A stretch of 64,000 nt of DNA, taken from NCBI RefSeq assembly GCF_030758755.1, contig NZ_CP132387.1, positions 124,001 to 188,000 on the forward strand, in the 5' to 3' direction. The notes under the pieces were generated by a model. The model saw only the letters and a list, made by a program, of their open reading frames with translations. It had not been told where the DNA came from and did not search any database. Shown here piece by piece: positions 1 to 64,000 of this stretch. This DNA is from Bartonella apihabitans. Lineage in GTDB: Bacteria; Pseudomonadota; Alphaproteobacteria; Rhizobiales; Rhizobiaceae. The position numbers and the translations under genes were made by a program. Every line of letters begins with the position of its first letter. The stretch's first letter is position 1.

Positions 1-1181
1 CCAAGGAGCGGCAGATATCCCCATAACCAGAGGAAGAAAGCCAAAGACCAGAAAATAGCGGCCCATGCATAATGGTAACTGCCGATAGCGAAGAGATCGG
101 TTATTTCCGGTAGAACGCGCATGGCGGCAGCGAGTATAATAAATGCGATAGCCGCTTTTGATTGCCAGGGGATCGGTATCAATTTTCGTCCTGAATGACG
201 TAAACCGGCAATCGTAAAAACACCCATCACGCCAAGTCCCAATGTTGCAATGGTCAATATATGTAAGCCCGCATAAATCGGTATGCTTTCGTTAAATCCC
301 GAAAGACCGATGAGAAAAAAACCGATTGCCGCACTGACATTGGCAAGCGCTAGGCATAAGACTTCCGCTTTTAACGCAGCCTTGCCGATGAACCATTCGG
401 CAGTTCTGTCCATAAAACCGGCACTCGCAGCAAAAGCGAGATAATATTGCATTTGTGAAGACGGCAGAAAAAGCATAGAGAGAGCATATAAGACTGTCAA
501 AAATGCAGATAGATTGCGTCTGCCCGGATGCGGGCGATACGGGCTTGTTTCACCTGAAGGATCCAATGAAAGATTGGTAACCACAGTATTGATGCGCGAG
601 ATTGCCAAGGAAAACAGAACAACAAAAACAGCGATAATCGTCCACAATATGCGGGACGATAATTCTGTTTCTTCGCGCCACCATGAGATTTTCAAAACAA
701 TTTCAAGTGCAAAGAGAACAATAAGCCATAGCAAAAATGACAAACTTTTCCATTTTCTTTTCGAAAGAATTGGCAAACCGATATATAAGATCATAAGTGC
801 CAGAAAGGCGAAATCGAACACACTGCCGACGACCATCAGGTAATCCGAACCCAAAAAACCGACAATGCGACCGGGAAGCCATAATAAAAGCAGAAAGAAA
901 AGTCTCATGCCATTTAACGGCTTTGTTTCTGTCCATTCGGCAACGGCGGAACATAAAAATCCGGCAAGGGCAGCAGAATAGAAGCCGAAAATCATCTCGT
1001 GGGCATGCCATTGCTGAGGGAAAATATAACGTGTACCGGGATAGTCGAGTTGATAGGCAATCACCCAGATAAACGGCATGACTACAGCATAACCGGCCGA
1101 TACCGGAAAGAATAGAAATACGCCTTCGGTAAAAAAGGGATTATGAGCAATGACTGCTTTTGTCTTTTTGATAACCCCCAT
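1..1181 (-). CDS. nnrS: NnrS family haem/copper membrane protein (3' end cut by window)
   Basis: Read on the reverse strand, an open frame runs from an ATG at 1181 off the left edge, about 393 codons without a stop. It is a polytopic membrane protein with many hydrophobic segments. The family signature WHAHEMIFG lies at residues 58-66. NnrS proteins are haem- and copper-binding membrane proteins linked to nitric oxide/nitrosative stress and denitrification regulons. The start lies only 4 nt after the stop of the upstream ABC ATPase, so it is the last visible gene of that operon. The NnrS assignment is secure from motif and topology; its link to the transporter is inferred from spacing only. 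Confidence 0.88.
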   Translation of the reverse strand, partial: MGVIKKTKAVIAHNPFFTEGVFLFFPVSAGYAVVMPFIWVIAYQLDYPGTRYIFPQQWHAHEMIFGFYSAALAGFLCSAVAEWTETKPLNGMRLFFLLLLWLPGRIVGFLGSDYLMVVGSVFDFAFLALMILYIGLPILSKRKWKSLSFLLWLIVLFALEIVLKISWWREETELSSRILWTIIAVFVVLFSLAISRINTVVTNLSLDPSGETSPYRPHPGRRNLSAFLTVLYALSMLFLPSSQMQYYLAFAASAGFMDRTAEWFIGKAALKAEVLCLALANVSAAIGFFLIGLSGFNESIPIYAGLHILTIATLGLGVMGVFTIAGLRHSGRKLIPIPWQSKAAIAFIILAAAMRVLPEITDLFAIGSYHYAWAAIFWSLAFFLWLWGYLPLL

Positions 1182-1185
1182 TGTG

Positions 1186-1917
1186 TTAGTCCCTGTCTCT
1201 ATAAAGAAGGTCGTAAAAATCCCGATCTTTGGCGAATTGTTCGCTCATATCGAATATTTCCCGTTCGCTTCGCTTTCCTGGTTCACCTTCGACATGTCTT
1301 TCAGCGACAATTGTTGCAGGATCGCCACCAACCAGTAACAGACGGTGCGCAATGCGCAGCGCTTCGTGAAGATCGTGGGTAACAAACAATGATGAAAACC
1401 CCTGACCTTTTGCCTCTTCAATAACAATGTCCTGAAGGTTACGCCTGAGGCCGATATCGACAGCCGAAAACGGCTCGTCGAAAAATATGATATCGGGATT
1501 AACGGCAAGTGCACGCGCGACAGCGGCTCGCTGGCGCATGCCACCCGATAATGCCGCGGGATATTTTTCAAGATCGGTTATTTTCAAACCGACCTTTTTT
1601 GCGCAATCGGAAATGAAATCTTTTGTTTTGGATGGCCGATGTGAATTCATCAAACCATAAGCAATATTTTCATAAGTTGTTTTCCAAGGGAGCAATCTCG
1701 GTTCCTGAAAAACAATTGCCTGTTGGCGATAAGTTTTTCTGATTTCGCCTTTGTTAGGCGTCAACAAGCCTGCGGCAATCTGTAATATTGTGGTTTTTCC
1801 TGCACCGGACGCACCAAGAATGACCAGCGTTTCGTGGTCATTGACGTGGATATTGACGTTTTCAAGAATGCGTCTTCCGAGATAAGAAAACGCGATATCC
1901 TGCATTTCAATTCTCAT
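1186..1917 (-). CDS. ABC transporter ATP-binding protein, NitT/TauT (SsuB/TauB-like) family
   Basis: A 243-residue ATPase of an importer, acting on the cytoplasmic face of the permease encoded just upstream. It has Walker A GASGAGKTT (residues 35-43), a Q-loop in VFQEPRLLPW (about 69-78), signature LSGGM (123-127) and Walker B IIFFDEP (143-149). The Q-loop context and overall length fit the nitrate/sulfonate/taurine ATPases. Its ATG overlaps the permease stop by 4 nt (ATGA), indicating translational coupling. Substrate is not predictable; NitT/TauT-type systems carry sulfonates, nitrate, thiamine precursors and others. The gene itself is intact. Confidence 0.9.
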   Translation of the reverse strand: MRIEMQDIAFSYLGRRILENVNIHVNDHETLVILGASGAGKTTILQIAAGLLTPNKGEIRKTYRQQAIVFQEPRLLPWKTTYENIAYGLMNSHRPSKTKDFISDCAKKVGLKITDLEKYPAALSGGMRQRAAVARALAVNPDIIFFDEPFSAVDIGLRRNLQDIVIEEAKGQGFSSLFVTHDLHEALRIAHRLLLVGGDPATIVAERHVEGEPGKRSEREIFDMSEQFAKDRDFYDLLYRDRD

Positions 1918-2730
1918 TTTTTAACGCCCCACGGCTCGGATGCATGTCGCCAGCTTTCAAAAAATTCCCGTATCGGATGAATTATACCGAATTCGGTTAT
2001 CAGGGCAAAACACACAATGATCATAATAATGGCCGTTACTTCGGGAACATCAAAAGTGCTGCGTGCTTCAAAAAGAAGGCCTCCTAGCCCACCTGAATAG
2101 CTTAAAAGTTCGGCCATTACGGCAACTTTCCAGGCACTTCCGGCTGAAAGCGACAAGGCCGGAAAAATATAGGACACCATTTGCGGAAATGTGATTGTGC
2201 GAAATCGTTTGAATATACCGATGTTAAAAGCACGCGCCATATCGTCGAGCGAACGGTCACGCGTGGCAATTGCCTGAACGCTATTGATAAAAATGAGCGG
2301 AAAGGAAGCAACAGCAATCGTCATGATAACCGAGCCGCCACCATTTTCAAACCAGATGAGCGCAAGCACAATCCAGCCTATCGGCGGCACACCGAGAAGA
2401 ATGATAATGATCGGCCGCATCAAGCGGATTGCCGCAAATGAATAACCGCACAGTACGCCACTGACAATTCCGATTGAAGCGGCAATGATAAAGCCCATAA
2501 ATGAACGTTCGGCCGTCACTTTCGCCATCTCGACAAATTTGTCCGTTTGCACAAGTAAGACCATAGCTTGCAAAGTTTGTTGCGGAGAGGGGAGCACATA
2601 ACTGCCATAAAGTTCATGGGCCAGACTGCCAGACGGCAAAAAAACAGAAGCAACCGGCAAGCCCTGCAAAGCCTCCCCAGAAATAGTTTCCAAGCGACAC
2701 AAGATGGGAAATGGTCTTACGTAAATGCAT
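1914..2730 (-). pseudogene. ABC transporter permease, NitT/TauT family, N-terminal frameshift
   Basis: Inner-membrane permease of the BPD_transp_1 type. The core after about residue 37 is intact and includes the EAA-loop region around MARAFNIG. The natural ATG is at 2730 and overlaps the stop of the substrate-binding gene (TGATG). That frame gives a plausible N-terminal membrane segment ending FFAVWQSG, then hits TGA at 2614-2616. The remaining protein continues in the +1 frame (AHELYGSYVLPSP), so one extra base lies around 2616-2645, for example in the CCC at 2618-2620. A start around 2702 in the second frame would lose the first membrane helix. Recent pseudogene or sequence error. Confidence 0.75.
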
Positions 2731-3715
2731 CAGGCATAAAATCCGTCATCAGGCAGTTTTCCGCCCATAATTGCGGAATTTTGTTCAATAAGAACATTGA
2801 AAAATGTTTCCAGTGCCGGTTTGACTTCACTTGCACTATGAACAACCAGATGACTGAAAGCGACGGATGCGGCAATCAGGTGTGGCGGAAAATCAAGGAG
2901 ACCGCTGATCTCGTCGGCTGCTTTTTCGGGGTCGGCTTTAATTTTTTCAAGTGCCGTTGAAAAACATGCATTGAGCGCTTCTATTTTCTTCTTTCCCTCA
3001 TCGCCTTCGAAACCTTTGCCTACAACAAGACCGGCTTGCGGAATGGCATCGGTTTTCGAAACTTTTTCCCAAAGCTTTTGAATATCAAGAGCACGAACAA
3101 TTTTTTTCGGGGATACAGAGCTCATGGAAATCACGGTCGAGGCGGCTGGCTCCACAATGACTGCTGCATCAACCCGTCCGATCATGAGAAGCGGCATAGC
3201 TTCGGGAAGGCTCCCCGTATATTGTATGTCGATTGCATCCGGCTTGATGTCATATGCCTTTAAAATTGCCTGCATAATATAGTCGGGCATATCATTTTTG
3301 AATGGTACAGCAAGTTTTTTGCCGACAAGATCCTGAAGTGTTTTGATATTGGATGCTTCCGGTGCGACGATATAAAGAAGTCCGTCTGTAAGAATATTCG
3401 CCAATCTTACACCAAGGCCTTTATTATATAAATTTGCGCCGCTATAACTGGGCAAAATGGCCATATTGATTGAGCCGGAACCGAGTCCGGCTCTGATCTG
3501 ATCGGGATTATTCCAGACTTTGAATTGGCAACCGGGTAAGAGTTGATCAAGCATGCCGGTTTTTACTGCATAAGCGGCAACGAGAGATGGCCCGCAGGTG
3601 GCCCCCAAATGACGGGTTTATTTTCTTCTGCAACCACATTGGCGGGAAATGCGCAAACAACGGGAAGAAGTGAAGCACCAATTAAAAAATGACGGCGTGT
3701 TTGAGTGAGCATCAT
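2730..3715 (-). pseudogene. ABC transporter substrate-binding protein (NMT1/SsuA-like), frameshift near N-terminus
   Basis: Periplasmic binding protein of the importer at 1.2-2.7 kb. From the ATG at 3715 (second ATG at 3712) the first frame encodes a signal peptide with a twin-arginine-like RRHFLIGAS and a following AEENKPVIWG, then runs into a stop. The mature protein (GPSLVAAYAVKTG to the end) is in another frame. The G5 run at 3602-3606 is the joint: one more G would read VIWGATCGPS continuously. The frame can also begin at a TTG (3608), which would give a leaderless protein. Fold resembles NMT1/SsuA proteins; ligand unknown. First gene of the SBP-permease-ATPase-nnrS operon. Confidence 0.75.
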
Positions 3716-3822
3716 CCACCTCGATTGGCAAATACCGGACCAAAAATAACAGAATGGGAAGTCAGGTATTTTTGATTAAGATTTAAATTTTAAATAAGAG
3801 TTTATCCCTCAAATTAAAAATT

Positions 3823-6081
3823 TCAAAATGTTGCTTTTATTCCGGCAAAGAAACCTCTGCCTTCCCCAGGGAGGAATGCAGCCTGATCAGGTGTTGCGCG
3901 ATCGGAAATAATGGTGGATGAAGCATATTTTTCGTTAAAAATATTCGTTATTTCACCGAAGATGCGAAGGTTCTTGTTAAGGCTATATTCGCTCCTTAGA
4001 TCAACAACAATGTAATCATCCGAATAAAGCGTGTTCATATTATCAACGGGTGTTCTTGTCGGTACCCAATGAATATTACCCTGCCATATCCACGGGTCGG
4101 TCGGGTGATATTGAATCATGGTATTAATGATGTTGCGTGGTGCACCGGCGAGATAATTGTTATGACGTAACGGGTCATCATGAAATGTAAAGCGTTGATA
4201 GGTATAGGCAATACGCGCTGTTATCGAAGCGTTGATTTCCCAGCCGATTGCAGCGTCAATGCCAAAATGGCGGGTTTTATCGGCGTTAACCGCACCGAGC
4301 GGCGCTCCACTGACATCACGTAAGCTCAACAATTCGTCATTAACCCACGAATAATAGGTCGATAAATCCCAGGAATAGCCTTCAAAATTGCCTCGCCATC
4401 CGCCCTCCAGAGTGGTTGCAGTTTGATCATCAAGATCGGGTTTCGCAAACATTTTGGACTTCAAATTGGGCATAGCGGGATTTGGACGGCCGGCACTGGT
4501 GTTCGGAGTGCCGTTAACTGTTGCCAGAAGATCATCATGCGTCGGAGGCTCGAAGCTGCGGCTTAATGCGGTGTATAAAGTTTGTCTTTGGGTGAGAGCA
4601 TAGGTAATGCCCAAAGCCGGACTGAAACCCGAATAAGAACGGTTATAGCTTGTGTTTTCGGCAGGAACTGCACCGTTCGGCAAAAGTCGATCCGGCATAC
4701 GAGGATTATATGCTAGTGTTGGACGGGTATTTTTCCGCCATTCGTCGTCATTGTCACGACTTGCATGAGCATAGGAAAGTGATGGCGAAATAGTAAAGCG
4801 TTGAAAAAGAGGAATATTCATACCGGCAAAAAATGACATTGTCGTTGACTTCAATTTATTGTCACCGAATTTGTCGCCCTTTTCGCCCGAAAAATTCAAA
4901 TAATAATCGCGATCCATAGAACCGTTGGTGTAATTGCCGGCAAGTTCTACGAGCGGCAAAGGATTGTTTTTATCAGGGGTATAGGCATAACGGAATAGTC
5001 CGGTAAAATCACCGCCATTGCTCTGTCTGACACCGGCAGATATAGGAAAACGAAACATATCATGCGTATTTGTATAGCCCAAAGCAATATCATAAATATG
5101 GGAGCCAAGCTCGATTGTTGAACGGTTGCCGATGAGATATTGGCTGGCATCCCTTCTTGGCCGATCGCGCCAAACATTGGAGCCCGGATTTACAACCCCT
5201 TGTGGAGTAACTATAGGACCCGACCAGCTCATTTCCGGATGTTTTTTTATTTCATATTTTGGAATTGGTCCTGAAACATCGAAACCCAAATCGGTGTATC
5301 CGGCAAAAAAACGCGTTGTTGTGATATCATTTACTCTAAAACCGATATTACCGGATAGGCCTGTCCTGTCAGAGGAATTGTAATCCCGAAAGCCTTCCCG
5401 GTTATTATGTTCAAATGAAAAAAAACCGTCACGCGTTTCATCGGAAAAACCGACTTGCCCGCCTAAATTATATTGACCAAAACTTCCACCGCTTCCCGAT
5501 AAAACGGCCCCCGGTTCGCTCGTTCCTGTAGGTGATACACTGTTAATAGCGCCTCCCAATACAGTGGCGCCGATACGATTGGCCATATAACCACGGTAAA
5601 TTTCAAGGGTTTCGGCGTCTTTCGGATTGGCTAAACCGGCTATATATGAGCCATCGGCACGGTTGAGTGGCAAGCCATCGCGCATAACAAGGATACCTCT
5701 CTCGACCGGATTTTGCTGAAGGCCTGATCCGCGAATTTGTATGCGGGGTTGATCATTTCCTCCGAAAAAATTCTGAACCACAACTCCGGGCGTTTGTTCC
5801 AAAGCACGTGCCAGTGTCAAATTACCAGAAACAGGCATTTCATTTTTGTCAATGACACTGACAGCCCCCGCCATCGAAGCGAACCGCCTGCTCAGAATTT
5901 CATGAGAGTTCTCTCTGCTATCAAGTATCACCGGTTGTAGAATGACCGGAGCACCCGGACTAGCCGTTTGCCCCCAACTATCCTCTCTTGATAGTAGAAC
6001 AAGTGTTGTTGTGATGGTGTAATAGCAGGTTTTTTTAAGTAAATGACGCAAATTTCCGTCTCCAATGGTTGTCAAATCCAT
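3823..6081 (-). CDS. TonB-dependent outer-membrane receptor
   Basis: A 752-residue outer-membrane receptor importing a siderophore or other metal chelate, energised by TonB. An N-terminal export signal precedes a plug domain with typical elements (ARALEQTPGVVVQ, RIQIRGSGLQQNP, ETLEIYRG, GATVLGGAINSVSP, about residues 90-185). A 22-strand-type barrel follows and ends in Phe (GIKATF), as usual for outer-membrane insertion. Length is normal for the family. It lies upstream of, and in the same orientation as, the ABC importer, which suggests but does not prove a shared substrate. The region upstream of its start, together with its first 80 or so codons, is duplicated at 8.44-8.85 kb. Confidence 0.92.
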   Translation of the reverse strand: MDLTTIGDGNLRHLLKKTCYYTITTTLVLLSREDSWGQTASPGAPVILQPVILDSRENSHEILSRRFASMAGAVSVIDKNEMPVSGNLTLARALEQTPGVVVQNFFGGNDQPRIQIRGSGLQQNPVERGILVMRDGLPLNRADGSYIAGLANPKDAETLEIYRGYMANRIGATVLGGAINSVSPTGTSEPGAVLSGSGGSFGQYNLGGQVGFSDETRDGFFSFEHNNREGFRDYNSSDRTGLSGNIGFRVNDITTTRFFAGYTDLGFDVSGPIPKYEIKKHPEMSWSGPIVTPQGVVNPGSNVWRDRPRRDASQYLIGNRSTIELGSHIYDIALGYTNTHDMFRFPISAGVRQSNGGDFTGLFRYAYTPDKNNPLPLVELAGNYTNGSMDRDYYLNFSGEKGDKFGDNKLKSTTMSFFAGMNIPLFQRFTISPSLSYAHASRDNDDEWRKNTRPTLAYNPRMPDRLLPNGAVPAENTSYNRSYSGFSPALGITYALTQRQTLYTALSRSFEPPTHDDLLATVNGTPNTSAGRPNPAMPNLKSKMFAKPDLDDQTATTLEGGWRGNFEGYSWDLSTYYSWVNDELLSLRDVSGAPLGAVNADKTRHFGIDAAIGWEINASITARIAYTYQRFTFHDDPLRHNNYLAGAPRNIINTMIQYHPTDPWIWQGNIHWVPTRTPVDNMNTLYSDDYIVVDLRSEYSLNKNLRIFGEITNIFNEKYASSTIISDRATPDQAAFLPGEGRGFFAGIKATF

Positions 6082-6640
6082 GGCAGGAGCAAAAATTAAT
6101 TGCTTTTAACTATAGTCGGATGAGATGACCCCTTTTGAAACAAGCTGCTGTGAGGCAAATCAGATTGTTTCCGAGAGATCGGATGTTGCTTTCCCTACCA
6201 AACCTTGGCAACTCTATAAAACATGAAAATAAAATACAAGTATTAATTTATCATGTTTCATTAAGGACTTCATCTTTATCTGTTTGGCGAAAGAGGATTT
6301 CACGTTGTATCGGTTTCCGGAGAAAAAATGGCGAACAAATTTATCAGGGCCGAGAAACAGTTATTCTACAAGCTCTATGTAGTTATTTGAAAAATCATAT
6401 AATGGCAGATAAGGCGTTTGGATAATAATTTGGCAAATATGAATTTTCAGAGCGATAAAGCCGATGTTCAGCCAATGAAATTCCGGAAAAATTGTTTGTT
6501 ATCGTTCTTATTTCCAATAAGATCGGAAATTTATCAGACGCTTAATGGTGAAACCGAGTGATAGATATTTATGAAAAAGTGGAAGAGTAATATTCCAGAC
6601 CGATATGATCGATATATCGCTCTAAAAGCTTCAAATTTGT
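6082..6640. other. Intergenic region, receptor promoter side
   Basis: About 560 bases without a convincing gene. The half next to the receptor start (6082 to about 6230) is shared with the degenerate copy at 8.68-8.85 kb, so it probably carries the receptor promoter. The rest is AT-rich; short frames in it show no family likeness. Confidence 0.5.
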
Positions 6641-7258
6641 CTATTCCTCTTCTATCCGAAAAATCAATTTCAGATAGGCCGAAAATGGATTTTGCTTCTT
6701 CCGTTTCGGGTTCAATCGTCTGGCAACTGCTTCATTAGCCCCAAGTGCCATTAACCCTTCGGCAACAATCGAGCAATCAAAGGGAGGTTCTATATTTCTC
6801 ATAGCAAACAGGTGTTGCACGAGCTTCGTATAGAACGATTTTTGTTCGTCCATAAGATTATTATAAATTTTTACAAATTTTGGATGGCGCAAAGCATGAA
6901 GTTGCATTTCAAGGAACAGAATTGTGTGGGAAATATTCTGATCATTTCGTTCAAACCATAGGATCATATCATTCAAGGCCTTTTCAAAATTATCTCCTGC
7001 ATCATCAATGAGCTGTTTTCGTGAATTTGCCTCGAATGATTTATACTGCTCAAGAAGCTCTATAAGAACTTCACCTTTATTATTGAAATTGGAATAAAAG
7101 GCTCCTTGTGAATAGCCCGCTTTATCGCAGATTCCTCTGATGGAGGTTGCCTCAAAGCCCAATTCCGTAAACAGCATGCGTGCAGCCTCCAGCAGGTTCT
7201 GGCGGGTCTCTTGCTGGCTTTCCAATCTTGTTTTGCGCGGTTTTATCTGTGTGACCAT
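6641..7258 (-). CDS. TetR/AcrR family transcriptional repressor
   Basis: A 205-residue regulator. The N-terminal helix-turn-helix is clear: ARMLFTELGFEATSIRGIC (about 27-45) followed by KAGYSQGAFYSNFNNK, which matches the TetR recognition helix. The C-terminal ligand domain is not assignable. It is divergent from the SDR gene starting at 7357. The 98-bp gap contains two palindromic sites centred on CAATTG, a typical arrangement in which the repressor controls itself and its divergent neighbour. Ligand unknown. Confidence 0.88.
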   Translation of the reverse strand: MVTQIKPRKTRLESQQETRQNLLEAARMLFTELGFEATSIRGICDKAGYSQGAFYSNFNNKGEVLIELLEQYKSFEANSRKQLIDDAGDNFEKALNDMILWFERNDQNISHTILFLEMQLHALRHPKFVKIYNNLMDEQKSFYTKLVQHLFAMRNIEPPFDCSIVAEGLMALGANEAVARRLNPKRKKQNPFSAYLKLIFRIEEE

Positions 7259-7312
7259 AAATTCCAGATATCATCCGACATTTCATTTGACAAGTTATCT
7301 AATGAAACATAA

Positions 7313-7345
7313 ATATCAATTGATATATGAATTTCAATTGATATT
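7313..7345. promoter_or_regulatory. Tandem palindromic operators, probable TetR binding sites
   Basis: A perfect 14-bp palindrome ATATCAATTGATAT (7313-7326) is followed by a near-palindrome around a second CAATTG (7330-7345, one mismatched pair). The centres are 18 bp apart. Position between the divergent TetR and SDR genes supports an operator role; binding by this TetR is inferred. Confidence 0.55.
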
Positions 7346-7356
7346 TGGAATCTTTG

Positions 7357-8385
7357 ATGAAGAAAACAGTTTTCGTAACCGGTGCTACCGGACTATTAGG
7401 CAATAATCTGGTTCGCCAATTGATCGACGCAGGCTATCATGTCAAAGCACTGGTCCGGTCGCGACAAAAGGCAAATAAGCAATTCGTCCCTCATGATGAA
7501 CTTGAAATTATTGACGGCGATATGACCAATGTCGCAAGCTTTGAAAGCCATCTCAATGGCTGCGAAACCGTTTTTCATACCGCTGCATTTTTCCGCGATA
7601 ATTATAAAGGCGGCAGCCATTGGACTGATCTGGAAAAGATCAACATTAATGGTACAAAATGCCTGTTGGAAGCGGCCTTAAAAGCCGGTGTCAAACAGTT
7701 TGTCCATGTCTCGTCGATCGCAGTCCTCGATGGTGAGGCCGGCACATTGATTGATGAGACATGTGATAGGGACATAGAAAATTCCGATGATTACTATCGA
7801 AGCAAAATCATCAGTGAAAGAACAGTCAGAGAATTTGCTGCTCAATATCCGATGATGAAATGCTATTATATTTTACCGGGGTGGATGTGGCTGGTGATCT
7901 GGTGGACCTCGGCAGGACAACTTGCGCTTGATGTCATGAACGGGAAGTTGCCGGCCATTGTTCCAGGGACCTTTTCGGTTGTTGATGCACGGGATGTTGC
8001 CGCTGCCATGATCATGGTCACACAGAACGGCAAGTCGGGAGAACGTTATCTCGCAGCAGGGCGTCACATTCATATGAAAGACCTTGTATCCATGATCGGT
8101 CATTATGCCAATGTCAAAACGCCAACAAAGACCATATCAATGCCGCTATTGTATTGCATCGCTGTTTTTCAGGAAATTTATGGCAAGCTTACAGAAAAGC
8201 CCATTTTATTATCATTGGCTTCGGTCCGTTTGATGGCAAGCCAATATGATAGAACGCATTTCAGCAGTGAAAGATATGAGAAAATTCTGGGGCTTCAATT
8301 CAGACCTTTGGAGCGAACTCTGGCAGATACATTGTCTGATCTGAAAAATAGACAGCCGGATAAATTGGAAGTTTGTCCGCAATAA
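7357..8385 (+). CDS. NAD(P)-dependent epimerase/dehydratase, extended SDR (dihydroflavonol-reductase-like)
   Basis: Cytoplasmic Rossmann-fold enzyme of about 342 residues. The start is placed at ATG 7357; an upstream in-frame TTG at 7345 would overlap the operator. The glycine motif TGATGLLG (8-15) and catalytic YYRSK (YxxxK) are present, plus the SVVDARDVA element common in DFR-like SDRs. One oddity: after PGWMW, where relatives have a GPGD-type loop, this protein reads LVIWW, and the lost GDL is visible in another frame around 7890-7905. This suggests two compensating indels. Substrate unknown; likely repressed by the divergent TetR. Confidence 0.85.
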   Translation: MKKTVFVTGATGLLGNNLVRQLIDAGYHVKALVRSRQKANKQFVPHDELEIIDGDMTNVASFESHLNGCETVFHTAAFFRDNYKGGSHWTDLEKININGTKCLLEAALKAGVKQFVHVSSIAVLDGEAGTLIDETCDRDIENSDDYYRSKIISERTVREFAAQYPMMKCYYILPGWMWLVIWWTSAGQLALDVMNGKLPAIVPGTFSVVDARDVAAAMIMVTQNGKSGERYLAAGRHIHMKDLVSMIGHYANVKTPTKTISMPLLYCIAVFQEIYGKLTEKPILLSLASVRLMASQYDRTHFSSERYEKILGLQFRPLERTLADTLSDLKNRQPDKLEVCPQ

Positions 8386-8439
8386 CGGATTTCCTCCAAA
8401 ACAAAGAAAATGCGCCCTCATGCTTACTGCTGCTTTTTG

Positions 8440-8850
8440 ACCGAAAACGGCATTTTATGTTTGTCGATGACACTGATAGCACCCGCCATCAAAGCGGACC
8501 GGAACCGTCTATTCGGGATTGCATGTGAGTTTTCTCTGCTATCAAGTATAACCGGTTTTAGAATAACCGGAGCAACAGGACGAGCCGCTTACCCCCAACT
8601 ATCTCTCTTGATAGCAGAACAAGTATTGTTGTGATGATGTAATAGAAGCTCTGTTTGAATAACTAACGCAGTTGTTGTCTCCGATGGTTGTCAAAGTCAT
8701 GGCAGGAGAAAAATTTATTGCTTTTAACTATAGTCGGATGAGATGAACCTTTTTTGAAACAAGCTGCTGTGGAGCAAATGAGATTGTTTCCGAGAGATCG
8801 GATGTTGCTTTCGCTCACCAAACCATGACAACTTTATAAAACTCGCGAGT
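8440..8850 (-). pseudogene. Remnant duplicate of the 5' end and promoter of the TonB-dependent receptor
   Basis: This stretch aligns along its whole length, same orientation, with about 5830-6235. Shared blocks include the tail of the leader/plug start (DKHKMPF here versus DKNEMPV in the receptor), the signal-peptide region and the upstream sequence with ATGGTTGTCAAA, CTATAGTCGGATGAGATGA and GAGAGATCGGATGTTGCTTT. The copy has several substitutions and indels and no barrel sequence. It is therefore a fragment of a former second receptor gene or of a partial duplication. It lies downstream of the SDR gene. Confidence 0.8.
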
Positions 8851-9097
8851 GAATTACAGTGTTAATTATTTTTTGAGTAAATAATATATATTACTAGTTT
8901 TTATTGTTATTTAATCAAATCATTATGGTATATATTTATATGTAAAGGTTTTTCATATTTTAAATATTGAATATAAAAGTTATTTCCTGAATTTGTTGGT
9001 TTAACAGAAGGACACTTTTTATAAGGTTGTTCAACTTGGATGACATTGTTATATAGTTTGCAAGATAAAAATCAGTAACAATTCGGGGAACCAGGTT

Positions 9098-10764
9098 ATG
9101 GGAAGACTTCTCCATTCTAAATGGATATTGGCTTTATCGGCTCTTCTCTTGTCGGTCTTTAATGTGAGTAATGCGATGTCCGATAAATTATGTTTATATA
9201 GCGCGACAGATTACGGCGACGAGGCTACGGACAGTGCTTGCCCGCATATTGATACCACATCCGGTTTATATTTATCGTGGGTAGGAACGATAGATAGATC
9301 CGAACAAGAACCGGCTTCGATCCAGTTGGAGGGTGAATATAAAGCAAACCGGTTTTTCCCGTCAAATACAGTTCTGACATTCGCTTCAACGCCGGCAGCT
9401 AATGACATAAAAGTAAAAAGTGGAAATACTAAACATCAGGAAACACCCGAAGAGCAAAATCATAATTTGTTAAGTCGGATGGACTGGTCTTTATTTTCGC
9501 CGGAAGGACGCGTTAGACTTCAGGAGAAAAATGGAATTCTAAGTTTGACTTGTCATTCCGGAAAAGAACATGCCGGTTTGGCTCTGAATGCCCCGTTCGG
9601 AAACTTTCCGCAAACAACCAATTCATCTTTTATAATAAGTGGCAGAGCAGACGGTCGTTTCAAATTGGGTTTTGCAAACAAAAATAATTCCGTACCGGAT
9701 GATGCAAGGACCTTTCCTGTTCATTCGGAAAAGACATCAAAGACTGATGATCAGTCGGATTTCGATTTGTTTGAACTGCCATCTTCAGAAAAAACCAGTA
9801 GCAAAATTATAATCGAATGCCCTGATGAGGCCGCACATTTCGATATTGCCGCTATAACGATTAAAACTGCAACGACTGAAAATTCAATCGCTACGTGGGT
9901 TTGGCACAAACAGAACTGGCTTCACTCACCCGCTGGTTTACTTGACTGGGCACAACAATATCATATCAGCAAGCTTTACGTTCAGGTCGATATTCAGGAT
10001 AATGTCATTGTCGATGAAGAACAGCTCGTCGAGTTTCTTGGAGAGGCACATAAAAGATCAATTGATATTTATGCGGTTGAAGGGGATGCGGATATGATTG
10101 TCGGAAAAGGTCAAGATCTTGCATTTCAAAGAACCCGATCCTTAGCGGCATTCCAGAAACGGCTTCCGGAAAATGCAAAATTTGCGGGACTGCAATATGA
10201 CATAGAGCCTTATACCGATCCGAAATATTCGGAAGATCCATCCAGAATGTGGGTTAACTGGGCAGCAACTCTTATGAAAATGCATGAAATCTGGGGCGGA
10301 CCAATTGATGTCATCATTCCGTACTGGATACAGAATAGCAATGACGGGAAAAATGCTCTCGAAAGTATCAAGGATCTGGGAAGTTTTACGGTTATGATTT
10401 ACCGCACCAAGGAAACGGAAATAAATACTATTTCTGCGCGCTGGTTAATGTGGGGGAAAAATTCAATACAAAAATTTCTGTCGCGTTGGAAAACGGACCG
10501 GTTAACGGGCAGGCAAAACTTTATTTCACGCCTGCGAAAGAGACAAACAAACAGAATTACGGATCTGTTTTTCTCGTTCTTGCAAGGGCTGCAAATGGAG
10601 GAGAGAAAACAGTCTATCAACTTGACCATATCGAACAACCGGAAGCTAGCAAAATAAGCTTTCTCAAGCGGACAGAAGACTTAAGCGGCGTTCTCTCGCG
10701 TTTACGTCCTTATTTCAAAGCCTTTAGCAGTTTTAACGGATTAGCAATTCACGGCCTTCTTTGA
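9098..10764 (+). pseudogene. Secreted TIM-barrel, glycoside-hydrolase-like protein of exopolysaccharide locus (one frameshift)
   Basis: Starts at ATG 9098 behind a GGGAACCAGG ribosome site. Residues 1-26 form a signal peptide (cleavage after VSNA). Residues about 30-260 are a Ser/Thr-rich region that looks like a beta domain. From about 265 the protein resembles a (beta/alpha)8 barrel: WVWHKQNW, LYVQVDIQDN, IYAVEGDADM, FAGLQYDIEPYTDP. The acidic pair in YDIEPY is a candidate catalytic site. At G5 10452-10456 the frame breaks; one extra G gives WGEKFNTKISVALE and continues to a stop at 10764, about 555 residues in total. Position before a GT2 synthase locus suggests a periplasmic polymer-processing role, by analogy with PgaB or BcsZ. 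No family name can be given. Confidence 0.7.
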
Positions 10765-11018
10765 TTGAAGCTATGACGAGAGACCGAAGTTACAACGGCA
10801 CATCGGGATAATTTTAACCTGTGGTAGAGTCTTTTTAAGACAATTTCGATTTGAAATCACAACAGGTCAAAAAGTTTTTAAGAGCAATCTCTGGAAAAAT
10901 AGGATAAAAGATTTATTTAAGATTGGCTGATATTTTGTTGGGTCGCAATATATACAAATAAAAATTCTTGTTAGCGAACAAGTGTAATTTTGTTTCTGAC
11001 GAGAGGCATGGTGGTTAA

Positions 11019-13874
11019 GTGGCATGCCATAGAGGCGATGATAAACTATTTTTCAGACTGTTGATAACGATTATTTCGTCTTCAGGAGTGTTTTTTACCG
11101 CGTCAGCATTTGCGCAGGTGCCGTCAGGAGCACGCGCAAATGATAATTTTTGGTCAGTTCGCAACCATCAGAAACTGGCAGATGCAAAATCCATGGCACT
11201 TGGTGGAAAGCCTTTGAATTTTGATATTCCACTGGAAAAAGCGTCACCCCCCGGAGTTAAAAGCCGCTCTCTATTGAATAATGATGTCAAAGTTCTTTTT
11301 GAACAGGGCTATCAAGCGCGACAACAGGGGCATTATAAAGAAGCCATTGAGAAACTGCAAAAAGCTTCTGCTTTATCACCCGACAATCCGGATATTTTAA
11401 GAGAATTGGGGTTATCTTTCATGGGGCTCGGCGAGCTTGACAAAGCCGAGCCGATATTTCGTCGACTGCTCGAAATGGTTCCGGATGATATCGAGGTCAA
11501 AACCGGTTTGGTAAAAATAGATTACGCTCATAACAATCTTGAAGAGGCAAAGCATTACACTGAAGAAATATTGGCATTAAAGCCGGATAATGAGGAAGTG
11601 AAGTCACTTCAAACAGAAATATTGAATGCAATAGTTTTTCAGAAAAAGCTTGAACATACGACCAAAGCGAGTTCCGTTGTCCGCTCTCCATTTATAAATG
11701 ATTTGAAATCGATAAATCTGTACTTTGGTAAAAAAGATTATGACAAAGTTGAGCAAAATGCCGGATCCGACAATTTACCCGACATTATAAGAGAAAACCG
11801 GACGAGCAATTATTTTTTCGGGCTTTCTCCCGCCATCCGGTCAAATGTTCCTGATCGTACTGTGGCTAGTGATTTGGCCAAACGAGGTTTTATATTTCTC
11901 ACAATGGGCAACGTGGAGGAAGCTCAAGCAGATTTCGAAAAAGCTTTGCGTTTAGCGCCAACGCTGAGCTTGGCACAACTGGGAAAAGCCGCAATATTGT
12001 ATTGGCAAGGTGATTTCTTTTCAGCCAAGGAAATGGTTGATCATGTCATATCAATGGAGCCGGAAAATCCAATTGCGCGCGACTTCAAATTCCGTATAGA
12101 CGCGGCCATAAAATTTTCACAGACGGACGATAAAAATGGCAATGAAAACCTGTCTGGAGAACCATTGAGTGATGTTTCGGACAACGAGCAGAAAACTGTG
12201 GGGCAGTTATACGAAATTGGCAGCAATGAACGCAAAGCCCAGCATTTTGATCTTGCCAAACAGCATTTTGAAGCTGCTTTAGCTCTCGAACCGGACAATG
12301 CGGATATCCTTGTTCAATTAGGGCTTACACTTCTTGCGCTAGGAGATCTGGATGCGGCAAAAGAAAATTTTAGTCGGGCTTTAATGATAGCACCAGATTA
12401 CACCGATGCGAATTTGGGCTTGGCACGTATCGCCTATTGGAAGGGCGAACTTGATAAAGCAAAAGCCCTTTGCGAAATGGCATTGTCGCAGTCACCCGAC
12501 AATGAAGAATTGACGAGCCTGTTAAAAGACATTGAACGCGCGATCGCTTCAAAAAACAAAATCGCCAAATATGGCGGTACCGGCAATTCGTCCAATGGAA
12601 CGGGAAAAGATAACCCGCAGCTCGTCGAGAGTAATCATCTCGCTCAACAAGCGGCGCAGATTGTTGCTTCAGGGAAAAACTTCGCCCATGCGGAAGCTCT
12701 TTATCGACAGGCTTTATCGCTAACGCCTCAAAATGTTGATCTGTTAATAAAGCTCGGCAATGTTCTATCGTTTCAAAAGAAATTTGCTGAAGCCGATAAG
12801 ATATTTGATCAGGCTCTCGATATTTCGCCGGATGCTCTCGAAGCCTCGCTTGGCAAAGTTAATGTAGCGCTTTGGCAAAATAATTATTCTCTGGCCAGAC
12901 ATCGTATTGATGCATTGTTGCTTCGTTACCCTGAAAACGAAGAGGTGGCTTTGTCCGACGCGGCGCTTTATATGGCGGAACATCAATATAAGCGGGCAAT
13001 CACAGTCTATAACCGCATTTTGGAGAAAAATAGCAAAAATCTTCAGGCATGGTTAGGTAGAGGAGATTCCAAACGTGGCCTTTTACGTGATCGGGAGGCA
13101 GTTAATGATTACGATCAGGCCCGTATAATTGCCCCTGACAGTAAAGAAACTCTCGAGCGTATTCAAAGGCCTATCCGTAAACGGTGGCGGCTTGACATTG
13201 ATAGTACTTACAGCGAATTGACCGCACCTTATAAAAACTGGCGGGAAGGTGGCGTGGCGCTTTCCTATCAATTGTCAGAAACAACGATATTGACCGGCCG
13301 TTTAGGTCTTTCCAATCGCTTCAATATGGATGACCAGCAGTTCGAGCTCGCAATTGCCCATCAATTCCGGCCGGCTGTTTGGGGTTATTTGGCGGGGGTC
13401 GTGACACCGGATGCAGATTTTCTGGCACGATATATTTTACGCGCGGGTGGTAGCAGCAATATCGGCAGACTGGGAAAAGTCAGCATGCTCGGAGCCACAC
13501 TCGATACCAAAAGCGAGTGGTATGACAATGGCGTTGTCAAAACTATAACTCCCGGCTTGAGGCAAACTTTCTTCAAAGATCGTATGACCATATTTGCCCA
13601 ATGGATTAATGTTTTTGACCAGAAGAACCAACATTCGGGAGGCTATCTTTTGCGAGCAGATACCAATCCTGTCGACCGGTTTCACTTTAATATAGGATAT
13701 TCGAGTACTCTGGAATTGTCAGGTGATGTTCTTATCCCGACAAAGACGATATTCGGAAATATCGCGTTAGATATAACAGAAGACTTAACAATTGGTGCTA
13801 ATCTGGCCAAGGAACAACGTACGAATGCTTATAATCGCTTGGTTTATGGTTTGAATTTGACGCGGCGTTTTTGA
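11019..13874 (+). CDS. TPR protein with C-terminal YaiO-type outer-membrane beta-barrel
   Basis: A 951-residue exported protein. The first usable in-frame start is GTG 11019, since TAA precedes it at 11016; the leader then reads LFFRLLITIISSSGVFF before ASAFAQ. Residues about 90-700 are repeated TPR helices, with repeated LSPDNPDIL, LEPDNADIL and IAPDYTDA junctions. From about 715 to the end is a beta-barrel ending LNLTRRF, with YaiO-like TYSELTAPYKNWREGG. TPR plus barrel is the design of BcsC and PgaA, which carry polysaccharide across the outer membrane. Its stop overlaps the next start (TGATG). It probably forms the export pore of this locus. Confidence 0.88.
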   Translation: MACHRGDDKLFFRLLITIISSSGVFFTASAFAQVPSGARANDNFWSVRNHQKLADAKSMALGGKPLNFDIPLEKASPPGVKSRSLLNNDVKVLFEQGYQARQQGHYKEAIEKLQKASALSPDNPDILRELGLSFMGLGELDKAEPIFRRLLEMVPDDIEVKTGLVKIDYAHNNLEEAKHYTEEILALKPDNEEVKSLQTEILNAIVFQKKLEHTTKASSVVRSPFINDLKSINLYFGKKDYDKVEQNAGSDNLPDIIRENRTSNYFFGLSPAIRSNVPDRTVASDLAKRGFIFLTMGNVEEAQADFEKALRLAPTLSLAQLGKAAILYWQGDFFSAKEMVDHVISMEPENPIARDFKFRIDAAIKFSQTDDKNGNENLSGEPLSDVSDNEQKTVGQLYEIGSNERKAQHFDLAKQHFEAALALEPDNADILVQLGLTLLALGDLDAAKENFSRALMIAPDYTDANLGLARIAYWKGELDKAKALCEMALSQSPDNEELTSLLKDIERAIASKNKIAKYGGTGNSSNGTGKDNPQLVESNHLAQQAAQIVASGKNFAHAEALYRQALSLTPQNVDLLIKLGNVLSFQKKFAEADKIFDQALDISPDALEASLGKVNVALWQNNYSLARHRIDALLLRYPENEEVALSDAALYMAEHQYKRAITVYNRILEKNSKNLQAWLGRGDSKRGLLRDREAVNDYDQARIIAPDSKETLERIQRPIRKRWRLDIDSTYSELTAPYKNWREGGVALSYQLSETTILTGRLGLSNRFNMDDQQFELAIAHQFRPAVWGYLAGVVTPDADFLARYILRAGGSSNIGRLGKVSMLGATLDTKSEWYDNGVVKTITPGLRQTFFKDRMTIFAQWINVFDQKNQHSGGYLLRADTNPVDRFHFNIGYSSTLELSGDVLIPTKTIFGNIALDITEDLTIGANLAKEQRTNAYNRLVYGLNLTRRF

Positions 13875-14902
13875 TGATCAACATTAACATTCAATGGATA
13901 ATGGGGGCAATTTTTATAGGCCTTTTTTATGCCTGTCTGGCAGTGTTGATGCTGGTCGTCATGATCGTTTTTCATTTCAGGATGGTCAACAACCGCAAGC
14001 GGATGATCAAACTCAGAGAAAAATTCGAGACCTTTTTGGATAGTCTGGAACAGGGCGAAATATCTTCAAAACAGAAGAAAAAATTTTCAACGCGGCAACT
14101 TATGCGTCTTGTGCCTTACTTCCGGGCTATTCCGGATAAAGAAAAGCATCAATTGGCGATTGAATATTTTATTCAAACAGGTTTGGTTAAAGTCTTAGCC
14201 AAAAAAATGCGTTTTTCTTCACGTTCGAAACGTGTGCAAATTATCGAAACCCTTGCATTGTTTCCGGATAAAACTGCTCAAAAAGTTTTGCATGAAGGGT
14301 TGAAGGATGTTTCGCAAAAAGTTCGTCTCGCTTCGGCTATCGCTTTAATGGAGAATGATGCTCCCTGGTGGCTCTATGATGTTGTTTCAAGCCTGCCGAA
14401 TTCGAAAACAAACGTAAGTAAATATTTAAAACCTGATGTGGAAAATGAAAGTCGTGTTGAAAAATTGGCCAATGTGGCAAGTCTAACAATTATGCCACCG
14501 CTCATGCGCTGCGATGCAATTAATATCTTGGCCGAAAATGCGGGCTTTGAAACTTTATCGTTAGCGATGACACAAAAAATCAATATTGCGAGCAACAACG
14601 ATTTATCTTCTTCCAAAGAATACAGAGAACCAATTTTCAAGATACCGGAAGACGATAAGGCCGATGACCGCTATAGCGAAACCGTTTCGTTGGATGATGA
14701 GGAAATCGATATCGAACAATTTAACAAGGTGTTTGCAAATCTTCTGGATGATGATGCGTTACCGGTGCTTTATGCTGCTGGCAAGGCATTACTGAAGACG
14801 GGAGATCGTGGGCACAAAATATTGGAAAATACTAAACAGAATGGAAGCGCACGAGCAAAAAGGGTGGCTGCTTTTTTTCTGAGGAGCGAGAAAATAGAAT
14901 GA
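13874..14902 (+). CDS. Membrane-anchored HEAT-repeat protein
   Basis: Begins at ATG 13874, overlapping the TPR gene stop. It has one strong N-terminal transmembrane helix (IMGAIFIGLFYACLAVLMLV, about residues 9-28), a basic juxtamembrane stretch, then alpha-helical repeats. The unit VQIIETLALFPDKTAQ followed by GLKDVSQKVRLASAIAL is typical of HEAT/PBS repeats. The C-terminal third is acidic (DDEEIDIEQ). The last codons overlap the glycosyltransferase start (ATGA). No enzymatic motif is visible. It may be a scaffold joining the synthase to the TPR pore; this is inference from gene order. Confidence 0.8.
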   Translation: MININIQWIMGAIFIGLFYACLAVLMLVVMIVFHFRMVNNRKRMIKLREKFETFLDSLEQGEISSKQKKKFSTRQLMRLVPYFRAIPDKEKHQLAIEYFIQTGLVKVLAKKMRFSSRSKRVQIIETLALFPDKTAQKVLHEGLKDVSQKVRLASAIALMENDAPWWLYDVVSSLPNSKTNVSKYLKPDVENESRVEKLANVASLTIMPPLMRCDAINILAENAGFETLSLAMTQKINIASNNDLSSSKEYREPIFKIPEDDKADDRYSETVSLDDEEIDIEQFNKVFANLLDDDALPVLYAAGKALLKTGDRGHKILENTKQNGSARAKRVAAFFLRSEKIE

Positions 14903-16331
14903 TTGACTCGCTAAAGTTCTGGCTTTTTACCGTAACGTTTTCCATTATATTTGTTTTTTTCAGTTTGTGGGTCATCATCATGCTCGTTCAGCTGTTTTTG
15001 GCCCTTTATGCCTATTTCAGTCGTGCCTCAGTGCCGAAGAATGGTCTCCTTTGGCACCGTTATTTTGATACCGCACCACCAATTTCGATCATCGTTCCGG
15101 CTTATAATGAAGAGAAAAACATCGTCCAGTCGGTTTATTCTCTCATCTCGCTGGACTATCCGGCTTTCGAGGTCATCATCGTCAATGATGGTTCAAAAGA
15201 CAACATGCTTGACGAATTGATCAAAGAATTCGAACTGGAAGAGAGCAACAGAGAATATGAAACAATTCTGGCTTTCAATCCCATTCGCAATATCTATGTT
15301 TCAAAAAAATTTGGTCGTCTTGTCGTAGTGGACAAAGAAAATGGTGGCAAGGCAGACGCGCAAAATGCCGGCATCAGCGTTTCGCGTATGTCGCTTCTTT
15401 GCATGGTGGATGCCGACACTATTCTGGAGCCGGATGGCCTTTTGCGCATCTGGCCCAGCCTTTTATTGACGATCCGGCGCGCACAGTTGCGGTGGGCGGG
15501 AGTGTAATGATAGCCAATGGTTCCAAAATCAGTTCCGGACGATTGACGCGCGTTGCCATACGCTTCAATTTCCTTGTTTATTTTCAAATTCTTGAATATT
15601 TGCGTGCGTTTTTAATGGCTCGTGTGGCGTGGAGTTACGTCAATTGTTTAACATTGATATCGGGTGCTTTCGGCGTCTTTAGCCGGCGTGAGGTTATGGC
15701 TGTTGGCGGTTATACGCGGGGATCCGTCGGCGAAGATTTTGATTTAGTGATCAAGCTACATCGATATATGCTGGAAAACAAACGCGATTATCGTATTACT
15801 TTTGTGCCCGATGCTGTTTGTTGGACGGAAGCACCGGAAAGTCTTTCTGTTCTTGCCAAACAACGCACGCGTTGGCAAAGAGGCGCTTTGGAAGTTTATT
15901 TTCGCCATCAGGATATTATGTTCAACAGACGCTATGGACGCATTGGTTTTGTCGGTATGCCGATGGTGTTTGTTATTGATGTTGTAAATCCGCTGCTGGA
16001 ACTGTTCAGCTATATTCTTTTTCCGATTGTCTTTTATTTCAAAGCCATGACGTTCGAGTTTTTACTCTCGTTCATTTTTATGGCGTTTATGTATGGAATA
16101 TTCGTCAGCTTGTTTTCAATATCGCTTGAACAAATGCATCTTGGTTTTTTGCGTAAAGCAAAATACATATTTATTCTTTTTCTCTCTTCAATCATAGAAT
16201 GTTTCGGCTATCGTCAAATCAATACATTCTGGCGGATAAAAGCCGCCGGAGAATATTTTTCAGGCAAAACTTCCTGGGGCGAAATCAAACGCACCGGTTT
16301 TGACGAGGTCAAGAAAAAAAAGGCCCAATAA
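14899..16331 (+). pseudogene. Membrane GT2 polysaccharide synthase (BcsA/PgaC-like), one frameshift
   Basis: Processive family-2 glycosyltransferase of the inner membrane. It has an N-terminal membrane helix, then SIIVPAYNEEKNI and VIIVNDGSKDN (UDP-sugar binding), ENGGKADAQNAG, VDADT (DxD, metal), GEDFDL and QRTRW (the QxxRW motif of processive synthases), and C-terminal membrane segments. At about 15448-15451 the frame shifts: DGLLR in frame one must join LAQPFIDDP in the other, which needs one additional base (for example a C). A second in-frame start near 15399 cannot give an enzyme, as it lacks the nucleotide-binding half. Start by ATGA overlap with the HEAT gene. Confidence 0.82.
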
Positions 16332-16405
16332 ATTTTCCAATGCCCCAGCGGATAAAACCGCCGGAGCTAATTTTTTAAACATGGTTCTTCGCAATTATTG
16401 CGTGC

Positions 16406-17407
16406 TTATTTAACGACGAAACCATGCTTATATGGATCGCGATCGTCGATAAATATTGTGTTGAAACCTGTCATCCTCGCCCATCCTGCAACGGAAGGAA
16501 TAATGGCCGGAAGTCCCTCTACATCGGTCAATTTTTCAACACGACCTTCAAAGATAGAACCGATGATCGATTCATGGACAAAATTATCACCGGCTTTCAG
16601 AATTCCCTTGGCTGTCAATTGTGCCATTCGTGCCGAGGTTCCCGTGCCGCAAGGCGAGCGATCAATGGCTTTATCGCCGTAAAACACAGCATTTCGGCCA
16701 TTGGCTCCGGGCTTTGTCGGTTTTCCTGTCCACATAATATGGCTCAAGACATTGATTTCGGGTTTTTGCGGATGCTGGAAGCTGTAGAGTTCATTCAGTC
16801 TTTTCCGCAATACAGGACTCCATGCAATAAGCTGCAACGCATTATAGTCGGCCATATCGGTGTAATTTTTTTGTGGTTCGACAATTGCATAAAAATTACC
16901 ACCATAAGCGACATCGACTTTAAGCAGGCCCAAGTCCGGACATTCGACCTCGAGGGCCTGTTTGTAGAGGAAAGCCGGCACATTTGTCAGGCGAACTTTT
17001 TCCACATAAAGGCCATTTTGCTCATATGTAATGTCGACTTTTCCAGCCGGAGTATCCAGACTGAGTTTTCCCGGAATGCGCGGTGTAATAAGTCCATATT
17101 CGATGGCCATTGTTACAGTTCCGATTGTGCCATGTCCGCACATAGGCAAACATCCGGAAGTTTCGATATAGAGGACGCCGATATCACAATCATCGCGTGT
17201 CGACGGATAAAGAATAGAGCCGGACATCATATCATGCCCGCGCGGTTCGAACATCAAACCGGTTCTGATCCAGTCGAATTCACGTAAAAAATGCAGGCGC
17301 TTTTCCATCATGGTTTTGCCTTGCAGAAGCGGACCGCCACCGGCAACCAGACGAACAGGATTACCACATGTATGACCATCAATACAGAAAAACGAATATT
17401 TCGCCAT
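16406..17407 (-). CDS. 4-hydroxyproline 2-epimerase (proline racemase family, PrpA-like)
   Basis: Interconverts trans-4-hydroxy-L-proline and cis-4-hydroxy-D-proline, the entry step of hydroxyproline breakdown. The protein has 333 residues from ATG 17407; an upstream extension lies inside the oxidase gene. Both catalytic cysteines are present: Cys90 in MCGHGTIG and Cys253 in SPCGTGTSA. This marks a racemase/epimerase rather than the dehydratase branch, which lacks one of them. ATG follows the oxidase stop by 1 nt with GGGAGG overlapping that gene's end. Neighbours (D-amino-acid oxidase, DHDPS-type deaminase) strongly support the hydroxyproline role over a simple proline racemase. Confidence 0.92.
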   Translation of the reverse strand: MAKYSFFCIDGHTCGNPVRLVAGGGPLLQGKTMMEKRLHFLREFDWIRTGLMFEPRGHDMMSGSILYPSTRDDCDIGVLYIETSGCLPMCGHGTIGTVTMAIEYGLITPRIPGKLSLDTPAGKVDITYEQNGLYVEKVRLTNVPAFLYKQALEVECPDLGLLKVDVAYGGNFYAIVEPQKNYTDMADYNALQLIAWSPVLRKRLNELYSFQHPQKPEINVLSHIMWTGKPTKPGANGRNAVFYGDKAIDRSPCGTGTSARMAQLTAKGILKAGDNFVHESIIGSIFEGRVEKLTDVEGLPAIIPSVAGWARMTGFNTIFIDDRDPYKHGFVVK

Positions 17408-17408
17408 G

Positions 17409-18650
17409 TCAAAACCTCCCGGCACGAAATGGATAAATTGAAAGAGCAGGCTCTTTATGTTCAATGAGATTGTGTATGAGACGGGCGGTGGCTGCCGATT
17501 GAGTCAAGCCAAGGTGGCCATGACCGAAAGCATATAATATTCGCCGGCTGTTTTTAGCATAATCAATAACCGGTAAACCATCGGGGATAGACGGCCGATA
17601 CCCCATCCATTCCACCCCGTTTTCCAGCTTCAAATCGGGGAAAAATTCCTTCGCTTTTTTCAGCATGGCTTGCGAGCGTTTAAAATTGGGAGGCAGCTCG
17701 AGCCCGCCCATTTCGACTGCTCCGCCAACTCTTATTCCGGTACTGAGCGGAACAACAACAAAACCATGACCACCAAAGGTTACCTGATGTTGAAGCTTGA
17801 GACTATCAACCGGTAATGTCGTATTATAACCGCGTTCGGTATCAAGTGGTATATTATCGCCGAGAAGGCGGGCAAAAGTGTTTGACCACGCACCACAAGC
17901 GACAACCACAAAATCGCTCCGGATTTTTTCCGCGCCGGTTGTCAGTGTGACGCCGCCTTCATCTTGGGATAGATCAAGAACCGGCAATTTGATAAATTTT
18001 GCGCCCAGTCCACTCGCATAGGACCACAGGGCTTTACCGAACAATTTCGGGTCCTTCACATTGCGCCAGGAAGGAACATAGGAAGCTTTTACAAATTGTT
18101 TTGAAAGGCCGGGAACCATATCGTGCAATTCATCAGAATTGATATGGCGTACTTTTATGCCGAAACTTTCACGCCAATTCCAACTTGGAAGTGCTGCCTG
18201 AAATTCTTTTTCGCTTTCATAAACCTCGAGTTCACCTTCGGTTCCGAGTTTGTCCAAAAGTTCCGCTCTGGTGAGCAAACCCATCATTTCTTGCTCTGCA
18301 AGACGCATGATTGCAACTTGGGCTTTGATGGTTTCCAATTGGGCTTTTTTCCGGCTTGCCTTCCAGAAACGAATGAACCAAGGCATAAGTTTTGGCAAGT
18401 ATGTAGGACGGATTGTGAACGGTCCCAAGGGATCCATCATCCATCCGGGTAGTTTCCTTAATATACCTTTTGACGCAATCGGTAATACGTCGGTAAAGGC
18501 AAATGCCCCCGCATTTCCTGCACTTGTTTCTTCACATATCCCGCTTCTGTCAATGACGGTAACATCATATCCGTTTTCAGAAAGAATGGCAGCCGTAGCG
18601 ACGCCGACAATACCGCCTCCGATTATTGAAACCGACTTTTTCGCCTGCAT
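17409..18650 (-). CDS. FAD-dependent D-amino-acid (cis-4-hydroxy-D-proline) oxidase/dehydrogenase
   Basis: A 413-residue DAO-superfamily flavoenzyme. The dinucleotide-binding motif IIGGGIVGVATA lies at residues 9-20, with the acidic end VTVIDR at 30-35. The C-terminal motif YAFGHGHLGLTQSAATARL, which contacts FAD, is intact. In the hydroxyproline pathway it oxidises cis-4-hydroxy-D-proline to pyrroline-4-hydroxy-2-carboxylate. A good GGAGG precedes the ATG at 18650. Single-subunit length matches DadA-like enzymes rather than the multi-subunit type. Function is assigned from its place between epimerase and deaminase. Confidence 0.88.
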   Translation of the reverse strand: MQAKKSVSIIGGGIVGVATAAILSENGYDVTVIDRSGICEETSAGNAGAFAFTDVLPIASKGILRKLPGWMMDPLGPFTIRPTYLPKLMPWFIRFWKASRKKAQLETIKAQVAIMRLAEQEMMGLLTRAELLDKLGTEGELEVYESEKEFQAALPSWNWRESFGIKVRHINSDELHDMVPGLSKQFVKASYVPSWRNVKDPKLFGKALWSYASGLGAKFIKLPVLDLSQDEGGVTLTTGAEKIRSDFVVVACGAWSNTFARLLGDNIPLDTERGYNTTLPVDSLKLQHQVTFGGHGFVVVPLSTGIRVGGAVEMGGLELPPNFKRSQAMLKKAKEFFPDLKLENGVEWMGYRPSIPDGLPVIDYAKNSRRILYAFGHGHLGLTQSAATARLIHNLIEHKEPALSIYPFRAGRF

Positions 18651-18787
18651 CGCTTATTATCCTCCCCCGATCATTATGATTTTTGTCTTTCGGGCTGATG
18701 CAATCATGTAAATTTTTAATCCGGCCGGCGTCACGAATAAAAATTCGCTCACCTCTTATCCGGCCAGATGTTATTCAGAAAAACTAT

Positions 18788-19753
18788 TTATGCGACTTTG
18801 TATTTTTGAACTGCTCCCGGCAATTCACTCCATTTCTTATACCATGTATCAAACAGCTTAAGCTGCTTTTCGACAAATCCACGCTGGCTTTCTGTGAGTT
18901 CGTCGGTTTCATTGAAATGGAGCTTATAGGCTTTTTCGCCTTTCAAAACCATCATATATTTGAAAAATAGTACAAGATCGGAACCGGCATCGAATGATGA
19001 AAGAATAGCCAGAGCTTGCTCGAGTTCTTCAGCGCGTTGGCGTGCTTCGACATCTCCCTTTGCGGCGGCTTCACACAGACGGCATAGGTGGATGACTTCT
19101 TTCGGCAAGACATTTCCTATTCCGGTGATTGCGCCTGTGGCACCACAATTGACATAACCATGGACAACTGTTGTATCAACACCGATCATAAGAGAGACAT
19201 TGTCGTCACGGCTTGTAATGTTTTCGGCGGCGTAGAGCATGTCATCAGGCCCGCCGAATTCTTTGAAGCCGATCAGGTTTTTATGTTCTGCCCGTAAAGC
19301 GAAAAAAAGATCGGCGCGCGTAGCAAATCCATAATAGGGGCTGTTATAAATTACGGCAGGAAGGTCGGGAGCTGCCGATAAAATAGCTTTGAAATGGTTC
19401 TTCTGGGCGGACACTACACTACCACGCGAGAGAACGCGCGGAATAACCATCAAACCTTTTGCACCAACCTTCTGGGCATGAGCCGCATGTCTGACCGCAG
19501 TTTTCGTGTTAACCGCACCGGTGCCGACAATGACCGGAATTCCAGCTTTAACCAGGCTTTCAACGCCTTCCATACGTTGTTCATCGGTCAAGAGTGGCCA
19601 GTCGCCCATTGATCCGCAATAGACCACAGCCGACATTCCTGTGGCGATCAGCTCTTTCGCTTTTGCAACAAGAGCAGAAAAATCCGGTGTCCGGTCCTGT
19701 TTGCAAGGCGTCATTAATGCAGGGATGACCCCTGAAAATATACTAGAATCCAT
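18788..19753 (-). CDS. Dihydrodipicolinate-synthase family enzyme, probable 1-pyrroline-4-hydroxy-2-carboxylate deaminase
   Basis: A class I aldolase-fold (beta/alpha)8 enzyme of 321 residues. It shows YCGSMGDWPLL near residue 45, YNSPYYG (the Tyr region of the family) and the Schiff-base lysine in IGFKEFGG. In hydroxyproline clusters this paralogue converts pyrroline-4-hydroxy-2-carboxylate to alpha-ketoglutarate semialdehyde and ammonia. It is the first gene of the minus-strand deaminase-oxidase-epimerase unit and is divergent from a GntR regulator. A ribosome site AAGGGGAA precedes ATG 19753. True DapA is less likely in this context. Confidence 0.87.
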   Translation of the reverse strand: MDSSIFSGVIPALMTPCKQDRTPDFSALVAKAKELIATGMSAVVYCGSMGDWPLLTDEQRMEGVESLVKAGIPVIVGTGAVNTKTAVRHAAHAQKVGAKGLMVIPRVLSRGSVVSAQKNHFKAILSAAPDLPAVIYNSPYYGFATRADLFFALRAEHKNLIGFKEFGGPDDMLYAAENITSRDDNVSLMIGVDTTVVHGYVNCGATGAITGIGNVLPKEVIHLCRLCEAAAKGDVEARQRAEELEQALAILSSFDAGSDLVLFFKYMMVLKGEKAYKLHFNETDELTESQRGFVEKQLKLFDTWYKKWSELPGAVQKYKVA

Positions 19754-19817
19754 AATATTCCCCTTGTTTTGGCGCTTGCGCGGTTCCTTTTCACAAAGCG
19801 ACCGTAAATTTTATTTG

Positions 19818-19904
19818 TTGATATCAAAATTGACAGTGGCATTGATCGCCACAATCACAGATATATTGATAACCACCCAATGTTATGAGGTATTGATATA
19901 TCAA
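19818..19904. promoter_or_regulatory. Palindromic sites between deaminase and GntR genes
   Basis: TTGATATCAA (19818-19827) and TTGATATATCAA (19893-19904) are perfect palindromes in the divergent promoter region. A related half-site GTGATATATTA lies at 19934-19944, just before the regulator start. The core GATATATCA recurs at 21228-21236 upstream of the ABC importer. They are candidate operators of the adjacent GntR protein; this is not proven. Confidence 0.5.
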
Positions 19905-19953
19905 AAAAATATCATATAAAATACGCTTGTCAAGTGATATATTAAAGGTGGAT

Positions 19954-20601
19954 ATGAAAAATATGAAAGTAATGGCGGTCAATGAAAGTCAGGCGGACAT
20001 AGCTTATAGAAGTCTGGAACGCATGATTGTGACATTGGCTCTCGAGCCGGGTATGGTGGTCAATGAACGTGCACTGATCGATGCAACCGGAATGGGGCGC
20101 ACTCCTGTCAGGGAGGCTATACAGCGTTTGGCATTGGAAGGTTTTTTTGAAATTCGCCCCCGTTCAGGAGTTCGTGTTGCCGATCTTGAACCTCAGGACT
20201 TTGCCCGTGTGCTTGACGTACGTCAGGGTATAGAAGTTCTGCTTGCACGGGATGCTGCGCGTTTTGCCGGAGCCGTTGATATTGATCGAATGAAAATGGC
20301 GGCAGAAACTTTGAAAAAGTCGGCTGAAGAAAATGATCCTTATAACTTTTTGGATGCGGACAAGCTTTTTGATGAAACATTGGGCAAAGCCGCAGGCAAT
20401 ATATTTGCAGCTCGGGTTGTCGAACCTTTGCAAACCCATTCCAGACGTTTCTGGTTCCGTCTCTACCGCGGACAGGAAGCTATTATAAACTCTGCCAATG
20501 CACATATTTCACTGATTGAAGGGATTGTCAGCGGTAAGCCGGATGTAGCTGGCAATAGAGCAATGAAACTGATGGAACATTTACGAAAAATGGTCCCGTG
20601 A
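19954..20601 (+). CDS. GntR family (FadR-type) regulator of hydroxyproline catabolism
   Basis: The start is set at ATG 19954 behind AAAGGTGG; the longer TTG start at 19927 has no better signal. The N-terminal winged helix has LALEPGMVVNERAL and MGRTPVREAIQRLALEG (recognition helix), followed by FEIRPRSGVRV. The C-terminal part is an all-helical FCD-type ligand domain. It is divergent from the deaminase-oxidase-epimerase genes and upstream of the importer/AcnX genes, so it is well placed to control both. The inducer is presumably a pathway intermediate. Confidence 0.88.
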   Translation: MKNMKVMAVNESQADIAYRSLERMIVTLALEPGMVVNERALIDATGMGRTPVREAIQRLALEGFFEIRPRSGVRVADLEPQDFARVLDVRQGIEVLLARDAARFAGAVDIDRMKMAAETLKKSAEENDPYNFLDADKLFDETLGKAAGNIFAARVVEPLQTHSRRFWFRLYRGQEAIINSANAHISLIEGIVSGKPDVAGNRAMKLMEHLRKMVP

Positions 20602-21362
20602 TTGCCAGACGATTTTGATTGCCAGACTATTTTGATGCTTAAATCACGCCTCTTATAAAAATCTTATGAGCACTGATATAGGCCAAGCGCTGATCTAAGC
20701 CAAATGTAAGTGAGGCCGATCCCGTCTTCCTTTTCTTTCGCCGGTTCCGTTTCTTTCAATTGATAAAAAAGGGGAGCAGTCGCTGACTTTCTCCCCTGTC
20801 ATTGAAGAGAGACGACACATTTTCAAAATTTACTGCCCTTTGTTCCATTTCGTCGTCAAAAACGGAGCGCAATTCAAAAAAATTTCCGCTTTGATACTAT
20901 TTGACTTCTATGATGATGCGTCCCCACGCCCTTAAAAACTGTGTGGTTTGTAAACTCTTCCTGCTAACGCCACTTTGATATATTTTTCCCAAAAATCTTC
21001 TTTTCGAAGCGGAAAAATTCATTTCATTTTTTTTACAAACAATCTGCAAACGGAATGTTCACTCCACGAGTAATATCAGCGTAACAGTCTGTTTCTATTG
21101 TAAAATTCAATGGTAAATGGTGATTTGTTATTGTTATTTTTTTGCTTTGAAACAAAACAAAAAATTGCGTTTTTACACAAGTTGAAAATTCTTGGTTGCA
21201 CTTTAAAAACAACTGTGATTTTATAGAGATATATCAGTTATAGATCAACAGACAAAACTATATAACATTAATTGGGAACAACCATCATCTGAAATGGTCC
21301 GTCTGGAAGTCTTAATTTGATAGCGAGCGCTAAGTGGGCGATGACAAAATGGGAGCATAGAC
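20602..21362. other. Long intergenic leader of the importer operon
   Basis: About 760 bases with no credible gene. It holds a GC-rich hairpin at 20770-20797 and, close to the binding-protein gene, the GATATATCA element at 21228-21236. The part from 20.85 to 21.25 kb is AT-rich with A/T tracts. The promoter of the ABC operon should lie in its last 200 bases. Confidence 0.5.
20770..20797 (+). terminator. Hairpin, possible terminator after GntR gene
   Basis: Arms AGGGGAG (20770-20776) and CTCCCCT (20791-20797) enclose a 14-nt loop. There is no good T-run on the plus side; on the minus side it is followed by TTTTTT, so the direction of action is uncertain. Confidence 0.35.
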
Positions 21363-22175
21363 ATGAAAAACATCACACGCATTTCCGCTATGGGTTTAGC
21401 TTTGGCTACCGGTTTCACATGTGAGGCTTTGGCAGATAAAGTCGACGACATTATCAGTGCCGGAACGTTACGTTGTGCCGTAACGCTTGATTTTGCTCCC
21501 ATGGGGTCACGTGATGCAAATAATCAACCGATCGGTTTTGATGTTGATTATTGTAACGATTTGGGCAAAGCCCTCGGCGTTAAAACCGAGATTGTGGAAA
21601 CGCCTTTTCCTGATCGGGTGCCTGCTTTAATGTCGGATCGGGCCGATGTTGTTATCGCTTCGACATCGGACACACTTGAAAGAGCGAAAGTCGTCGGTTT
21701 TTCCATACCTTATATGGTCAACCGCATGATCGTGCTCACAAGAAAGAATACAGGTATCTCTTCTTATGAGGATTTGAAGGGTAAGAAACTCGGTGATACC
21801 GCTAGCACCTATGAAGAGGGAAAACTCAAAGCCGACATTGAAAAATGGGGTGGTGGCAGCTATAGCTCTTACCAATCACAAAACGATACAATTCTTGCTG
21901 TCGCACAAGGGCATATTGATGCAACTGTCTTGACCGAAAGCGTTGCGCAACTTGCTATCAATTCAGGTAATTATCCCGATCTCGTCATAACCGGTGTAGC
22001 ACCTTATATTCCGGACTATTACGCCATTGCGACAAAACGTGACGAATACGGTTTTATCAATTATCTTAACCTTTTTGTTCACCAGCAAGTACGCACCGGT
22101 CGTTATGCCGAACTTTATAAAAAGTGGTTCAAGAACGAACCTGTCGATCTTACAATACCGCTTGTCTATCGTTGA
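21363..22175 (+). CDS. Amino-acid ABC transporter substrate-binding protein (probable hydroxyproline)
   Basis: Periplasmic solute-binding protein, family 3 (SBP_bac_3), 270 residues. The signal peptide (1-24) ends TCEALA. Family elements include GTLRCAVTLDFAPMGS, IGFDVDYCNDLGKALG, RADVVIASTSDTLERAK and a C-terminal RTGRYAELYKKWF. It is followed by an aconitase-X gene, two permeases and an ATPase in the same direction, which makes a polar amino-acid importer. Because the operon encodes a cis-3-hydroxyproline dehydratase and sits beside the 4-hydroxyproline genes, hydroxyproline isomers are the likely ligands (inference). Confidence 0.85.
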   Translation: MKNITRISAMGLALATGFTCEALADKVDDIISAGTLRCAVTLDFAPMGSRDANNQPIGFDVDYCNDLGKALGVKTEIVETPFPDRVPALMSDRADVVIASTSDTLERAKVVGFSIPYMVNRMIVLTRKNTGISSYEDLKGKKLGDTASTYEEGKLKADIEKWGGGSYSSYQSQNDTILAVAQGHIDATVLTESVAQLAINSGNYPDLVITGVAPYIPDYYAIATKRDEYGFINYLNLFVHQQVRTGRYAELYKKWFKNEPVDLTIPLVYR

Positions 22176-22355
22176 ACTGCCAGTCTAGCGTTGAACTATT
22201 AGTCTATTGATAAACGGTTAGTCTCTCGCTGATCGAAACGCGAAAAAGGACGAGTGGTCAAACACTCGTCCGGAAATAATCAATGAAATTTTGTGAATGA
22301 AGAGAATTGATGGGGCTTCTCATCTTTACTCCGGATTACTGTCCAGGACATTCTG

Positions 22356-24170
22356 ATGCAAGGATCACTCCAATATCCAGACCCGACTTTTATTTCGGGA
22401 ACAACCTATATTGATGGGGGTGCTTGTGGTGAGGTTCTCTATACAGAAACGCCATTAAGTTTTTGGGGCGGGATAGATCCTCGGACAGGGAAAGTGATTG
22501 ATAATCATCATCCGCTTTCGGGCCAATCTATATCGGGCAAGATATTTGTTCTGCCATCCGGGCGTGGTTCATGTACGGGGAGCTCTATTGTTCTGGAACT
22601 GCTTCTTAACGGTAAAGCACCTGCGGCACTTATTCTCTCTGAAATGGATAGTATATTATTGGCTGGCGTTCTCGTTGCCAAAATTTTCTTTGGCCATTCT
22701 CTTCCGGTAATGGTGGTTCAAAAAGCAAAGTTTCAACGCATTGCCGCAATGGAACGGGTCAAGCTTTGCCATGATGGATTGATGGCAGCCGGAGAGGCTG
22801 ATGAGGAAAATGGTCATCCCGAAGAACTTTCGCTTACAGAATTTCCGTCACTTGATCTGACATCTTATGACGAAGAATTGCTTTCGGGAAAACATGGCGA
22901 AGCTGCTCGACTTGCCATGACAGTTATTTGTAAAATGGCTGTTTTTCAAAATGCAAAATCTCTCATCAATGTGCAACAAGCACATATTGACGCCTGTATT
23001 TATACCGGCAAAGGCGCGCTCGCTTTTTCGGAAAAGCTGAAAATGCTTGATGCCAGAGTGGCCGTTCCGACAACGCTGAATGCTATTTCAATTGATCTTC
23101 AAAATAGAAGCCGTCAGCCGGTTCCAGAAAAGATTGCCGTTCCGGCGAAACGTCTTGCCGAAAATTATTTGGCAATCGGAGCCGAGGAAAGCTTCACTTG
23201 TGCTCCGTATCTGCTTTGTTCCGCCCCGTTGAAAGGGCAGGAAATCGGTTGGGCAGAATCGAATGCAGTAGTTTTTGCCAATAGTATTATCGGGGCTCAT
23301 AGCCAAAAAAATCCGGACTTTATGGATGCTTGTATTGCAATTACCGGACGCGCACCGAAGACAGGATGCCATATAAAAGCCAACAGGATGCCAACCATCC
23401 GAATTATTGTTGAAAAGCCGGACGTTATTGATGACTCTTTCTATCCTTTGCTTGGCTACCAGATAGGGCTGATTTCGGGTTCTCATATACCTTTGATCAA
23501 CGGTTTATCCGGACTTCATCCAAATCGGGATCATTTGAAAGCAATGTCTGCGGCATTCGCCACAACCTCTGCAGCTCCGATGTTTCATATTGAAGGTATA
23601 ACAGCAGAAATTTCGGATAATCGCGATTGGCTTGACCTTGATTTGGAAACTTTTCGCATCGGGCGGGAAGATCTATTAGAGGCATGGCATGTTCTGAACG
23701 GGAATGCGGACAATAAAAATGCCGATAATGAACCGGCGTATGACGAAATCGATCTTGTAGCACTCGGCAATCCCCATTTTTCGCTCGAAGAAGCACTCCT
23801 CCTTGCAAAACTTTGTCAAAACAAAACCAGATCTCGCAATACAGGTCTTTACATTACTATGGGCCGGCATTGTTTATCAGAACTTCAAAAGCATCAATCT
23901 TTCCAAATTCTCAAAGACTTTGGTACCACAATCATAACAGATACATGTTGGTGCATGATTGGTGCGCCAATTATCAAGAATAATCATAAAACTATTCTTA
24001 CAAATTCAGGGAAATATGCCCATTACGGAGCAGGATTGACAAAATGCGCTATGCGCTTTTCCGATCTTGCCAATTGCGTTCAAGCGGCAGTCGAAGGGAA
24101 ATTTGAAGTAAAACCACCGTATTGGCTTACGGGTCATGGAAACGAAAGTAAAAGCCATGTTCAATTATAA
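22356..24170 (+). CDS. Aconitase X, fused small+large domains; probable cis-3-hydroxy-L-proline dehydratase
   Basis: A 604-residue single chain joining the AcnX small domain (DUF126; GKIFVLPSGRGSCTGS at about 62-77) to the large AcnX domain (DUF521; from about 160, with INVQQAHIDACIYTGKGAL and VPTTLNAISID). Cysteines suited to Fe-S or metal binding occur in SCTG, FTCAPYLLCSAP and TDTCWCMIGAP. AcnX proteins of this kind dehydrate cis-3-hydroxy-L-proline to pyrroline-2-carboxylate in hydroxyproline-using bacteria; another branch acts on mevalonate phosphate. The bacterial operon context with an amino-acid importer favours the hydroxyproline activity. The end overlaps the following permease start. 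Confidence 0.85.
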   Translation: MQGSLQYPDPTFISGTTYIDGGACGEVLYTETPLSFWGGIDPRTGKVIDNHHPLSGQSISGKIFVLPSGRGSCTGSSIVLELLLNGKAPAALILSEMDSILLAGVLVAKIFFGHSLPVMVVQKAKFQRIAAMERVKLCHDGLMAAGEADEENGHPEELSLTEFPSLDLTSYDEELLSGKHGEAARLAMTVICKMAVFQNAKSLINVQQAHIDACIYTGKGALAFSEKLKMLDARVAVPTTLNAISIDLQNRSRQPVPEKIAVPAKRLAENYLAIGAEESFTCAPYLLCSAPLKGQEIGWAESNAVVFANSIIGAHSQKNPDFMDACIAITGRAPKTGCHIKANRMPTIRIIVEKPDVIDDSFYPLLGYQIGLISGSHIPLINGLSGLHPNRDHLKAMSAAFATTSAAPMFHIEGITAEISDNRDWLDLDLETFRIGREDLLEAWHVLNGNADNKNADNEPAYDEIDLVALGNPHFSLEEALLLAKLCQNKTRSRNTGLYITMGRHCLSELQKHQSFQILKDFGTTIITDTCWCMIGAPIIKNNHKTILTNSGKYAHYGAGLTKCAMRFSDLANCVQAAVEGKFEVKPPYWLTGHGNESKSHVQL

Positions 24171-24821
24171 ATTCCAGTGGGGTACAGTTTGGCAACATAT
24201 CAACCAGCTTCTGGCAGGAGCGTGGGTTAGCCTTTATACAACAGCCATTTGTATGGTCTTATCGATCCTCATAGGGCTGGTTCTGTTGGTTATGAGGCGC
24301 TCTGCCAATCGTCCACTTAAGGCAATCGCCATCACCTGGATATCGATTGCCCGCAATACCCCGGCGCTTTTACAGCTTTATTTTCTATATTTCGGTTTTG
24401 GTGCATTCGGTATTTTTATCTCGTCTTGGTGGGCTTTATTGATTGGTATAACGTTTAACAGTGCCGGATATTTGGCAGAAAATTTCCGTGGTGGTTTGCA
24501 AGCCGTTCCCGAAACACAGACACGCGCTGCCCGTTCATTGGGAATGACAGCCTTTCAGTCCTTTCATCTTGTCGTGGTTCCCCAACTTCTGCGAGTTGTC
24601 TACTATCCGTTGACCAATCAGTTGATTTGGCCCTTCTGATGACATCGCTCGGTGTTGTTGTCGGATTGGACAAGGATTTGATGGCTGTTACTAAAACTTT
24701 GGCCGACTCTTCCTACCGCACATTCGAATATTTCTTTGCCGCTGCAGTCATTTATTACATCATGTCAAAAATGCTGCTTATCCTCGCCAGATTATCGGCA
24801 TGGAAAATTCTAAGATATTGA
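24157..24821 (+). pseudogene. Amino-acid ABC transporter permease 1, one frameshift
   Basis: HisM/GlnP-type inner-membrane permease of about 222 residues. The likely start is ATG 24157 (MFNYKFQW); ATG 24136 is also in frame. Both overlap the AcnX gene. The first frame covers helices up to the EAA loop (ETQTRAARSLGMTAFQSF) and ends LTNQLIWPF. The remainder (LLMTSLGVVVGLDKDL...) is in the +2 frame. A single additional G in the GGCCC at 24629-24633 gives LIWALLMTSLG, the expected uninterrupted helix. Recent mutation or sequence error; without repair the last third is lost. Confidence 0.8.
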
Positions 24822-24834
24822 TGGAGAGGGACAG

Positions 24835-25485
24835 ATGTTTACGACAAAACTAACCTGGAGCGATCTTGTCTATCTTTCAAATGGTGCTCTTGTCACGATA
24901 GAACTGACTGTGGCGGCCATGGCTATCGGTACGGTTTTAGGCATTATATTCGGTTTCATTCGCGCTGGAATGCCGAAAATATCCATGCCGCTAGCGTGGT
25001 TTCTGGACATTCCCCGTTGTGTACCGTTACCAATACAATTTGTCTTGTTCAATTCTTTCAAGACTGTTATCGGCATTAAATGGAGTGCTTTTACGGTTGC
25101 CTGCTTTGTGCTCGGCCTTTACACGGCTTCTTATTGCACCGAAGTTGTGCGGGGGGGCATTTTGGCCGTGCCGGGAAATTTGCGTAGGGCGAGCCGTTCT
25201 CTTGGTTTGAGCTGGTGGCAGGATGTTTTTTATATCGTCATACCGCTTGCGGTCAGAGTAGGCTTTTCCGGTTGGCTCAATCTTACTCTTTCGGTCATGA
25301 AAGATACCTCTCTGGTTTTCTGGATAGGAATTATCGAGCTGCTCCGCGCATCCCAACAATTGAATATAAGATTGAACGAGCCATTCGTAATCTTCTTCCT
25401 CGCAGGGATTTTTTATTACGTCATTAGTTGGGTGGTTTCCAACTTTGGTTCGCGTTTTGAAAATAAATGGGTGATAAATGATTGA
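24835..25485 (+). CDS. Amino-acid ABC transporter permease 2
   Basis: Polar amino-acid permease (HisMQ type), 216 residues, five or so membrane helices. The conserved cytoplasmic loop reads EVVRGGILAVPGNLRRASRSLGLSWWQ and is intact. It pairs with the frameshifted permease upstream to form the heterodimeric channel. A GGAGAGGGA ribosome site lies close before ATG 24835. The stop overlaps the ATPase start by 8 nt. Confidence 0.9.
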   Translation: MFTTKLTWSDLVYLSNGALVTIELTVAAMAIGTVLGIIFGFIRAGMPKISMPLAWFLDIPRCVPLPIQFVLFNSFKTVIGIKWSAFTVACFVLGLYTASYCTEVVRGGILAVPGNLRRASRSLGLSWWQDVFYIVIPLAVRVGFSGWLNLTLSVMKDTSLVFWIGIIELLRASQQLNIRLNEPFVIFFLAGIFYYVISWVVSNFGSRFENKWVIND

Positions 25486-26200
25486 GATTGATAATGTTCA
25501 TAAATCCTTTGGTGCCTTGAAGGTTCTCAAAGGCGTTTCAATGACTGTTAACAAAGGTGAAGTTGTTTCCATTATCGGCGGTTCGGGATCCGGAAAGTCG
25601 ACACTGTTGATGTGTATTAACGGTCTTGAAAAAATTGATAGCGGAGCGATCAAAGTCGACGGTACGGATGTATTTTCTCCATCTACCAACCTTGACAAAT
25701 TAAGACAGAAAATCGGCATTGTTTTTCAGCAATGGAATGCATTCCCGCATTTGACTGTTATAGAGAATGTTTCATTGGCTCCTCGTAAAGTCCTGAAAAT
25801 GTCAAAAGAACAGGCAAGGGAAATTGCCATCAAACAATTGGAACATGTCGGTTTGGGGCAAAAGCTTGATGTCTATCCGAATAAACTGTCCGGTGGACAA
25901 CAACAGCGTATGGCGATTGCCCGTGCACTTGCCATGTCACCGGATTATATGCTTTTCGATGAGGCAACCTCCGCTCTTGACCCGCAACTTGTTGGCGAGG
26001 TTTTGGATACTATGCGCCTGCTTGCAGAAGAAGGAATGACAATGGTTCTTGTTACCCATGAAATTTCCTTTGCAAGAGATGTTTCGAACCGCGTGGCTTT
26101 TTTCCACCAAGGCCAAATCCACGAAATCGGTACGCCTGACGAGGTCATCAGAAATCCACAACGTCCGGAAACAGTCGCTTTTCTCCAGTCTGTTCGCTAA
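25478..26200 (+). CDS. Amino-acid ABC transporter ATP-binding protein
   Basis: GlnQ/HisP-like ATPase of 240 residues. Walker A GGSGSGKST (34-42), Q-loop VFQQWNAFPH, signature LSGGQQQR and Walker B YMLFDEATSALD are all complete, as is the switch His in LVTHEISFA. It powers the importer of 21.4-25.5 kb. Last gene of the operon; a hairpin follows about 70 bases downstream. Confidence 0.93.
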   Translation: MIEIDNVHKSFGALKVLKGVSMTVNKGEVVSIIGGSGSGKSTLLMCINGLEKIDSGAIKVDGTDVFSPSTNLDKLRQKIGIVFQQWNAFPHLTVIENVSLAPRKVLKMSKEQAREIAIKQLEHVGLGQKLDVYPNKLSGGQQQRMAIARALAMSPDYMLFDEATSALDPQLVGEVLDTMRLLAEEGMTMVLVTHEISFARDVSNRVAFFHQGQIHEIGTPDEVIRNPQRPETVAFLQSVR

Positions 26201-26266
26201 TGATGACATTATAAAGATATGCTTGAAAAAACATATCGATTGTTACCCGAGAGAATTTATCTTTCA

Positions 26267-26313
26267 GGAAAATTTAGCTTGCGAAAAACATAAATTCGCA
26301 AGTAAAAATTTTC
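26267..26313 (+). terminator. Probable intrinsic terminator of the importer operon
   Basis: Arms CTTGCGAA (26278-26285) and TTCGCAAG (26295-26302) form a perfect 8-bp stem with a 9-nt loop. It is extended by AAAATTT/AAATTTT pairing and followed by TTTTC. It lies directly after the ATPase gene. Confidence 0.55.
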
Positions 26314-26716
26314 TTATATGCTAAAATAATTCATATGTTCTTATGTTATTTATATATTATTATTTTTAATATAAATAAAAATAGAAAATTAAATTGATAA
26401 TTTTATTAATATTTTTATCGATTTCACTTAAAAATAAAATGGTAAAAAATATTGTTTTTCTGTGGAATGTAAAGATTTCCTGTCATCCATATTTTTCTAT
26501 AAGCGTATTCATCTTTTAACATTATCTCTCACAGTAACTGGGAGAGACAAGTTTAGAGCTGCATAGAGCATGAATATAAGGGCAGTTGATTTAAATTTAT
26601 AAGCCTTTGATCAAAGCCCTGTCTTATCATTAGTCTATTTTCCAAACCTTTCCGCAAAATGAGGCAGGTTTCGTCATCAAAAACTTTATGTGGTGTCGGA
26701 AGCTTTGATGGATAAA
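26314..26716. other. AT-rich intergenic region
   Basis: About 400 bases between the ABC terminator and the convergent monooxygenase-fold gene. The first half is almost pure A/T. No gene, repeat or RNA is recognisable. Confidence 0.4.
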
Positions 26717-27064
26717 TCAAATTTGCATGTCTGCTTTTTCAAAGCTGTAGTCACGTTCTACTTTTGCAACGCGGATGACGTAATGCGAGTAAAATATTTC
26801 CCGACCGAGTTTCTGGGCAAGTTTATGGTCGACATTTGCTTTCCAAGCCTCCATGCTCGCTTCATCTTTCCAGAACGAGTTGGTAATGCCGAAACCATCA
26901 GCGCTACGAGCACTTTCAGCACCAAGACAACCCGGTTGCTGTAATGCCAGTTCTTCCATAGCTTTTGCCATTTCTGCGTAACCATTGTCTCCTTCTGTCC
27001 TTCGGGATGAAAAAGCAACAATGTAATAGGGAGGAATGGGCGTTTTTGAAAAAAACTTCGTCAT
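26717..27064 (-). CDS. Antibiotic biosynthesis monooxygenase (ABM)-fold protein
   Basis: A 115-residue small protein with the dimeric alpha/beta barrel pattern of ABM-domain proteins: YYIVAFSSRR, a helix YAEMAKAMEELALQQPGCLG, ESARSADGFGITNSFWKDE, and WKANVDHKLAQKLGRE. Such proteins are cofactor-poor oxygenases or stress proteins (YgiN, YhgC-like). It stands alone, convergent with the ABC operon, and the specific substrate is unknown. Confidence 0.78.
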   Translation of the reverse strand: MTKFFSKTPIPPYYIVAFSSRRTEGDNGYAEMAKAMEELALQQPGCLGAESARSADGFGITNSFWKDEASMEAWKANVDHKLAQKLGREIFYSHYVIRVAKVERDYSFEKADMQI

Positions 27065-27882
27065 TTGAAATTTCCTTGACGCGAATAAGTTTTAATAGGT
27101 CAAATCTCTTGTTTATACTTTTTTCTATCATTTATTTTGCCGGGAATGGAAGCGGCTCTTGTTTGTTTTTGACCGTTATGACGTGTGTCCTGTTTGTGAT
27201 TAAAAAGGAATTGAAGTAAGGTTCAGAACATTAATCTTTTTGTCCTCAAGCGACGAAGATTGTTTAGGAAAGGACATATTCGTGGCTGGTCGCATACGAT
27301 TTTTGTCAATATGATCGTTGGAGATGTTTTTAACTGCAGCTCTGGAATGCGAACTGTATAAACAATGACGAATGGTAATTCTTTTGGAAAACATGAGCTA
27401 TATTTAAACAATCGATACCTAACGGTTTTTACGACATCAGATGCGTTTGATGCCAAGTCTACTTTGAGATTGCGGAACTTCATTTTCTATCCAAGCTAAT
27501 CAAGCAAAAGGGTAAGTACAGACTACTGTAAAATTTTCCGTTCTGGTCGCAGTGTGCTTTATTGCCGGATTATATGTTTTCTTTTTCAAGTTGAAATGCA
27601 ATTGCTTTGAATTTTTCTGCTTTTATTCGATATGGCTCAAGCTGTAACTAATCCAAAGCGGAAAGACTGTTTCAGACCTATAAATTTCTTGCAATCCTGT
27701 TTTTCTTCATTTTTTCTCATTACAGCTCATAACTGCTTGACCAAACGGGCGCAGCAATTTGTTTTTGTGCGGTATTCTGATTGTGAAATTTATTGCAAGC
27801 AGAAAAATGTTATTTGATGTTCTTGATGTTGATTTTATTAACAAAAATACGGTCTAATCCCAATATTGCTAACATTTTGACG
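27065..27882. other. Gene-poor intergenic region
   Basis: About 820 bases. The longest frames (27223-27483 and 27200-27394, minus strand, overlapping) have no recognisable family and no clear ribosome site; their joint reading may be a broken small gene. Nothing else is supported. Confidence 0.35.
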
Positions 27883-29094
27883 CTATATTTTTTTAAATAA
27901 AACAAATGCTATCCAAGATAAAAATATAAGACCGAGAACAGGTGAAATCAAAAAAGTTGTTTTAAAGCCCAAGTGAGCGGCAATCTGACCGGCAATAATC
28001 GCAGCAATACTATTTGTCCAGCTTTCCATGCATTGCGTAGCTGTGAAATCGGTTCCGGCCTGTTTTAATGATGACCAGTGCATGAACAGCGTAAAAAATG
28101 CTACATATGAAATGCCACTTGCCAAACCGCTAATAAAGCTGACCACTAAAACGGAACTTAGGAATATCTGCGGTAAAAGAGCGAGAAACCACCAAAAAAA
28201 TAAACTGATCGCAGCAATCAAACTTGAAAAGACAGCCACTTTTTTCACGTTGAACACACGTGTTAGCCACCCCCCGATAATGCCTCCGACAACAATAGTC
28301 GCCGAGGCGGCAATGCCTGTTACATTGCCGACATCAATTAACGAGAAGCCCCTATCGATCAAAAAGGGACCTGTCATGGTCGAAGTTAGGGTATTCGAAA
28401 AATAAAACAGACCGGCAACAGATAAAATATAAAAAACATCTTTACGTTGCAATAATTTGCGTAGGCTCGGCGTGTAACGTGTTATCTCTACTGGTGGGGT
28501 AGGGCTTGAACTCTTCACAAGAAACACTGGAATGATGCTGAAAAGGGTAATAAGCATGATCGTTGCAATAGTCGCAGACCATCCACCATAGGTGAAAATA
28601 AATAAGGTAACAGAACCGCCAAGTAACATACCCAAAGCAAATCCACTGATTTGCAAACCATTTGCCCAGGCTAGATCGGGACCTTTCAATAATTCTATTA
28701 CCCAGCCATCTGTTGCTATGTCTTGAGTAGCACATACGAGGTTGATCAAAAATATGATCGACAATAAAACGCCGGTTGATGAAGTTATAAAACTCAAAAA
28801 TATAAGAAAAAAATAAAGAATAATTGTAAGTAGTTGAGCCAATATGATAAAATAACGGCGGCCACCTATATGTTTATTGCTGAATCTGTCAATGAAGGGT
28901 GCCCAAAAGATCTTTAGCGACCAAGGCAATATAACAAGTCCTATCATACCGATAGAGTCAGCGGAAATGCCCAGGTTACGCAATATTGCTGGTAAAGCGA
29001 GAAAAGCGAGTCCCATAGGTATGCCTTGAGTCAAATAAAGCATTCCTATTGCAGTAAGAGTAAGGCCTGTATTGGTTCGTTGCGCAATTGTCAT
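27883..29094 (-). CDS. RhtX/FptX-like siderophore transporter (MFS)
   Basis: Inner-membrane carrier of 403 residues with about 12 membrane helices, for uptake of a ferric siderophore from the periplasm without an ABC system. Early motifs LYLTQGIPMGLAFLALPAIL and ILPWSLKIFWAPFIDR are typical of the AmpG/RhtX/FptX branch of MFS. Its ATG (29094) overlaps the last base of the TonB-receptor stop, so the two are co-translated. The pair receptor-RhtX plus an upstream AraC regulator copies the rhizobactin and pyochelin uptake modules. Confidence 0.82.
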   Translation of the reverse strand: MTIAQRTNTGLTLTAIGMLYLTQGIPMGLAFLALPAILRNLGISADSIGMIGLVILPWSLKIFWAPFIDRFSNKHIGGRRYFIILAQLLTIILYFFLIFLSFITSSTGVLLSIIFLINLVCATQDIATDGWVIELLKGPDLAWANGLQISGFALGMLLGGSVTLFIFTYGGWSATIATIMLITLFSIIPVFLVKSSSPTPPVEITRYTPSLRKLLQRKDVFYILSVAGLFYFSNTLTSTMTGPFLIDRGFSLIDVGNVTGIAASATIVVGGIIGGWLTRVFNVKKVAVFSSLIAAISLFFWWFLALLPQIFLSSVLVVSFISGLASGISYVAFFTLFMHWSSLKQAGTDFTATQCMESWTNSIAAIIAGQIAAHLGFKTTFLISPVLGLIFLSWIAFVLFKKI

Positions 29095-31142
29095 TAGAAG
29101 CGGGCTTTCAGTGTTACACCAATCATACGTGATTGCCCGGCTACAGCTACATTACTGGCAAATGGACTATTTTCAAAGTCACGATACCCGAAGGCGCGAT
29201 AATCTTTATCAAAGAGGTTTTTAACGAACAAAGTTGACGAAAAACCATTTTTTTCGACACCAATTCGTAGATTAACCAGCCCGTATCCTTCCTGTTCCAA
29301 TTTATTGTCCACGTCAAAATATTGGTCACCGATAAAGTGGTATTCAGCTCGCATAAAAGCATCGAAAGGGAGTGACTGGAGCGCCCATCTATATTGTCCT
29401 GCAACACCGGCTGTCGTAGAGGGAGTATTTACCAATTTATTACCGGCGAGATTTTTACCGGTAGAACCGATAAATGTATCATATTCACCGCTAATTATCC
29501 CCAGATAACCGGATAGATCCAGCCCCTCTATCGGCTGCCAGTCCGCTTCAAGTTCGATACCCTTGCTATGTGAACGTCCCGCATTAACAATTTGCACAAT
29601 ATTGGCACCAACCAATGAGCTGACTTGTTGGTCTTTCCAATCAATGTAATATATCGAGCTATTCAGGGTCAGCTTTTTGTCAAACCATTGTGTTTTCAAT
29701 CCGGCTTCATAATTCCATAAATATTCCGGATCGAAAGCACGATCTGCCGCGATACGATTGTAACCTCCCGATTTTGCTCCCCTGACCGCCGATATATAAA
29801 CGAGCTTTTCATCGTCAAAACGATAGGCAATACGATATTTCGGGGTTGCCATGTTAAAGCTTGCGGATTGATCAAAGGAATTATTCGTTAAAAGAGCGTG
29901 TTTTTCATCAGAAACACGTATACCCGTGGTCAGGTCAAGTCCTCCTATAATGTTCCAGGTAACTTCACCAAAACCGGCAATTTCTCTACGTTTATAATGG
30001 GATGCATTTAAGGAAGGGGAACCGAACGCACGCATATTGAAAAGATAATCATAATCACTGCTTTCATTTAGAAAAAAACTGCCAACTAGCCAACTAAGTC
30101 GGTCGATCTCGCCTTTTAAACGAAATTCCTGGCTGATTTGGTGACCTTTTTCGTCGGAAGTCGTGCTTCCTCCACCCATCGTGGAAACAATATGGTTATA
30201 ATTCAAATCCTGATCTGCAGATAAATCATAATGTTGAAAACCGGTAATTGCTACGACTTGCATTTTTCCAAAATCATAAGTGACGTTCGCATTCATATTT
30301 TGGCTGTCACGCACTTCTTTATTGGGAGGAGAAATATCAAGGACACGTTTTTTATATTGATCGAATGGTTGATAGGCATAACTGCCCTGATTAACGCGTT
30401 CAATTGATCCACTTAAAACGATAGTGAGCTGATTATCGGGTTTATAATGGATAGATCCTGAGCCGGTATATGTCTCAAGACCATCTATAGTACCTGAAGA
30501 GTCGAGATAATCTGTATATCCGTTACGATGGGAATAATCAAAAAATAAGGTGCTGGTTAAATCTTTTCCGGTTATTGGGCCACCGAACCATATGCTTCCC
30601 TGCCGCTGTCCCAGATTACCAACTGTTGATTCAACATCAAATTCAGATTTGTCACCCGGTTTCCGGCTGGTCAGGTTAATTACGCCAGCAGCTGTATTAT
30701 GACCAAAAAGGGTTCCCTGAGGTCCGCGAAGAATCTCGATATTTTCAATATTTCCCAACCTTTGGCTGAATTCGGCTGTTGTTAAAGGAACACCATCAAG
30801 GTAGATGCCGAGAGAACTGTTGAAATAGTTTGTTCGAATTGTATTACCGATGCCGCGTATGGTATTTACAGTAAAACGCTGGGACCCTTGATCATTCAAA
30901 ACGACATTGGGTGTTGTGTTGGCGATATCTTTAATATTTTGAAGCCCTGCATCTTCAACATCCTGACGAGAAATTTGTGTGATACTTGCCGGCGTTTTTT
31001 GACTTTTATATTTATTTTTTTCTCCCTCGATTACGATCGTCTCAAGTTCTGTTGCGGTTTGTGCAACACTTTGAGAAGTGGTCGCAAGAGCCGATATGCC
31101 CGCTAATAAAATATATTTACATTTATAAGAAAAACAAAACAT
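29094..31142 (-). CDS. TonB-dependent siderophore receptor (RhtA-like)
   Basis: A 682-residue outer-membrane receptor. The signal peptide runs to about residue 27 (SQSVAQ). A TonB-box-like ETIVIEG follows, then the plug (TPASITQISRQDVEDAG, NTIRGIGNTIRTNY, ENIEILRGPQGTLFG, AAGVINLTSRKP, to about 165). The barrel ends in the aromatic residue of TLKARF. PQGTLFGHNTAAGVINL is typical of the ferric-siderophore/IroN-like class. Promoter control presumably comes from the AraC protein encoded upstream. Intact. Confidence 0.92.
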   Translation of the reverse strand: MFCFSYKCKYILLAGISALATTSQSVAQTATELETIVIEGEKNKYKSQKTPASITQISRQDVEDAGLQNIKDIANTTPNVVLNDQGSQRFTVNTIRGIGNTIRTNYFNSSLGIYLDGVPLTTAEFSQRLGNIENIEILRGPQGTLFGHNTAAGVINLTSRKPGDKSEFDVESTVGNLGQRQGSIWFGGPITGKDLTSTLFFDYSHRNGYTDYLDSSGTIDGLETYTGSGSIHYKPDNQLTIVLSGSIERVNQGSYAYQPFDQYKKRVLDISPPNKEVRDSQNMNANVTYDFGKMQVVAITGFQHYDLSADQDLNYNHIVSTMGGGSTTSDEKGHQISQEFRLKGEIDRLSWLVGSFFLNESSDYDYLFNMRAFGSPSLNASHYKRREIAGFGEVTWNIIGGLDLTTGIRVSDEKHALLTNNSFDQSASFNMATPKYRIAYRFDDEKLVYISAVRGAKSGGYNRIAADRAFDPEYLWNYEAGLKTQWFDKKLTLNSSIYYIDWKDQQVSSLVGANIVQIVNAGRSHSKGIELEADWQPIEGLDLSGYLGIISGEYDTFIGSTGKNLAGNKLVNTPSTTAGVAGQYRWALQSLPFDAFMRAEYHFIGDQYFDVDNKLEQEGYGLVNLRIGVEKNGFSSTLFVKNLFDKDYRAFGYRDFENSPFASNVAVAGQSRMIGVTLKARF

Positions 31143-31359
31143 GAGATTTTTTATCCAGTTATTTTTCTTAATCTATGATAAATAATTTTAAAAAGTGCCA
31201 GAGGGGAAATTTAGCGTTCAGCCAAAAAACTTTTTTGATCCGCTCAAAAACGGGTAGTCATAGAGCGCAAATTAGATGAAGTTAATTTTTGAACATCGAA
31301 GATAGAAAATATTGGCAATATATTTATTGCGTTCGGGACTTACAAAATTTGCAACATAG

Positions 31360-32289
31360 TTATTTGTCATTTTGCAATAAATGCCGTGGGGGATAACCAT
31401 AATGCCGGCGGAACAAAGTCGAGAAATGTGCAGGTGTATAACCGATTTTATATGCAATTTGTGAAATCGACATTTTGTTTTCACGCAACATTTGCCGAGC
31501 ATATTCAAGGCGCTGATGTTGGAGAAATTCGACAATTGACATTGAAAAAACTTTTCTGAAACCGGCCGTTAAACGTGAGGTGCTAATGCCAACTTGACGT
31601 GATAATTGAGCCAAACTAGGTGGTTCGGAGAGTGAGGCAATTAGAATATCACGTATATGCATAAAACGTTCTATTTCATGATGAGGAATGAATTTATCAT
31701 TATCAGTCAGACTGGACGGTTTTAAAAAAAGATTTTCGAAAGCGAGCGCGAGAAACTCGAAACTCTTACCTTCAAAATAAAGCGAGCGTAAACCATTTTT
31801 ATAAGAACAATTATGAATTTCATGGCAAAGTCGTATCAACCTCTCATCAGGCATAAAGCATTGTAGATCGTTATTTTGTCGATCATTGTTCTGCAAAAGT
31901 TCACGATTTGTAATATCATGATGCTGTTTTTCCAACATCAGCAGAGCTTGTTGAGGGATATGCAAGAATGTGCCCCTTATTTCCTCATCAGCAGAGATAG
32001 AATGGTGCGTCGTTACAGGTCCTGATGCTTTAAGAAAATAACCGAATTGACGGTTGAACGATGAAATGCTCCCTTTGTTGAATTCGAATTTCATTCTTCC
32101 CTGAATAACTCCAACATATAAGCCTGGTTGAGTTGAAGACGTCCATTGTGTGTCATCGGGCATAACGATTCTGGTCTTTGATAACGACCAGCCTTCATGA
32201 TTTTTAAATGTTTCATGAACGCAACCGGTATTTTCTGTAATAATAGAAAAACCTCGATCTTTAATTTGCAAACTATTGCTGCTGTGCAT
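31360..32289 (-). CDS. AraC family regulator (PchR/RhrA-like)
   Basis: A 309-residue activator. The C-terminal ~100 residues hold both helix-turn-helix units: PPSLAQLSRQVGISTSRL and KMSISQIAYKIGYTPAHFS, followed by FRRHYGYPPRHL. The N-terminal part resembles the siderophore-sensing half of PchR-type regulators. It lies 217 bp upstream of the receptor gene in the same direction and probably switches on receptor and RhtX when the ferri-siderophore is present. ATG at 32289; another in-frame M is not needed. Confidence 0.87.
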   Translation of the reverse strand: MHSSNSLQIKDRGFSIITENTGCVHETFKNHEGWSLSKTRIVMPDDTQWTSSTQPGLYVGVIQGRMKFEFNKGSISSFNRQFGYFLKASGPVTTHHSISADEEIRGTFLHIPQQALLMLEKQHHDITNRELLQNNDRQNNDLQCFMPDERLIRLCHEIHNCSYKNGLRSLYFEGKSFEFLALAFENLFLKPSSLTDNDKFIPHHEIERFMHIRDILIASLSEPPSLAQLSRQVGISTSRLTAGFRKVFSMSIVEFLQHQRLEYARQMLRENKMSISQIAYKIGYTPAHFSTLFRRHYGYPPRHLLQNDK

Positions 32290-32986
32290 AGCAGAAATCC
32301 CTGTTTGAGCATTCGTGATTAGAAATTTTTAATTTTTTTAAAATCGTCCCGATAAGGGAATTGGAAAACTACCGCCGCTTTGACGATTATTTTATAAGTA
32401 TCGGGAGGGAGCAAACAGGATCCTTCCAATTGTTTCTGAACTTGCTTAAATGCATTCGCATAGCGGCAATGTGTCCACTGATATCAATCAGCTTTTGTGA
32501 GGTTGCAGATATCCCGCAGGGTTGATTTTCGATATTTATCTTGAACTTTTTAGTATAGAATTGCAAGTTCCGAAAAAAACCGGGTTCTCATCAGTTTTTA
32601 AAAAGAGAAAAGAACTATAATCAAACCGGCAATAACAGCGGGATTGACTGCTTTTAGAAATTTATAGCGTGCAGTGTTATTCGTTTTTTCCAATCTGGAT
32701 AGTGACATTTTATAATTCTTTTTTTGGAAAAAACGCAGATTTGATCCGCTATCAAATTGGCTTTAAAATCATTGAGAAAACATGATTGTTTCGACGTTAC
32801 AAAAATGGAAGAATTTACTTATTGTGAGTTATCGTTCAAGGCTATTGATAATATTTTCTATGAGCACAAGAAAGTGGCTCCGGTATTTTTGCCGCTGTTG
32901 TAACGCTTCATCATATCACCGGGAAAAAATATGGCGGTGCTGCCAGATTAACTTCAACTTGTTTCTGATTGTCACAGTTGTCATGT
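32290..32986. other. Intergenic region upstream of the AraC gene
   Basis: About 700 bases of AT-rich sequence without a supported gene. A short open frame at 32782-33015 lacks family likeness and runs into the IS remnant. Confidence 0.35.
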
Positions 32987-33699
32987 TTTATACAAGTGGC
33001 AAATTCAACCATTGATGAAGAGCAGTTATTCGTTTTTCTCTGTAAGTTTGTCTGCTGACGAAATGTGTTTCATGGTTAAAATGATTGTGTATTTGTCCGT
33101 GGATATACGTGAACTTTTGTAACGTTATCCTGCTCTTGAAACGTTGCATTGTACATTATTATCGATAAAACGCGGTTTATTAATTCTCACATCGTTTATT
33201 AAGTCGGTGAGCTATTTGTTGGCGATTTTCGACACCAATACCTTTAAATACAGTTTTATATAAAGCAAGTTTATCGGTTGTTATTACGTTGGGTAAACCA
33301 TTCTGCTTCATATAAATTAAAGGGCAGCTTCTTTATTTCTGCGTTTGGAAATATAACATTCTAAGACTTCACCTTGATGATCAACTGCGCGCCATAGATA
33401 GTGCTGAACACCACTAATTTTGACAAAAACTCCATCTAAACGCCATTACCAATTTGAAATTTTTTCTTTCGATTTTTACGAATGAAAGACGCTATTAATT
33501 TACAAAAACGAGCAATCCTTTAGCGAACTGTTTCGTGACGAATATCAATGCCTCTATCATGTAAGATATCTTCTACTCATCGACAACCAAGGAGATACTG
33601 CACGTATTACATGACCACCAGGTGGATGATTTCAGGTGAAGTTTCGAAATATTTGAATAAGTTTATATTACTTATGACGTGAAACAGTCACGTCATAAG
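32987..33699 (-). mobile_element. IS6-family insertion sequence remnant, copy A
   Basis: On the minus strand the decayed transposase reads, over several frames, VEDILHDRGIDIRHETVR, a KISGVQHYLWRAVDHQGEV-like catalytic region, CYISKRRNKEAAL and LPNVITTDKLALYKTVFKGI. This is the order of an IS6/IS26-type DDE transposase. Stops and shifts exclude activity. The copy matches copy B (51065-51775) over its whole length, including about 150 bp beyond the transposase end starting at TTTATACAAGTG. It ends at a 12-bp perfect inverted repeat (33671-33699). It marks the left side of the AT-rich 33.7-45.1 kb segment. Confidence 0.78.
33671..33699. repeat. Perfect 12-bp inverted repeat at IS remnant edge
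   Basis: CTTATGACGTGA (33671-33682) and TCACGTCATAAG (33688-33699) are exact complements around a 5-nt loop. An equivalent hairpin occurs at the same relative place in copy C (54932-54958), so it belongs to the element or its target. Confidence 0.75.
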
Positions 33700-33740
33700 A
33701 AAATCGAAAAATTCATCTGATAATGCCATCAGGCAATATT

Positions 33741-34919
33741 TTATCTATCTAAATATTTTTTTAATCTTGCAATTCCAGCATTTAATTTGTCTGTTTCTAC
33801 AGCGTGACACCAACGTAACCATCCATTTCCTTCAGCCCCAAAAGCTCCACCTGGGGCAAGTCCAATACCGGCATTCCGGATAAGATCTTTAGCTAGTTGA
33901 ACTGTGTCATCATAATCTTCCAAACGGAAGAAAACATACATGGCGCCATCTGCTTCAGGAACTATAGCTCTTGGTATTTGCATAAGGTTGTCAACTAATA
34001 ATTTACGTGTTTTGCGCAAATGTAGACGAAATTCAGCTACAGTATCTTCCCCGTTTTCCAGTGCTGTAGCACCTGCACGCTGAACAGGTTCAAATATACA
34101 AGAGGCATTATACTCGATCACTTTGCTTAAATTTTTAATGATTTCTTCAGGGGCTGTTATCCAACCAAGGCGCCAGCCTGTCATATTCCACGCTTTAGAA
34201 AAACTGTTAACGGAAATTATTCGATCCCCATCTTCAAAGCGGCTTATAAATGACGGAGCCGATTTACGATTTTTGTCGTGAATAAGTCTTTCATAGACGT
34301 CATCAGCTAAAATCCAGATGCCATATTTACGACAGTGAGCAAGGACCATATCAATTTCGTTATCATTGATTGTCCAACCAGTTGGGTTGTTAGGTGAATT
34401 AATCACTAGCAGTTTTGTATTAGGTGTGAGCACCTTTAAAAGTTGTTCTGTGTCTAATGCCCAACGATTATTTTTAATGGCCAAAGGAACGCGCTCGACA
34501 TGAGCACCAAGAATTTTGGGAATTTCGGTTATGTTGGGCCAAATTGGCGTTACTGCAACCATTTTGTCGCCTGGATCCAATAGCATTTGCATAGTTAACA
34601 TTAGCCCTGATACGCCTGAATCAATTGCGGCAATGCGTTGGATGGGAACTGATTTTTCATGGAGTTTTCTCATATATTGAGAGATTGCTTCACGCAAATA
34701 AGGACGGCCAAGATTTTGAGAATAGAAAGTTTCACCATTGTTAATCGACGTGATTGCAGCATCACGAATAAATTTGGGCGTTACTTGATCGGATTCACCA
34801 AACCAGAATGGAATGATATCTTTTTGTCCCATGGCAGTGTTAGCAACTTCACGAATAAGAGATTCATCAAGGCTTTTAATAACGGCACGTGGTTCGGGTA
34901 TTTTAAGTGTTGTCATCAT
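33741..34919 (-). CDS. PLP-dependent aminotransferase, class I/II
   Basis: A fold-type I aminotransferase of about 392 residues. The start is taken at ATG 34919 (MMTTLKIPEP), which follows TTGGAGC at a good distance; a longer frame begins at 34940. It has NSPNNPTGW (substrate/PLP pocket), ADDVYE (Asp binding the pyridine N), the Schiff-base lysine in SFSKAWNMTGWRLGW and the carboxylate-binding Arg in GWLRWCHA. Last gene of the minus-strand ABC-importer operon. It may remove or exchange the amino group of the imported compound; the exact substrate cannot be told. Confidence 0.85.
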   Translation of the reverse strand: MMTTLKIPEPRAVIKSLDESLIREVANTAMGQKDIIPFWFGESDQVTPKFIRDAAITSINNGETFYSQNLGRPYLREAISQYMRKLHEKSVPIQRIAAIDSGVSGLMLTMQMLLDPGDKMVAVTPIWPNITEIPKILGAHVERVPLAIKNNRWALDTEQLLKVLTPNTKLLVINSPNNPTGWTINDNEIDMVLAHCRKYGIWILADDVYERLIHDKNRKSAPSFISRFEDGDRIISVNSFSKAWNMTGWRLGWITAPEEIIKNLSKVIEYNASCIFEPVQRAGATALENGEDTVAEFRLHLRKTRKLLVDNLMQIPRAIVPEADGAMYVFFRLEDYDDTVQLAKDLIRNAGIGLAPGGAFGAEGNGWLRWCHAVETDKLNAGIARLKKYLDR

Positions 34920-34952
34920 TATAATGAGCTCCAAGGTCATTAAAAGAAATGT

Positions 34953-36107
34953 TTACAAAAGATGGCGCTGAGATAAATTCTTAAACATAAATGAAATTCC
35001 CATTTTCCACGGTGGACATTGAGTTGAGCTATCTACAGAATTAACCAGAGCTCCCAATTTATCATTAGAAATAGTGACGATATCTCCATATTTGTGTGTA
35101 AAACCTTCACCTTCGACATCACGATCCTTTGTGGGCGAAAATAATGTTCCCATAAAAAGCATTAGACCATCGGGATATTGATGGTGTTTACCTATTGTTT
35201 GGTTGATTAGATCAACCGGGTCACGGCTGATCTCTTTCATCGAACTATGCTCATCAAGTGTAAATCCATCAGTGCCCTCAATATGTAAGAACACATCAGC
35301 TTCACGCACATCGTCCATAGAATATGTTTCATCAAACAAACGAATGAATGGACCAATAGATGTCGATGCATTGTTGTCTTTTGCTTTTCCGAGCAAAAGA
35401 GCTGACCTGCCTTCAACGTCTCGAAGGTTAACATCATTGCCTAAAGTAGCACCTTTGGCCCTTCCTTTTAAATCGATGGCGAGTACCATTTCTGGTTCAG
35501 GATTATTCCATTGAGAAATGGGATGTAACCCAACTTTTGAACCATAACCTACACTCGATAAAGGCTGTGCTTTAGTAAAAACCTCGGCATCTGGCCCAAT
35601 ACCGACCTCGAGATATTGTGACCACATATTTTCTTTAATTAAAGTAGCCTTGATTTGTTGCGCTTCTTGTGAACCTGCTTTGACGTTATGTAAACTATTG
35701 CCAATAATCGGTGAAACAAGCTCACAAATCCTAGCAGCCTCAACAGGATTACCAGTGGCCTTTTCTTCAATTACTCGTTCGAGCATTGATTGAGCAAATG
35801 TAACGCCACAAGCTTTTATTGCCTGAAGATCGCAAGGGGCTAAAATATGGTGTTGTGTCTCTTCTGCATCTTTTTGTGACTTCAGAAATAATTCCTCAAG
35901 AGAGCAAAGACGATCTCCTTCTACACGTTTTATAAAGTTGAGGAGATCATCACGTTCAATCAGGTCAGACATAGTTGGTGTTTGTTTGGATGAAATATCA
36001 TAAACGACGCCATTACGAATATGAACAATAGCAGGTCCTTTGACATCAGCTCGCCAAATACGGCCGACAAATGTGCCTTGATTGAAAATTGTAAAGTCAA
36101 ATGTCAT
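34953..36107 (-). CDS. Fumarylacetoacetate hydrolase (FAH) family protein, possible 2-keto-3-deoxy-acid dehydratase
   Basis: A 384-residue protein. The C-terminal two thirds carry the FAH fold: YGSKVGLHP, the metal-binding WNNPEPEMVLAI (acidic pair), LGNDVNLRDVEGR and FMGTLFSPTKDRD. Long FAH members with this N-terminal domain include 2-keto-3-deoxy-D-arabinonate dehydratases, which make alpha-ketoglutarate semialdehyde. Decayed genes nearby for a dioxovalerate-type dehydrogenase and a DHDPS-family dehydratase make that role plausible. The alternative is C-C hydrolysis of a beta-diketone. It sits between an ABC ATPase and an aminotransferase. Confidence 0.8.
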   Translation of the reverse strand: MTFDFTIFNQGTFVGRIWRADVKGPAIVHIRNGVVYDISSKQTPTMSDLIERDDLLNFIKRVEGDRLCSLEELFLKSQKDAEETQHHILAPCDLQAIKACGVTFAQSMLERVIEEKATGNPVEAARICELVSPIIGNSLHNVKAGSQEAQQIKATLIKENMWSQYLEVGIGPDAEVFTKAQPLSSVGYGSKVGLHPISQWNNPEPEMVLAIDLKGRAKGATLGNDVNLRDVEGRSALLLGKAKDNNASTSIGPFIRLFDETYSMDDVREADVFLHIEGTDGFTLDEHSSMKEISRDPVDLINQTIGKHHQYPDGLMLFMGTLFSPTKDRDVEGEGFTHKYGDIVTISNDKLGALVNSVDSSTQCPPWKMGISFMFKNLSQRHLL

Positions 36108-36133
36108 AATGGAAATACTCCGTACATAGTATA

Positions 36134-36883
36134 TTAATGAACGAGAGATTGTAAAAACTCTTTCGCGCGATCGGTTTGAGGATTATCAAAAAAATTATCG
36201 GGATCAGCTTGTTCTATGATGGAGCCTTTTTCCATAAAGACTACTCTGTCTGATACTTTACGGGCAAAATTCATTTCGTGGGTTACGACAATCATTGTGG
36301 CACCACTTTTTGCCAAATCTTGCATTACATCAAGAACTTCACCGACCATTTCCGGATCAAGCGCTGATGTCGGTTCATCAAATAATAATACTTCAGGCTT
36401 CATCGCAAGAGCACGCGCAATAGCAACACGCTGCTGTTGGCCGCCGGATAGTTGAGGTGGGTATTTATGTATATGGTCTACAAGGCCAACACGTGTCAAA
36501 AGTTCCTCAGCATAAGTTTCTGCTTCAACTTTGCTTGTTCCTCTTACACGAATAGGTGCAATGGATACATTTCGTAAAACACTCATATGAGGAAAAAGAT
36601 TGAACTGCTGAAAAACCATACCAACTTCAGCCCGGACTTTAGCTAAATTTCGTCCTTTTTTGACTTCAACGCCATCTACCTCAATTAAACCACCGTTATA
36701 TTCCTCAAGAAGGTTGATGCATCGAATTAAAGTTGATTTTCCCGAACCTGAAGAACCAATTAATGCAATAACTTCACCTTTTTTCACAGAGAGATTAATT
36801 CCTTTAAGTGCATGAAAATGTCCGTAATATTTCTGTAGATCGGATATTTTGATAATTATTTTTTTAGAATTATGATTGTTCAT
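36134..36883 (-). CDS. Amino-acid-type ABC transporter ATP-binding protein
   Basis: GlnQ-like ATPase of 249 residues with Walker A GSSGSGKST, Q-loop VFQQFNLFPH, signature LSGGQQQR, Walker B VLLFDEPTSALD and switch His in VVTHEMNFA. It energises the permease and binding protein encoded upstream. Intact. Base composition is lower in GC than the housekeeping genes: the 60 bases from 36781 contain 18 G/C, against 31 in the 60 bases from 47281. Confidence 0.93.
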   Translation of the reverse strand: MNNHNSKKIIIKISDLQKYYGHFHALKGINLSVKKGEVIALIGSSGSGKSTLIRCINLLEEYNGGLIEVDGVEVKKGRNLAKVRAEVGMVFQQFNLFPHMSVLRNVSIAPIRVRGTSKVEAETYAEELLTRVGLVDHIHKYPPQLSGGQQQRVAIARALAMKPEVLLFDEPTSALDPEMVGEVLDVMQDLAKSGATMIVVTHEMNFARKVSDRVVFMEKGSIIEQADPDNFFDNPQTDRAKEFLQSLVH

Positions 36884-36914
36884 TTGGCAACCTTAGCTAA
36901 TTATAAATCTATTT

Positions 36915-37586
36915 TCAGTGTCTCATGCGTGTTTGACGTGCTTCTAAAGCGCTAACAAGCCTAACCAACGGTAATAAAACGACGAGATATAGTAGTGCCG
37001 CAGCGACCAAGGGAGAGGGATTTGCATAGAAAGATTGTGCCGACGTTGCTTGTTTAAGAAGCTCTGGCATGGAAACAACAGATGCAAGGGCTGTATCTTT
37101 GATTAAGTTGACACCTACTCCAGTTGCTGGTGGTATTACGACTTTGAAAGCCTGCGGTAATATTACATCTGTCATCATGCGGATCCATGAAAAACCTAAA
37201 GCATGCGCTGCTTCAAATTGTCCTTTAGCAACCGCTTCAATACCGGCACGAAAAACCTCTGCGATATAAGCTGCCCCAATAATACTAAGTGCAACGACTG
37301 ATGCCCAAAATGGCGGTAAAGTAATTCCGATATAAGGAAGCGCGTAGTAAACTAAGGTAAGGAAAACGAGAAGAGGAAATGCACGAAAAAGGTCAATATA
37401 GGCAATTGCTATAAGTTTTAAAGGCCATGCTCCGTACAGCCTGACGAGGACGATAATTAGCCCGAATATCGACCCTACAACAATGCTTGTGAAGCCAAGA
37501 AGAACAGTCTGTAACAAACCTTGGAGCAACAAAGGCCCAGCTTGTATCATTATATCCCAATTTAAAAAGATATCAAAAAAATCCAT
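36915..37586 (-). CDS. Amino-acid-type ABC transporter permease
   Basis: A 223-residue HisMQ-type permease. The conserved loop EVFRAGIEAVAKGQFEAAHALGFS follows several membrane helices, and PQAFKVVIPP is typical. Only one permease gene is present, so the channel is probably a homodimer. It lies between the binding protein (37688-38473) and the ATPase. Confidence 0.9.
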   Translation of the reverse strand: MDFFDIFLNWDIMIQAGPLLLQGLLQTVLLGFTSIVVGSIFGLIIVLVRLYGAWPLKLIAIAYIDLFRAFPLLVFLTLVYYALPYIGITLPPFWASVVALSIIGAAYIAEVFRAGIEAVAKGQFEAAHALGFSWIRMMTDVILPQAFKVVIPPATGVGVNLIKDTALASVVSMPELLKQATSAQSFYANPSPLVAAALLYLVVLLPLVRLVSALEARQTRMRH

Positions 37587-37687
37587 AGATATAATTCCTC
37601 ATTAAATAGGTTACTTTTTCATCGCAGATATATCTGCGATGGCAGTTACATCTGCGATGAAAGACAAATTGGGGTTATATATCGATG

Positions 37688-38473
37688 TTATTTAGCCTGA
37701 GGAATCTCGGTAATCTGAACGGTACTCGAGTTTTCATTAGGTTCCTCACCAAACCACTTTTTATAGATTTCTTGCATTTTCCCTTCTTGTTTCAGTTTTG
37801 TAATTTCTGCATTGATAGGGTCGCGTATAGGATTGCCTTTTTTTACAAAAACTGAATATTGTTCTTTTGTATCGATGTCATCGACAACTTTATATTGTGG
37901 CTTACCTTTGATAAAATAATAAGCAACAGGACAATCATGTATAACGCCACCTATACGTCCTGACGGAATATCTAAAAATGGTTCTGTTGTCGTATCGAAG
38001 CGACGGATTTCAGAGAACCCATATTCCTTGATGTTGTTTGTTGTCCAAATATCTCCAGTTGCACCGGTTAAAACACCGACAGCTTTGCCTCTCATGTCTT
38101 TAAGGTTATTAATTTTGCTGTCTGATTTAACAGTTAGGCATTGTTTTGAATCGATAAAAGGTTGAGCAAAATCAAGAGTTTCAAGACGCTTTTGCGTAAT
38201 TGTTACAGACCCAATAGCTAAATCTGCGCGTCCTGATTGAACTGCAGTAAAAATAGCATTGTGTGGCATTAAGGACATTTCAATATTCATCCCTAAGCGC
38301 TCTGCAATAATATTGATCAAATCAACTTCAAATCCAATAGTCTTCCCACTGGCATCTTGAAATTCAAATGGAAGATTAGCGGTTGCAGAAGCAACTTTAA
38401 GTGTCTCAGCCATTGCGTTATGGCCAATGGTCGATAGAAGTGTTGCAGCAAGAAATAGAATTTTTAATTTCAT
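37688..38473 (-). CDS. Amino-acid-type ABC transporter substrate-binding protein
   Basis: A 261-residue family-3 solute-binding protein. The signal peptide (about 1-22, ending NAMA) is followed by LKVASATANLPFEFQDASG, IGFEVDLINIIAERLG, RADLAIGSVTITQKRLE and a C-terminal KMQEIYKKWFGE. GAAGGGAAC precedes the ATG. It starts the SBP-permease-ATPase-FAH-aminotransferase operon. The ligand is unknown; the FAH and aminotransferase partners suggest an amino acid or sugar-acid-like compound rather than a common nutrient amino acid. Confidence 0.87.
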   Translation of the reverse strand: MKLKILFLAATLLSTIGHNAMAETLKVASATANLPFEFQDASGKTIGFEVDLINIIAERLGMNIEMSLMPHNAIFTAVQSGRADLAIGSVTITQKRLETLDFAQPFIDSKQCLTVKSDSKINNLKDMRGKAVGVLTGATGDIWTTNNIKEYGFSEIRRFDTTTEPFLDIPSGRIGGVIHDCPVAYYFIKGKPQYKVVDDIDTKEQYSVFVKKGNPIRDPINAEITKLKQEGKMQEIYKKWFGEEPNENSSTVQITEIPQAK

Positions 38474-38988
38474 CGAATTGTTCCCTTCTTTATTATGTGG
38501 ATTATTTGATTGTAAAAATATTAAAGTTTATTGAAAATTATATATAATTTTATTTTTAATTATTATTATAATATGTATATAATAATTTATTTTGTTGCGA
38601 TGGCATTGATATAAAAAATTTTTTTATTTAAATTAAGTTATATCCTCCTATGATAACATTAATCAATAATAGCAATATAATTATTGGATTCCCATGAAAT
38701 TTAATGCCTATTATTATTGCCCCTCCCTTAAGGATTTGAGGTTGCCTTAAGGAAAAAAAATTGTAAATCCACCTTTATTGAATATGGATATAACAAAAAT
38801 AGATACCGGATTATATGTTGTTTATCAAAAATGGTTAGATGTGATCTTTAGTGGATATACGTATAAGTTGTAAAGAAAATTAACACTACTAAAGATAGAA
38901 ATATAGTATTATTTAAATAGAATTGATCATTATATTGATTTTATGTGTGTAAAGCGTTTTATGACGATATGTTGATTGACCTAAAAGA
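38474..38988. other. AT-rich promoter region between importer operon and LysR gene
   Basis: About 510 very AT-rich bases, no gene seen. The promoter of the importer operon should lie near its left end. No clear LysR T-N11-A box could be fixed by eye. Confidence 0.4.
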
Positions 38989-39912
38989 TTAGGTTGCCCG
39001 TTTTATAAGCGTATTTATAAAATCATTCGCCGCCGGTGGTAATGCAATGTTTTTGGGTGTAATGATTTCATAAGGTTCACTTTTTGATTTTAATTTGAAA
39101 TTAAGCGCTTTTGCTAGCCCAAAGTTAATAAAAAAATCAGCAACATCTTTGGCTAATAGCGCAATATAGTTTGAATCAGACTGAATGAGTGACATTGTTG
39201 CAAATGCCGATCTGGTTTCAATCAAAGTTCGAGGAAAAGTAATCCCCTCTAATCTGTATTCATGTTCAAGAGATATCCGCATTGGCATTTGGTTGGTATA
39301 AACAATCCATCTTGATTTGGATAAATCATTCAGCGTTAGTTTTTTGCTTCTTACAAGAGGATGACAAGGGTTTGCAATAACAGTCAAGGTTTCATCGTAA
39401 AAGGTAAAAATATTATAGATATCAGGGGTATCAGAAACTAAACTTCTACCTATAATTAAATCAAGTGAACTTCTATCCAACTGACGAAGCAATTCAATGC
39501 TTGTGTCTTCAATAATTTCAACGGAAGTATTCGGATTTTTTTTTATAAATAATTTTACGGTGTCTGTTACAATTGGGACTGCCCCCATAATTGTGCCAAT
39601 TCGTAATTTTGTCCAATTTCCCTGGGCAATATATTGGAGCTCTTCCTGTAAATTATTTGCTTGAGATAAGATTGTACGTGCATGTCGAATGACGCATTCA
39701 CCAGCGGTTGTTGCTTTCATTCCTCTATTCGTGCGGTTAAATAACTGTCGATTTAAAAGATATTCAATATCTTGTAGTGCTTTGGTAGCTTGAGGCTGGC
39801 TCGTGCCAACAAGCAATGCTGCTTTTTTAAGGGAGCCACATTCATCAATAGATGACAGTAGAAGAAGTTGGCGCAAAGTTAGGCGCATTAAAAAAAACTT
39901 ATCATCCACCAT
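38989..39912 (-). CDS. LysR family transcriptional regulator
   Basis: A 307-residue regulator. The N-terminal winged helix is clear: LTLRQLLLLSSIDECGSLKKAALLVGTSQPQATKAL, with NRQLFNRTNRGMKATTAG following; the C-terminal part is a LysR substrate domain. The ATG at 39912 gives an 8-residue lead before MRLTLRQ, which could be the alternative start. It stands between the importer operon (same strand, downstream) and the divergent alcohol dehydrogenase, so it is a candidate regulator of both. Effector unknown. Confidence 0.87.
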   Translation of the reverse strand: MVDDKFFLMRLTLRQLLLLSSIDECGSLKKAALLVGTSQPQATKALQDIEYLLNRQLFNRTNRGMKATTAGECVIRHARTILSQANNLQEELQYIAQGNWTKLRIGTIMGAVPIVTDTVKLFIKKNPNTSVEIIEDTSIELLRQLDRSSLDLIIGRSLVSDTPDIYNIFTFYDETLTVIANPCHPLVRSKKLTLNDLSKSRWIVYTNQMPMRISLEHEYRLEGITFPRTLIETRSAFATMSLIQSDSNYIALLAKDVADFFINFGLAKALNFKLKSKSEPYEIITPKNIALPPAANDFINTLIKRAT

Positions 39913-40065
39913 GCCAGGTATCCCTTTTTATTATATCGATATGCAATAAAAATGGATTTACTACACATAATTCACTCATTAACGTCAATAATATACGTTA
40001 TTTTTTGATAATTATCACAAAATTTATCACAGAAATAACAATTACAAATATCTGAGGAGACTGTG

Positions 40066-41202
40066 ATGGGATTAATCAATTATGTAACGCGTGTTCAGCT
40101 TGGCTTTGGGATATTGGAAACGCTCCAAAGTGAACTTACACTTGCCGGTATAAAAAAACCAATTTTGGTGACAGATAAAGGAGTTCGCCAGCTTGGTATG
40201 ATTGATACTGTTTTACAGCATCTTGATAATAAAGATATTGCTATTTTCGATGAGACGCCGGGAAATCCAACCGAGTTTGCTGTTCGTGCAGCTGTTGCTC
40301 TGTTTAAAAAAGTCGGTGCAGACGGGATTATTGCCTTAGGAGGTGGATCGCCCATTGATCTTGCGAAAGCGGTCGCTATTTCAGCTGCGCATGATGGCCC
40401 ACTCAAGTCATTTGCCGCTATTGAAGGTGGTGCTGCAAATATTACAAGCAGAACATATCCGACGATTGCTATTCCAACGACTGCCGGGACGGGAAGTGAA
40501 GTAGGACGCGGTGCTATTATTATTCTTGAAGATGGTAGAAAAGTTGGCCTTTTATCTCCGTATTTGGTGCCTCGTGCAGCTATTTGTGACCCTACCCTTA
40601 CTCTAAGTTTGCCTGCTAAGCTAACAGCCGCAACAGGCATGGACGCTATCTCGCATTGTATTGAAACTTATCTAGCACCTTCTTTTAATCCGCCAGCTGA
40701 CGGTATTGCATTAGAAGGGTTGCGTCGTGCATGGAAGAATATTCAACTTGCAACTGATGTTCCAGATAACAAAGATGCACGTTTAAATATGATGATTGCT
40801 TCCACGATGGGTGCTATGGCTTTTCAGAAGGGATTGGGGTGCATTCATAGCCTCAGTCATTCGCTAGGAGGTTTGAATCCAACCTTACACCATGGCACTT
40901 TAAATGCTATTTTTTTGCCCGCTGTGCTTGAATTTAATGCGACAAGTGAAACCGCAATCAGTGAGGGGAAATATCAACGCTTAGCAGAAATTTTAGGTGC
41001 AAAATCATCTGCTGACGTTATGCAGGTTGTTGTTCAGAAAACAAAGCAATTGCGTCTTCCAACAAAATTATCTGAGTTGGGTGTTAAAAAGGATTTATTT
41101 CCTGCTATTATTGAAGGAGCGCTTAAAGACCATAGTCATGCAACTAATCCTCGCGTCGCTACAGCCGAAGATTATCGTATTATGCTTGATAAATCATTTT
41201 GA
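40066..41202 (+). CDS. Iron-containing alcohol dehydrogenase
   Basis: A group III metal-dependent dehydrogenase of 378 residues, starting at ATG 40066 behind GAGGAG. The NAD-binding GGGSPIDLAKAVA (about residue 95) and TAGTGSEV are intact. Metal ligands are visible in DAISHCIE, HSLSHSLG and HHGTLNAIFLP. It is divergent from the LysR gene and is the only complete gene of the plus-strand string that continues with three pseudogenes. It may reduce or oxidise a semialdehyde or hydroxy acid of the same pathway. Confidence 0.9.
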   Translation: MGLINYVTRVQLGFGILETLQSELTLAGIKKPILVTDKGVRQLGMIDTVLQHLDNKDIAIFDETPGNPTEFAVRAAVALFKKVGADGIIALGGGSPIDLAKAVAISAAHDGPLKSFAAIEGGAANITSRTYPTIAIPTTAGTGSEVGRGAIIILEDGRKVGLLSPYLVPRAAICDPTLTLSLPAKLTAATGMDAISHCIETYLAPSFNPPADGIALEGLRRAWKNIQLATDVPDNKDARLNMMIASTMGAMAFQKGLGCIHSLSHSLGGLNPTLHHGTLNAIFLPAVLEFNATSETAISEGKYQRLAEILGAKSSADVMQVVVQKTKQLRLPTKLSELGVKKDLFPAIIEGALKDHSHATNPRVATAEDYRIMLDKSF

Positions 41203-41246
41203 TTTTGTCTTGCTTTTTAAAAATACCAATTGAAAAGAACTATTCA

Positions 41247-42771
41247 ATGCAACTAACAGGTAACTTGTTGATTGGCGGTAATAGCCATTATAGAACAAAC
41301 GGCTCATGTCAAACTGTTGAAGCTGTAACGGGAAATTTTTTGCCTACGCATTTTGGTGGAGCTACTTTAGAAGATGTGCAATAAGCAACAAAACTAAGCT
41401 GAAAAGCTTTGCCAATCTATCGTGCGACAAGTCTTGAAAAAAGAGAAAAATTTTTAGAAAAAAATTGCCGCTTTGATTGCTGCCACGGGTGATGATTTAA
41501 TTGAACGTACGATGGAAGAAACAGGGCTTTCAAAAGTAGGCCGTGAAGGTGAGCGTATGCGCACTATCAATCAATTGAAGATGTTTGCAACAGAAGTGCG
41601 CTCAGGTCGTTTTCTTGATAAGCCAAAAGATAAAGGTGATCCAACACGTAATCCAGTTCCTAAGCCGGATCTCAAATTTTGTAATATTGCAATTGGTTCA
41701 GTAGCTGTGTTTGGTGCATCAAACTTTCTCCTTGCTTTTTCTGTTGCTGGCGTTGATACCGTTTCTACTTTTGCGGCGGGTTGTCCTGTTATAGTTAAGG
41801 CTCATCCCCGCCCATCCTGGTACATCTGAAGTTATAGGACTTTGCATACAACAATCTGTCGTCGAATGTGATTTACCTGCCGGTACTTTAGTTCTTTTGC
41901 ATACTGTTGAGCGGAGCATCGGACAGGCTTTGATAGCCGATCCTTATATTCGTGCTGTCGTATTTACGGGGTCGCGTAGCCGTGGTCTTGCTATTATGGC
42001 CGTCGCGGCTAAGCGCAAACAGCCAATTCCTGTTTATGCTGAAATGAGTAGTATTAACCCTGTCCTATTACTACCTGTAGCATTGAAGGAAAATGCCTCA
42101 GCAATTGCTACGAGTTTTATCACTTCTTTAACTCTAGGCGCAGGTCAATTTTGTACTAACCCGGGCCTTATATTGGCTATAGCGATTGAAGGTCTTGAGG
42201 TTTTCTTAAAAACGGCAGTTGATGCTGTTCGTAAACAGGAGCCACAAACAATGTGAACGCCACATATTGCTGAAGCTTATCGTCATGGTATTTCTATTTT
42301 ATTGCAAAATACACGTGTTGAAAAACTGTCTGACGGCCTTCCAGCAAATTATTTTCAATGTCAGGTAGCATTATTTGAAACTAAGGCTAGTGACTTTATC
42401 AACGATCATAAGATGCAAAATGAAATATCTGGATCGGTAAGCTTAATTGTACGTTTTGCAAATACTCAGGAGCTCTTTAACGTTCTAACCAAACTTGAAT
42501 GACAGTTAACCATAACTGTCGATATACAAGATAATGATAAAGCAACTGTCAAAGAAATTTTACCATTGCTTGAGATCACAGCAGGTCGAACTTTAATTAA
42601 CAGTTTTAGGACAGGTGTTGAAGTGTCATCAGCTATAGTCCATGGCGGGCCATTCACTTCAACATCAGATGGTCGTTCTACATCGGTGGAAATATCCGCT
42701 ATTTATCGTTTTTGCGACCTGTTTGTTATCAAGATTTTAGTGCTGATATTTTACCCGATTTACTGAAATAA
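41247..42771 (+). pseudogene. Decayed NADP-dependent aldehyde dehydrogenase (2,5-dioxovalerate type)
   Basis: Pieces of one aldehyde dehydrogenase follow in order but in several frames: [46 protein letters not shown] with [31 protein letters not shown], the catalytic-Cys region [10 protein letters not shown]; and finally AGRTLINSFRTGVEVS, VHGGPF and ILPDLLK. In-frame stops occur at about 41382 and 41414, and shifts follow near 41470, 41820, 42255 and 42500. The pattern SNFPLAFS/GVEVS-VHGGPFPATSD is that of alpha-ketoglutarate semialdehyde (2,5-dioxovalerate) dehydrogenases. The gene is certainly non-functional. Confidence 0.85.
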
Positions 42772-43027
42772 AATCGCCTACGCATCAATTTTTAAATTGA
42801 TGAAATACGACACACCATAAATAATCACAATGATCACTCCAATGCCGGGAGGCTTTAAAGGAGGGTAGGGGGGGGCGGTTATGCAAAAATTATTTGATGT
42901 CAACGTGAACATCTTTCATGAACCATCAACTGTCTCAAAAAAAAGCGCGCTTACAAGACGTTTTATAAAAATTAAATTTAAAAAGAAAAACTGTTAAGTA
43001 ATTCATTTTCTTTGGGAGGGAAGTTTT

Positions 43028-44328
43028 ATGAACGTCAAGAATATTAAACTTAAACGTTTGAACTCCATTCAGTATACTTCTGTTGGTTTTCTTATCACAG
43101 TAGGCATTGTTATTTATTTAGATTGCAGGGCTCTTTCAATAGCAAATTCCACTATCAGTGCAGATTTGAATTTAAACGCTTCTGAAATGGGATTTTTGCT
43201 TTCAGTTTTTTTTTATCTTATGCTATTGCACAACTTCCAGTAGGTGGACTGCTTGATCGTTTTGGGGCACGCCTAGTTTTAGGTGTATCAATGTTTGTGT
43301 GGCTGCTAGCGCAATTTGTTGGTGGTTTGGTCCATACACTTCATCAATTTTTTATTGCAAGAATTTTTCTAGGAGTGGAAGAAGCACCGTAGTTCTATGC
43401 TGGAGCAAAAGTCGTTAGTGAACGGTTTAATCCGAAGGAATGTGGCACACCAACAGGCATTTTTGTGGTGTCATCAACAATTAGGCCTGCTTTAGCGCCA
43501 CCAATCTTAACAGCTATGATGCTCTTAACGGGGTGGCCGTGGATGTTTATTATATTAGGTTTTCTTGGCATTATTGTATCTATTGGTTGGTATTCGATCT
43601 ATCGTAATCGTAGTGAAGTTTCGTTGACACAAGATGAGATTGATCACTTGAGTATTGGCGAAGATAAACAAATTTCTAATGAAATGGCCAAGCCAAGTTT
43701 TCGCGACTGGATACGGTTATTTAAGTACGCAACCACTTGGGGATTAATTTTCGGCTTTATGGGCGTGATTTATATGCTTTGGTTGTTTTACCTAGCTACC
43801 AGTTTATCTATAACATCAACGCGGTCTTAATATTCATGAAACGGGTTGGATCGTTTCAATTCCTTATATTTTTGCTACAATTGGTATGTCAGGTGGTGGT
43901 TGGTTTGCCGATGGGCTTCTTGCTAAGGGAATTGCACCGCTTGCTAGCCGTAAATGGCTACTGACACTAGATTTAATCCTAGCTGGTGCCTTTATTATTC
44001 CGGCTGCTTGCACGCCAAGTCTTGTTTTAGCTATTATCTTTATTTCCGCGGCTATGTGCTGTCTTAATATGGCAAGCGGACTTGCCTGAGCAACTGTCAG
44101 TATTAGTGTTCCTGGCCGGGTAATTGCTTCTCTCGGTAGTTTAGTGAACTGTGGCGGGTATTTGGCCGATCTGTTGCGCCTTATGTGACAGGGCGTATCG
44201 TTAATACAACAAATTCTTTTGTTATAGCTTTAGTAGTTAGTGCAATTGTAGCTATGGTTGCCGCCATTGGCTCTTCCATCCTTATACGCAAACCGATCAA
44301 AGAAACCAATATTATAATTAAGCGTTAA
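43028..44328 (+). pseudogene. Decayed MFS transporter (anion:cation symporter family)
   Basis: Starts with a GGGAGG ribosome site and ATG 43028 and reads RALSIANSTISADLNLNASEMGFLLSVF, a hallmark of ACS-family sugar-acid symporters. A shift near 43210 interrupts AIAQLPVGGLLDRFGARL. A TAG at 43391 replaces Gln in EEAPxFYAGAKVVSERF. Shifts near 43800-43840 break NINAVLIFMKxGWIVSIPYIFATIGMSGGG, and TGA near 44087 and a further shift follow. The family carries galactonate, glucarate, tartrate or similar acids, in keeping with the decayed dehydrogenase next to it. Confidence 0.85.
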
Positions 44329-44421
44329 AAGTTAGAAACCTATGAAACAGGTTTAATAGTGAAAATGTCTTAAGATTTTTAATAAATAACCAATATAGGA
44401 AATTTGTAATTAAAATAATTA

Positions 44422-45125
44422 TGCATAAAAGTCCAAGATATCATAGAGTTTTTCCAATTATCCCGAATATTTTTGATAAAAAAGGTCATCTCATTTTAGA
44501 AGGCCAGTGTCGCCGTGTAGATTTTTAAATAGATAGAGGCGCAAACGGACTTTGCATTTTAGTTAATTTGTCTGGACAATTTGCGTTGTCAGGTCAACAA
44601 CGTGTACTCTTAAGCTGACTGATTTTAAGGTATGTTCCGGGTCATATTCCAGTTATTTTAACGACAACAGATTAGAATAGTTATATTTGCGCGCGATGAA
44701 GCAAGCGTTCGCAAGAATTTAGTGTCACAATGGTTATGATAATGCCACCATTTCATGGCGCTATGCCCAGTGTCATTGAAGAGAAATATTCGAGTTTTTA
44801 AGTATCTATCTGATGCTATCTCTATTCCAAGTAAGATCCAAGATGCGCCAGTGAGTGGTACATTCCTTTCTGTTTCAAATTCATTCTTTATGGCAAAAGA
44901 GTTAAAAAACGTTGCTTGTTTTAAGATTGAAACACGCCAATCAACGAATAACCTATAGAAGTTCGTTGCTCTAGGGGGAGTTTTTATTGGAGGTCCGTGG
45001 GGGTGAAGAAGGGTTAAAATATTGTCAGATTTAAAAGCAGGGCGACAGGTGCAATGACAGGTGGCGGTTATGTTGACGGGAATAGGCAGATATTTCATCC
45101 ACTTGTAAACTACAATCATGGTCTC
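44422..45125 (+). pseudogene. Decayed DHDPS-family dehydratase (2-keto-3-deoxy-L-arabonate dehydratase-like)
   Basis: From ATG 44422 the sequence reads RYHRVFPIIPNIFDKKGHLILEGQCRRVDF, then a stop, DRGANGLCILVNLSGQFAL, a second stop and VPGHIPVILTT. Later come MVMIMPPFHGA, FKYLSDAISIPSKIQDAPVSG and GGVFIGGPWG in shifted frames. Order and spacing match DHDPS-type sugar-acid dehydratases such as L-KDA dehydratase. The right end is uncertain, as likeness fades near 45.1 kb. Together with the preceding two pseudogenes it suggests a lost route from a sugar acid to alpha-ketoglutarate. Confidence 0.75.
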
Positions 45126-45668
45126 CTTTATACCTAAGTTAGATATAGTGTCTGATTTACGCCGGCTTTTTGATAAATTAGCTCGTTACTTCACAAAATA
45201 AAATCTTAAAATCTGTGTCGGTAATGTTAAAGCCATTGAACGAAATCGGGATCATTCGTACATAGCAAAATTTGCCCACTAATTCCTTGTATTTTTGAAA
45301 TGACACATGAAACGACCAATCCTTACCACCAAAATGCACTCAGAGCCAGAGCGCATAAAAAGCGCAGATAATAGCAGAAAATAAATTTCTCAAAAAAGAT
45401 AGAATCGAGCTCTTTGAAATCTTGTTGCATCATATGGGATAAAAGAAACTATCGTAAGATCGTCGTGTCTTAATGGCGGAGGGACAGTTCCCTTTGTTAT
45501 TGTTTCAGACTGTCCCATTTAGTTTTGTTAGCAATATCAATTGGTTATTTTTCTTTATCGTCCCTTATAATACCGTTGTTTCCAAGTTTTATTGGGGGAT
45601 GAAATGGGGGATGAAAAAATACAAAAGTAATTGATATTACTGTTTTATATATATTTTTTTGATTGAAA
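45126..45668. other. Gene-free stretch between decayed genes and tRNA-Ser
   Basis: About 540 bases with no supportable gene. It contains the 12-bp repeat of the tRNA-Ser 3' end at 45472-45483 and a doubled GGGGGATGAAA motif near 45593-45616. No integrase is recognisable. Confidence 0.4.
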
Positions 45669-45678
45669 TGGCGGAGGG
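45472..45678. repeat. Direct repeat of tRNA-Ser 3' end (att-like)
   Basis: AATGGCGGAGGG occurs at 45472-45483 and again at 45667-45678, where TGGCGGAGGG is the 3' end (with CCA) of the minus-strand tRNA-Ser. Such repeats arise when elements integrate into tRNA 3' ends; 12 bp is short and chance cannot be excluded. Confidence 0.4.
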
Positions 45679-45758
45679 GGTGGGATTCGAACCCACGGTA
45701 CAGTCGCCTGCACGCCGGTTTTCAAGACCGGTGCCTTAAACCGCTCGGCCACCCCTCC
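45669..45758 (-). tRNA. tRNA-Ser(UGA)
   Basis: A 90-nt cloverleaf on the minus strand. The 7-bp acceptor stem GGAGGGG/CCCCTCC, discriminator G and encoded CCA are visible. The anticodon stem CCGGT/ACCGG holds loop CTTGAAA (anticodon TGA). A long variable arm (typical of serine) and the T-loop GGTTCGAATCC complete it. It follows ntrC downstream and borders the AT-rich segment. Confidence 0.95.
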
Positions 45759-45831
45759 AAAAAGGATGCGCAAGTCTTTACAAGGTTCTGGCTAAAGGTC
45801 AATCACTTATTTGAATTTTTTTGAGCCAAAT

Positions 45832-47289
45832 TTAATTTGTCCGAGTTCCTTTATAGATGTTCACTTTCAGATCGCGCACTTTTTTGCGCAAGGTGTTGCG
45901 ATTAAGCCCCAATAGTTCTGCGGCCTTGATCTGGTTACCCTTTGTTGCTGTGAGGCAGGCGAGAATAAGCGGGTACTCGACTTCTTCCAAAACTCTGTGA
46001 TAAAGCCCTGCGGGCGGCAATTCTTCGCCAAATGATGCAAAATATTTCTGCATATTCATTTCGACTGCTTCGGCAATTGTGACATTATCATTAACCGAAG
46101 CCGGATTATGAGAATCATGATTTCCGGTTTCGTTTTTTAATTCTGTTTCGATAACATCAACCGCGATTTCTTCTTGCGGATAAAGAGCGGCAAGTCTGCG
46201 TACAAGATTTTCCAATTCCCTGACATTGCCGGGCCAGGAATAGCGGCGTAACAGATCAAGCCCTTCATTGCTGATATGTTTCAACGGTAAACCGTCATCA
46301 GTTGCCATTTTGAAGAAATGACGCACAAGATCGGGAATATCGTCGGCTCTTTCACGTAAAGCGGGAATGCGCAACGGTACAACATTAAGTCTATAAAACA
46401 GATCTTCGCGGAATTGTCCCTGATTGATGAGCTGGTGCAAATCCTTGTTGGTTGCAGCAACAATTCTGACGTCGGTTTTGATCGGTGTCCGCCCGCCAAC
46501 GGTCATATATTCGCCCTGTTGCAGAACACGTAAGAGGCGGGTTTGCGCGTCCATAGGCATGTCGCCAATCTCGTCAAGGAACAATGTGCCGCCGTTCGCT
46601 TGTTCAAAACGCCCGCTTGAACGGGTATTGGCACCGGTAAAGGCTCCTTTTTCATGACCGAATAATTCCGATTCAATGAGATCTTTGGGAATTGCCGCCA
46701 TATTGATTGCAACAAATGGCCCTTTACGGCGTCTGCCATATTCATGAAGTGCGCGTGCAACAAGCTCTTTTCCTGTTCCTGACTCGCCGGTAATCATCAC
46801 TGTAAGGTCAGTCTGCATCATGCGGGCAAGAATACGATAGATTTCCTGCATTGCAGGAGAACGCCCGACAAGCGGCATCGTGTCGTTTGTTTCTTCGGAT
46901 TTCTGTTTTTCATTTTCGGGGCGGGGTTCAACCATAGCCCGTCCGACAATATTGATAAGCTCCGATAGATCGAACGGTTTTGGCAGATAGTCATAGGCGC
47001 CAGCCTCCGAAGCTTTGATTGCGGTCATAAAAGTGTTTTGCGCACTCATGACAATGACGGGAATTTCCGGGCGCGCCTTTTTGATGCGGGGTATAAGATC
47101 GAATGCGTTTTCATCAGGCATAACGACATCGGTAATGACAAGATCTCCATCGCCATTGGCAATCCAACGCCATAGCATTGCCGCATTCGGCGCTACCCGC
47201 ACATCATATCCGGCTCGCGAGAGCGCCTGGTTGAGAACAGTGCGGATTGCCGCATCGTCATCGGCAACAAGTATCATCCCTTTGGTCAT
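45832..47289 (-). CDS. ntrC: Nitrogen regulation response regulator NtrC
   Basis: A sigma-54-dependent activator of 485 residues. The start is ATG 47289, which overlaps the ntrB stop (ATGA); the longer frame runs through ntrB. Receiver domain: ILVADDD, phospho-acceptor Asp54 in [22 protein letters not shown]+ domain: Walker [15 protein letters not shown] (sigma-54 contact), [10 protein letters not shown]. The C-terminal Fis-type helix-turn-helix reads [19 protein letters not shown]. Phosphorylated by NtrB under nitrogen limitation, it activates nitrogen-scavenging genes. All key residues are present. Confidence 0.96.
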
Positions 47290-48416
47290 TGGCTTTCTCC
47301 GCTTGATTTTGGTTCTGTCTCTTCCGGTCGCCACATGGGCAAGAGAACACGGAATATCGTCCTTCCCGGTTGTGACTCGCATTCAACGACCCCGCCATGG
47401 TCATTCACAAGTTTTGCAACAAGAGCAAGGCCGAGACCGGATCCATTCGGTTTACTGGTGATAAACGGGTCAAAAAGGTTTTCCTGAATGTCTTTGGGGA
47501 CACCCGGTCCATTATCCTCGACACAGAATTCCATAGGCAATGTGACTTTATCATGCCGCCCTTGTACAGAAAGCTTGATGCCCGGTCGGTAGGACGAGGT
47601 AAGCGTAATTGTAGGATTCTCTACTCCGCCCAGTGCTTCAGTCGCGTTTTTAACAAGATTGAGGAAAATCTGGATAAGCTGGTCGCGATTGGCATAGACC
47701 GGAGGCAGTGACGGATCATATTTTTCGATAAATTTGATCTTTTTTGCAAAACCGCTTTGCGCCAGCCTTTTTACGTGATCAAGTACTGTATGGATATTCA
47801 CCGGAAAACGTTCGATTGGCCGTTCATCGGAGAACACTTCCATACGATCGACCAGAGCAACGATACGATCTGTTTCATCAGTAATCAGACGTGTGAGTTG
47901 CCGGTCATCATCGCTGACAACACTTTCAAGAAGTTGCGCAGCACCACGTATCCCCGAAAGCGGGTTTTTTATTTCATGGGCAAGCATTGAAGCAAGGCCG
48001 GTCACCGAACGGGCAGCCCCTCTATGGGTCATCTGCCTGTCAAGCTTTTCCGCCATGGATTTTTCCTGAAACAACACAACGACACTTCCCGGAATTTCCG
48101 GTAGTGGTTGAACAAAAATATCCACGAGTTTGTCATAACCAAGTTTCGGCGATGATAAATCGACATGATATTCATTGACCGGTTTGGGTTTTTCTCTGAC
48201 CTGATTGATGAGCGAGAGGAGAGGGCTACCAAAGGGTAAGAATGTCTCAAGCCTGTTTCGTGCCAATACAGAAGAACTCGCCTTGAAGAATTGTTCGGCA
48301 TCGGCATTGGCATAGGCGATGCTATTATCCTTGTCGACAAGAATAACCGGATGTCGGACAGCATCAAGCACCAGTCTTGCAAGATTTTGTTCAGAATTTT
48401 TTGCTTTTTGTTGCAT
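47286..48416 (-). CDS. ntrB: Nitrogen regulation sensor histidine kinase NtrB
   Basis: A cytosolic two-component kinase/phosphatase of 376 residues without membrane helices. PAS domain near residues 15-45 ([20 protein letters not shown]). HisKA with the phospho-His in [16 protein letters not shown]. HATPase boxes: N-box [10 protein letters not shown]1 DNGPGVP, G2 GSGLGLAL. It phosphorylates NtrC and is controlled by PII in known systems. It lies between dusB (2 nt upstream) and ntrC (4-nt overlap) in one operon, as in other alphaproteobacteria. Confidence 0.96.
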
Positions 48417-48418
48417 CG

Positions 48419-49405
48419 TCAGGCTGCCTTTTCCGGATTACCCAAATCTCTTGAAAATATCGAATTGAGCAGTGTCAGAACGTGATCCGGCTTGCGTGAA
48501 GTCATAATTTCCTGCCGTTCTTCACTGCTATAGAAGCCGTTTGCGTGTTTGTTCAAATACCAGTCGAGATGTTTTCGAGCATGACGCACACCGGTATTTT
48601 CGCCATAATAGTCGAGCATCGCGCGATAATGGTCGCAAATATAATGGTCGAGATTCTGACAGAAGGGGTGGCCTGCGATTTCTCCTGCCAACCACGGTGC
48701 ACCATAGCTTGCCCTCCCGATCATGACAGCATCAGCGCCAGAACGAAGAAGGCATTCTTCCGCTTGCTTAAGATTTCCGATATCGCCATTTGCAACCATC
48801 GGAATCGAAATAACATCGCGAACCTTTTTCAAAGCATCCCAATCAGCTTGACCGTTATAAAATTGCATTCTTGTGCGGCCATGCACGGTAATCATGGAAA
48901 TACCGGCTTCTTCAGCCATTTTTGCAAGTTCCGGCGCATTGATTGTTGTTTCATCCCAACCAAGCCGCATTTTGAGCGAAACGGGAATTCTTGCTACTTT
49001 GAGAACCGCTTCGATCAAGGACATGGCAAGTTTCAAGTCGCGCATAAGGGCAGCACCGGAATATCCGCCGATAACCTTTTTAGCTGGACACCCCATATTG
49101 ATATCAATCATATCGGCATGATTATCCTGAACAATTTCGGTTGCTCTTGCCATCCATTCCGGCTCACGACCGGCAAGCTGTACAACATGTTGTGGGAGAC
49201 CCTTGCCATTTATGCGCATCTGGCTTTCAACCGCGCCGGAACATAATTCTGCGCTAGCCACCATTTCCGAAACCACCATGCCGGCACCGGCACACCAACT
49301 TCTTTGGCGGAAAGGCAAATCGCTCACGCCCGACATAGGAGCAAGAAAAACGCGGTTTCTAAACTCGATATTGCCAACTTTGAGAGGAGTGGAAAGAAAG
49401 GTCAA
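48419..49405 (-). CDS. dusB: tRNA-dihydrouridine synthase DusB (NifR3)
   Basis: A 328-residue flavoenzyme reducing uridines in tRNA. FMN-binding [13 protein letters not shown] (about 20-32), the catalytic cysteine in [31 protein letters not shown] and the phosphate-site [10 protein letters not shown] are intact. dusB-ntrB-ntrC is a conserved operon in proteobacteria, where the gene was first named nifR3. ispDF, which often precedes it in related genera, is absent here, and the upstream neighbour is a divergent GST. Confidence 0.95.
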
Positions 49406-49673
49406 TCATTCGTGCCTTTTTGTTGTGCAATTTTAAAAACGCCTAATCTTTTACCATTTTATCAATAAAAGGCAATGCTGCAGGGATAATTTCGCTGTAA
49501 AAATCGACTTCCATTGAGCGGAAGTAACGAGATGAAAAACCGGGGTGTTAAATATAAATTGAAATGCGCAAACGAATTGGACATTGTAAAATGATAAAAG
49601 CTTATTGAAAAAGTCGAAAAGCTGTATCAATTTTGGGCTATAAGACCGCAATATTTTTGAAGGGATAGAGATT

Positions 49674-50276
49674 ATGAAATTGTATTTTGCCCCCGGTGCC
49701 TGTTCACTCTCTCCGCATATCGTAGCGCTGGAAGCCGGAATACCGATCACACTTGAAAAGGTTGACCTGGCCAAAAAGAAAACGGCGAGTGGCAAAGATT
49801 ATTTGACGGTTACTCAAAAAGGCTATGTTCCGGCACTTGAACTTGATGATGGTCGGGTCATTACCGAAGGTCCCGCTATTGTTCAATATCTGGCCGATCT
49901 CAAACCGGAAAAGAATTTGGCCGAAAAGCCGGGCACGTTCGAGCGGGCAAAAGTACAGGAATGGCTGAATTATATTGCGACCGAACTTCACAAAGGTTTT
50001 GGACCGCTTTTCCATCCCGGTTCAGAGGAAGAAAAAAAGGCTGCGAAAACAAAGCTTATCCAGAGGCTTGTCTATGCAGAAAAACAGCTCGAAAATTCCG
50101 AGTTTGTTGCGAGCGACCATTTCACTGTTGCCGATGCCTATCTTTTTACCGTTTTGACATGGTGCAAATTTGTGGGGATTGATCTTCTCGATATGCCGGC
50201 CTTGTCTTCCTATATGGAAAAAATCAATGGCCGCGACAGCGTAAAAAAAGCTTTTGCTGACGAAAAGGCAGCCTGA
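49674..50276 (+). CDS. Beta-class glutathione S-transferase
   Basis: A 200-residue cytosolic GST. MKLYFAPGACSLSPHI is the classic beta-class start, with Cys10 as the catalytic/mixed-disulfide residue. VPALELDD (cis-Pro) and ITEGPAIVQYLAD (glutathione binding) complete the thioredoxin half, and the helical half has the N-capping motif FTVADAYLF. It detoxifies electrophiles and peroxides. GAAGGGATAGAG precedes the ATG. Monocistronic, ended by a hairpin 100 bases downstream. Confidence 0.93.
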   Translation: MKLYFAPGACSLSPHIVALEAGIPITLEKVDLAKKKTASGKDYLTVTQKGYVPALELDDGRVITEGPAIVQYLADLKPEKNLAEKPGTFERAKVQEWLNYIATELHKGFGPLFHPGSEEEKKAAKTKLIQRLVYAEKQLENSEFVASDHFTVADAYLFTVLTWCKFVGIDLLDMPALSSYMEKINGRDSVKKAFADEKAA

Positions 50277-50376
50277 AACACAATTAAAATAGGCGGGAAA
50301 TCATCGCTAAAGCGAATAAATATCCCGCACAATCTATTGAAAGAGTTTTCATTATTGAAAAGTTTTCAAGGGGAAG

Positions 50377-50414
50377 AAAAGCCTGCTTTTGACTGAATGT
50401 CTGGCAGGCTTTTC
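50377..50414 (+). terminator. Probable terminator of the GST gene
   Basis: GAAAAGCCTGC (50377-50387) pairs perfectly with GCAGGCTTTTC (50404-50414) across a 16-nt loop; TTTTCATTT follows on the plus strand. Confidence 0.6.
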
Positions 50415-50750
50415 ATTTGGCAAATTTGAAGTTTCCATAATATCCTGTTTCATAAAAAATTTATGGAATGCTCCGCACGAACGTTCGTCCGATTTTAAAA
50501 ATTATTCAAAGACGGTATTATTGCTTAATTGCTGTTGCTCTGCCCTCAGAACCGGACGAGGTAGTTCCGGTTCAGTAATTGCGGGGACAAGTCATAAAGT
50601 TTTCACGCAATTAGCACATTTCGTTAGTGCACTCCTCGGCTGTTTGTTGCCATTATCTCTGCAGCCAATGATGAATGAGCGACTTTTTCCGGTATGAAAT
50701 GAAGTTTCCTCTTGAACTCGGAGTCTTTCCCGTTATATTGCAGCCTCGCT
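50415..50750. other. Intergenic region before tRNA-Ser(GGA)
   Basis: About 335 bases, no gene supported. It contains a 12-bp palindrome ACGAACGTTCGT at 50477-50488 of unknown meaning. The tRNA promoter should lie in the last 60 bases. Confidence 0.4.
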
Positions 50751-50840
50751 GGAGAGGTGGCCGAGTGGTTGAAGGCGCACGCCTGGAACGCGTGTATACG
50801 GGCAACCGTATCAAGGGTTCGAATCCCTTTCTCTCCGCCA
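50751..50840 (+). tRNA. tRNA-Ser(GGA)
   Basis: A 90-nt plus-strand cloverleaf. Acceptor GGAGAGG pairs with the CTCTCC region before G-CCA. The D arm has TGGCCGAGTGGTTGAAGGC, the anticodon loop reads CTGGAAC (anticodon GGA), a long variable arm follows and the T arm has GGTTCGAATCC. CCA is encoded. Confidence 0.95.
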
Positions 50841-51064
50841 TTAGGACATTATAATTATACGATGTTCCTTTTTATCCCACACAATACAGCGAGATTTCAA
50901 AGGGTTAGATTCCGTCTTTTTCTTAAGAGATTTATTTTCTGTTATTATTTGAAAATTTCCTGCACTTTTCCTCTGTTTGCGTTTTTCGGTGGTGAGGGGC
51001 GATATTTTTTACGGCTGTTGTCAGACTAACGCTCACCCGTTTCAAAAGAGCGGGGATAGCCATT

Positions 51065-51775
51065 TTTATACAAGTGACAAATTATATCATTCATGAAGAG
51101 GTGTCGTTCGTTTTTGCTTGTATGTTTGTCTGGTGATGAGATGCCTTTCGTGATTAAAATAATTGTTAATTCGTCCGTGTATATCGATAAAATCTTCATA
51201 AATGAGGCTTTCAAACTTTTAAAATGCTCGTTCTCGTCACCGAAAGATTAGATGAGAATTCTTACATCAATTATTGAGACGGCGGCCTGTTTCTTGACGA
51301 TCTTCTATGCCAATATTCCGGAATGCTGCTTTAGATGATGCAGGCCGATTTGTATTATAACTTCACTTAACCCGTTTTCTTTCATAGTTTTTGATAAATT
51401 CCAAGGCAGTCTTCTTATTTCGACGCCTGAAAACATAACATTCAAGAACTTCGCCTTCATGTTCAACTGCTTGCTATAGATAATGTTGAACACCGTTGAT
51501 CTTGACGAAGACTTTATTCAAACGACATTGCCAATTCGGGTGTTGGTTCTTGCATTTCTTTCTTATTGAACGAGCTATTCATCTGGCAAAAGAGAAAACT
51601 GATAACGCGCAGTTTTAATGAAAGTATCTATATCTCAATTGTCGAATATATCTTCAACTTGGCGAAATAGGAGTTGATATAGAAAGTAAAAAAATACAGT
51701 AAAACGAACGATTTTTGTATTAAGTTTAGAAATATTTTAATGTATCTATAGCATTCATGGCGTAAAAATATAATT
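51065..51775 (-). mobile_element. IS6-family insertion sequence remnant, copy B
   Basis: On the minus strand the broken transposase shows RQVEDIFDN-stop-DIDTFIKTARY, then KVFVKINGVQHYL-stop-QAVEHEGEVLECYV and RRRNKKTALEFI, the order of an IS6/IS26-type enzyme with several stops. It shares its full length with copy A, from TTTATACAAGTG to the GGCGTAAAAA edge. Its transposase 5' end faces the autotransporter gene. The stretch 50841-51064 before it is empty. Confidence 0.78.
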
Positions 51776-51931
51776 AATAATCGTATTAAAAAAGTTATCC
51801 GGTTAATTAAATATGTTTGAAATACAAATTTAATATTAATATTATTATAGAATCACTTGATTATTAAAAAATGATATTGTAGAAGCCAAAAAAATTAATA
51901 GTTAAAAACTTATCTTTTTTAAGGATATAAT

Positions 51932-54883
51932 ATGAAAAACTTGACCTCAATGGCCATGCTTTTATGTGGAGTTAGCTCGTTTACTGTGTCGGCATACGCG
52001 GATATTATCGAAGATTTAACTGGTAAATGTAGCCCTTATAATTGTGTATGGAGTGATGACGAAGTTGAACAAACGATCGGAACAGAAAAAACTTATGGTC
52101 GTATGTTTATAGGAAGTGGAACATACAGCCTTTCTGGACCGGATACTGTTTTAAATATAAAAATAAATGAAGGTGCACCGGCATATCTACGTCAGGGAAG
52201 CCTATATGTCGGTAATCCGGAAGGTAGTTACAATACTCACTCCTCATTAATTATAAATGATCATGCGAAAGTTAATTTGGATTATAGTCTTTATATCGGG
52301 GGCGACCAAGGAAGTGACTCGAGTTCCACGGTAGTTTTAGATGGTGGTTCAACCTTAAGCGCCGGATCTGTAATGAATGCAGGTGGGGCGGGAACTGCTA
52401 GTCTCGTGGTTAAAGGTGCCAGCGTCATTAATGTGCTTCAAAAACAAAATGTTTCGAATGGAAATTTTTATAATGGAGTGTCAGCGTTCGGAACGACTAC
52501 GATTTCAGGCGAAGGTTCTCAAATTAACGTCGATGGTCTGTTTTATGCAAGCACCAACGCAGAAGGAATATTTAATATTGAGAATAATGGTGAGTTAAAT
52601 ACCAAAGGTGTTTCTTCTGTCGGTGAAGAACATTATGGACAAGTGAATATCATTGGGGGGCGCTGGAATAGTTCTTCGACAGTTAATTTATACAAAAGTG
52701 GTGAAATAAATATCTCTGATGGGGGTATTCTGACCACAAATATATTTAGTATGTCTGGTGAAGGGGAAAACGCAGGCCGGACAACAACGATTTCTCTTGC
52801 TAGAGGCGGGAAATTTAATATTTTAAATGATATTACGACATATTATACAGACGCGAATACCTTACTGAAAATTGCTAGCGGTTCTACAATGGATGTGAAC
52901 GGTAAGTTCAATGTTGGTGGGGTTGGAGCTTCAAGATCTGAAAACACTACGCAGCATCATGATATTGTTGTCGATGGCGACGGTTCGTTATTAACGGTCA
53001 AAAGTCTCTCCTTAGCTCCCGATGGAGGCAAGACAAACTTTACTCTATCCAATAACGGAAGATTGAAAAGCTCCGGGGATATTCTTTTAACCGATACCAA
53101 TGTCAATTCTACTGCGACATTAAATATTGGTGCAGCGGCTGGTAAGACTGCTGCTGCAGCCGGTGTTGTCGATGCAACAAATATTCGAGTTGGTAGTGGT
53201 ACTTCTACAATCAACTTTAATCACACTTCAACAGATTATAATTTTTCAAGCGCAATCACTGAAGCAACAAGTGGTGCAACCAATGGCACGATCAATCAAA
53301 TTGCCGGCCATACAAGATTAACGGCTGACAGTAGCGGTTTTGGTGGTCAAACAAATGTTGCAGGTGGTTCACTTATTGTTAATGGTTCTCTTGGTGGCAA
53401 TTTGTCTGTTGATACAGCTGGTATACTCGAAGGCCTTGGAAACGTCGGTAATGTGACAAATGCCGGTATTGTTTCGCCCGGTGATGGTAAAGCCAATATC
53501 GGTACATTAAAAATTAACGGCAATTACGTTGGTAATGGTGGCTCATTACTGCTTGATACTGTTCTTGGTAATAGCCATTCACTTATAGACCAGCTGATGA
53601 TTACAGGTGATGCTTCTGGTACGACATCCGTCACAGTAACAAATCGTGGTGGTCTTGGTGCTTTGACAACCGGTAATGGCATCGAGGTTATCACTGTTGG
53701 GGGCACTTCTACCGCGGATGCTTTTGCTCTGAAAAGTGATTATCAGTTTGAAGGGCAAAATGCTGTTGTTGGAGGGGCTTATGCTTACTCGCTCTATCAT
53801 GGGATTGGAAGTGACGGCAGTTGGTACTTGCGTACGCTTGATACAACCTATTTCCCTTCGATAATTTCAGGGAATCCGACACATCCTTCAAGTCCTGTTT
53901 ATCAACCAGGCGTACCTTTATATGAAGTTTACCCACAAGTTCTTCAACAAATGAATAAGCTTGGTACACTGGAACAGCGTGTTGGTAATCGTACATGGCT
54001 TGAACAACATGAAAATGGTGTTGATGCAGCCGGATTGACAGAAGGTCGTGGTTTTTGGATGAAGGTTGAAGTCTCGGCAAGCCATATCAATTCGGATAAA
54101 AGCAAAACCAATGCGAACTATGATTTAAACATTGTTAAAACACAGCTTGGCTTGGACTTTGAAGCTATTGAAAATACACAAGGCACATTTATTGGTGGTG
54201 TGTACTTCCAATATGGCCATGCTAAAGGCGATATCTCGTCACGTTTTGGCGAAGGTGATATCAAAGCAGATGGTTATGGCCTTGGTGGAACATTAACATG
54301 GTACGACAATAATGGCTTTTATGTTGATAGTGTTGCACAAGCTATGTGGTATAAGTCGGATATTGATTCCGATACGCTTGATCGTCGTGAGATTGATGAC
54401 AATAAGGGGACTGGCTATTCATTGAGCGTTGAAGCAGGAAAAAAGATTGCTGTTGCCAATGGCTGGAATGTAACACCACAGGCACAATTATCATATAGTT
54501 CGGTTGATTTTGATAGTTTCCATGATGTTTACAAGGCGCGAGTTAGCCGTAACGATGGTGACGCTTTAACAGGTCGCCTCGGTGTTGCCTTTGATCGCGA
54601 GAAGGCATGGAAATCAGCTGCCGGTGATGTGCGTCGTTTAAAAGTTTATGGTATTGCAAATCTTTACTATGAGTTTCTGGATGGAACACAGGTGGAAGTT
54701 ACGGGCGTCAAGTTCCGCAACCAACCGGATCGTTTCTGGGGAGGTTTAGGAGCTGGTCTTTCCCACGACTGGAAAGATGACAAATACTCGCTCTATGGTG
54801 AGGTTGCTGCACGTTCAAGCTTTAATGACTTTGGTAACAGCTACTCACTTAATGGAACGGTGGGCTTTAGAGCCAAGTTCTAA
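51932..54883 (+). CDS. Autotransporter (type Va) adhesin-like outer-membrane protein
   Basis: A 983-residue surface protein. The signal peptide (1-23) ends SAYA. The passenger (about 25-690) is rich in Gly, Ser, Thr and Asn with short beta-helix-like repeats such as LIINDHAKVNLDYSLYIGG, TVVLDGGSTLSAGS and FNIENNGELNT. GQTNVAGGSLIVNGSLGGN is a PATR-type repeat. The stretch GNGIEVITVGG through GSWYLRT resembles the autochaperone of pertactin-like proteins. The C-terminal ~290 residues form the 12-strand translocator, ending GFRAKF. No protease triad is seen. It likely acts in attachment to host or surface. It is flanked by inverted IS6 remnants. Confidence 0.9.
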   Translation: MKNLTSMAMLLCGVSSFTVSAYADIIEDLTGKCSPYNCVWSDDEVEQTIGTEKTYGRMFIGSGTYSLSGPDTVLNIKINEGAPAYLRQGSLYVGNPEGSYNTHSSLIINDHAKVNLDYSLYIGGDQGSDSSSTVVLDGGSTLSAGSVMNAGGAGTASLVVKGASVINVLQKQNVSNGNFYNGVSAFGTTTISGEGSQINVDGLFYASTNAEGIFNIENNGELNTKGVSSVGEEHYGQVNIIGGRWNSSSTVNLYKSGEINISDGGILTTNIFSMSGEGENAGRTTTISLARGGKFNILNDITTYYTDANTLLKIASGSTMDVNGKFNVGGVGASRSENTTQHHDIVVDGDGSLLTVKSLSLAPDGGKTNFTLSNNGRLKSSGDILLTDTNVNSTATLNIGAAAGKTAAAAGVVDATNIRVGSGTSTINFNHTSTDYNFSSAITEATSGATNGTINQIAGHTRLTADSSGFGGQTNVAGGSLIVNGSLGGNLSVDTAGILEGLGNVGNVTNAGIVSPGDGKANIGTLKINGNYVGNGGSLLLDTVLGNSHSLIDQLMITGDASGTTSVTVTNRGGLGALTTGNGIEVITVGGTSTADAFALKSDYQFEGQNAVVGGAYAYSLYHGIGSDGSWYLRTLDTTYFPSIISGNPTHPSSPVYQPGVPLYEVYPQVLQQMNKLGTLEQRVGNRTWLEQHENGVDAAGLTEGRGFWMKVEVSASHINSDKSKTNANYDLNIVKTQLGLDFEAIENTQGTFIGGVYFQYGHAKGDISSRFGEGDIKADGYGLGGTLTWYDNNGFYVDSVAQAMWYKSDIDSDTLDRREIDDNKGTGYSLSVEAGKKIAVANGWNVTPQAQLSYSSVDFDSFHDVYKARVSRNDGDALTGRLGVAFDREKAWKSAAGDVRRLKVYGIANLYYEFLDGTQVEVTGVKFRNQPDRFWGGLGAGLSHDWKDDKYSLYGEVAARSSFNDFGNSYSLNGTVGFRAKF

Positions 54884-54931
54884 ACGACCTTTATAAATAA
54901 AGGGCATTGTCAGAGTAACTTTTAAATTTGA

Positions 54932-55313
54932 TCATGGCGTGATGTTTTTACGCCATGAGTACGATAAATCCATTCAAATATTTCAAAACTTAACCCGAAA
55001 AGCATTCGTTTTTGCCGTATTTTTTACGTTCTATACCAACTCCGCTTTCGCCAAGTTGAAGATATATTACATGATTGAGGTATAGAGATTTTCCTTGAAA
55101 CTGTGCGTTATCAGTTTTCATCTTTTGCCAGATGAATAGCTTGTTCAATACGAAAGAAACGTAAAAACCAACACACGAATTGGTAGTGGCGTTTGGATGA
55201 AATCTTCGTCGAGATTAATGGTGTTCGACATTATCTATGGCGAGCAGTTGATCATAAAGGCGAAGTTTCTGAATTTATATTTCCGGGCGTCGTAAAAAGA
55301 AAACTGCGTTAGA
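54932..55313 (+). mobile_element. IS6-family insertion sequence remnant, copy C (5' part only)
   Basis: Plus-strand fragment starting with hairpin TCATGGCGT (54932-54940)/ACGCCATGA (54950-54958). It then reads RFRQVEDILHD-stop-GIEIFLETVRYQF and a catalytic region VEINGVRHYLWRAVDHKGEVSEF. It is the inverted counterpart of copy B and stops before the transposase C-terminal half. The hairpin may also end transcription of the autotransporter gene just upstream. Confidence 0.75.
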
Positions 55314-55345
55314 AAATTTATCTCGTTGGGGGATGTGGAATAACA

Positions 55346-56754
55346 TCAATAGATAAATCGTTCTTTTTTCATAATTTTACCAATTCCTTTTGTGTCGACA
55401 CCTATCTCTTTCAATATTGCGAGATGGGAGATCATTTTAATAATGTTTACGGCGCGTAAAAGCTCGTAACCGGTCAAGACATTTTCTGACTTATCGGGGC
55501 GATGGGCATAATAATTTCTTGTCTCAACCAGTTTGTTTATAATATCGGTTTTCTTGATAGCAGGAAATGTATCGTTAAGTTCTTCGGAAAATATATCCCA
55601 ATAAGATTTTAACCGCGTTCTAAGTCCAGGTTCATTTATGTGAGCAAGCATGCCTTTGATACGGTCACAAATATCCTTAGGGACATCCGCTTGTCGCAAT
55701 GTGCTGTATATTTTGTCGGTATTTATGTCTTTTCGTTTCTCCGAAGAAACAGTTTTTCGGTGCAGTGCTTCAATAGCTTGTATAAAAAACTGGAACTGCA
55801 AAGAGAGATTCAATTGCCTAAGTTCGAGGCCTTGATAATGGAGATTAACAGCTAATTTAATATTTTCTTCGATTGCGAGCCATTTATCAAGAAGCGGTGA
55901 CAATTCGGAAATATTATTCAAATGGACAATGGAATTCGATGGCTTTTTAGAGCGCAGTATTTTTCTGAAACCGTATACGTCGACTGTTGCCGGTATACCG
56001 TTGTCATTGATATGCATGGAAATGCTATTGATATCAAGAATGCGTCCGAAAAGGAACGAAAAAAACTTTCGGACACTATAAATTTTATCCAAAGCAAAAT
56101 TGAAATCGACGGGCTTCGCAAAATGTAAAATAATGGGATAACTAAAGGTTCTCAATAGTTCGTTGCGTGATAACTTTTTTCGAGATAAAGATTGCTGAAG
56201 TTCCAACTTCATATTGCAACTTGGACAATTGATTAAGACAGGTTTTGAAGGATAATAGGTTGAAGTGATGCCTTTAGCCTTACCGGAAGGATCAACATCA
56301 ATATCATCTTCAAACTTTGGCCAATTGTGAATTTTATCAATATCTTCAATATCAATTTCCCAATTATCCGAACGTATTTCGTCGAAATTTTCGAAGTTTG
56401 CTCCTTTAAATGCAAAGCTTATATGAAATCTTGTGTCGGATGGGCCTGAAAAATCGAAATTCGCATTTTCTTCATGAAGTTTATACAATGAAAACAAGCT
56501 GGTGGATGAACCGATGGATGATTTGAAATTCAGTAATTCAATTTCGCTCGGAGCCACCGATTTTGGTCAATCACTTTTGAATAGATCTTTTTCATTGATA
56601 ATCAGCAGTCCCGATATGTTAATGGAAATTTTTTCGTCGGTTAGATGGAGTGCGGCAGGAAATTCTTTTCCATCAAATATTACACCACCCATATGTTCTT
56701 CTTTGACCAATTTTGAAATTCCTTTATTTGAAAATCGTTATTTACTTCAAACAT
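55346..56754 (-). pseudogene. ApeA-type HEPN-domain protein, putative anti-phage factor (disrupted N-terminus)
   Basis: The C-terminal 403 codons are open (from 56557) and end in a HEPN domain with the ribonuclease motif R-x4-H in VETRNYYAHRPD. The middle shows INCPSCNMKLEL and a beta-rich part like the ApeA N-terminal domain. The true start seems to be ATG 56754 (MFEVNNDFQIK). One missing A near 56723-56726 shifts the frame to LVKEEHMGGVIFDGKEFPAAL, and a TGA at 56567-56569 stands where a sense codon is expected (FKSD-stop-PKSVAPSE). A shortened protein from GTG 56557 would keep the HEPN domain. ApeA proteins are HEPN-based phage-defence factors. Confidence 0.72.
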
Positions 56755-56892
56755 ATGACATGATCCTAGCATAGTAGGAATATTGACATCAAAATTTAAA
56801 GAAAAATCGTAGGTTATATTACACCACATTGGTCAATGAAGATTTATGAATAGAGCATTTTTTCGTTAGAAAATTTTCACTTGAAGCGTTAC

Positions 56893-58128
56893 TTAGAACA
56901 GAAAAAACACTCCTGCACAGACAAGTGTCATAACACCCCAAACACCTGTCCAGGATGTTGCGTGTAGTATCCACGGAATAATTGTCGGGGTTGCAAATAA
57001 TATAAAGAAGGTTGCAGTGTTTGCCATTGCCATAGCGGTTGCAACGCTTTTCGGGCCTGCCATTGTTGCCAATTCGGTCATGCCGACACCTTGCCATGAT
57101 AATATAAAGACGCCGGCAACGAGAACAGCGGTGATGAGCGCCCACGTGAGATGTGTCGATGGAATTTCGCCATAGAAAAAGGTAAGCAGCGTAAGGATAA
57201 AAAACGCGATCCCACTTAATATCGTTACCGTTTTTAGAAAGCCTACGCGATTGTTTTTCTTGTCGGTATAATAGCCGCCGGAAATACGTGTGAAACCGGC
57301 ACTTATCTGGATAAAGAACAGTATCGCGCTGATATATTCAATATTGATATGGGCAAAGTCATGTAAGAAAAGCATTGTAAAAGTCATCAACGCAAATTGC
57401 GGTGCGCACAAAAGGCCAATAGCTACGACAATACGCCATATGGCCAACTGTTTGAAAACATGGGTAGCAGTTTCTTTCTCGGCTGGTTTTGTTGTCTCGA
57501 TACCCTTGTTCTGGTCAATATCAACAACCCAAAGATAAGTTAAAAAGGCAAAGAGAATGCAAAACAAGGCCGAGATATAAAGTGACCAGACAAAACTCGA
57601 TTTATAGGAAATCAATGGGAAAAACACCGCTCCCAAGGCGTAACCGAGTGGAACAGCCGTCTGTCTGACACCCATAGCAAATCCACGTTCATCTTTGTCG
57701 AACCATTGCATAATAGCTCGTCCACTCGAACCGTTCAGACTGCCGCCTGAAAGACCGATAATGAGTAGTCCGATGAATAATGTTACCGGTGCATAAACAA
57801 TCGGAACAGCATTTATTAAAATAGCGGTTACGGCGAGAACAAATGCGGTTGTCGTCAAACCGGTTATAAGAATAGGGCGGTCGCCAAGCCGGTCGGTCAG
57901 CATTCCCCAGGGAACTTCACCCAAAGCTATGCCTATGCCGACAATTCCCATAAGCATGCCTAAAACCGGTGTCGAGATCTGATAATCATCCCGTAAAAGG
58001 AGAGCTGTGGCCGGAACACCGCCAATTACAAATGTAAAACATGTATTCGCCAAAGCACATGTAAACAGCACTTTCCATTTATGACCGTTTGAATGGACCC
58101 CGTCGTTTATGAAAGCTTTTTCACTCAT
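56893..58128 (-). CDS. MFS transporter
   Basis: An inner-membrane carrier of 411 residues with 12 predicted helices. The family signature between helices 2 and 3 reads GEVPWGMLTDRLGDRP, and ARPSLSGGSLNGSSG-type glycine stretches (GLSGGSLNGSSGRAIMQW) follow. An ISGGYYTDKKNNRVG loop marks the second half. Resembles the cyanate/NNP-like or YbfB group, but the substrate cannot be told. It is divergent from a LysR regulator (start 58242), which probably controls it. Confidence 0.85.
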   Translation of the reverse strand: MSEKAFINDGVHSNGHKWKVLFTCALANTCFTFVIGGVPATALLLRDDYQISTPVLGMLMGIVGIGIALGEVPWGMLTDRLGDRPILITGLTTTAFVLAVTAILINAVPIVYAPVTLFIGLLIIGLSGGSLNGSSGRAIMQWFDKDERGFAMGVRQTAVPLGYALGAVFFPLISYKSSFVWSLYISALFCILFAFLTYLWVVDIDQNKGIETTKPAEKETATHVFKQLAIWRIVVAIGLLCAPQFALMTFTMLFLHDFAHINIEYISAILFFIQISAGFTRISGGYYTDKKNNRVGFLKTVTILSGIAFFILTLLTFFYGEIPSTHLTWALITAVLVAGVFILSWQGVGMTELATMAGPKSVATAMAMANTATFFILFATPTIIPWILHATSWTGVWGVMTLVCAGVFFLF

Positions 58129-58241
58129 TATTCAGCTCCGCTTTTTTCAGTTGTGAAATGCGTAGCATTGAATTAATTATAAATATAACAGGATTTTTTT
58201 ATAAAATAATTCGATTTTTCCGAATTATAGAAAGGCGACCG

Positions 58242-59105
58242 ATGCAAAATCTGGATCCCGATCTGCTAACGACTTTTATAACAATTTTGGAAACCGGAAG
58301 TTTTTTGAAAGCCTCCGAACGTCTTTATCGTTCCCAGTCGGCACTGACTGAACAAATGCAAAAACTTGAACTTGTTTGTGGGTGTCAATTGCTGGAAAGA
58401 GGGAAAAAAGGAACACGTCCGACAATTGATGGCGAGAAGTTGCAAAAACATGCGCTCGCCATTTTGAAACTTAACCGTTTGGCGCTTGCCGATATGCATA
58501 ATGTCGCCGAAACCGAAAATATCTCGATTTCTATTACAGATTACCTCACGCCTGAAAAAGTTGCACAGGCTTTGGAGATGTTGACAGCTGATCGTCCGAA
58601 CATCGAATTGAGCCTTACATTTAAAAGCGGGTCAAATACGCTTGTCCACGACAACAATCTTGGCGGCTTCGATATAATAATCCTGACGCATCTTATCGGA
58701 ACGCCGTTACCGGCCTATCCGGACAGGGTCGTTATAAAACGTGAGCCGTTATATTGGGCAGGTGCTGCAAAGAAGAGGTTTTCAACCGGTGGAGTATTGC
58801 CGCTGATCGGTATGAAAAAAGGCTGTATGATACAAAAGGCAGCCCTTCAACTTCTCTCGGACAGTTCGGTTTCCTATGGATTAACACATACGGCCGCGAA
58901 TGTTGCCAGTTTACAATTGGCGGTCAAAGCGGGCTTGGGCATCGGCTGTCTCAACAAAAATTCAATGGATGATAGCCTGAAAGATTATACGCATTTATAT
59001 AATCTCCCAAGTCTACCGGATGTTGAATATCTGCTTTTATATAAGCCGGAAAAATCGGATATTGCAGACGTTTTACGGCAATCGCTTGATGCAGCTTTAA
59101 TCTAG
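58242..59105 (+). CDS. LysR family transcriptional regulator
   Basis: The start is placed at ATG 58242 (MQNLDPDLLTTF) after AAAGGCGA; the frame is open upstream to 58158 but that part is not LysR-like. The winged helix reads LETGSFLKASERLYRSQSALTEQMQKLE with LLERGKKGTRPTIDGEKL. The substrate domain is of normal length (287 residues in all). It is divergent from the MFS gene and likely regulates it. Confidence 0.88.
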   Translation: MQNLDPDLLTTFITILETGSFLKASERLYRSQSALTEQMQKLELVCGCQLLERGKKGTRPTIDGEKLQKHALAILKLNRLALADMHNVAETENISISITDYLTPEKVAQALEMLTADRPNIELSLTFKSGSNTLVHDNNLGGFDIIILTHLIGTPLPAYPDRVVIKREPLYWAGAAKKRFSTGGVLPLIGMKKGCMIQKAALQLLSDSSVSYGLTHTAANVASLQLAVKAGLGIGCLNKNSMDDSLKDYTHLYNLPSLPDVEYLLLYKPEKSDIADVLRQSLDAALI

Positions 59106-59313
59106 AAAATGGGGGGGCATCAAAGCTGTTCAATGGGTTCTATTCTTCAGAAGATCATATGCCGTTTCAACGGAATGTCTTTGACGCAAAATTGTGTAAT
59201 GAAATGCCAGAGGCGCAACATATGTTTTTTTATTCTAAATTGCCAATTTTCGGAGCGTTTGCCTAAGGCAAAATCGGATTGTTATTTTTGAATAAAATAG
59301 TGGTTCAGGACTT

Positions 59314-59355
59314 TTTAAAAAAGGAAAGCATGTTCTATTTATCAACATACTTTCC
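59314..59355 (-). terminator. Intrinsic terminator of the MFS gene at 59.4-60.7 kb
   Basis: Read on the minus strand, GGAAAGTATGTT pairs with AACATGCTTTCC (one G-U pair; 59323-59355) and is followed by TTTTTT at 59317-59322. A typical factor-independent terminator 20 bases after the stop codon. Confidence 0.7.
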
Positions 59356-59374
59356 CTGAACGTAATTAGTGAAC

Positions 59375-60702
59375 TCAATTAAGGACGCCGGCGTCGTTCA
59401 AATTGAGGTGCTTTGTTTCTGTTGCCAAGAAATACGAGACGACCAGACCAAAAAAAGTAACAGCCGCAGCAGCATACATTGTGTCTGAAATTCCGAACTT
59501 ATCAAGCGATAATGGGACAAGATATGTGCCGATTGCTGCGCCAATACGTGACAACGATGTGCCGATACCGACCGCCGTTGCGCGAATTTCTGTCGGGAAA
59601 ATCTCGTTCGGGTAAACCAGTTGCAGAACTTGCGCACCTCCGATGAATACCGCATAAGCGCCAAAAAGAATGAGGATGACGATTTCCGAACTGTTATAGA
59701 ACATACCCAATAAAAACAGTGCAATGCCTGATAACAGAAAGCTATACATCAACATCGGGCGGCGCCCATGACATTGATGAGCTGGGTTGCAATAATACAT
59801 CCCACCACAAATAGAAATGTAATCGCGATAGATCCGAACGACGCCCATTCACCCCGCAAATTCAAAGCGAGCAAGACTTTGGGAGCAAAGGCATAAACGG
59901 CAAAAACGGGAATGACAGAACATGTCCAGAATGTGGAAACAAAGAACATTCGTTTTCCGTAACCTGAATGAAGCAAATCAAGAAACGAGACTTTTTGTTC
60001 GGCCGGTTGTTCAGGTAAATGATCGAGTGAATATTCCTCGCCATAGACATTTTTGATGACTTTTTCAGCTTCGTCAATTTTACCCTGGGCAATCAGCCAA
60101 CGGGGAGATTCAGGGGTGCCGAGGCGAATCAGAAATAATAACAGTCCGATAATTGCGGTACTTGCCAGAATATAACGCCAGGCATCTTCTCCTCCCGCGC
60201 GCAAGATCATATCGCCGACGAGGTAAGCAACCGCAGCACCTGCAAACCACATGATTGTGAGCGTTGCGAGCAACGGGCCGCGGGCTTTTTTGGGTAAAAA
60301 TTCGACGAGCAAAGCTGTCGCCACAGGATATTCGATGCCAACAGCTACTCCGATGAAAAACCGGTAAATGAATAAAGCATAACCTGACTGAACCCAGAAT
60401 TGTCCGAGCGAGCAAATGATGAATAAAGTCGGACCGATGAAATAAGGTTTTTGCCGACCGAATTTTCCGGTTATCCACCCGCCGACAAAACCACCGAAAA
60501 AAATGCCGATTAACGCTGAAGCGGCAACCATGCCTTGCCAGAAATTTGTCAGGTGTAATGCCGAAGTTATCTGTAACATTCCAACCCCGATAATGGACAG
60601 GACATAACCGTCGACGAATGAGCCACCACCGGAGCGAACACTTAAAAGACGATGAAAATTATTCAATTTTATATCTTCGACAGATTGCACTATAGTGCTC
60701 AT
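59375..60702 (-). pseudogene. MFS transporter, sugar-porter type, one frameshift
   Basis: About 442 residues if repaired. The first frame (from ATG 60702) encodes the N-terminal half and more: GWITGKFGRQKPYFIG, YRFFIGVAVGIEYPVATAL, RLGTPESPRWLIAQGKI, ending IATQLINVMG. The rest (RRPMLMYSFLLSG, YPNEIFPTEIRATAVGIGTSLSRIG, to ATETKHLNL) is in another frame. One extra G in ATGGG at about 59765-59767 restores NVMGRRPMLM, the standard loop of the family. Family members carry sugars, inositol or organic acids. The cluster with GntR-DHDPS-ALDH suggests its substrate feeds that pathway. Confidence 0.82.
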
Positions 60703-61495
60703 AAAATACCTCCCACTTTATAATCCCATTCTATGAAAGTCATTCGACCGGCATCATCTCCTGTGATGCGGCCGAAGGATTATCCTGATCGCTTCTTGCT
60801 TGAACGTCGGACGCAAAATAAAATTTTCGCGGTCATCAATGCTTCAATAATAGTCATAACCAACGTCAAAAACCGTCGTTGAACCTGATATTCAATTGCT
60901 GAACGGTTAACTCCAAACGTTGAAAACAATTGTTTTGAATGACAGGCTAAACCGGAAACACTGATATTCTTGTGCTGTCCATTTCTCTTCGCACCGAAAT
61001 ATCCAAAAGCAATAACAAAACCGGTGTAATGGCTGAAACACTGCCGGATATTGGCGCGATCATCCTTAGATGTTCTATGAACACTATGAACTGATCGCTC
61101 TGTGAACCGGATAAAATCGGTAACTGATAAAAACGCCGCAAACTTTTGGCTTATTGCCTCCAGACGTGCTTTAACCGGTTTTGTCAAAAAAAACGGAATG
61201 ATTGTAAAGAACGAACTGAAACCCTTCAAAACATCGGTTAACGCTATTTTTGAAACATATGAAACAGGCAAGAGCATAGCGCACCTTTCATAAAACCTAA
61301 GTAAAACCTGAAAAGAGCGCGCATTTATCCTTTACGCTTCAAGCATAGCTGTAAAGCGCCTCCTCCATCCTTATTTTTTTATAATACATAATAAATAATA
61401 AAAATATACAATTATTATTGACCTTGTAAAAAAAAGTCGTAAATTGAAACGGTATTTGGTATCGCTTCTCTTATTGTTATTTCAGGAGAGGCAAT
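60703..61495. other. Intergenic region between MFS and GntR genes
   Basis: About 790 bases. A 165-codon open frame on the minus strand (60780-61277) has unusual composition and no recognisable domain, so it is not called. The last 120 bases before the GntR gene are AT-rich and should carry its promoter. Confidence 0.4.
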
Positions 61496-62176
61496 ATGAG
61501 GAACGGGAAAAGCGTTCTCTACGAAGACCTTAAGCGTCAAATACTGATTATGGAGCTTGATCCGGATGAGTATTTGGATGAAGTGCGGTTAAGCAAGGCC
61601 TACGGTCTTTCGAGAACGCCCGTAAGGGAGGTGTTGCAACGTTTGGCTGGCGAAGGCTATGTCGATTTGCGGGAGAATAAAGGCGCACGTGTTTCTTCAA
61701 TGAATCATTCGACAATGAGAAATTTTTTTCTTGTCGCTCCGATGATTTACGCGGCAATCGGGCGTCTGGCCGTCAATAATTATAAACAGAAACAACTTGT
61801 CGAGCTTGAAAGGGTGCAGGAGGATTTCCGGAAGGCCAATGAAGAAGGTAATGCTGTTGTTATGACAGTCAGCAATAACCGCTTTCATGAAATTATCGGA
61901 GAAATGTCGGGAAATGTTTATTTGCAGGCAAGTCTGGGACGCCTTCTTATAGATCATAGTCGTATTGGCAGTATTTTCTATAACCAGAATAGTGGCGACA
62001 TGAAAGCCAGAATGGATAAAGCGGTCGCCCACCATGACGGATTTATTGCTGCAATAAAAGAAAGAGATCAGGAAGCCTTTGCGGATCTGGTGTCACAACA
62101 TTGGACTTTGTCGCGCGAGAGGATGGAAATGTTTGTTATTCCCGAGTCACTGACACCTGATAATTTCGATATTTAA
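61496..62176 (+). CDS. GntR family (FadR-type) transcriptional regulator
   Basis: A 226-residue regulator starting behind a strong CAGGAGAGG. The winged helix shows IMELDPDEYLDEVRLSKAYGLSRTPVREVLQRLAGEG and LRENKGARV; the C-terminal FCD-type domain has NNRFHEIIGEMSGN, with metal-ligand-like residues. It stands directly upstream of a DHDPS-family gene and an aldehyde dehydrogenase and is probably their local regulator. Confidence 0.88.
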   Translation: MRNGKSVLYEDLKRQILIMELDPDEYLDEVRLSKAYGLSRTPVREVLQRLAGEGYVDLRENKGARVSSMNHSTMRNFFLVAPMIYAAIGRLAVNNYKQKQLVELERVQEDFRKANEEGNAVVMTVSNNRFHEIIGEMSGNVYLQASLGRLLIDHSRIGSIFYNQNSGDMKARMDKAVAHHDGFIAAIKERDQEAFADLVSQHWTLSRERMEMFVIPESLTPDNFDI

Positions 62177-62288
62177 GACAGCTACTTAAGTCTGCTCGTC
62201 AATTAAAATACGATTTCTATTGTTTGATGTTTTTTGGCACACGCCAAAGGCAGCGCTCTACTATTACGTAAAATTTCGGAGGAAAAAT

Positions 62289-63194
62289 ATGCAATTCAAG
62301 GGGATTTATACACCTGTCGTCACACCCTACAAGCAAGATTATACCATTGACAAGAAAGCTTATGCAGAGGTGTTGGAGTCATTGATCGATGCCAAGGTTC
62401 ACGGCATTATTGTTGCCGGTTCAACCGGTGAATATTACGCACAAACCCAACAGGAACGGTTGGACCTTGCGGAATATGCCAAAAAGGTCATAGCTGGCCG
62501 ATTACCTCTCATTATCGGTACAGGTGCAATCCGTACAGAAGATTCTGTGATTTACGCAAAACATGCGAGAGAAATCGGGGCTGACGCAATTCTGGTGACC
62601 ACGCCCCCTTATGCTGTCCCCACAGAAGAAGAAAATGCCCGCCATGCGCTCGCCATTGATAAAGCGGCCAATTTACCGATCATGCTTTATAATTATCCGG
62701 GTCGTATGTCTATGTCGATGGGAGAAACCTATCTCGATATTGTCAGTCAATCGAAGAATGTCGTGGCGATAAAGGAAAGCTCCGGTGACATTAATCGCGT
62801 CCATTTATTTGTATCGAAATATCCGAATATAAAGCTCGCATGCGGTTGGGATGACCAGGCTCTCGAATTTTTTGCGTGGGGTGCACCAGCCTGGGTTTGT
62901 GCCGGATCGAACTTTATTCCCGCCGAACATATTGCGCTTTATGAAACTTGTATTCTTGAGAATGATTTCGCCAAAGGGAGCAAAATCATGCTGGAAATGC
63001 TGCCTTTGATGAATTTTCTTGATGAAGGAAAGTTTGTGCAATCAATCAAATATGGTTGTGAGTTGCGTGGGCTGAATGTTGGCCCCGTTCGCGCACCTTT
63101 GCAAGAGCTTAGTGAAAAAGAAAAAGAACGCCTCTCGCAGATTATTGAAACTCTCAAAACAAATGTAGCAGCAATACAAAAAGGTGTTAAATGA
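62289..63194 (+). CDS. Dihydrodipicolinate-synthase/N-acetylneuraminate-lyase family protein
   Basis: A 301-residue aldolase-fold enzyme. The start is ATG 62289 (MQFKGIYTPVVTPY) behind CGGAGGAAA; the frame upstream to 62220 is not part of the family. Active-site elements: GSTGEYYAQT (TGE carbonyl site), YNYPGR (Tyr) and the Schiff-base lysine in AIKESSGD. Coupled by ATGA overlap to an aldehyde dehydrogenase, it is probably a catabolic lyase or dehydratase/deaminase giving a semialdehyde rather than the lysine-pathway DapA. Confidence 0.87.
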   Translation: MQFKGIYTPVVTPYKQDYTIDKKAYAEVLESLIDAKVHGIIVAGSTGEYYAQTQQERLDLAEYAKKVIAGRLPLIIGTGAIRTEDSVIYAKHAREIGADAILVTTPPYAVPTEEENARHALAIDKAANLPIMLYNYPGRMSMSMGETYLDIVSQSKNVVAIKESSGDINRVHLFVSKYPNIKLACGWDDQALEFFAWGAPAWVCAGSNFIPAEHIALYETCILENDFAKGSKIMLEMLPLMNFLDEGKFVQSIKYGCELRGLNVGPVRAPLQELSEKEKERLSQIIETLKTNVAAIQKGVK

Positions 63195-64000
63195 CCGAGC
63201 TTAAAACCACCCAATATTATCACGAGCTTGCCGACAAATTAAAATTTCCGACCAATGCTTTTATTGACGGTGCTTTTGTAAACTCGGTTGCAGGTGATAG
63301 ATTTGTGACCCGTAATCCGGCAACAGGCAAAGAACTGGCAACGATTGCCAATTGTCATAGCGAGGATGTCGACATTGCAGTCAAAGCAGCACGAAGATCT
63401 TTCGACGAAGGTGTGTGGAGGAAACGCACGCCATTGGAACGCAAGCTGGTCCTTCTGAAATTTGCCGATCTTCTCGAAAAGCACAGCGAAGAATTGGCGG
63501 TGCTGGAAAGCCTTGATAGCGGCAAGCCGGTTGGCGAATGTATGAATGGCGATGTTCCCGATACGATCTATACAATTCGTTGGCATGCCGAGCTGATCGA
63601 CAAAATTTACGATAATACTGCCCCCACAGGGTCAGAACGCATAGCCATGGTGGTTCGCCAACCTATCGGTGTTGTCGGGCTGGTCTTGCCGTGGAATTTT
63701 CCGCTTTTGATGGCAGCGTGGAAAATAGGTCCGGCTTTGGCTGCGGGCTGTTCAATCGTTTTGAAGCCTGCACAGGAAACAACCCTCTCGACGTTAAGAC
63801 TTGCCGAAATTGCCTATGAAGCGGGCATTCCTGCCGGTGTTCTCAATATTGTGCCGGGATCAGGTAGCGACGCCGGTGAACCGATAGGGCGGCATATGGA
63901 TGTCGATATGGTCAGTTTTACCGGTTCAACCGCAACAGGACGGCGCTTTTTGCATTATTCGGCAGAATCCAATCTCAAACGGATCGTGCTTGAATGTGGT
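63191..64000 (+). CDS. Aldehyde dehydrogenase (PuuC-like), cut by window end
   Basis: The frame is open from ATG 63191 to the window edge (270 codons). Family elements: FIDGAFVNS, TRNPATGKELA, VLPWNFPLLMAAWKIGPALAAG, VLKPAQETTLSTLRLAE, the NAD-binding FTGSTATGR and the start of the catalytic Glu motif LECG. The catalytic Cys lies beyond the window. It oxidises an aldehyde made by, or linked to, the DHDPS-family enzyme whose stop it overlaps; alpha-ketoglutarate semialdehyde or a gamma-amino aldehyde are candidates. Confidence 0.9.
   Translation, partial: MTELKTTQYYHELADKLKFPTNAFIDGAFVNSVAGDRFVTRNPATGKELATIANCHSEDVDIAVKAARRSFDEGVWRKRTPLERKLVLLKFADLLEKHSEELAVLESLDSGKPVGECMNGDVPDTIYTIRWHAELIDKIYDNTAPTGSERIAMVVRQPIGVVGLVLPWNFPLLMAAWKIGPALAAGCSIVLKPAQETTLSTLRLAEIAYEAGIPAGVLNIVPGSGSDAGEPIGRHMDVDMVSFTGSTATGRRFLHYSAESNLKRIVLECG

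Follow-up and report, generated by a model that had tools for sequence, protein, structure and literature searches.

A candidate synthase-dependent polysaccharide locus with a HEAT-repeat partner in Bartonella apihabitans

Synthase-dependent polysaccharides build biofilm matrices. Four genes within a 64,000-nucleotide stretch of Bartonella apihabitans DNA (the window, C3:124001-188000) raise the question of whether they encode a machine of this kind and, if so, whether it is one of the known ones. Judging from sequence, we consider it fairly likely that they form a distinct class of synthase-dependent polysaccharide machine, consisting of a GT2 synthase, a cytoplasmic HEAT control subunit, a TPR-YaiO exporter and a secreted glycosidase-like protein. 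Such a machine probably assembles a polymer of sugars and carries it out across the outer membrane. The family of HEAT-paired GT2 enzymes is widespread and apparently undescribed.

Layout and integrity of the locus

The original prediction described four plus-strand genes in the order A-B-C-D, three of them overlapping, and the open reading frame coordinates bear this out. Genes B (11019-13874), C (13871-14902) and D (starting at 14899) overlap by a few bases each, and an ATG at 13874 in gene C overlaps the stop codon of B. The same order was found in 7/7 genomes of the genus in which the whole locus was read (six besides the window), and the pairing of HEAT and GT2 genes recurs in different phyla, so that the synteny on which the prediction depended is present. 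The shared order in the six other genomes and the dN/dS values given below argue against a chance arrangement. Gene C itself was found in 8 of 71 genomes of the genus, the locus being absent from most. A decayed GT2 gene in genome G014 (37% identity, 7 stops) was considered as a remnant of this locus but not confirmed as one, a six-frame scan of L032 giving only a 17.5-bit piece.

Both outer genes are split between frames. For A, the YDIEPY motif and a signal-like hydrophobic N-terminus (residues 9-28 by hydropathy) are as predicted, but a single intact frame is not: the first frame (9098-10657, plus strand) agrees with intact homologues over its ~453 N-terminal residues, including the motif, and then has an out-of-frame tail, and residues 2-104 of the second (10450-10764, plus strand) match the C-terminal ends of intact homologues of 554-555 amino acids. 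Gene D had likewise been taken for one intact gene, which it is not in this assembly. By Pfam and comparison with intact homologues, its first frame (14899-15507, plus strand) carries an N-terminal membrane segment and the initial portion of the GT2 domain (VNDGS, DAD), and its second (15399-16331, plus strand) carries the remainder (GED, QRTRW) and a C-terminal membrane region.

These breaks could mean that A and D are inactive pseudogenes in this strain and the locus silent, a reading that we consider unlikely, though it has several observations behind it. Two genes of one locus are affected, A is split in a further genome (G021) as well, and most genomes of the genus do without the locus. 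In a small comparison with genome G007, only 2 of the 15 long genes matched in sampled stretches were disrupted, and these were A and D. Against this, G823, a genome of the same species, has intact copies of A, B, C and D. Selection also appears to act on the locus: dN/dS between close relatives is 0.02-0.29 across its genes and 0.02-0.07 for D, with strong constraint on both pieces. Moreover, in the comparison with G021, 14 of the 78 long genes matched in sampled stretches were disrupted in this assembly (one counted twice), mostly by frame changes, which makes assembly errors likely. Because G823 has intact copies and genes are broken elsewhere in the assembly, the breaks in A and D may be errors, and the case for decay specific to this locus is weakened by the G021 comparison and the intact G823 genes.

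The HEAT protein and its synthase

Gene C (13871-14902, plus strand) had been called a membrane-anchored HEAT-repeat protein, and its one strongly hydrophobic N-terminal segment agrees with this. The HEAT assignment is less direct, as the match to PF13646 in the window sequence (25.4 bits) falls just short of the gathering cut-off of 27.7. Homologues from three other loci pass that cut-off (L063, L126 and L141, with 90.5, 107 and 27.8 bits), and two homologues from the same genus fall below it (L030 and L031, with 18.9 and 16.9 bits). The identification of C also draws on the membrane segment and on homology to the upstream neighbours of related GT2 genes. Counts of related loci refer here and below to the best 93 of a longer ranked list. 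Among these best 93, which include bacteria and archaea, a C homologue lies directly upstream of the GT2 gene in 85. In the first round, a profile of C matched 62 of 74 non-seed upstream genes vs 5 of 1416 other open reading frames of at least 200 amino acids, and all five of these off-position matches came from those very loci, as HEAT genes or as fusions of HEAT and GT2. The other 12 of the 74 missed the threshold of E<0.001 in that round, eight of them without any match, and their homology to C therefore rests on iteration. HEAT-GT2 fusions occur in three further loci (L108, L137 and L155).

Where the HEAT domain lies bears on what it does. A membrane segment is present at the N-terminus of 81 of the 85 C homologues, and in 73 of these 81 the flank after the segment is the more positive one, which suggests that the HEAT domain is cytoplasmic, on the synthase side. 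The earlier picture of a HEAT protein between pore and synthase would then hold for gene order but probably not for the proteins themselves. In that picture, C would be a structural scaffold that links the synthase with the pore and with the TPR protein in the periplasm, rather than a control subunit. HEAT solenoids are commonly scaffolds, and the C gene stands between the pore and synthase genes in the loci of this genus as well as in others that have YaiO. We nevertheless consider a scaffold improbable, given the flank charges and the retention of C where there is no YaiO barrel. Among the best 93 loci, YaiO barrels were found in 26 of 29 from Pseudomonadota, in none of 18 from Bacillota and in none of three from archaea, yet a C homologue is directly upstream of the GT2 gene in 15 of those 18 and in all three of the archaeal loci. 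We favor the reading in which C, the standing partner of D, is a membrane-anchored cytoplasmic HEAT solenoid that would bind the synthase and set its activity.

Synthase, exporter and secreted protein

Gene D was predicted to be a GT2 enzyme with QxxRW, and QRTRW is present. Alignments contain the full D, DxD, ED and QxxRW motif set, GT2 Pfam families match, and by hydropathy the glycosyltransferase domain is flanked by membrane segments before and after it. On a tree of GT2 enzymes (which includes no verified PgaC row), D and its relatives form a clade apart from the others, and by curated scores D is not PgaC, CelA/BcsA or NodC. From the motifs and hydrophobic segments, D may be a membrane-embedded processive GT2 that uses a nucleotide sugar to polymerize a chain on the cytoplasmic side and threads this chain across the inner membrane. 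Since a good many GT2 enzymes do not polymerize, D might instead make a glycolipid or short glycoconjugate that B then exports. This seems to us quite improbable, as QxxRW, the membrane segments flanking the domain and the company of a TPR-barrel protein and a secreted, glycosidase-like one all fit a polymer.

For a polymer made by D, the way out of the cell would be gene B (11019-13874, plus strand), which has the TPR array and YaiO outer-membrane barrel originally described, in that order, and a signal-like N-terminus. The barrel (residues 723-951, about 13185-13871) matches TIGR04390 (YaiO) over profile positions 1-230 of 230 with 99 bits vs a cut-off of 32, and PF19413 with 24.5 bits vs 23.9; the model of the NfrA phage-receptor exporter (NF007302) gave 36 bits, far from its curated 1223. 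B has this barrel in common with E. coli YaiO and TPR-fused members of the family, over the curated cut-offs of both models. It differs from them in its fusion to a long TPR array in this genus (929-951 amino acids, vs 247-583 in the 18 matches compared) and in its place in a HEAT-GT2 operon. By analogy with its family, the TPR array may guide the polymer over the periplasm to the barrel.

Gene A is probably a secreted, glycan-cleaving enzyme that would trim or release the polymer. Its family profile matches PDB chain 10yv_A ("putative glycoside hydrolase") over nearly its full length (E 1.3e-32), and no Pfam family scored over its cut-off for the window protein and the homologues scanned. The TIM-barrel fold originally predicted for A would find its support in this profile match. 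A adjoins the same GT2 gene in 14 of the best 93 loci. Among 398 Pseudomonadota genomes searched, 10 of the 13 with a strong D had no A match, which argues that A is not a core part. Five weaker A-like open reading frames (673-726 amino acids) had no other profile of the system in the surrounding few-kb stretches.

The original prediction that this is a polymer export system distinct from both Pga and Bcs agrees with the curated scores. Like cellulose (Bcs) loci, this one has a GT2 with QxxRW and a TPR and barrel exporter, and BcsZ is a glycosidase-like partner in Bcs comparable to A. D reached 55.5 bits for CelA/BcsA vs a cut-off of 699.1 and B reached 66 bits for BcsC vs 858, with no BcsB (PF03170) or PilZ match anywhere in the genome. 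PgaABCD and IcaADBC are similar in their TPR and outer-membrane barrel exporter and their secreted glycan-acting protein, and no curated model fits D better than PgaC_IcaA (TIGR03937). A strongly diverged Pga (PNAG) system, with a synthase and a pore far removed from the known ones by drift, is very improbable, since D proteins from five loci of the clade all score 137-144 bits (144.2 for the intact homologue L028) vs a cut-off of 422, B scores 104.2 vs 366.65 for the PgaA porin (TIGR03939), the three polysaccharide deacetylase (PF01522) matches in the genome, at C3:531724, 1693527 and 2052708, all lie away from the window, no PgaD model match was found among the scanned locus proteins, a HEAT partner is foreign to Pga, and D and its relatives branch apart from the other GT2 enzymes on the tree described above. 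Given these scores and missing parts, a diverged Pga or Bcs locus was rejected as a candidate.

Our literature search returned no description of a HEAT-GT2 system. As a candidate known name for this system we considered xagABCD of Xanthomonas, which by description is a glycosyltransferase operon serving a biofilm polysaccharide distinct from both xanthan and PNAG (PMC3609779, PMC3826837, PMC3542200, as far as their available text goes). xagA and xagB have adjacent locus tags, and neither "HEAT repeat" nor "YaiO" appears in the available text of PMC3609779; the single HEAT-repeat mention in that of PMC3826837 is an entry in an effector table, and the one in that of PMC10434189 concerns an unrelated operon.

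Response regulators and a possible mode of control

Response-regulator (REC) domains are encoded no more than 8 kb away on the same strand in 80 of the best 93 loci and on the opposite strand in 14, a same-strand excess partly expected of operons. The window locus has no response regulator, as is the case for 13 of these 93, which would leave constitutive control, or control in trans, for this locus. For C in most relatives, the signal probably comes from the regulator encoded nearby. There is precedent in another pathway for a single-domain response regulator acting directly on a polysaccharide enzyme, in Myxococcus xanthus, where EpsW directly activates EpsZ according to the available part of PMC12802240. 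The likeness is one of idea only, as EpsZ is a phosphoglycosyl transferase that belongs to a Wzx/Wzy pathway and has neither a HEAT subunit nor a processive GT2.

We tentatively propose, as a possibility with a little less than even weight, an old and widespread synthase class in bacteria and archaea that is switched by two-component phosphorelays, in which a response regulator acts on a membrane-anchored HEAT subunit gating the GT2. YaiO, the TPR array and tailoring enzymes (the glycosidase-like A, sulfatase-like proteins and a UDP-sugar dehydrogenase) would be lineage-specific additions, while the loss of the regulator and the lengthening of the TPR array would be peculiar to the present genus. 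Well-studied synthase-dependent polysaccharides are mostly controlled by c-di-GMP, going by the available part of PMC7112194. If our proposal is true, there would be a further mode of control in addition to PilZ domains or co-polymerases that bind c-di-GMP. A widespread class of HEAT-GT2 pairs, usually with response regulators nearby, would add this control principle and also provide a searchable signature by which unrecognized matrix polymers could be traced across many phyla. This genus appears to be Bartonella of the type that inhabits insect guts, where the locus could bear on gut colonization.

Locus layout and relation to known systems

Four genes form the locus in the window, all on the plus strand as read from ORFs and DNA, in a genome of 2.74 Mb and three contigs: gene A (from 9098), B (11019-13874), C (13871-14902) and D (14899-16331). 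The last three overlap, ~250 bases separate the end of A from the start of B, and A (9098-10657 and 10450-10764) and D (14899-15507 and 15399-16331) each occupy two frames. In Pfam and NCBIfam scans, B carries TPRs and a full-length YaiO barrel, D matches GT2 families, and the long frame of A, a secreted protein, matches no family. C, which is membrane-anchored, has a sub-threshold HEAT match in the Pfam scan of the window protein. B measures 929-951 aa in the genus, as against 247-583 aa in 18 other YaiO matches. Immediately upstream lie a TetR regulator (6641-7258, minus strand) and an adjoining HpnA-like NAD-dependent epimerase (7345-8385, plus strand; 191 bits, below the cut-off of 367.65), a pair found in the same place in G021, G007 and G823, three genomes of the genus. 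Downstream (16406-19753, minus strand), a cluster resembles by eye hydroxyproline/amino-acid catabolism (racemase-like, FAD oxidase-like and DapA-like genes).

The original prediction of a distinct polymer export system, resembling Pga and Bcs and belonging to neither, is supported and widened; membership tests for both failed. D scores 144 bits with PgaC (cut-off 422), 55 bits with CelA (cut-off 699) and 58 bits with NodC (cut-off 550), and B matches the PgaA, BcsC and phage-receptor models far below cut-off. The Bcs hallmarks BcsB and PilZ gave no matches in the window's genome, and as for Pga, the deacetylase genes of this genome sit elsewhere, outside the locus. These sequence comparisons cover Pga, Bcs, NodC and phage-receptor models, the Xanthomonas xag operon lying outside them. 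A survey of synthase-dependent operons mentions five such polysaccharides, and both HEAT and YaiO are absent as whole words from its main text, so far as available (PMC7112194). No description of a HEAT-GT2 system was recognised in the literature searched, outside which most subscription papers lie; two mentions of HEAT that were followed up proved unrelated. We infer that the locus synthesizes a polymer.

Conservation and frame breaks within the genus

A HEAT profile search finds C in 8 of the 71 genus genomes (1.4 to 2.9 Mb), the window's own counted; the genus is presumably Bartonella and the window's strain an insect-gut one. The predicted four-gene synteny holds elsewhere: the order is A-B-C-D in all seven genomes where the locus was read whole (the window's, G021, G007, G006, G008, G823 and G828), and in the eighth, G018, C and D lie on separate contigs. 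Comparing close relatives gave dN/dS ratios of 0.02-0.07 (whole D), 0.11-0.18 (C), 0.11-0.26 (B) and 0.12-0.29 (A); the more distant pair G007-G006 is saturated (C 0.41 at dS 1.7; A, B and D not computable). In another genome, G014, a GT2-like stretch (L032) with 7 stops and 37% identity is possibly a decayed relative, an unconfirmed candidate remnant of the locus.

Five of the seven genomes have A intact, the two with a split A being the window's and G021; the only split D is that of the window. G823, listed as the same species, has all four genes intact at 97.5% DNA identity, and the two window D pieces have dN/dS of 0 and 0.03 against G021. Further frame-split genes across the genome suggest many indel errors or decay. 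Genes of 250 aa or more were audited in sampled stretches: of 78 G021 genes with a match in the window's assembly, 14 are disrupted there. One of these entered the count double where two stretches overlap, as intact genes may have done, and of the 13 distinct disrupted genes 11 change frame. In the reverse direction 10 of 69 were disrupted in G021, and against G007 three of 18 genes were disrupted in G021. A small sample of G007 genes gave 2 of 15 disrupted in the window's assembly, both being A and D. A GGDEF match of the window's genome (G000:C3:511850-512321) is likewise spread over two frames. We consider assembly errors the likelier source of the A and D breaks, and decay in the window's strain the less likely one. 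Other genes frame-split relative to G021 lie at 2733-3754 and 59453-60312 of the window, minus strand.

The HEAT-GT2 pair in the wider family

Among 398 Pseudomonadota genomes, the D profile scores at least 379 bits in 13, including the window's own, followed by one at 187 and the rest at or below 142 bits. Searching a species-genome collection with 15 aligned D proteins yielded at least 513 confirmed relatives. The best 80 of these and the 13 phylum-scan loci make up 93 loci, the top of a ranked list rather than a random sample, and in 85 of them an iterated C profile matches the ORF directly upstream of D. The first-round profile (E<0.001) matched 62 of 74 non-seed upstream ORFs; the remaining 12 were gained by iteration, eight of them, mainly in Bacteroidota, without any first-round match. 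The 1416 other ORFs with at least 200 aa gave 5 first-round matches, each of them part of the system: one HEAT gene at another place in its locus (L100), an ORF (L152), a contig-edge piece (L118) and two HEAT-GT2 fusion ORFs (L108, L137). L155 holds a third fusion, judged by length and alignment with those two. Two stretches (L112, L115) begin at the GT2, so their upstream ORF falls outside. HEAT rises above the Pfam cut-off in the C homologues of L063, L126 and, barely, L141. On a quick tree of D, the genus is sister to Mesorhizobium plus Parvibaculum (support 98, long stem), inside an alphaproteobacterial group. One full gene set (L093) comes from a metagenome bin labelled Klebsiella pneumoniae; its GT2 sits on a long branch inside a proteobacterial group, which makes a mislabelled bin possible.

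That C acts directly with the synthase is suggested by the fusions, by its nearly constant place next to D and by its persistence in lineages that have no outer membrane. An N-terminal membrane segment is present in 81 of 85 C homologues, a second strong hydrophobic stretch in six. The side after the segment is the more positive in 73 of the 81, which under the positive-inside rule would place the HEAT domain in the cytoplasm together with the catalytic domain of D. From there the HEAT subunit may control D, with nearby response regulators as putative signal input. Of the 93 loci (best 80 of at least 513, plus 13), 80 carry a response-regulator (REC) domain on the same strand no more than 8 kb away and 14 carry one on the opposite strand, genes of one operon being expected on one strand; the REC domain closest to D belongs in 47 loci to a short ORF (<170 aa) starting at most 3.5 kb upstream. 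In another pathway, that of EpsW-EpsZ, a single-domain response regulator is reported to switch on a polysaccharide enzyme by contacting it directly (PMC12802240). No response regulator was found near the window locus; the 18 REC matches of its genome lie elsewhere or farther away, so any such control could act in trans.

Gene A and other neighbours

Neighbours were labelled with profiles built in this analysis, their seeds checked with Pfam. In the 93 loci (again the best 80 of at least 513, plus 13), 28 have kinase domains, 16 have GGDEF, 14 have A homologues, 11 have sulfatase-superfamily proteins and six, every one Bacillota, have UDP-sugar dehydrogenases. YaiO barrels occur in 41 of these loci (Pseudomonadota 26 of 29, Bacteroidota 8 of 21) and in none of the 18 Bacillota, three archaeal and three Actinomycetota loci.

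A homologues share loci with the GT2 in, among others, Paenibacillus, Neobacillus, Jeotgalibacillus, Geobacter, Nitrospira, Pseudohongiella and an Elusimicrobium. Across the 398 Pseudomonadota genomes, A exceeds 150 bits in three (G000, the window's own, G072 and G518), all among the 13 strong in D; the other ten lack a match, and five weaker matches (27-60 bits) fall outside the 13. The family conserves W-x-W and D-[IV]-E-P motifs, and its profile matches nearly the whole of PDB chain 10yv_A (116 bits, 1.3e-32), titled 'Putative GH97 from Cellulomonas fimi'. GH97 enzymes are much larger than this chain of only 275 aa, so that name looks doubtful. We regard A as a probable glycan-cleaving enzyme that the wider family can do without, and our guess is that its D-x-E pair is catalytic. 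Weaker A-like proteins (673-726 aa) in five other genomes (L235-L239) perhaps belong to another polysaccharide system; in L235 the following gene begins, by eye, like an HlyD-type membrane-fusion protein.

The GT2 of Chryseobacterium and its relatives continues at its C-terminus into a fused sulfatase-superfamily domain (PF00884; L141:8830-12258, Pfam scan; by length and profile also L133, L134, L139 and L150), a hint of polymer decoration. A UDP-glucose/GDP-mannose dehydrogenase near the GT2 (L126:11181-12554, likewise matched in L116, L121, L122, L130 and L160) hints at uronic acid in the polymer of these six Bacillota loci.
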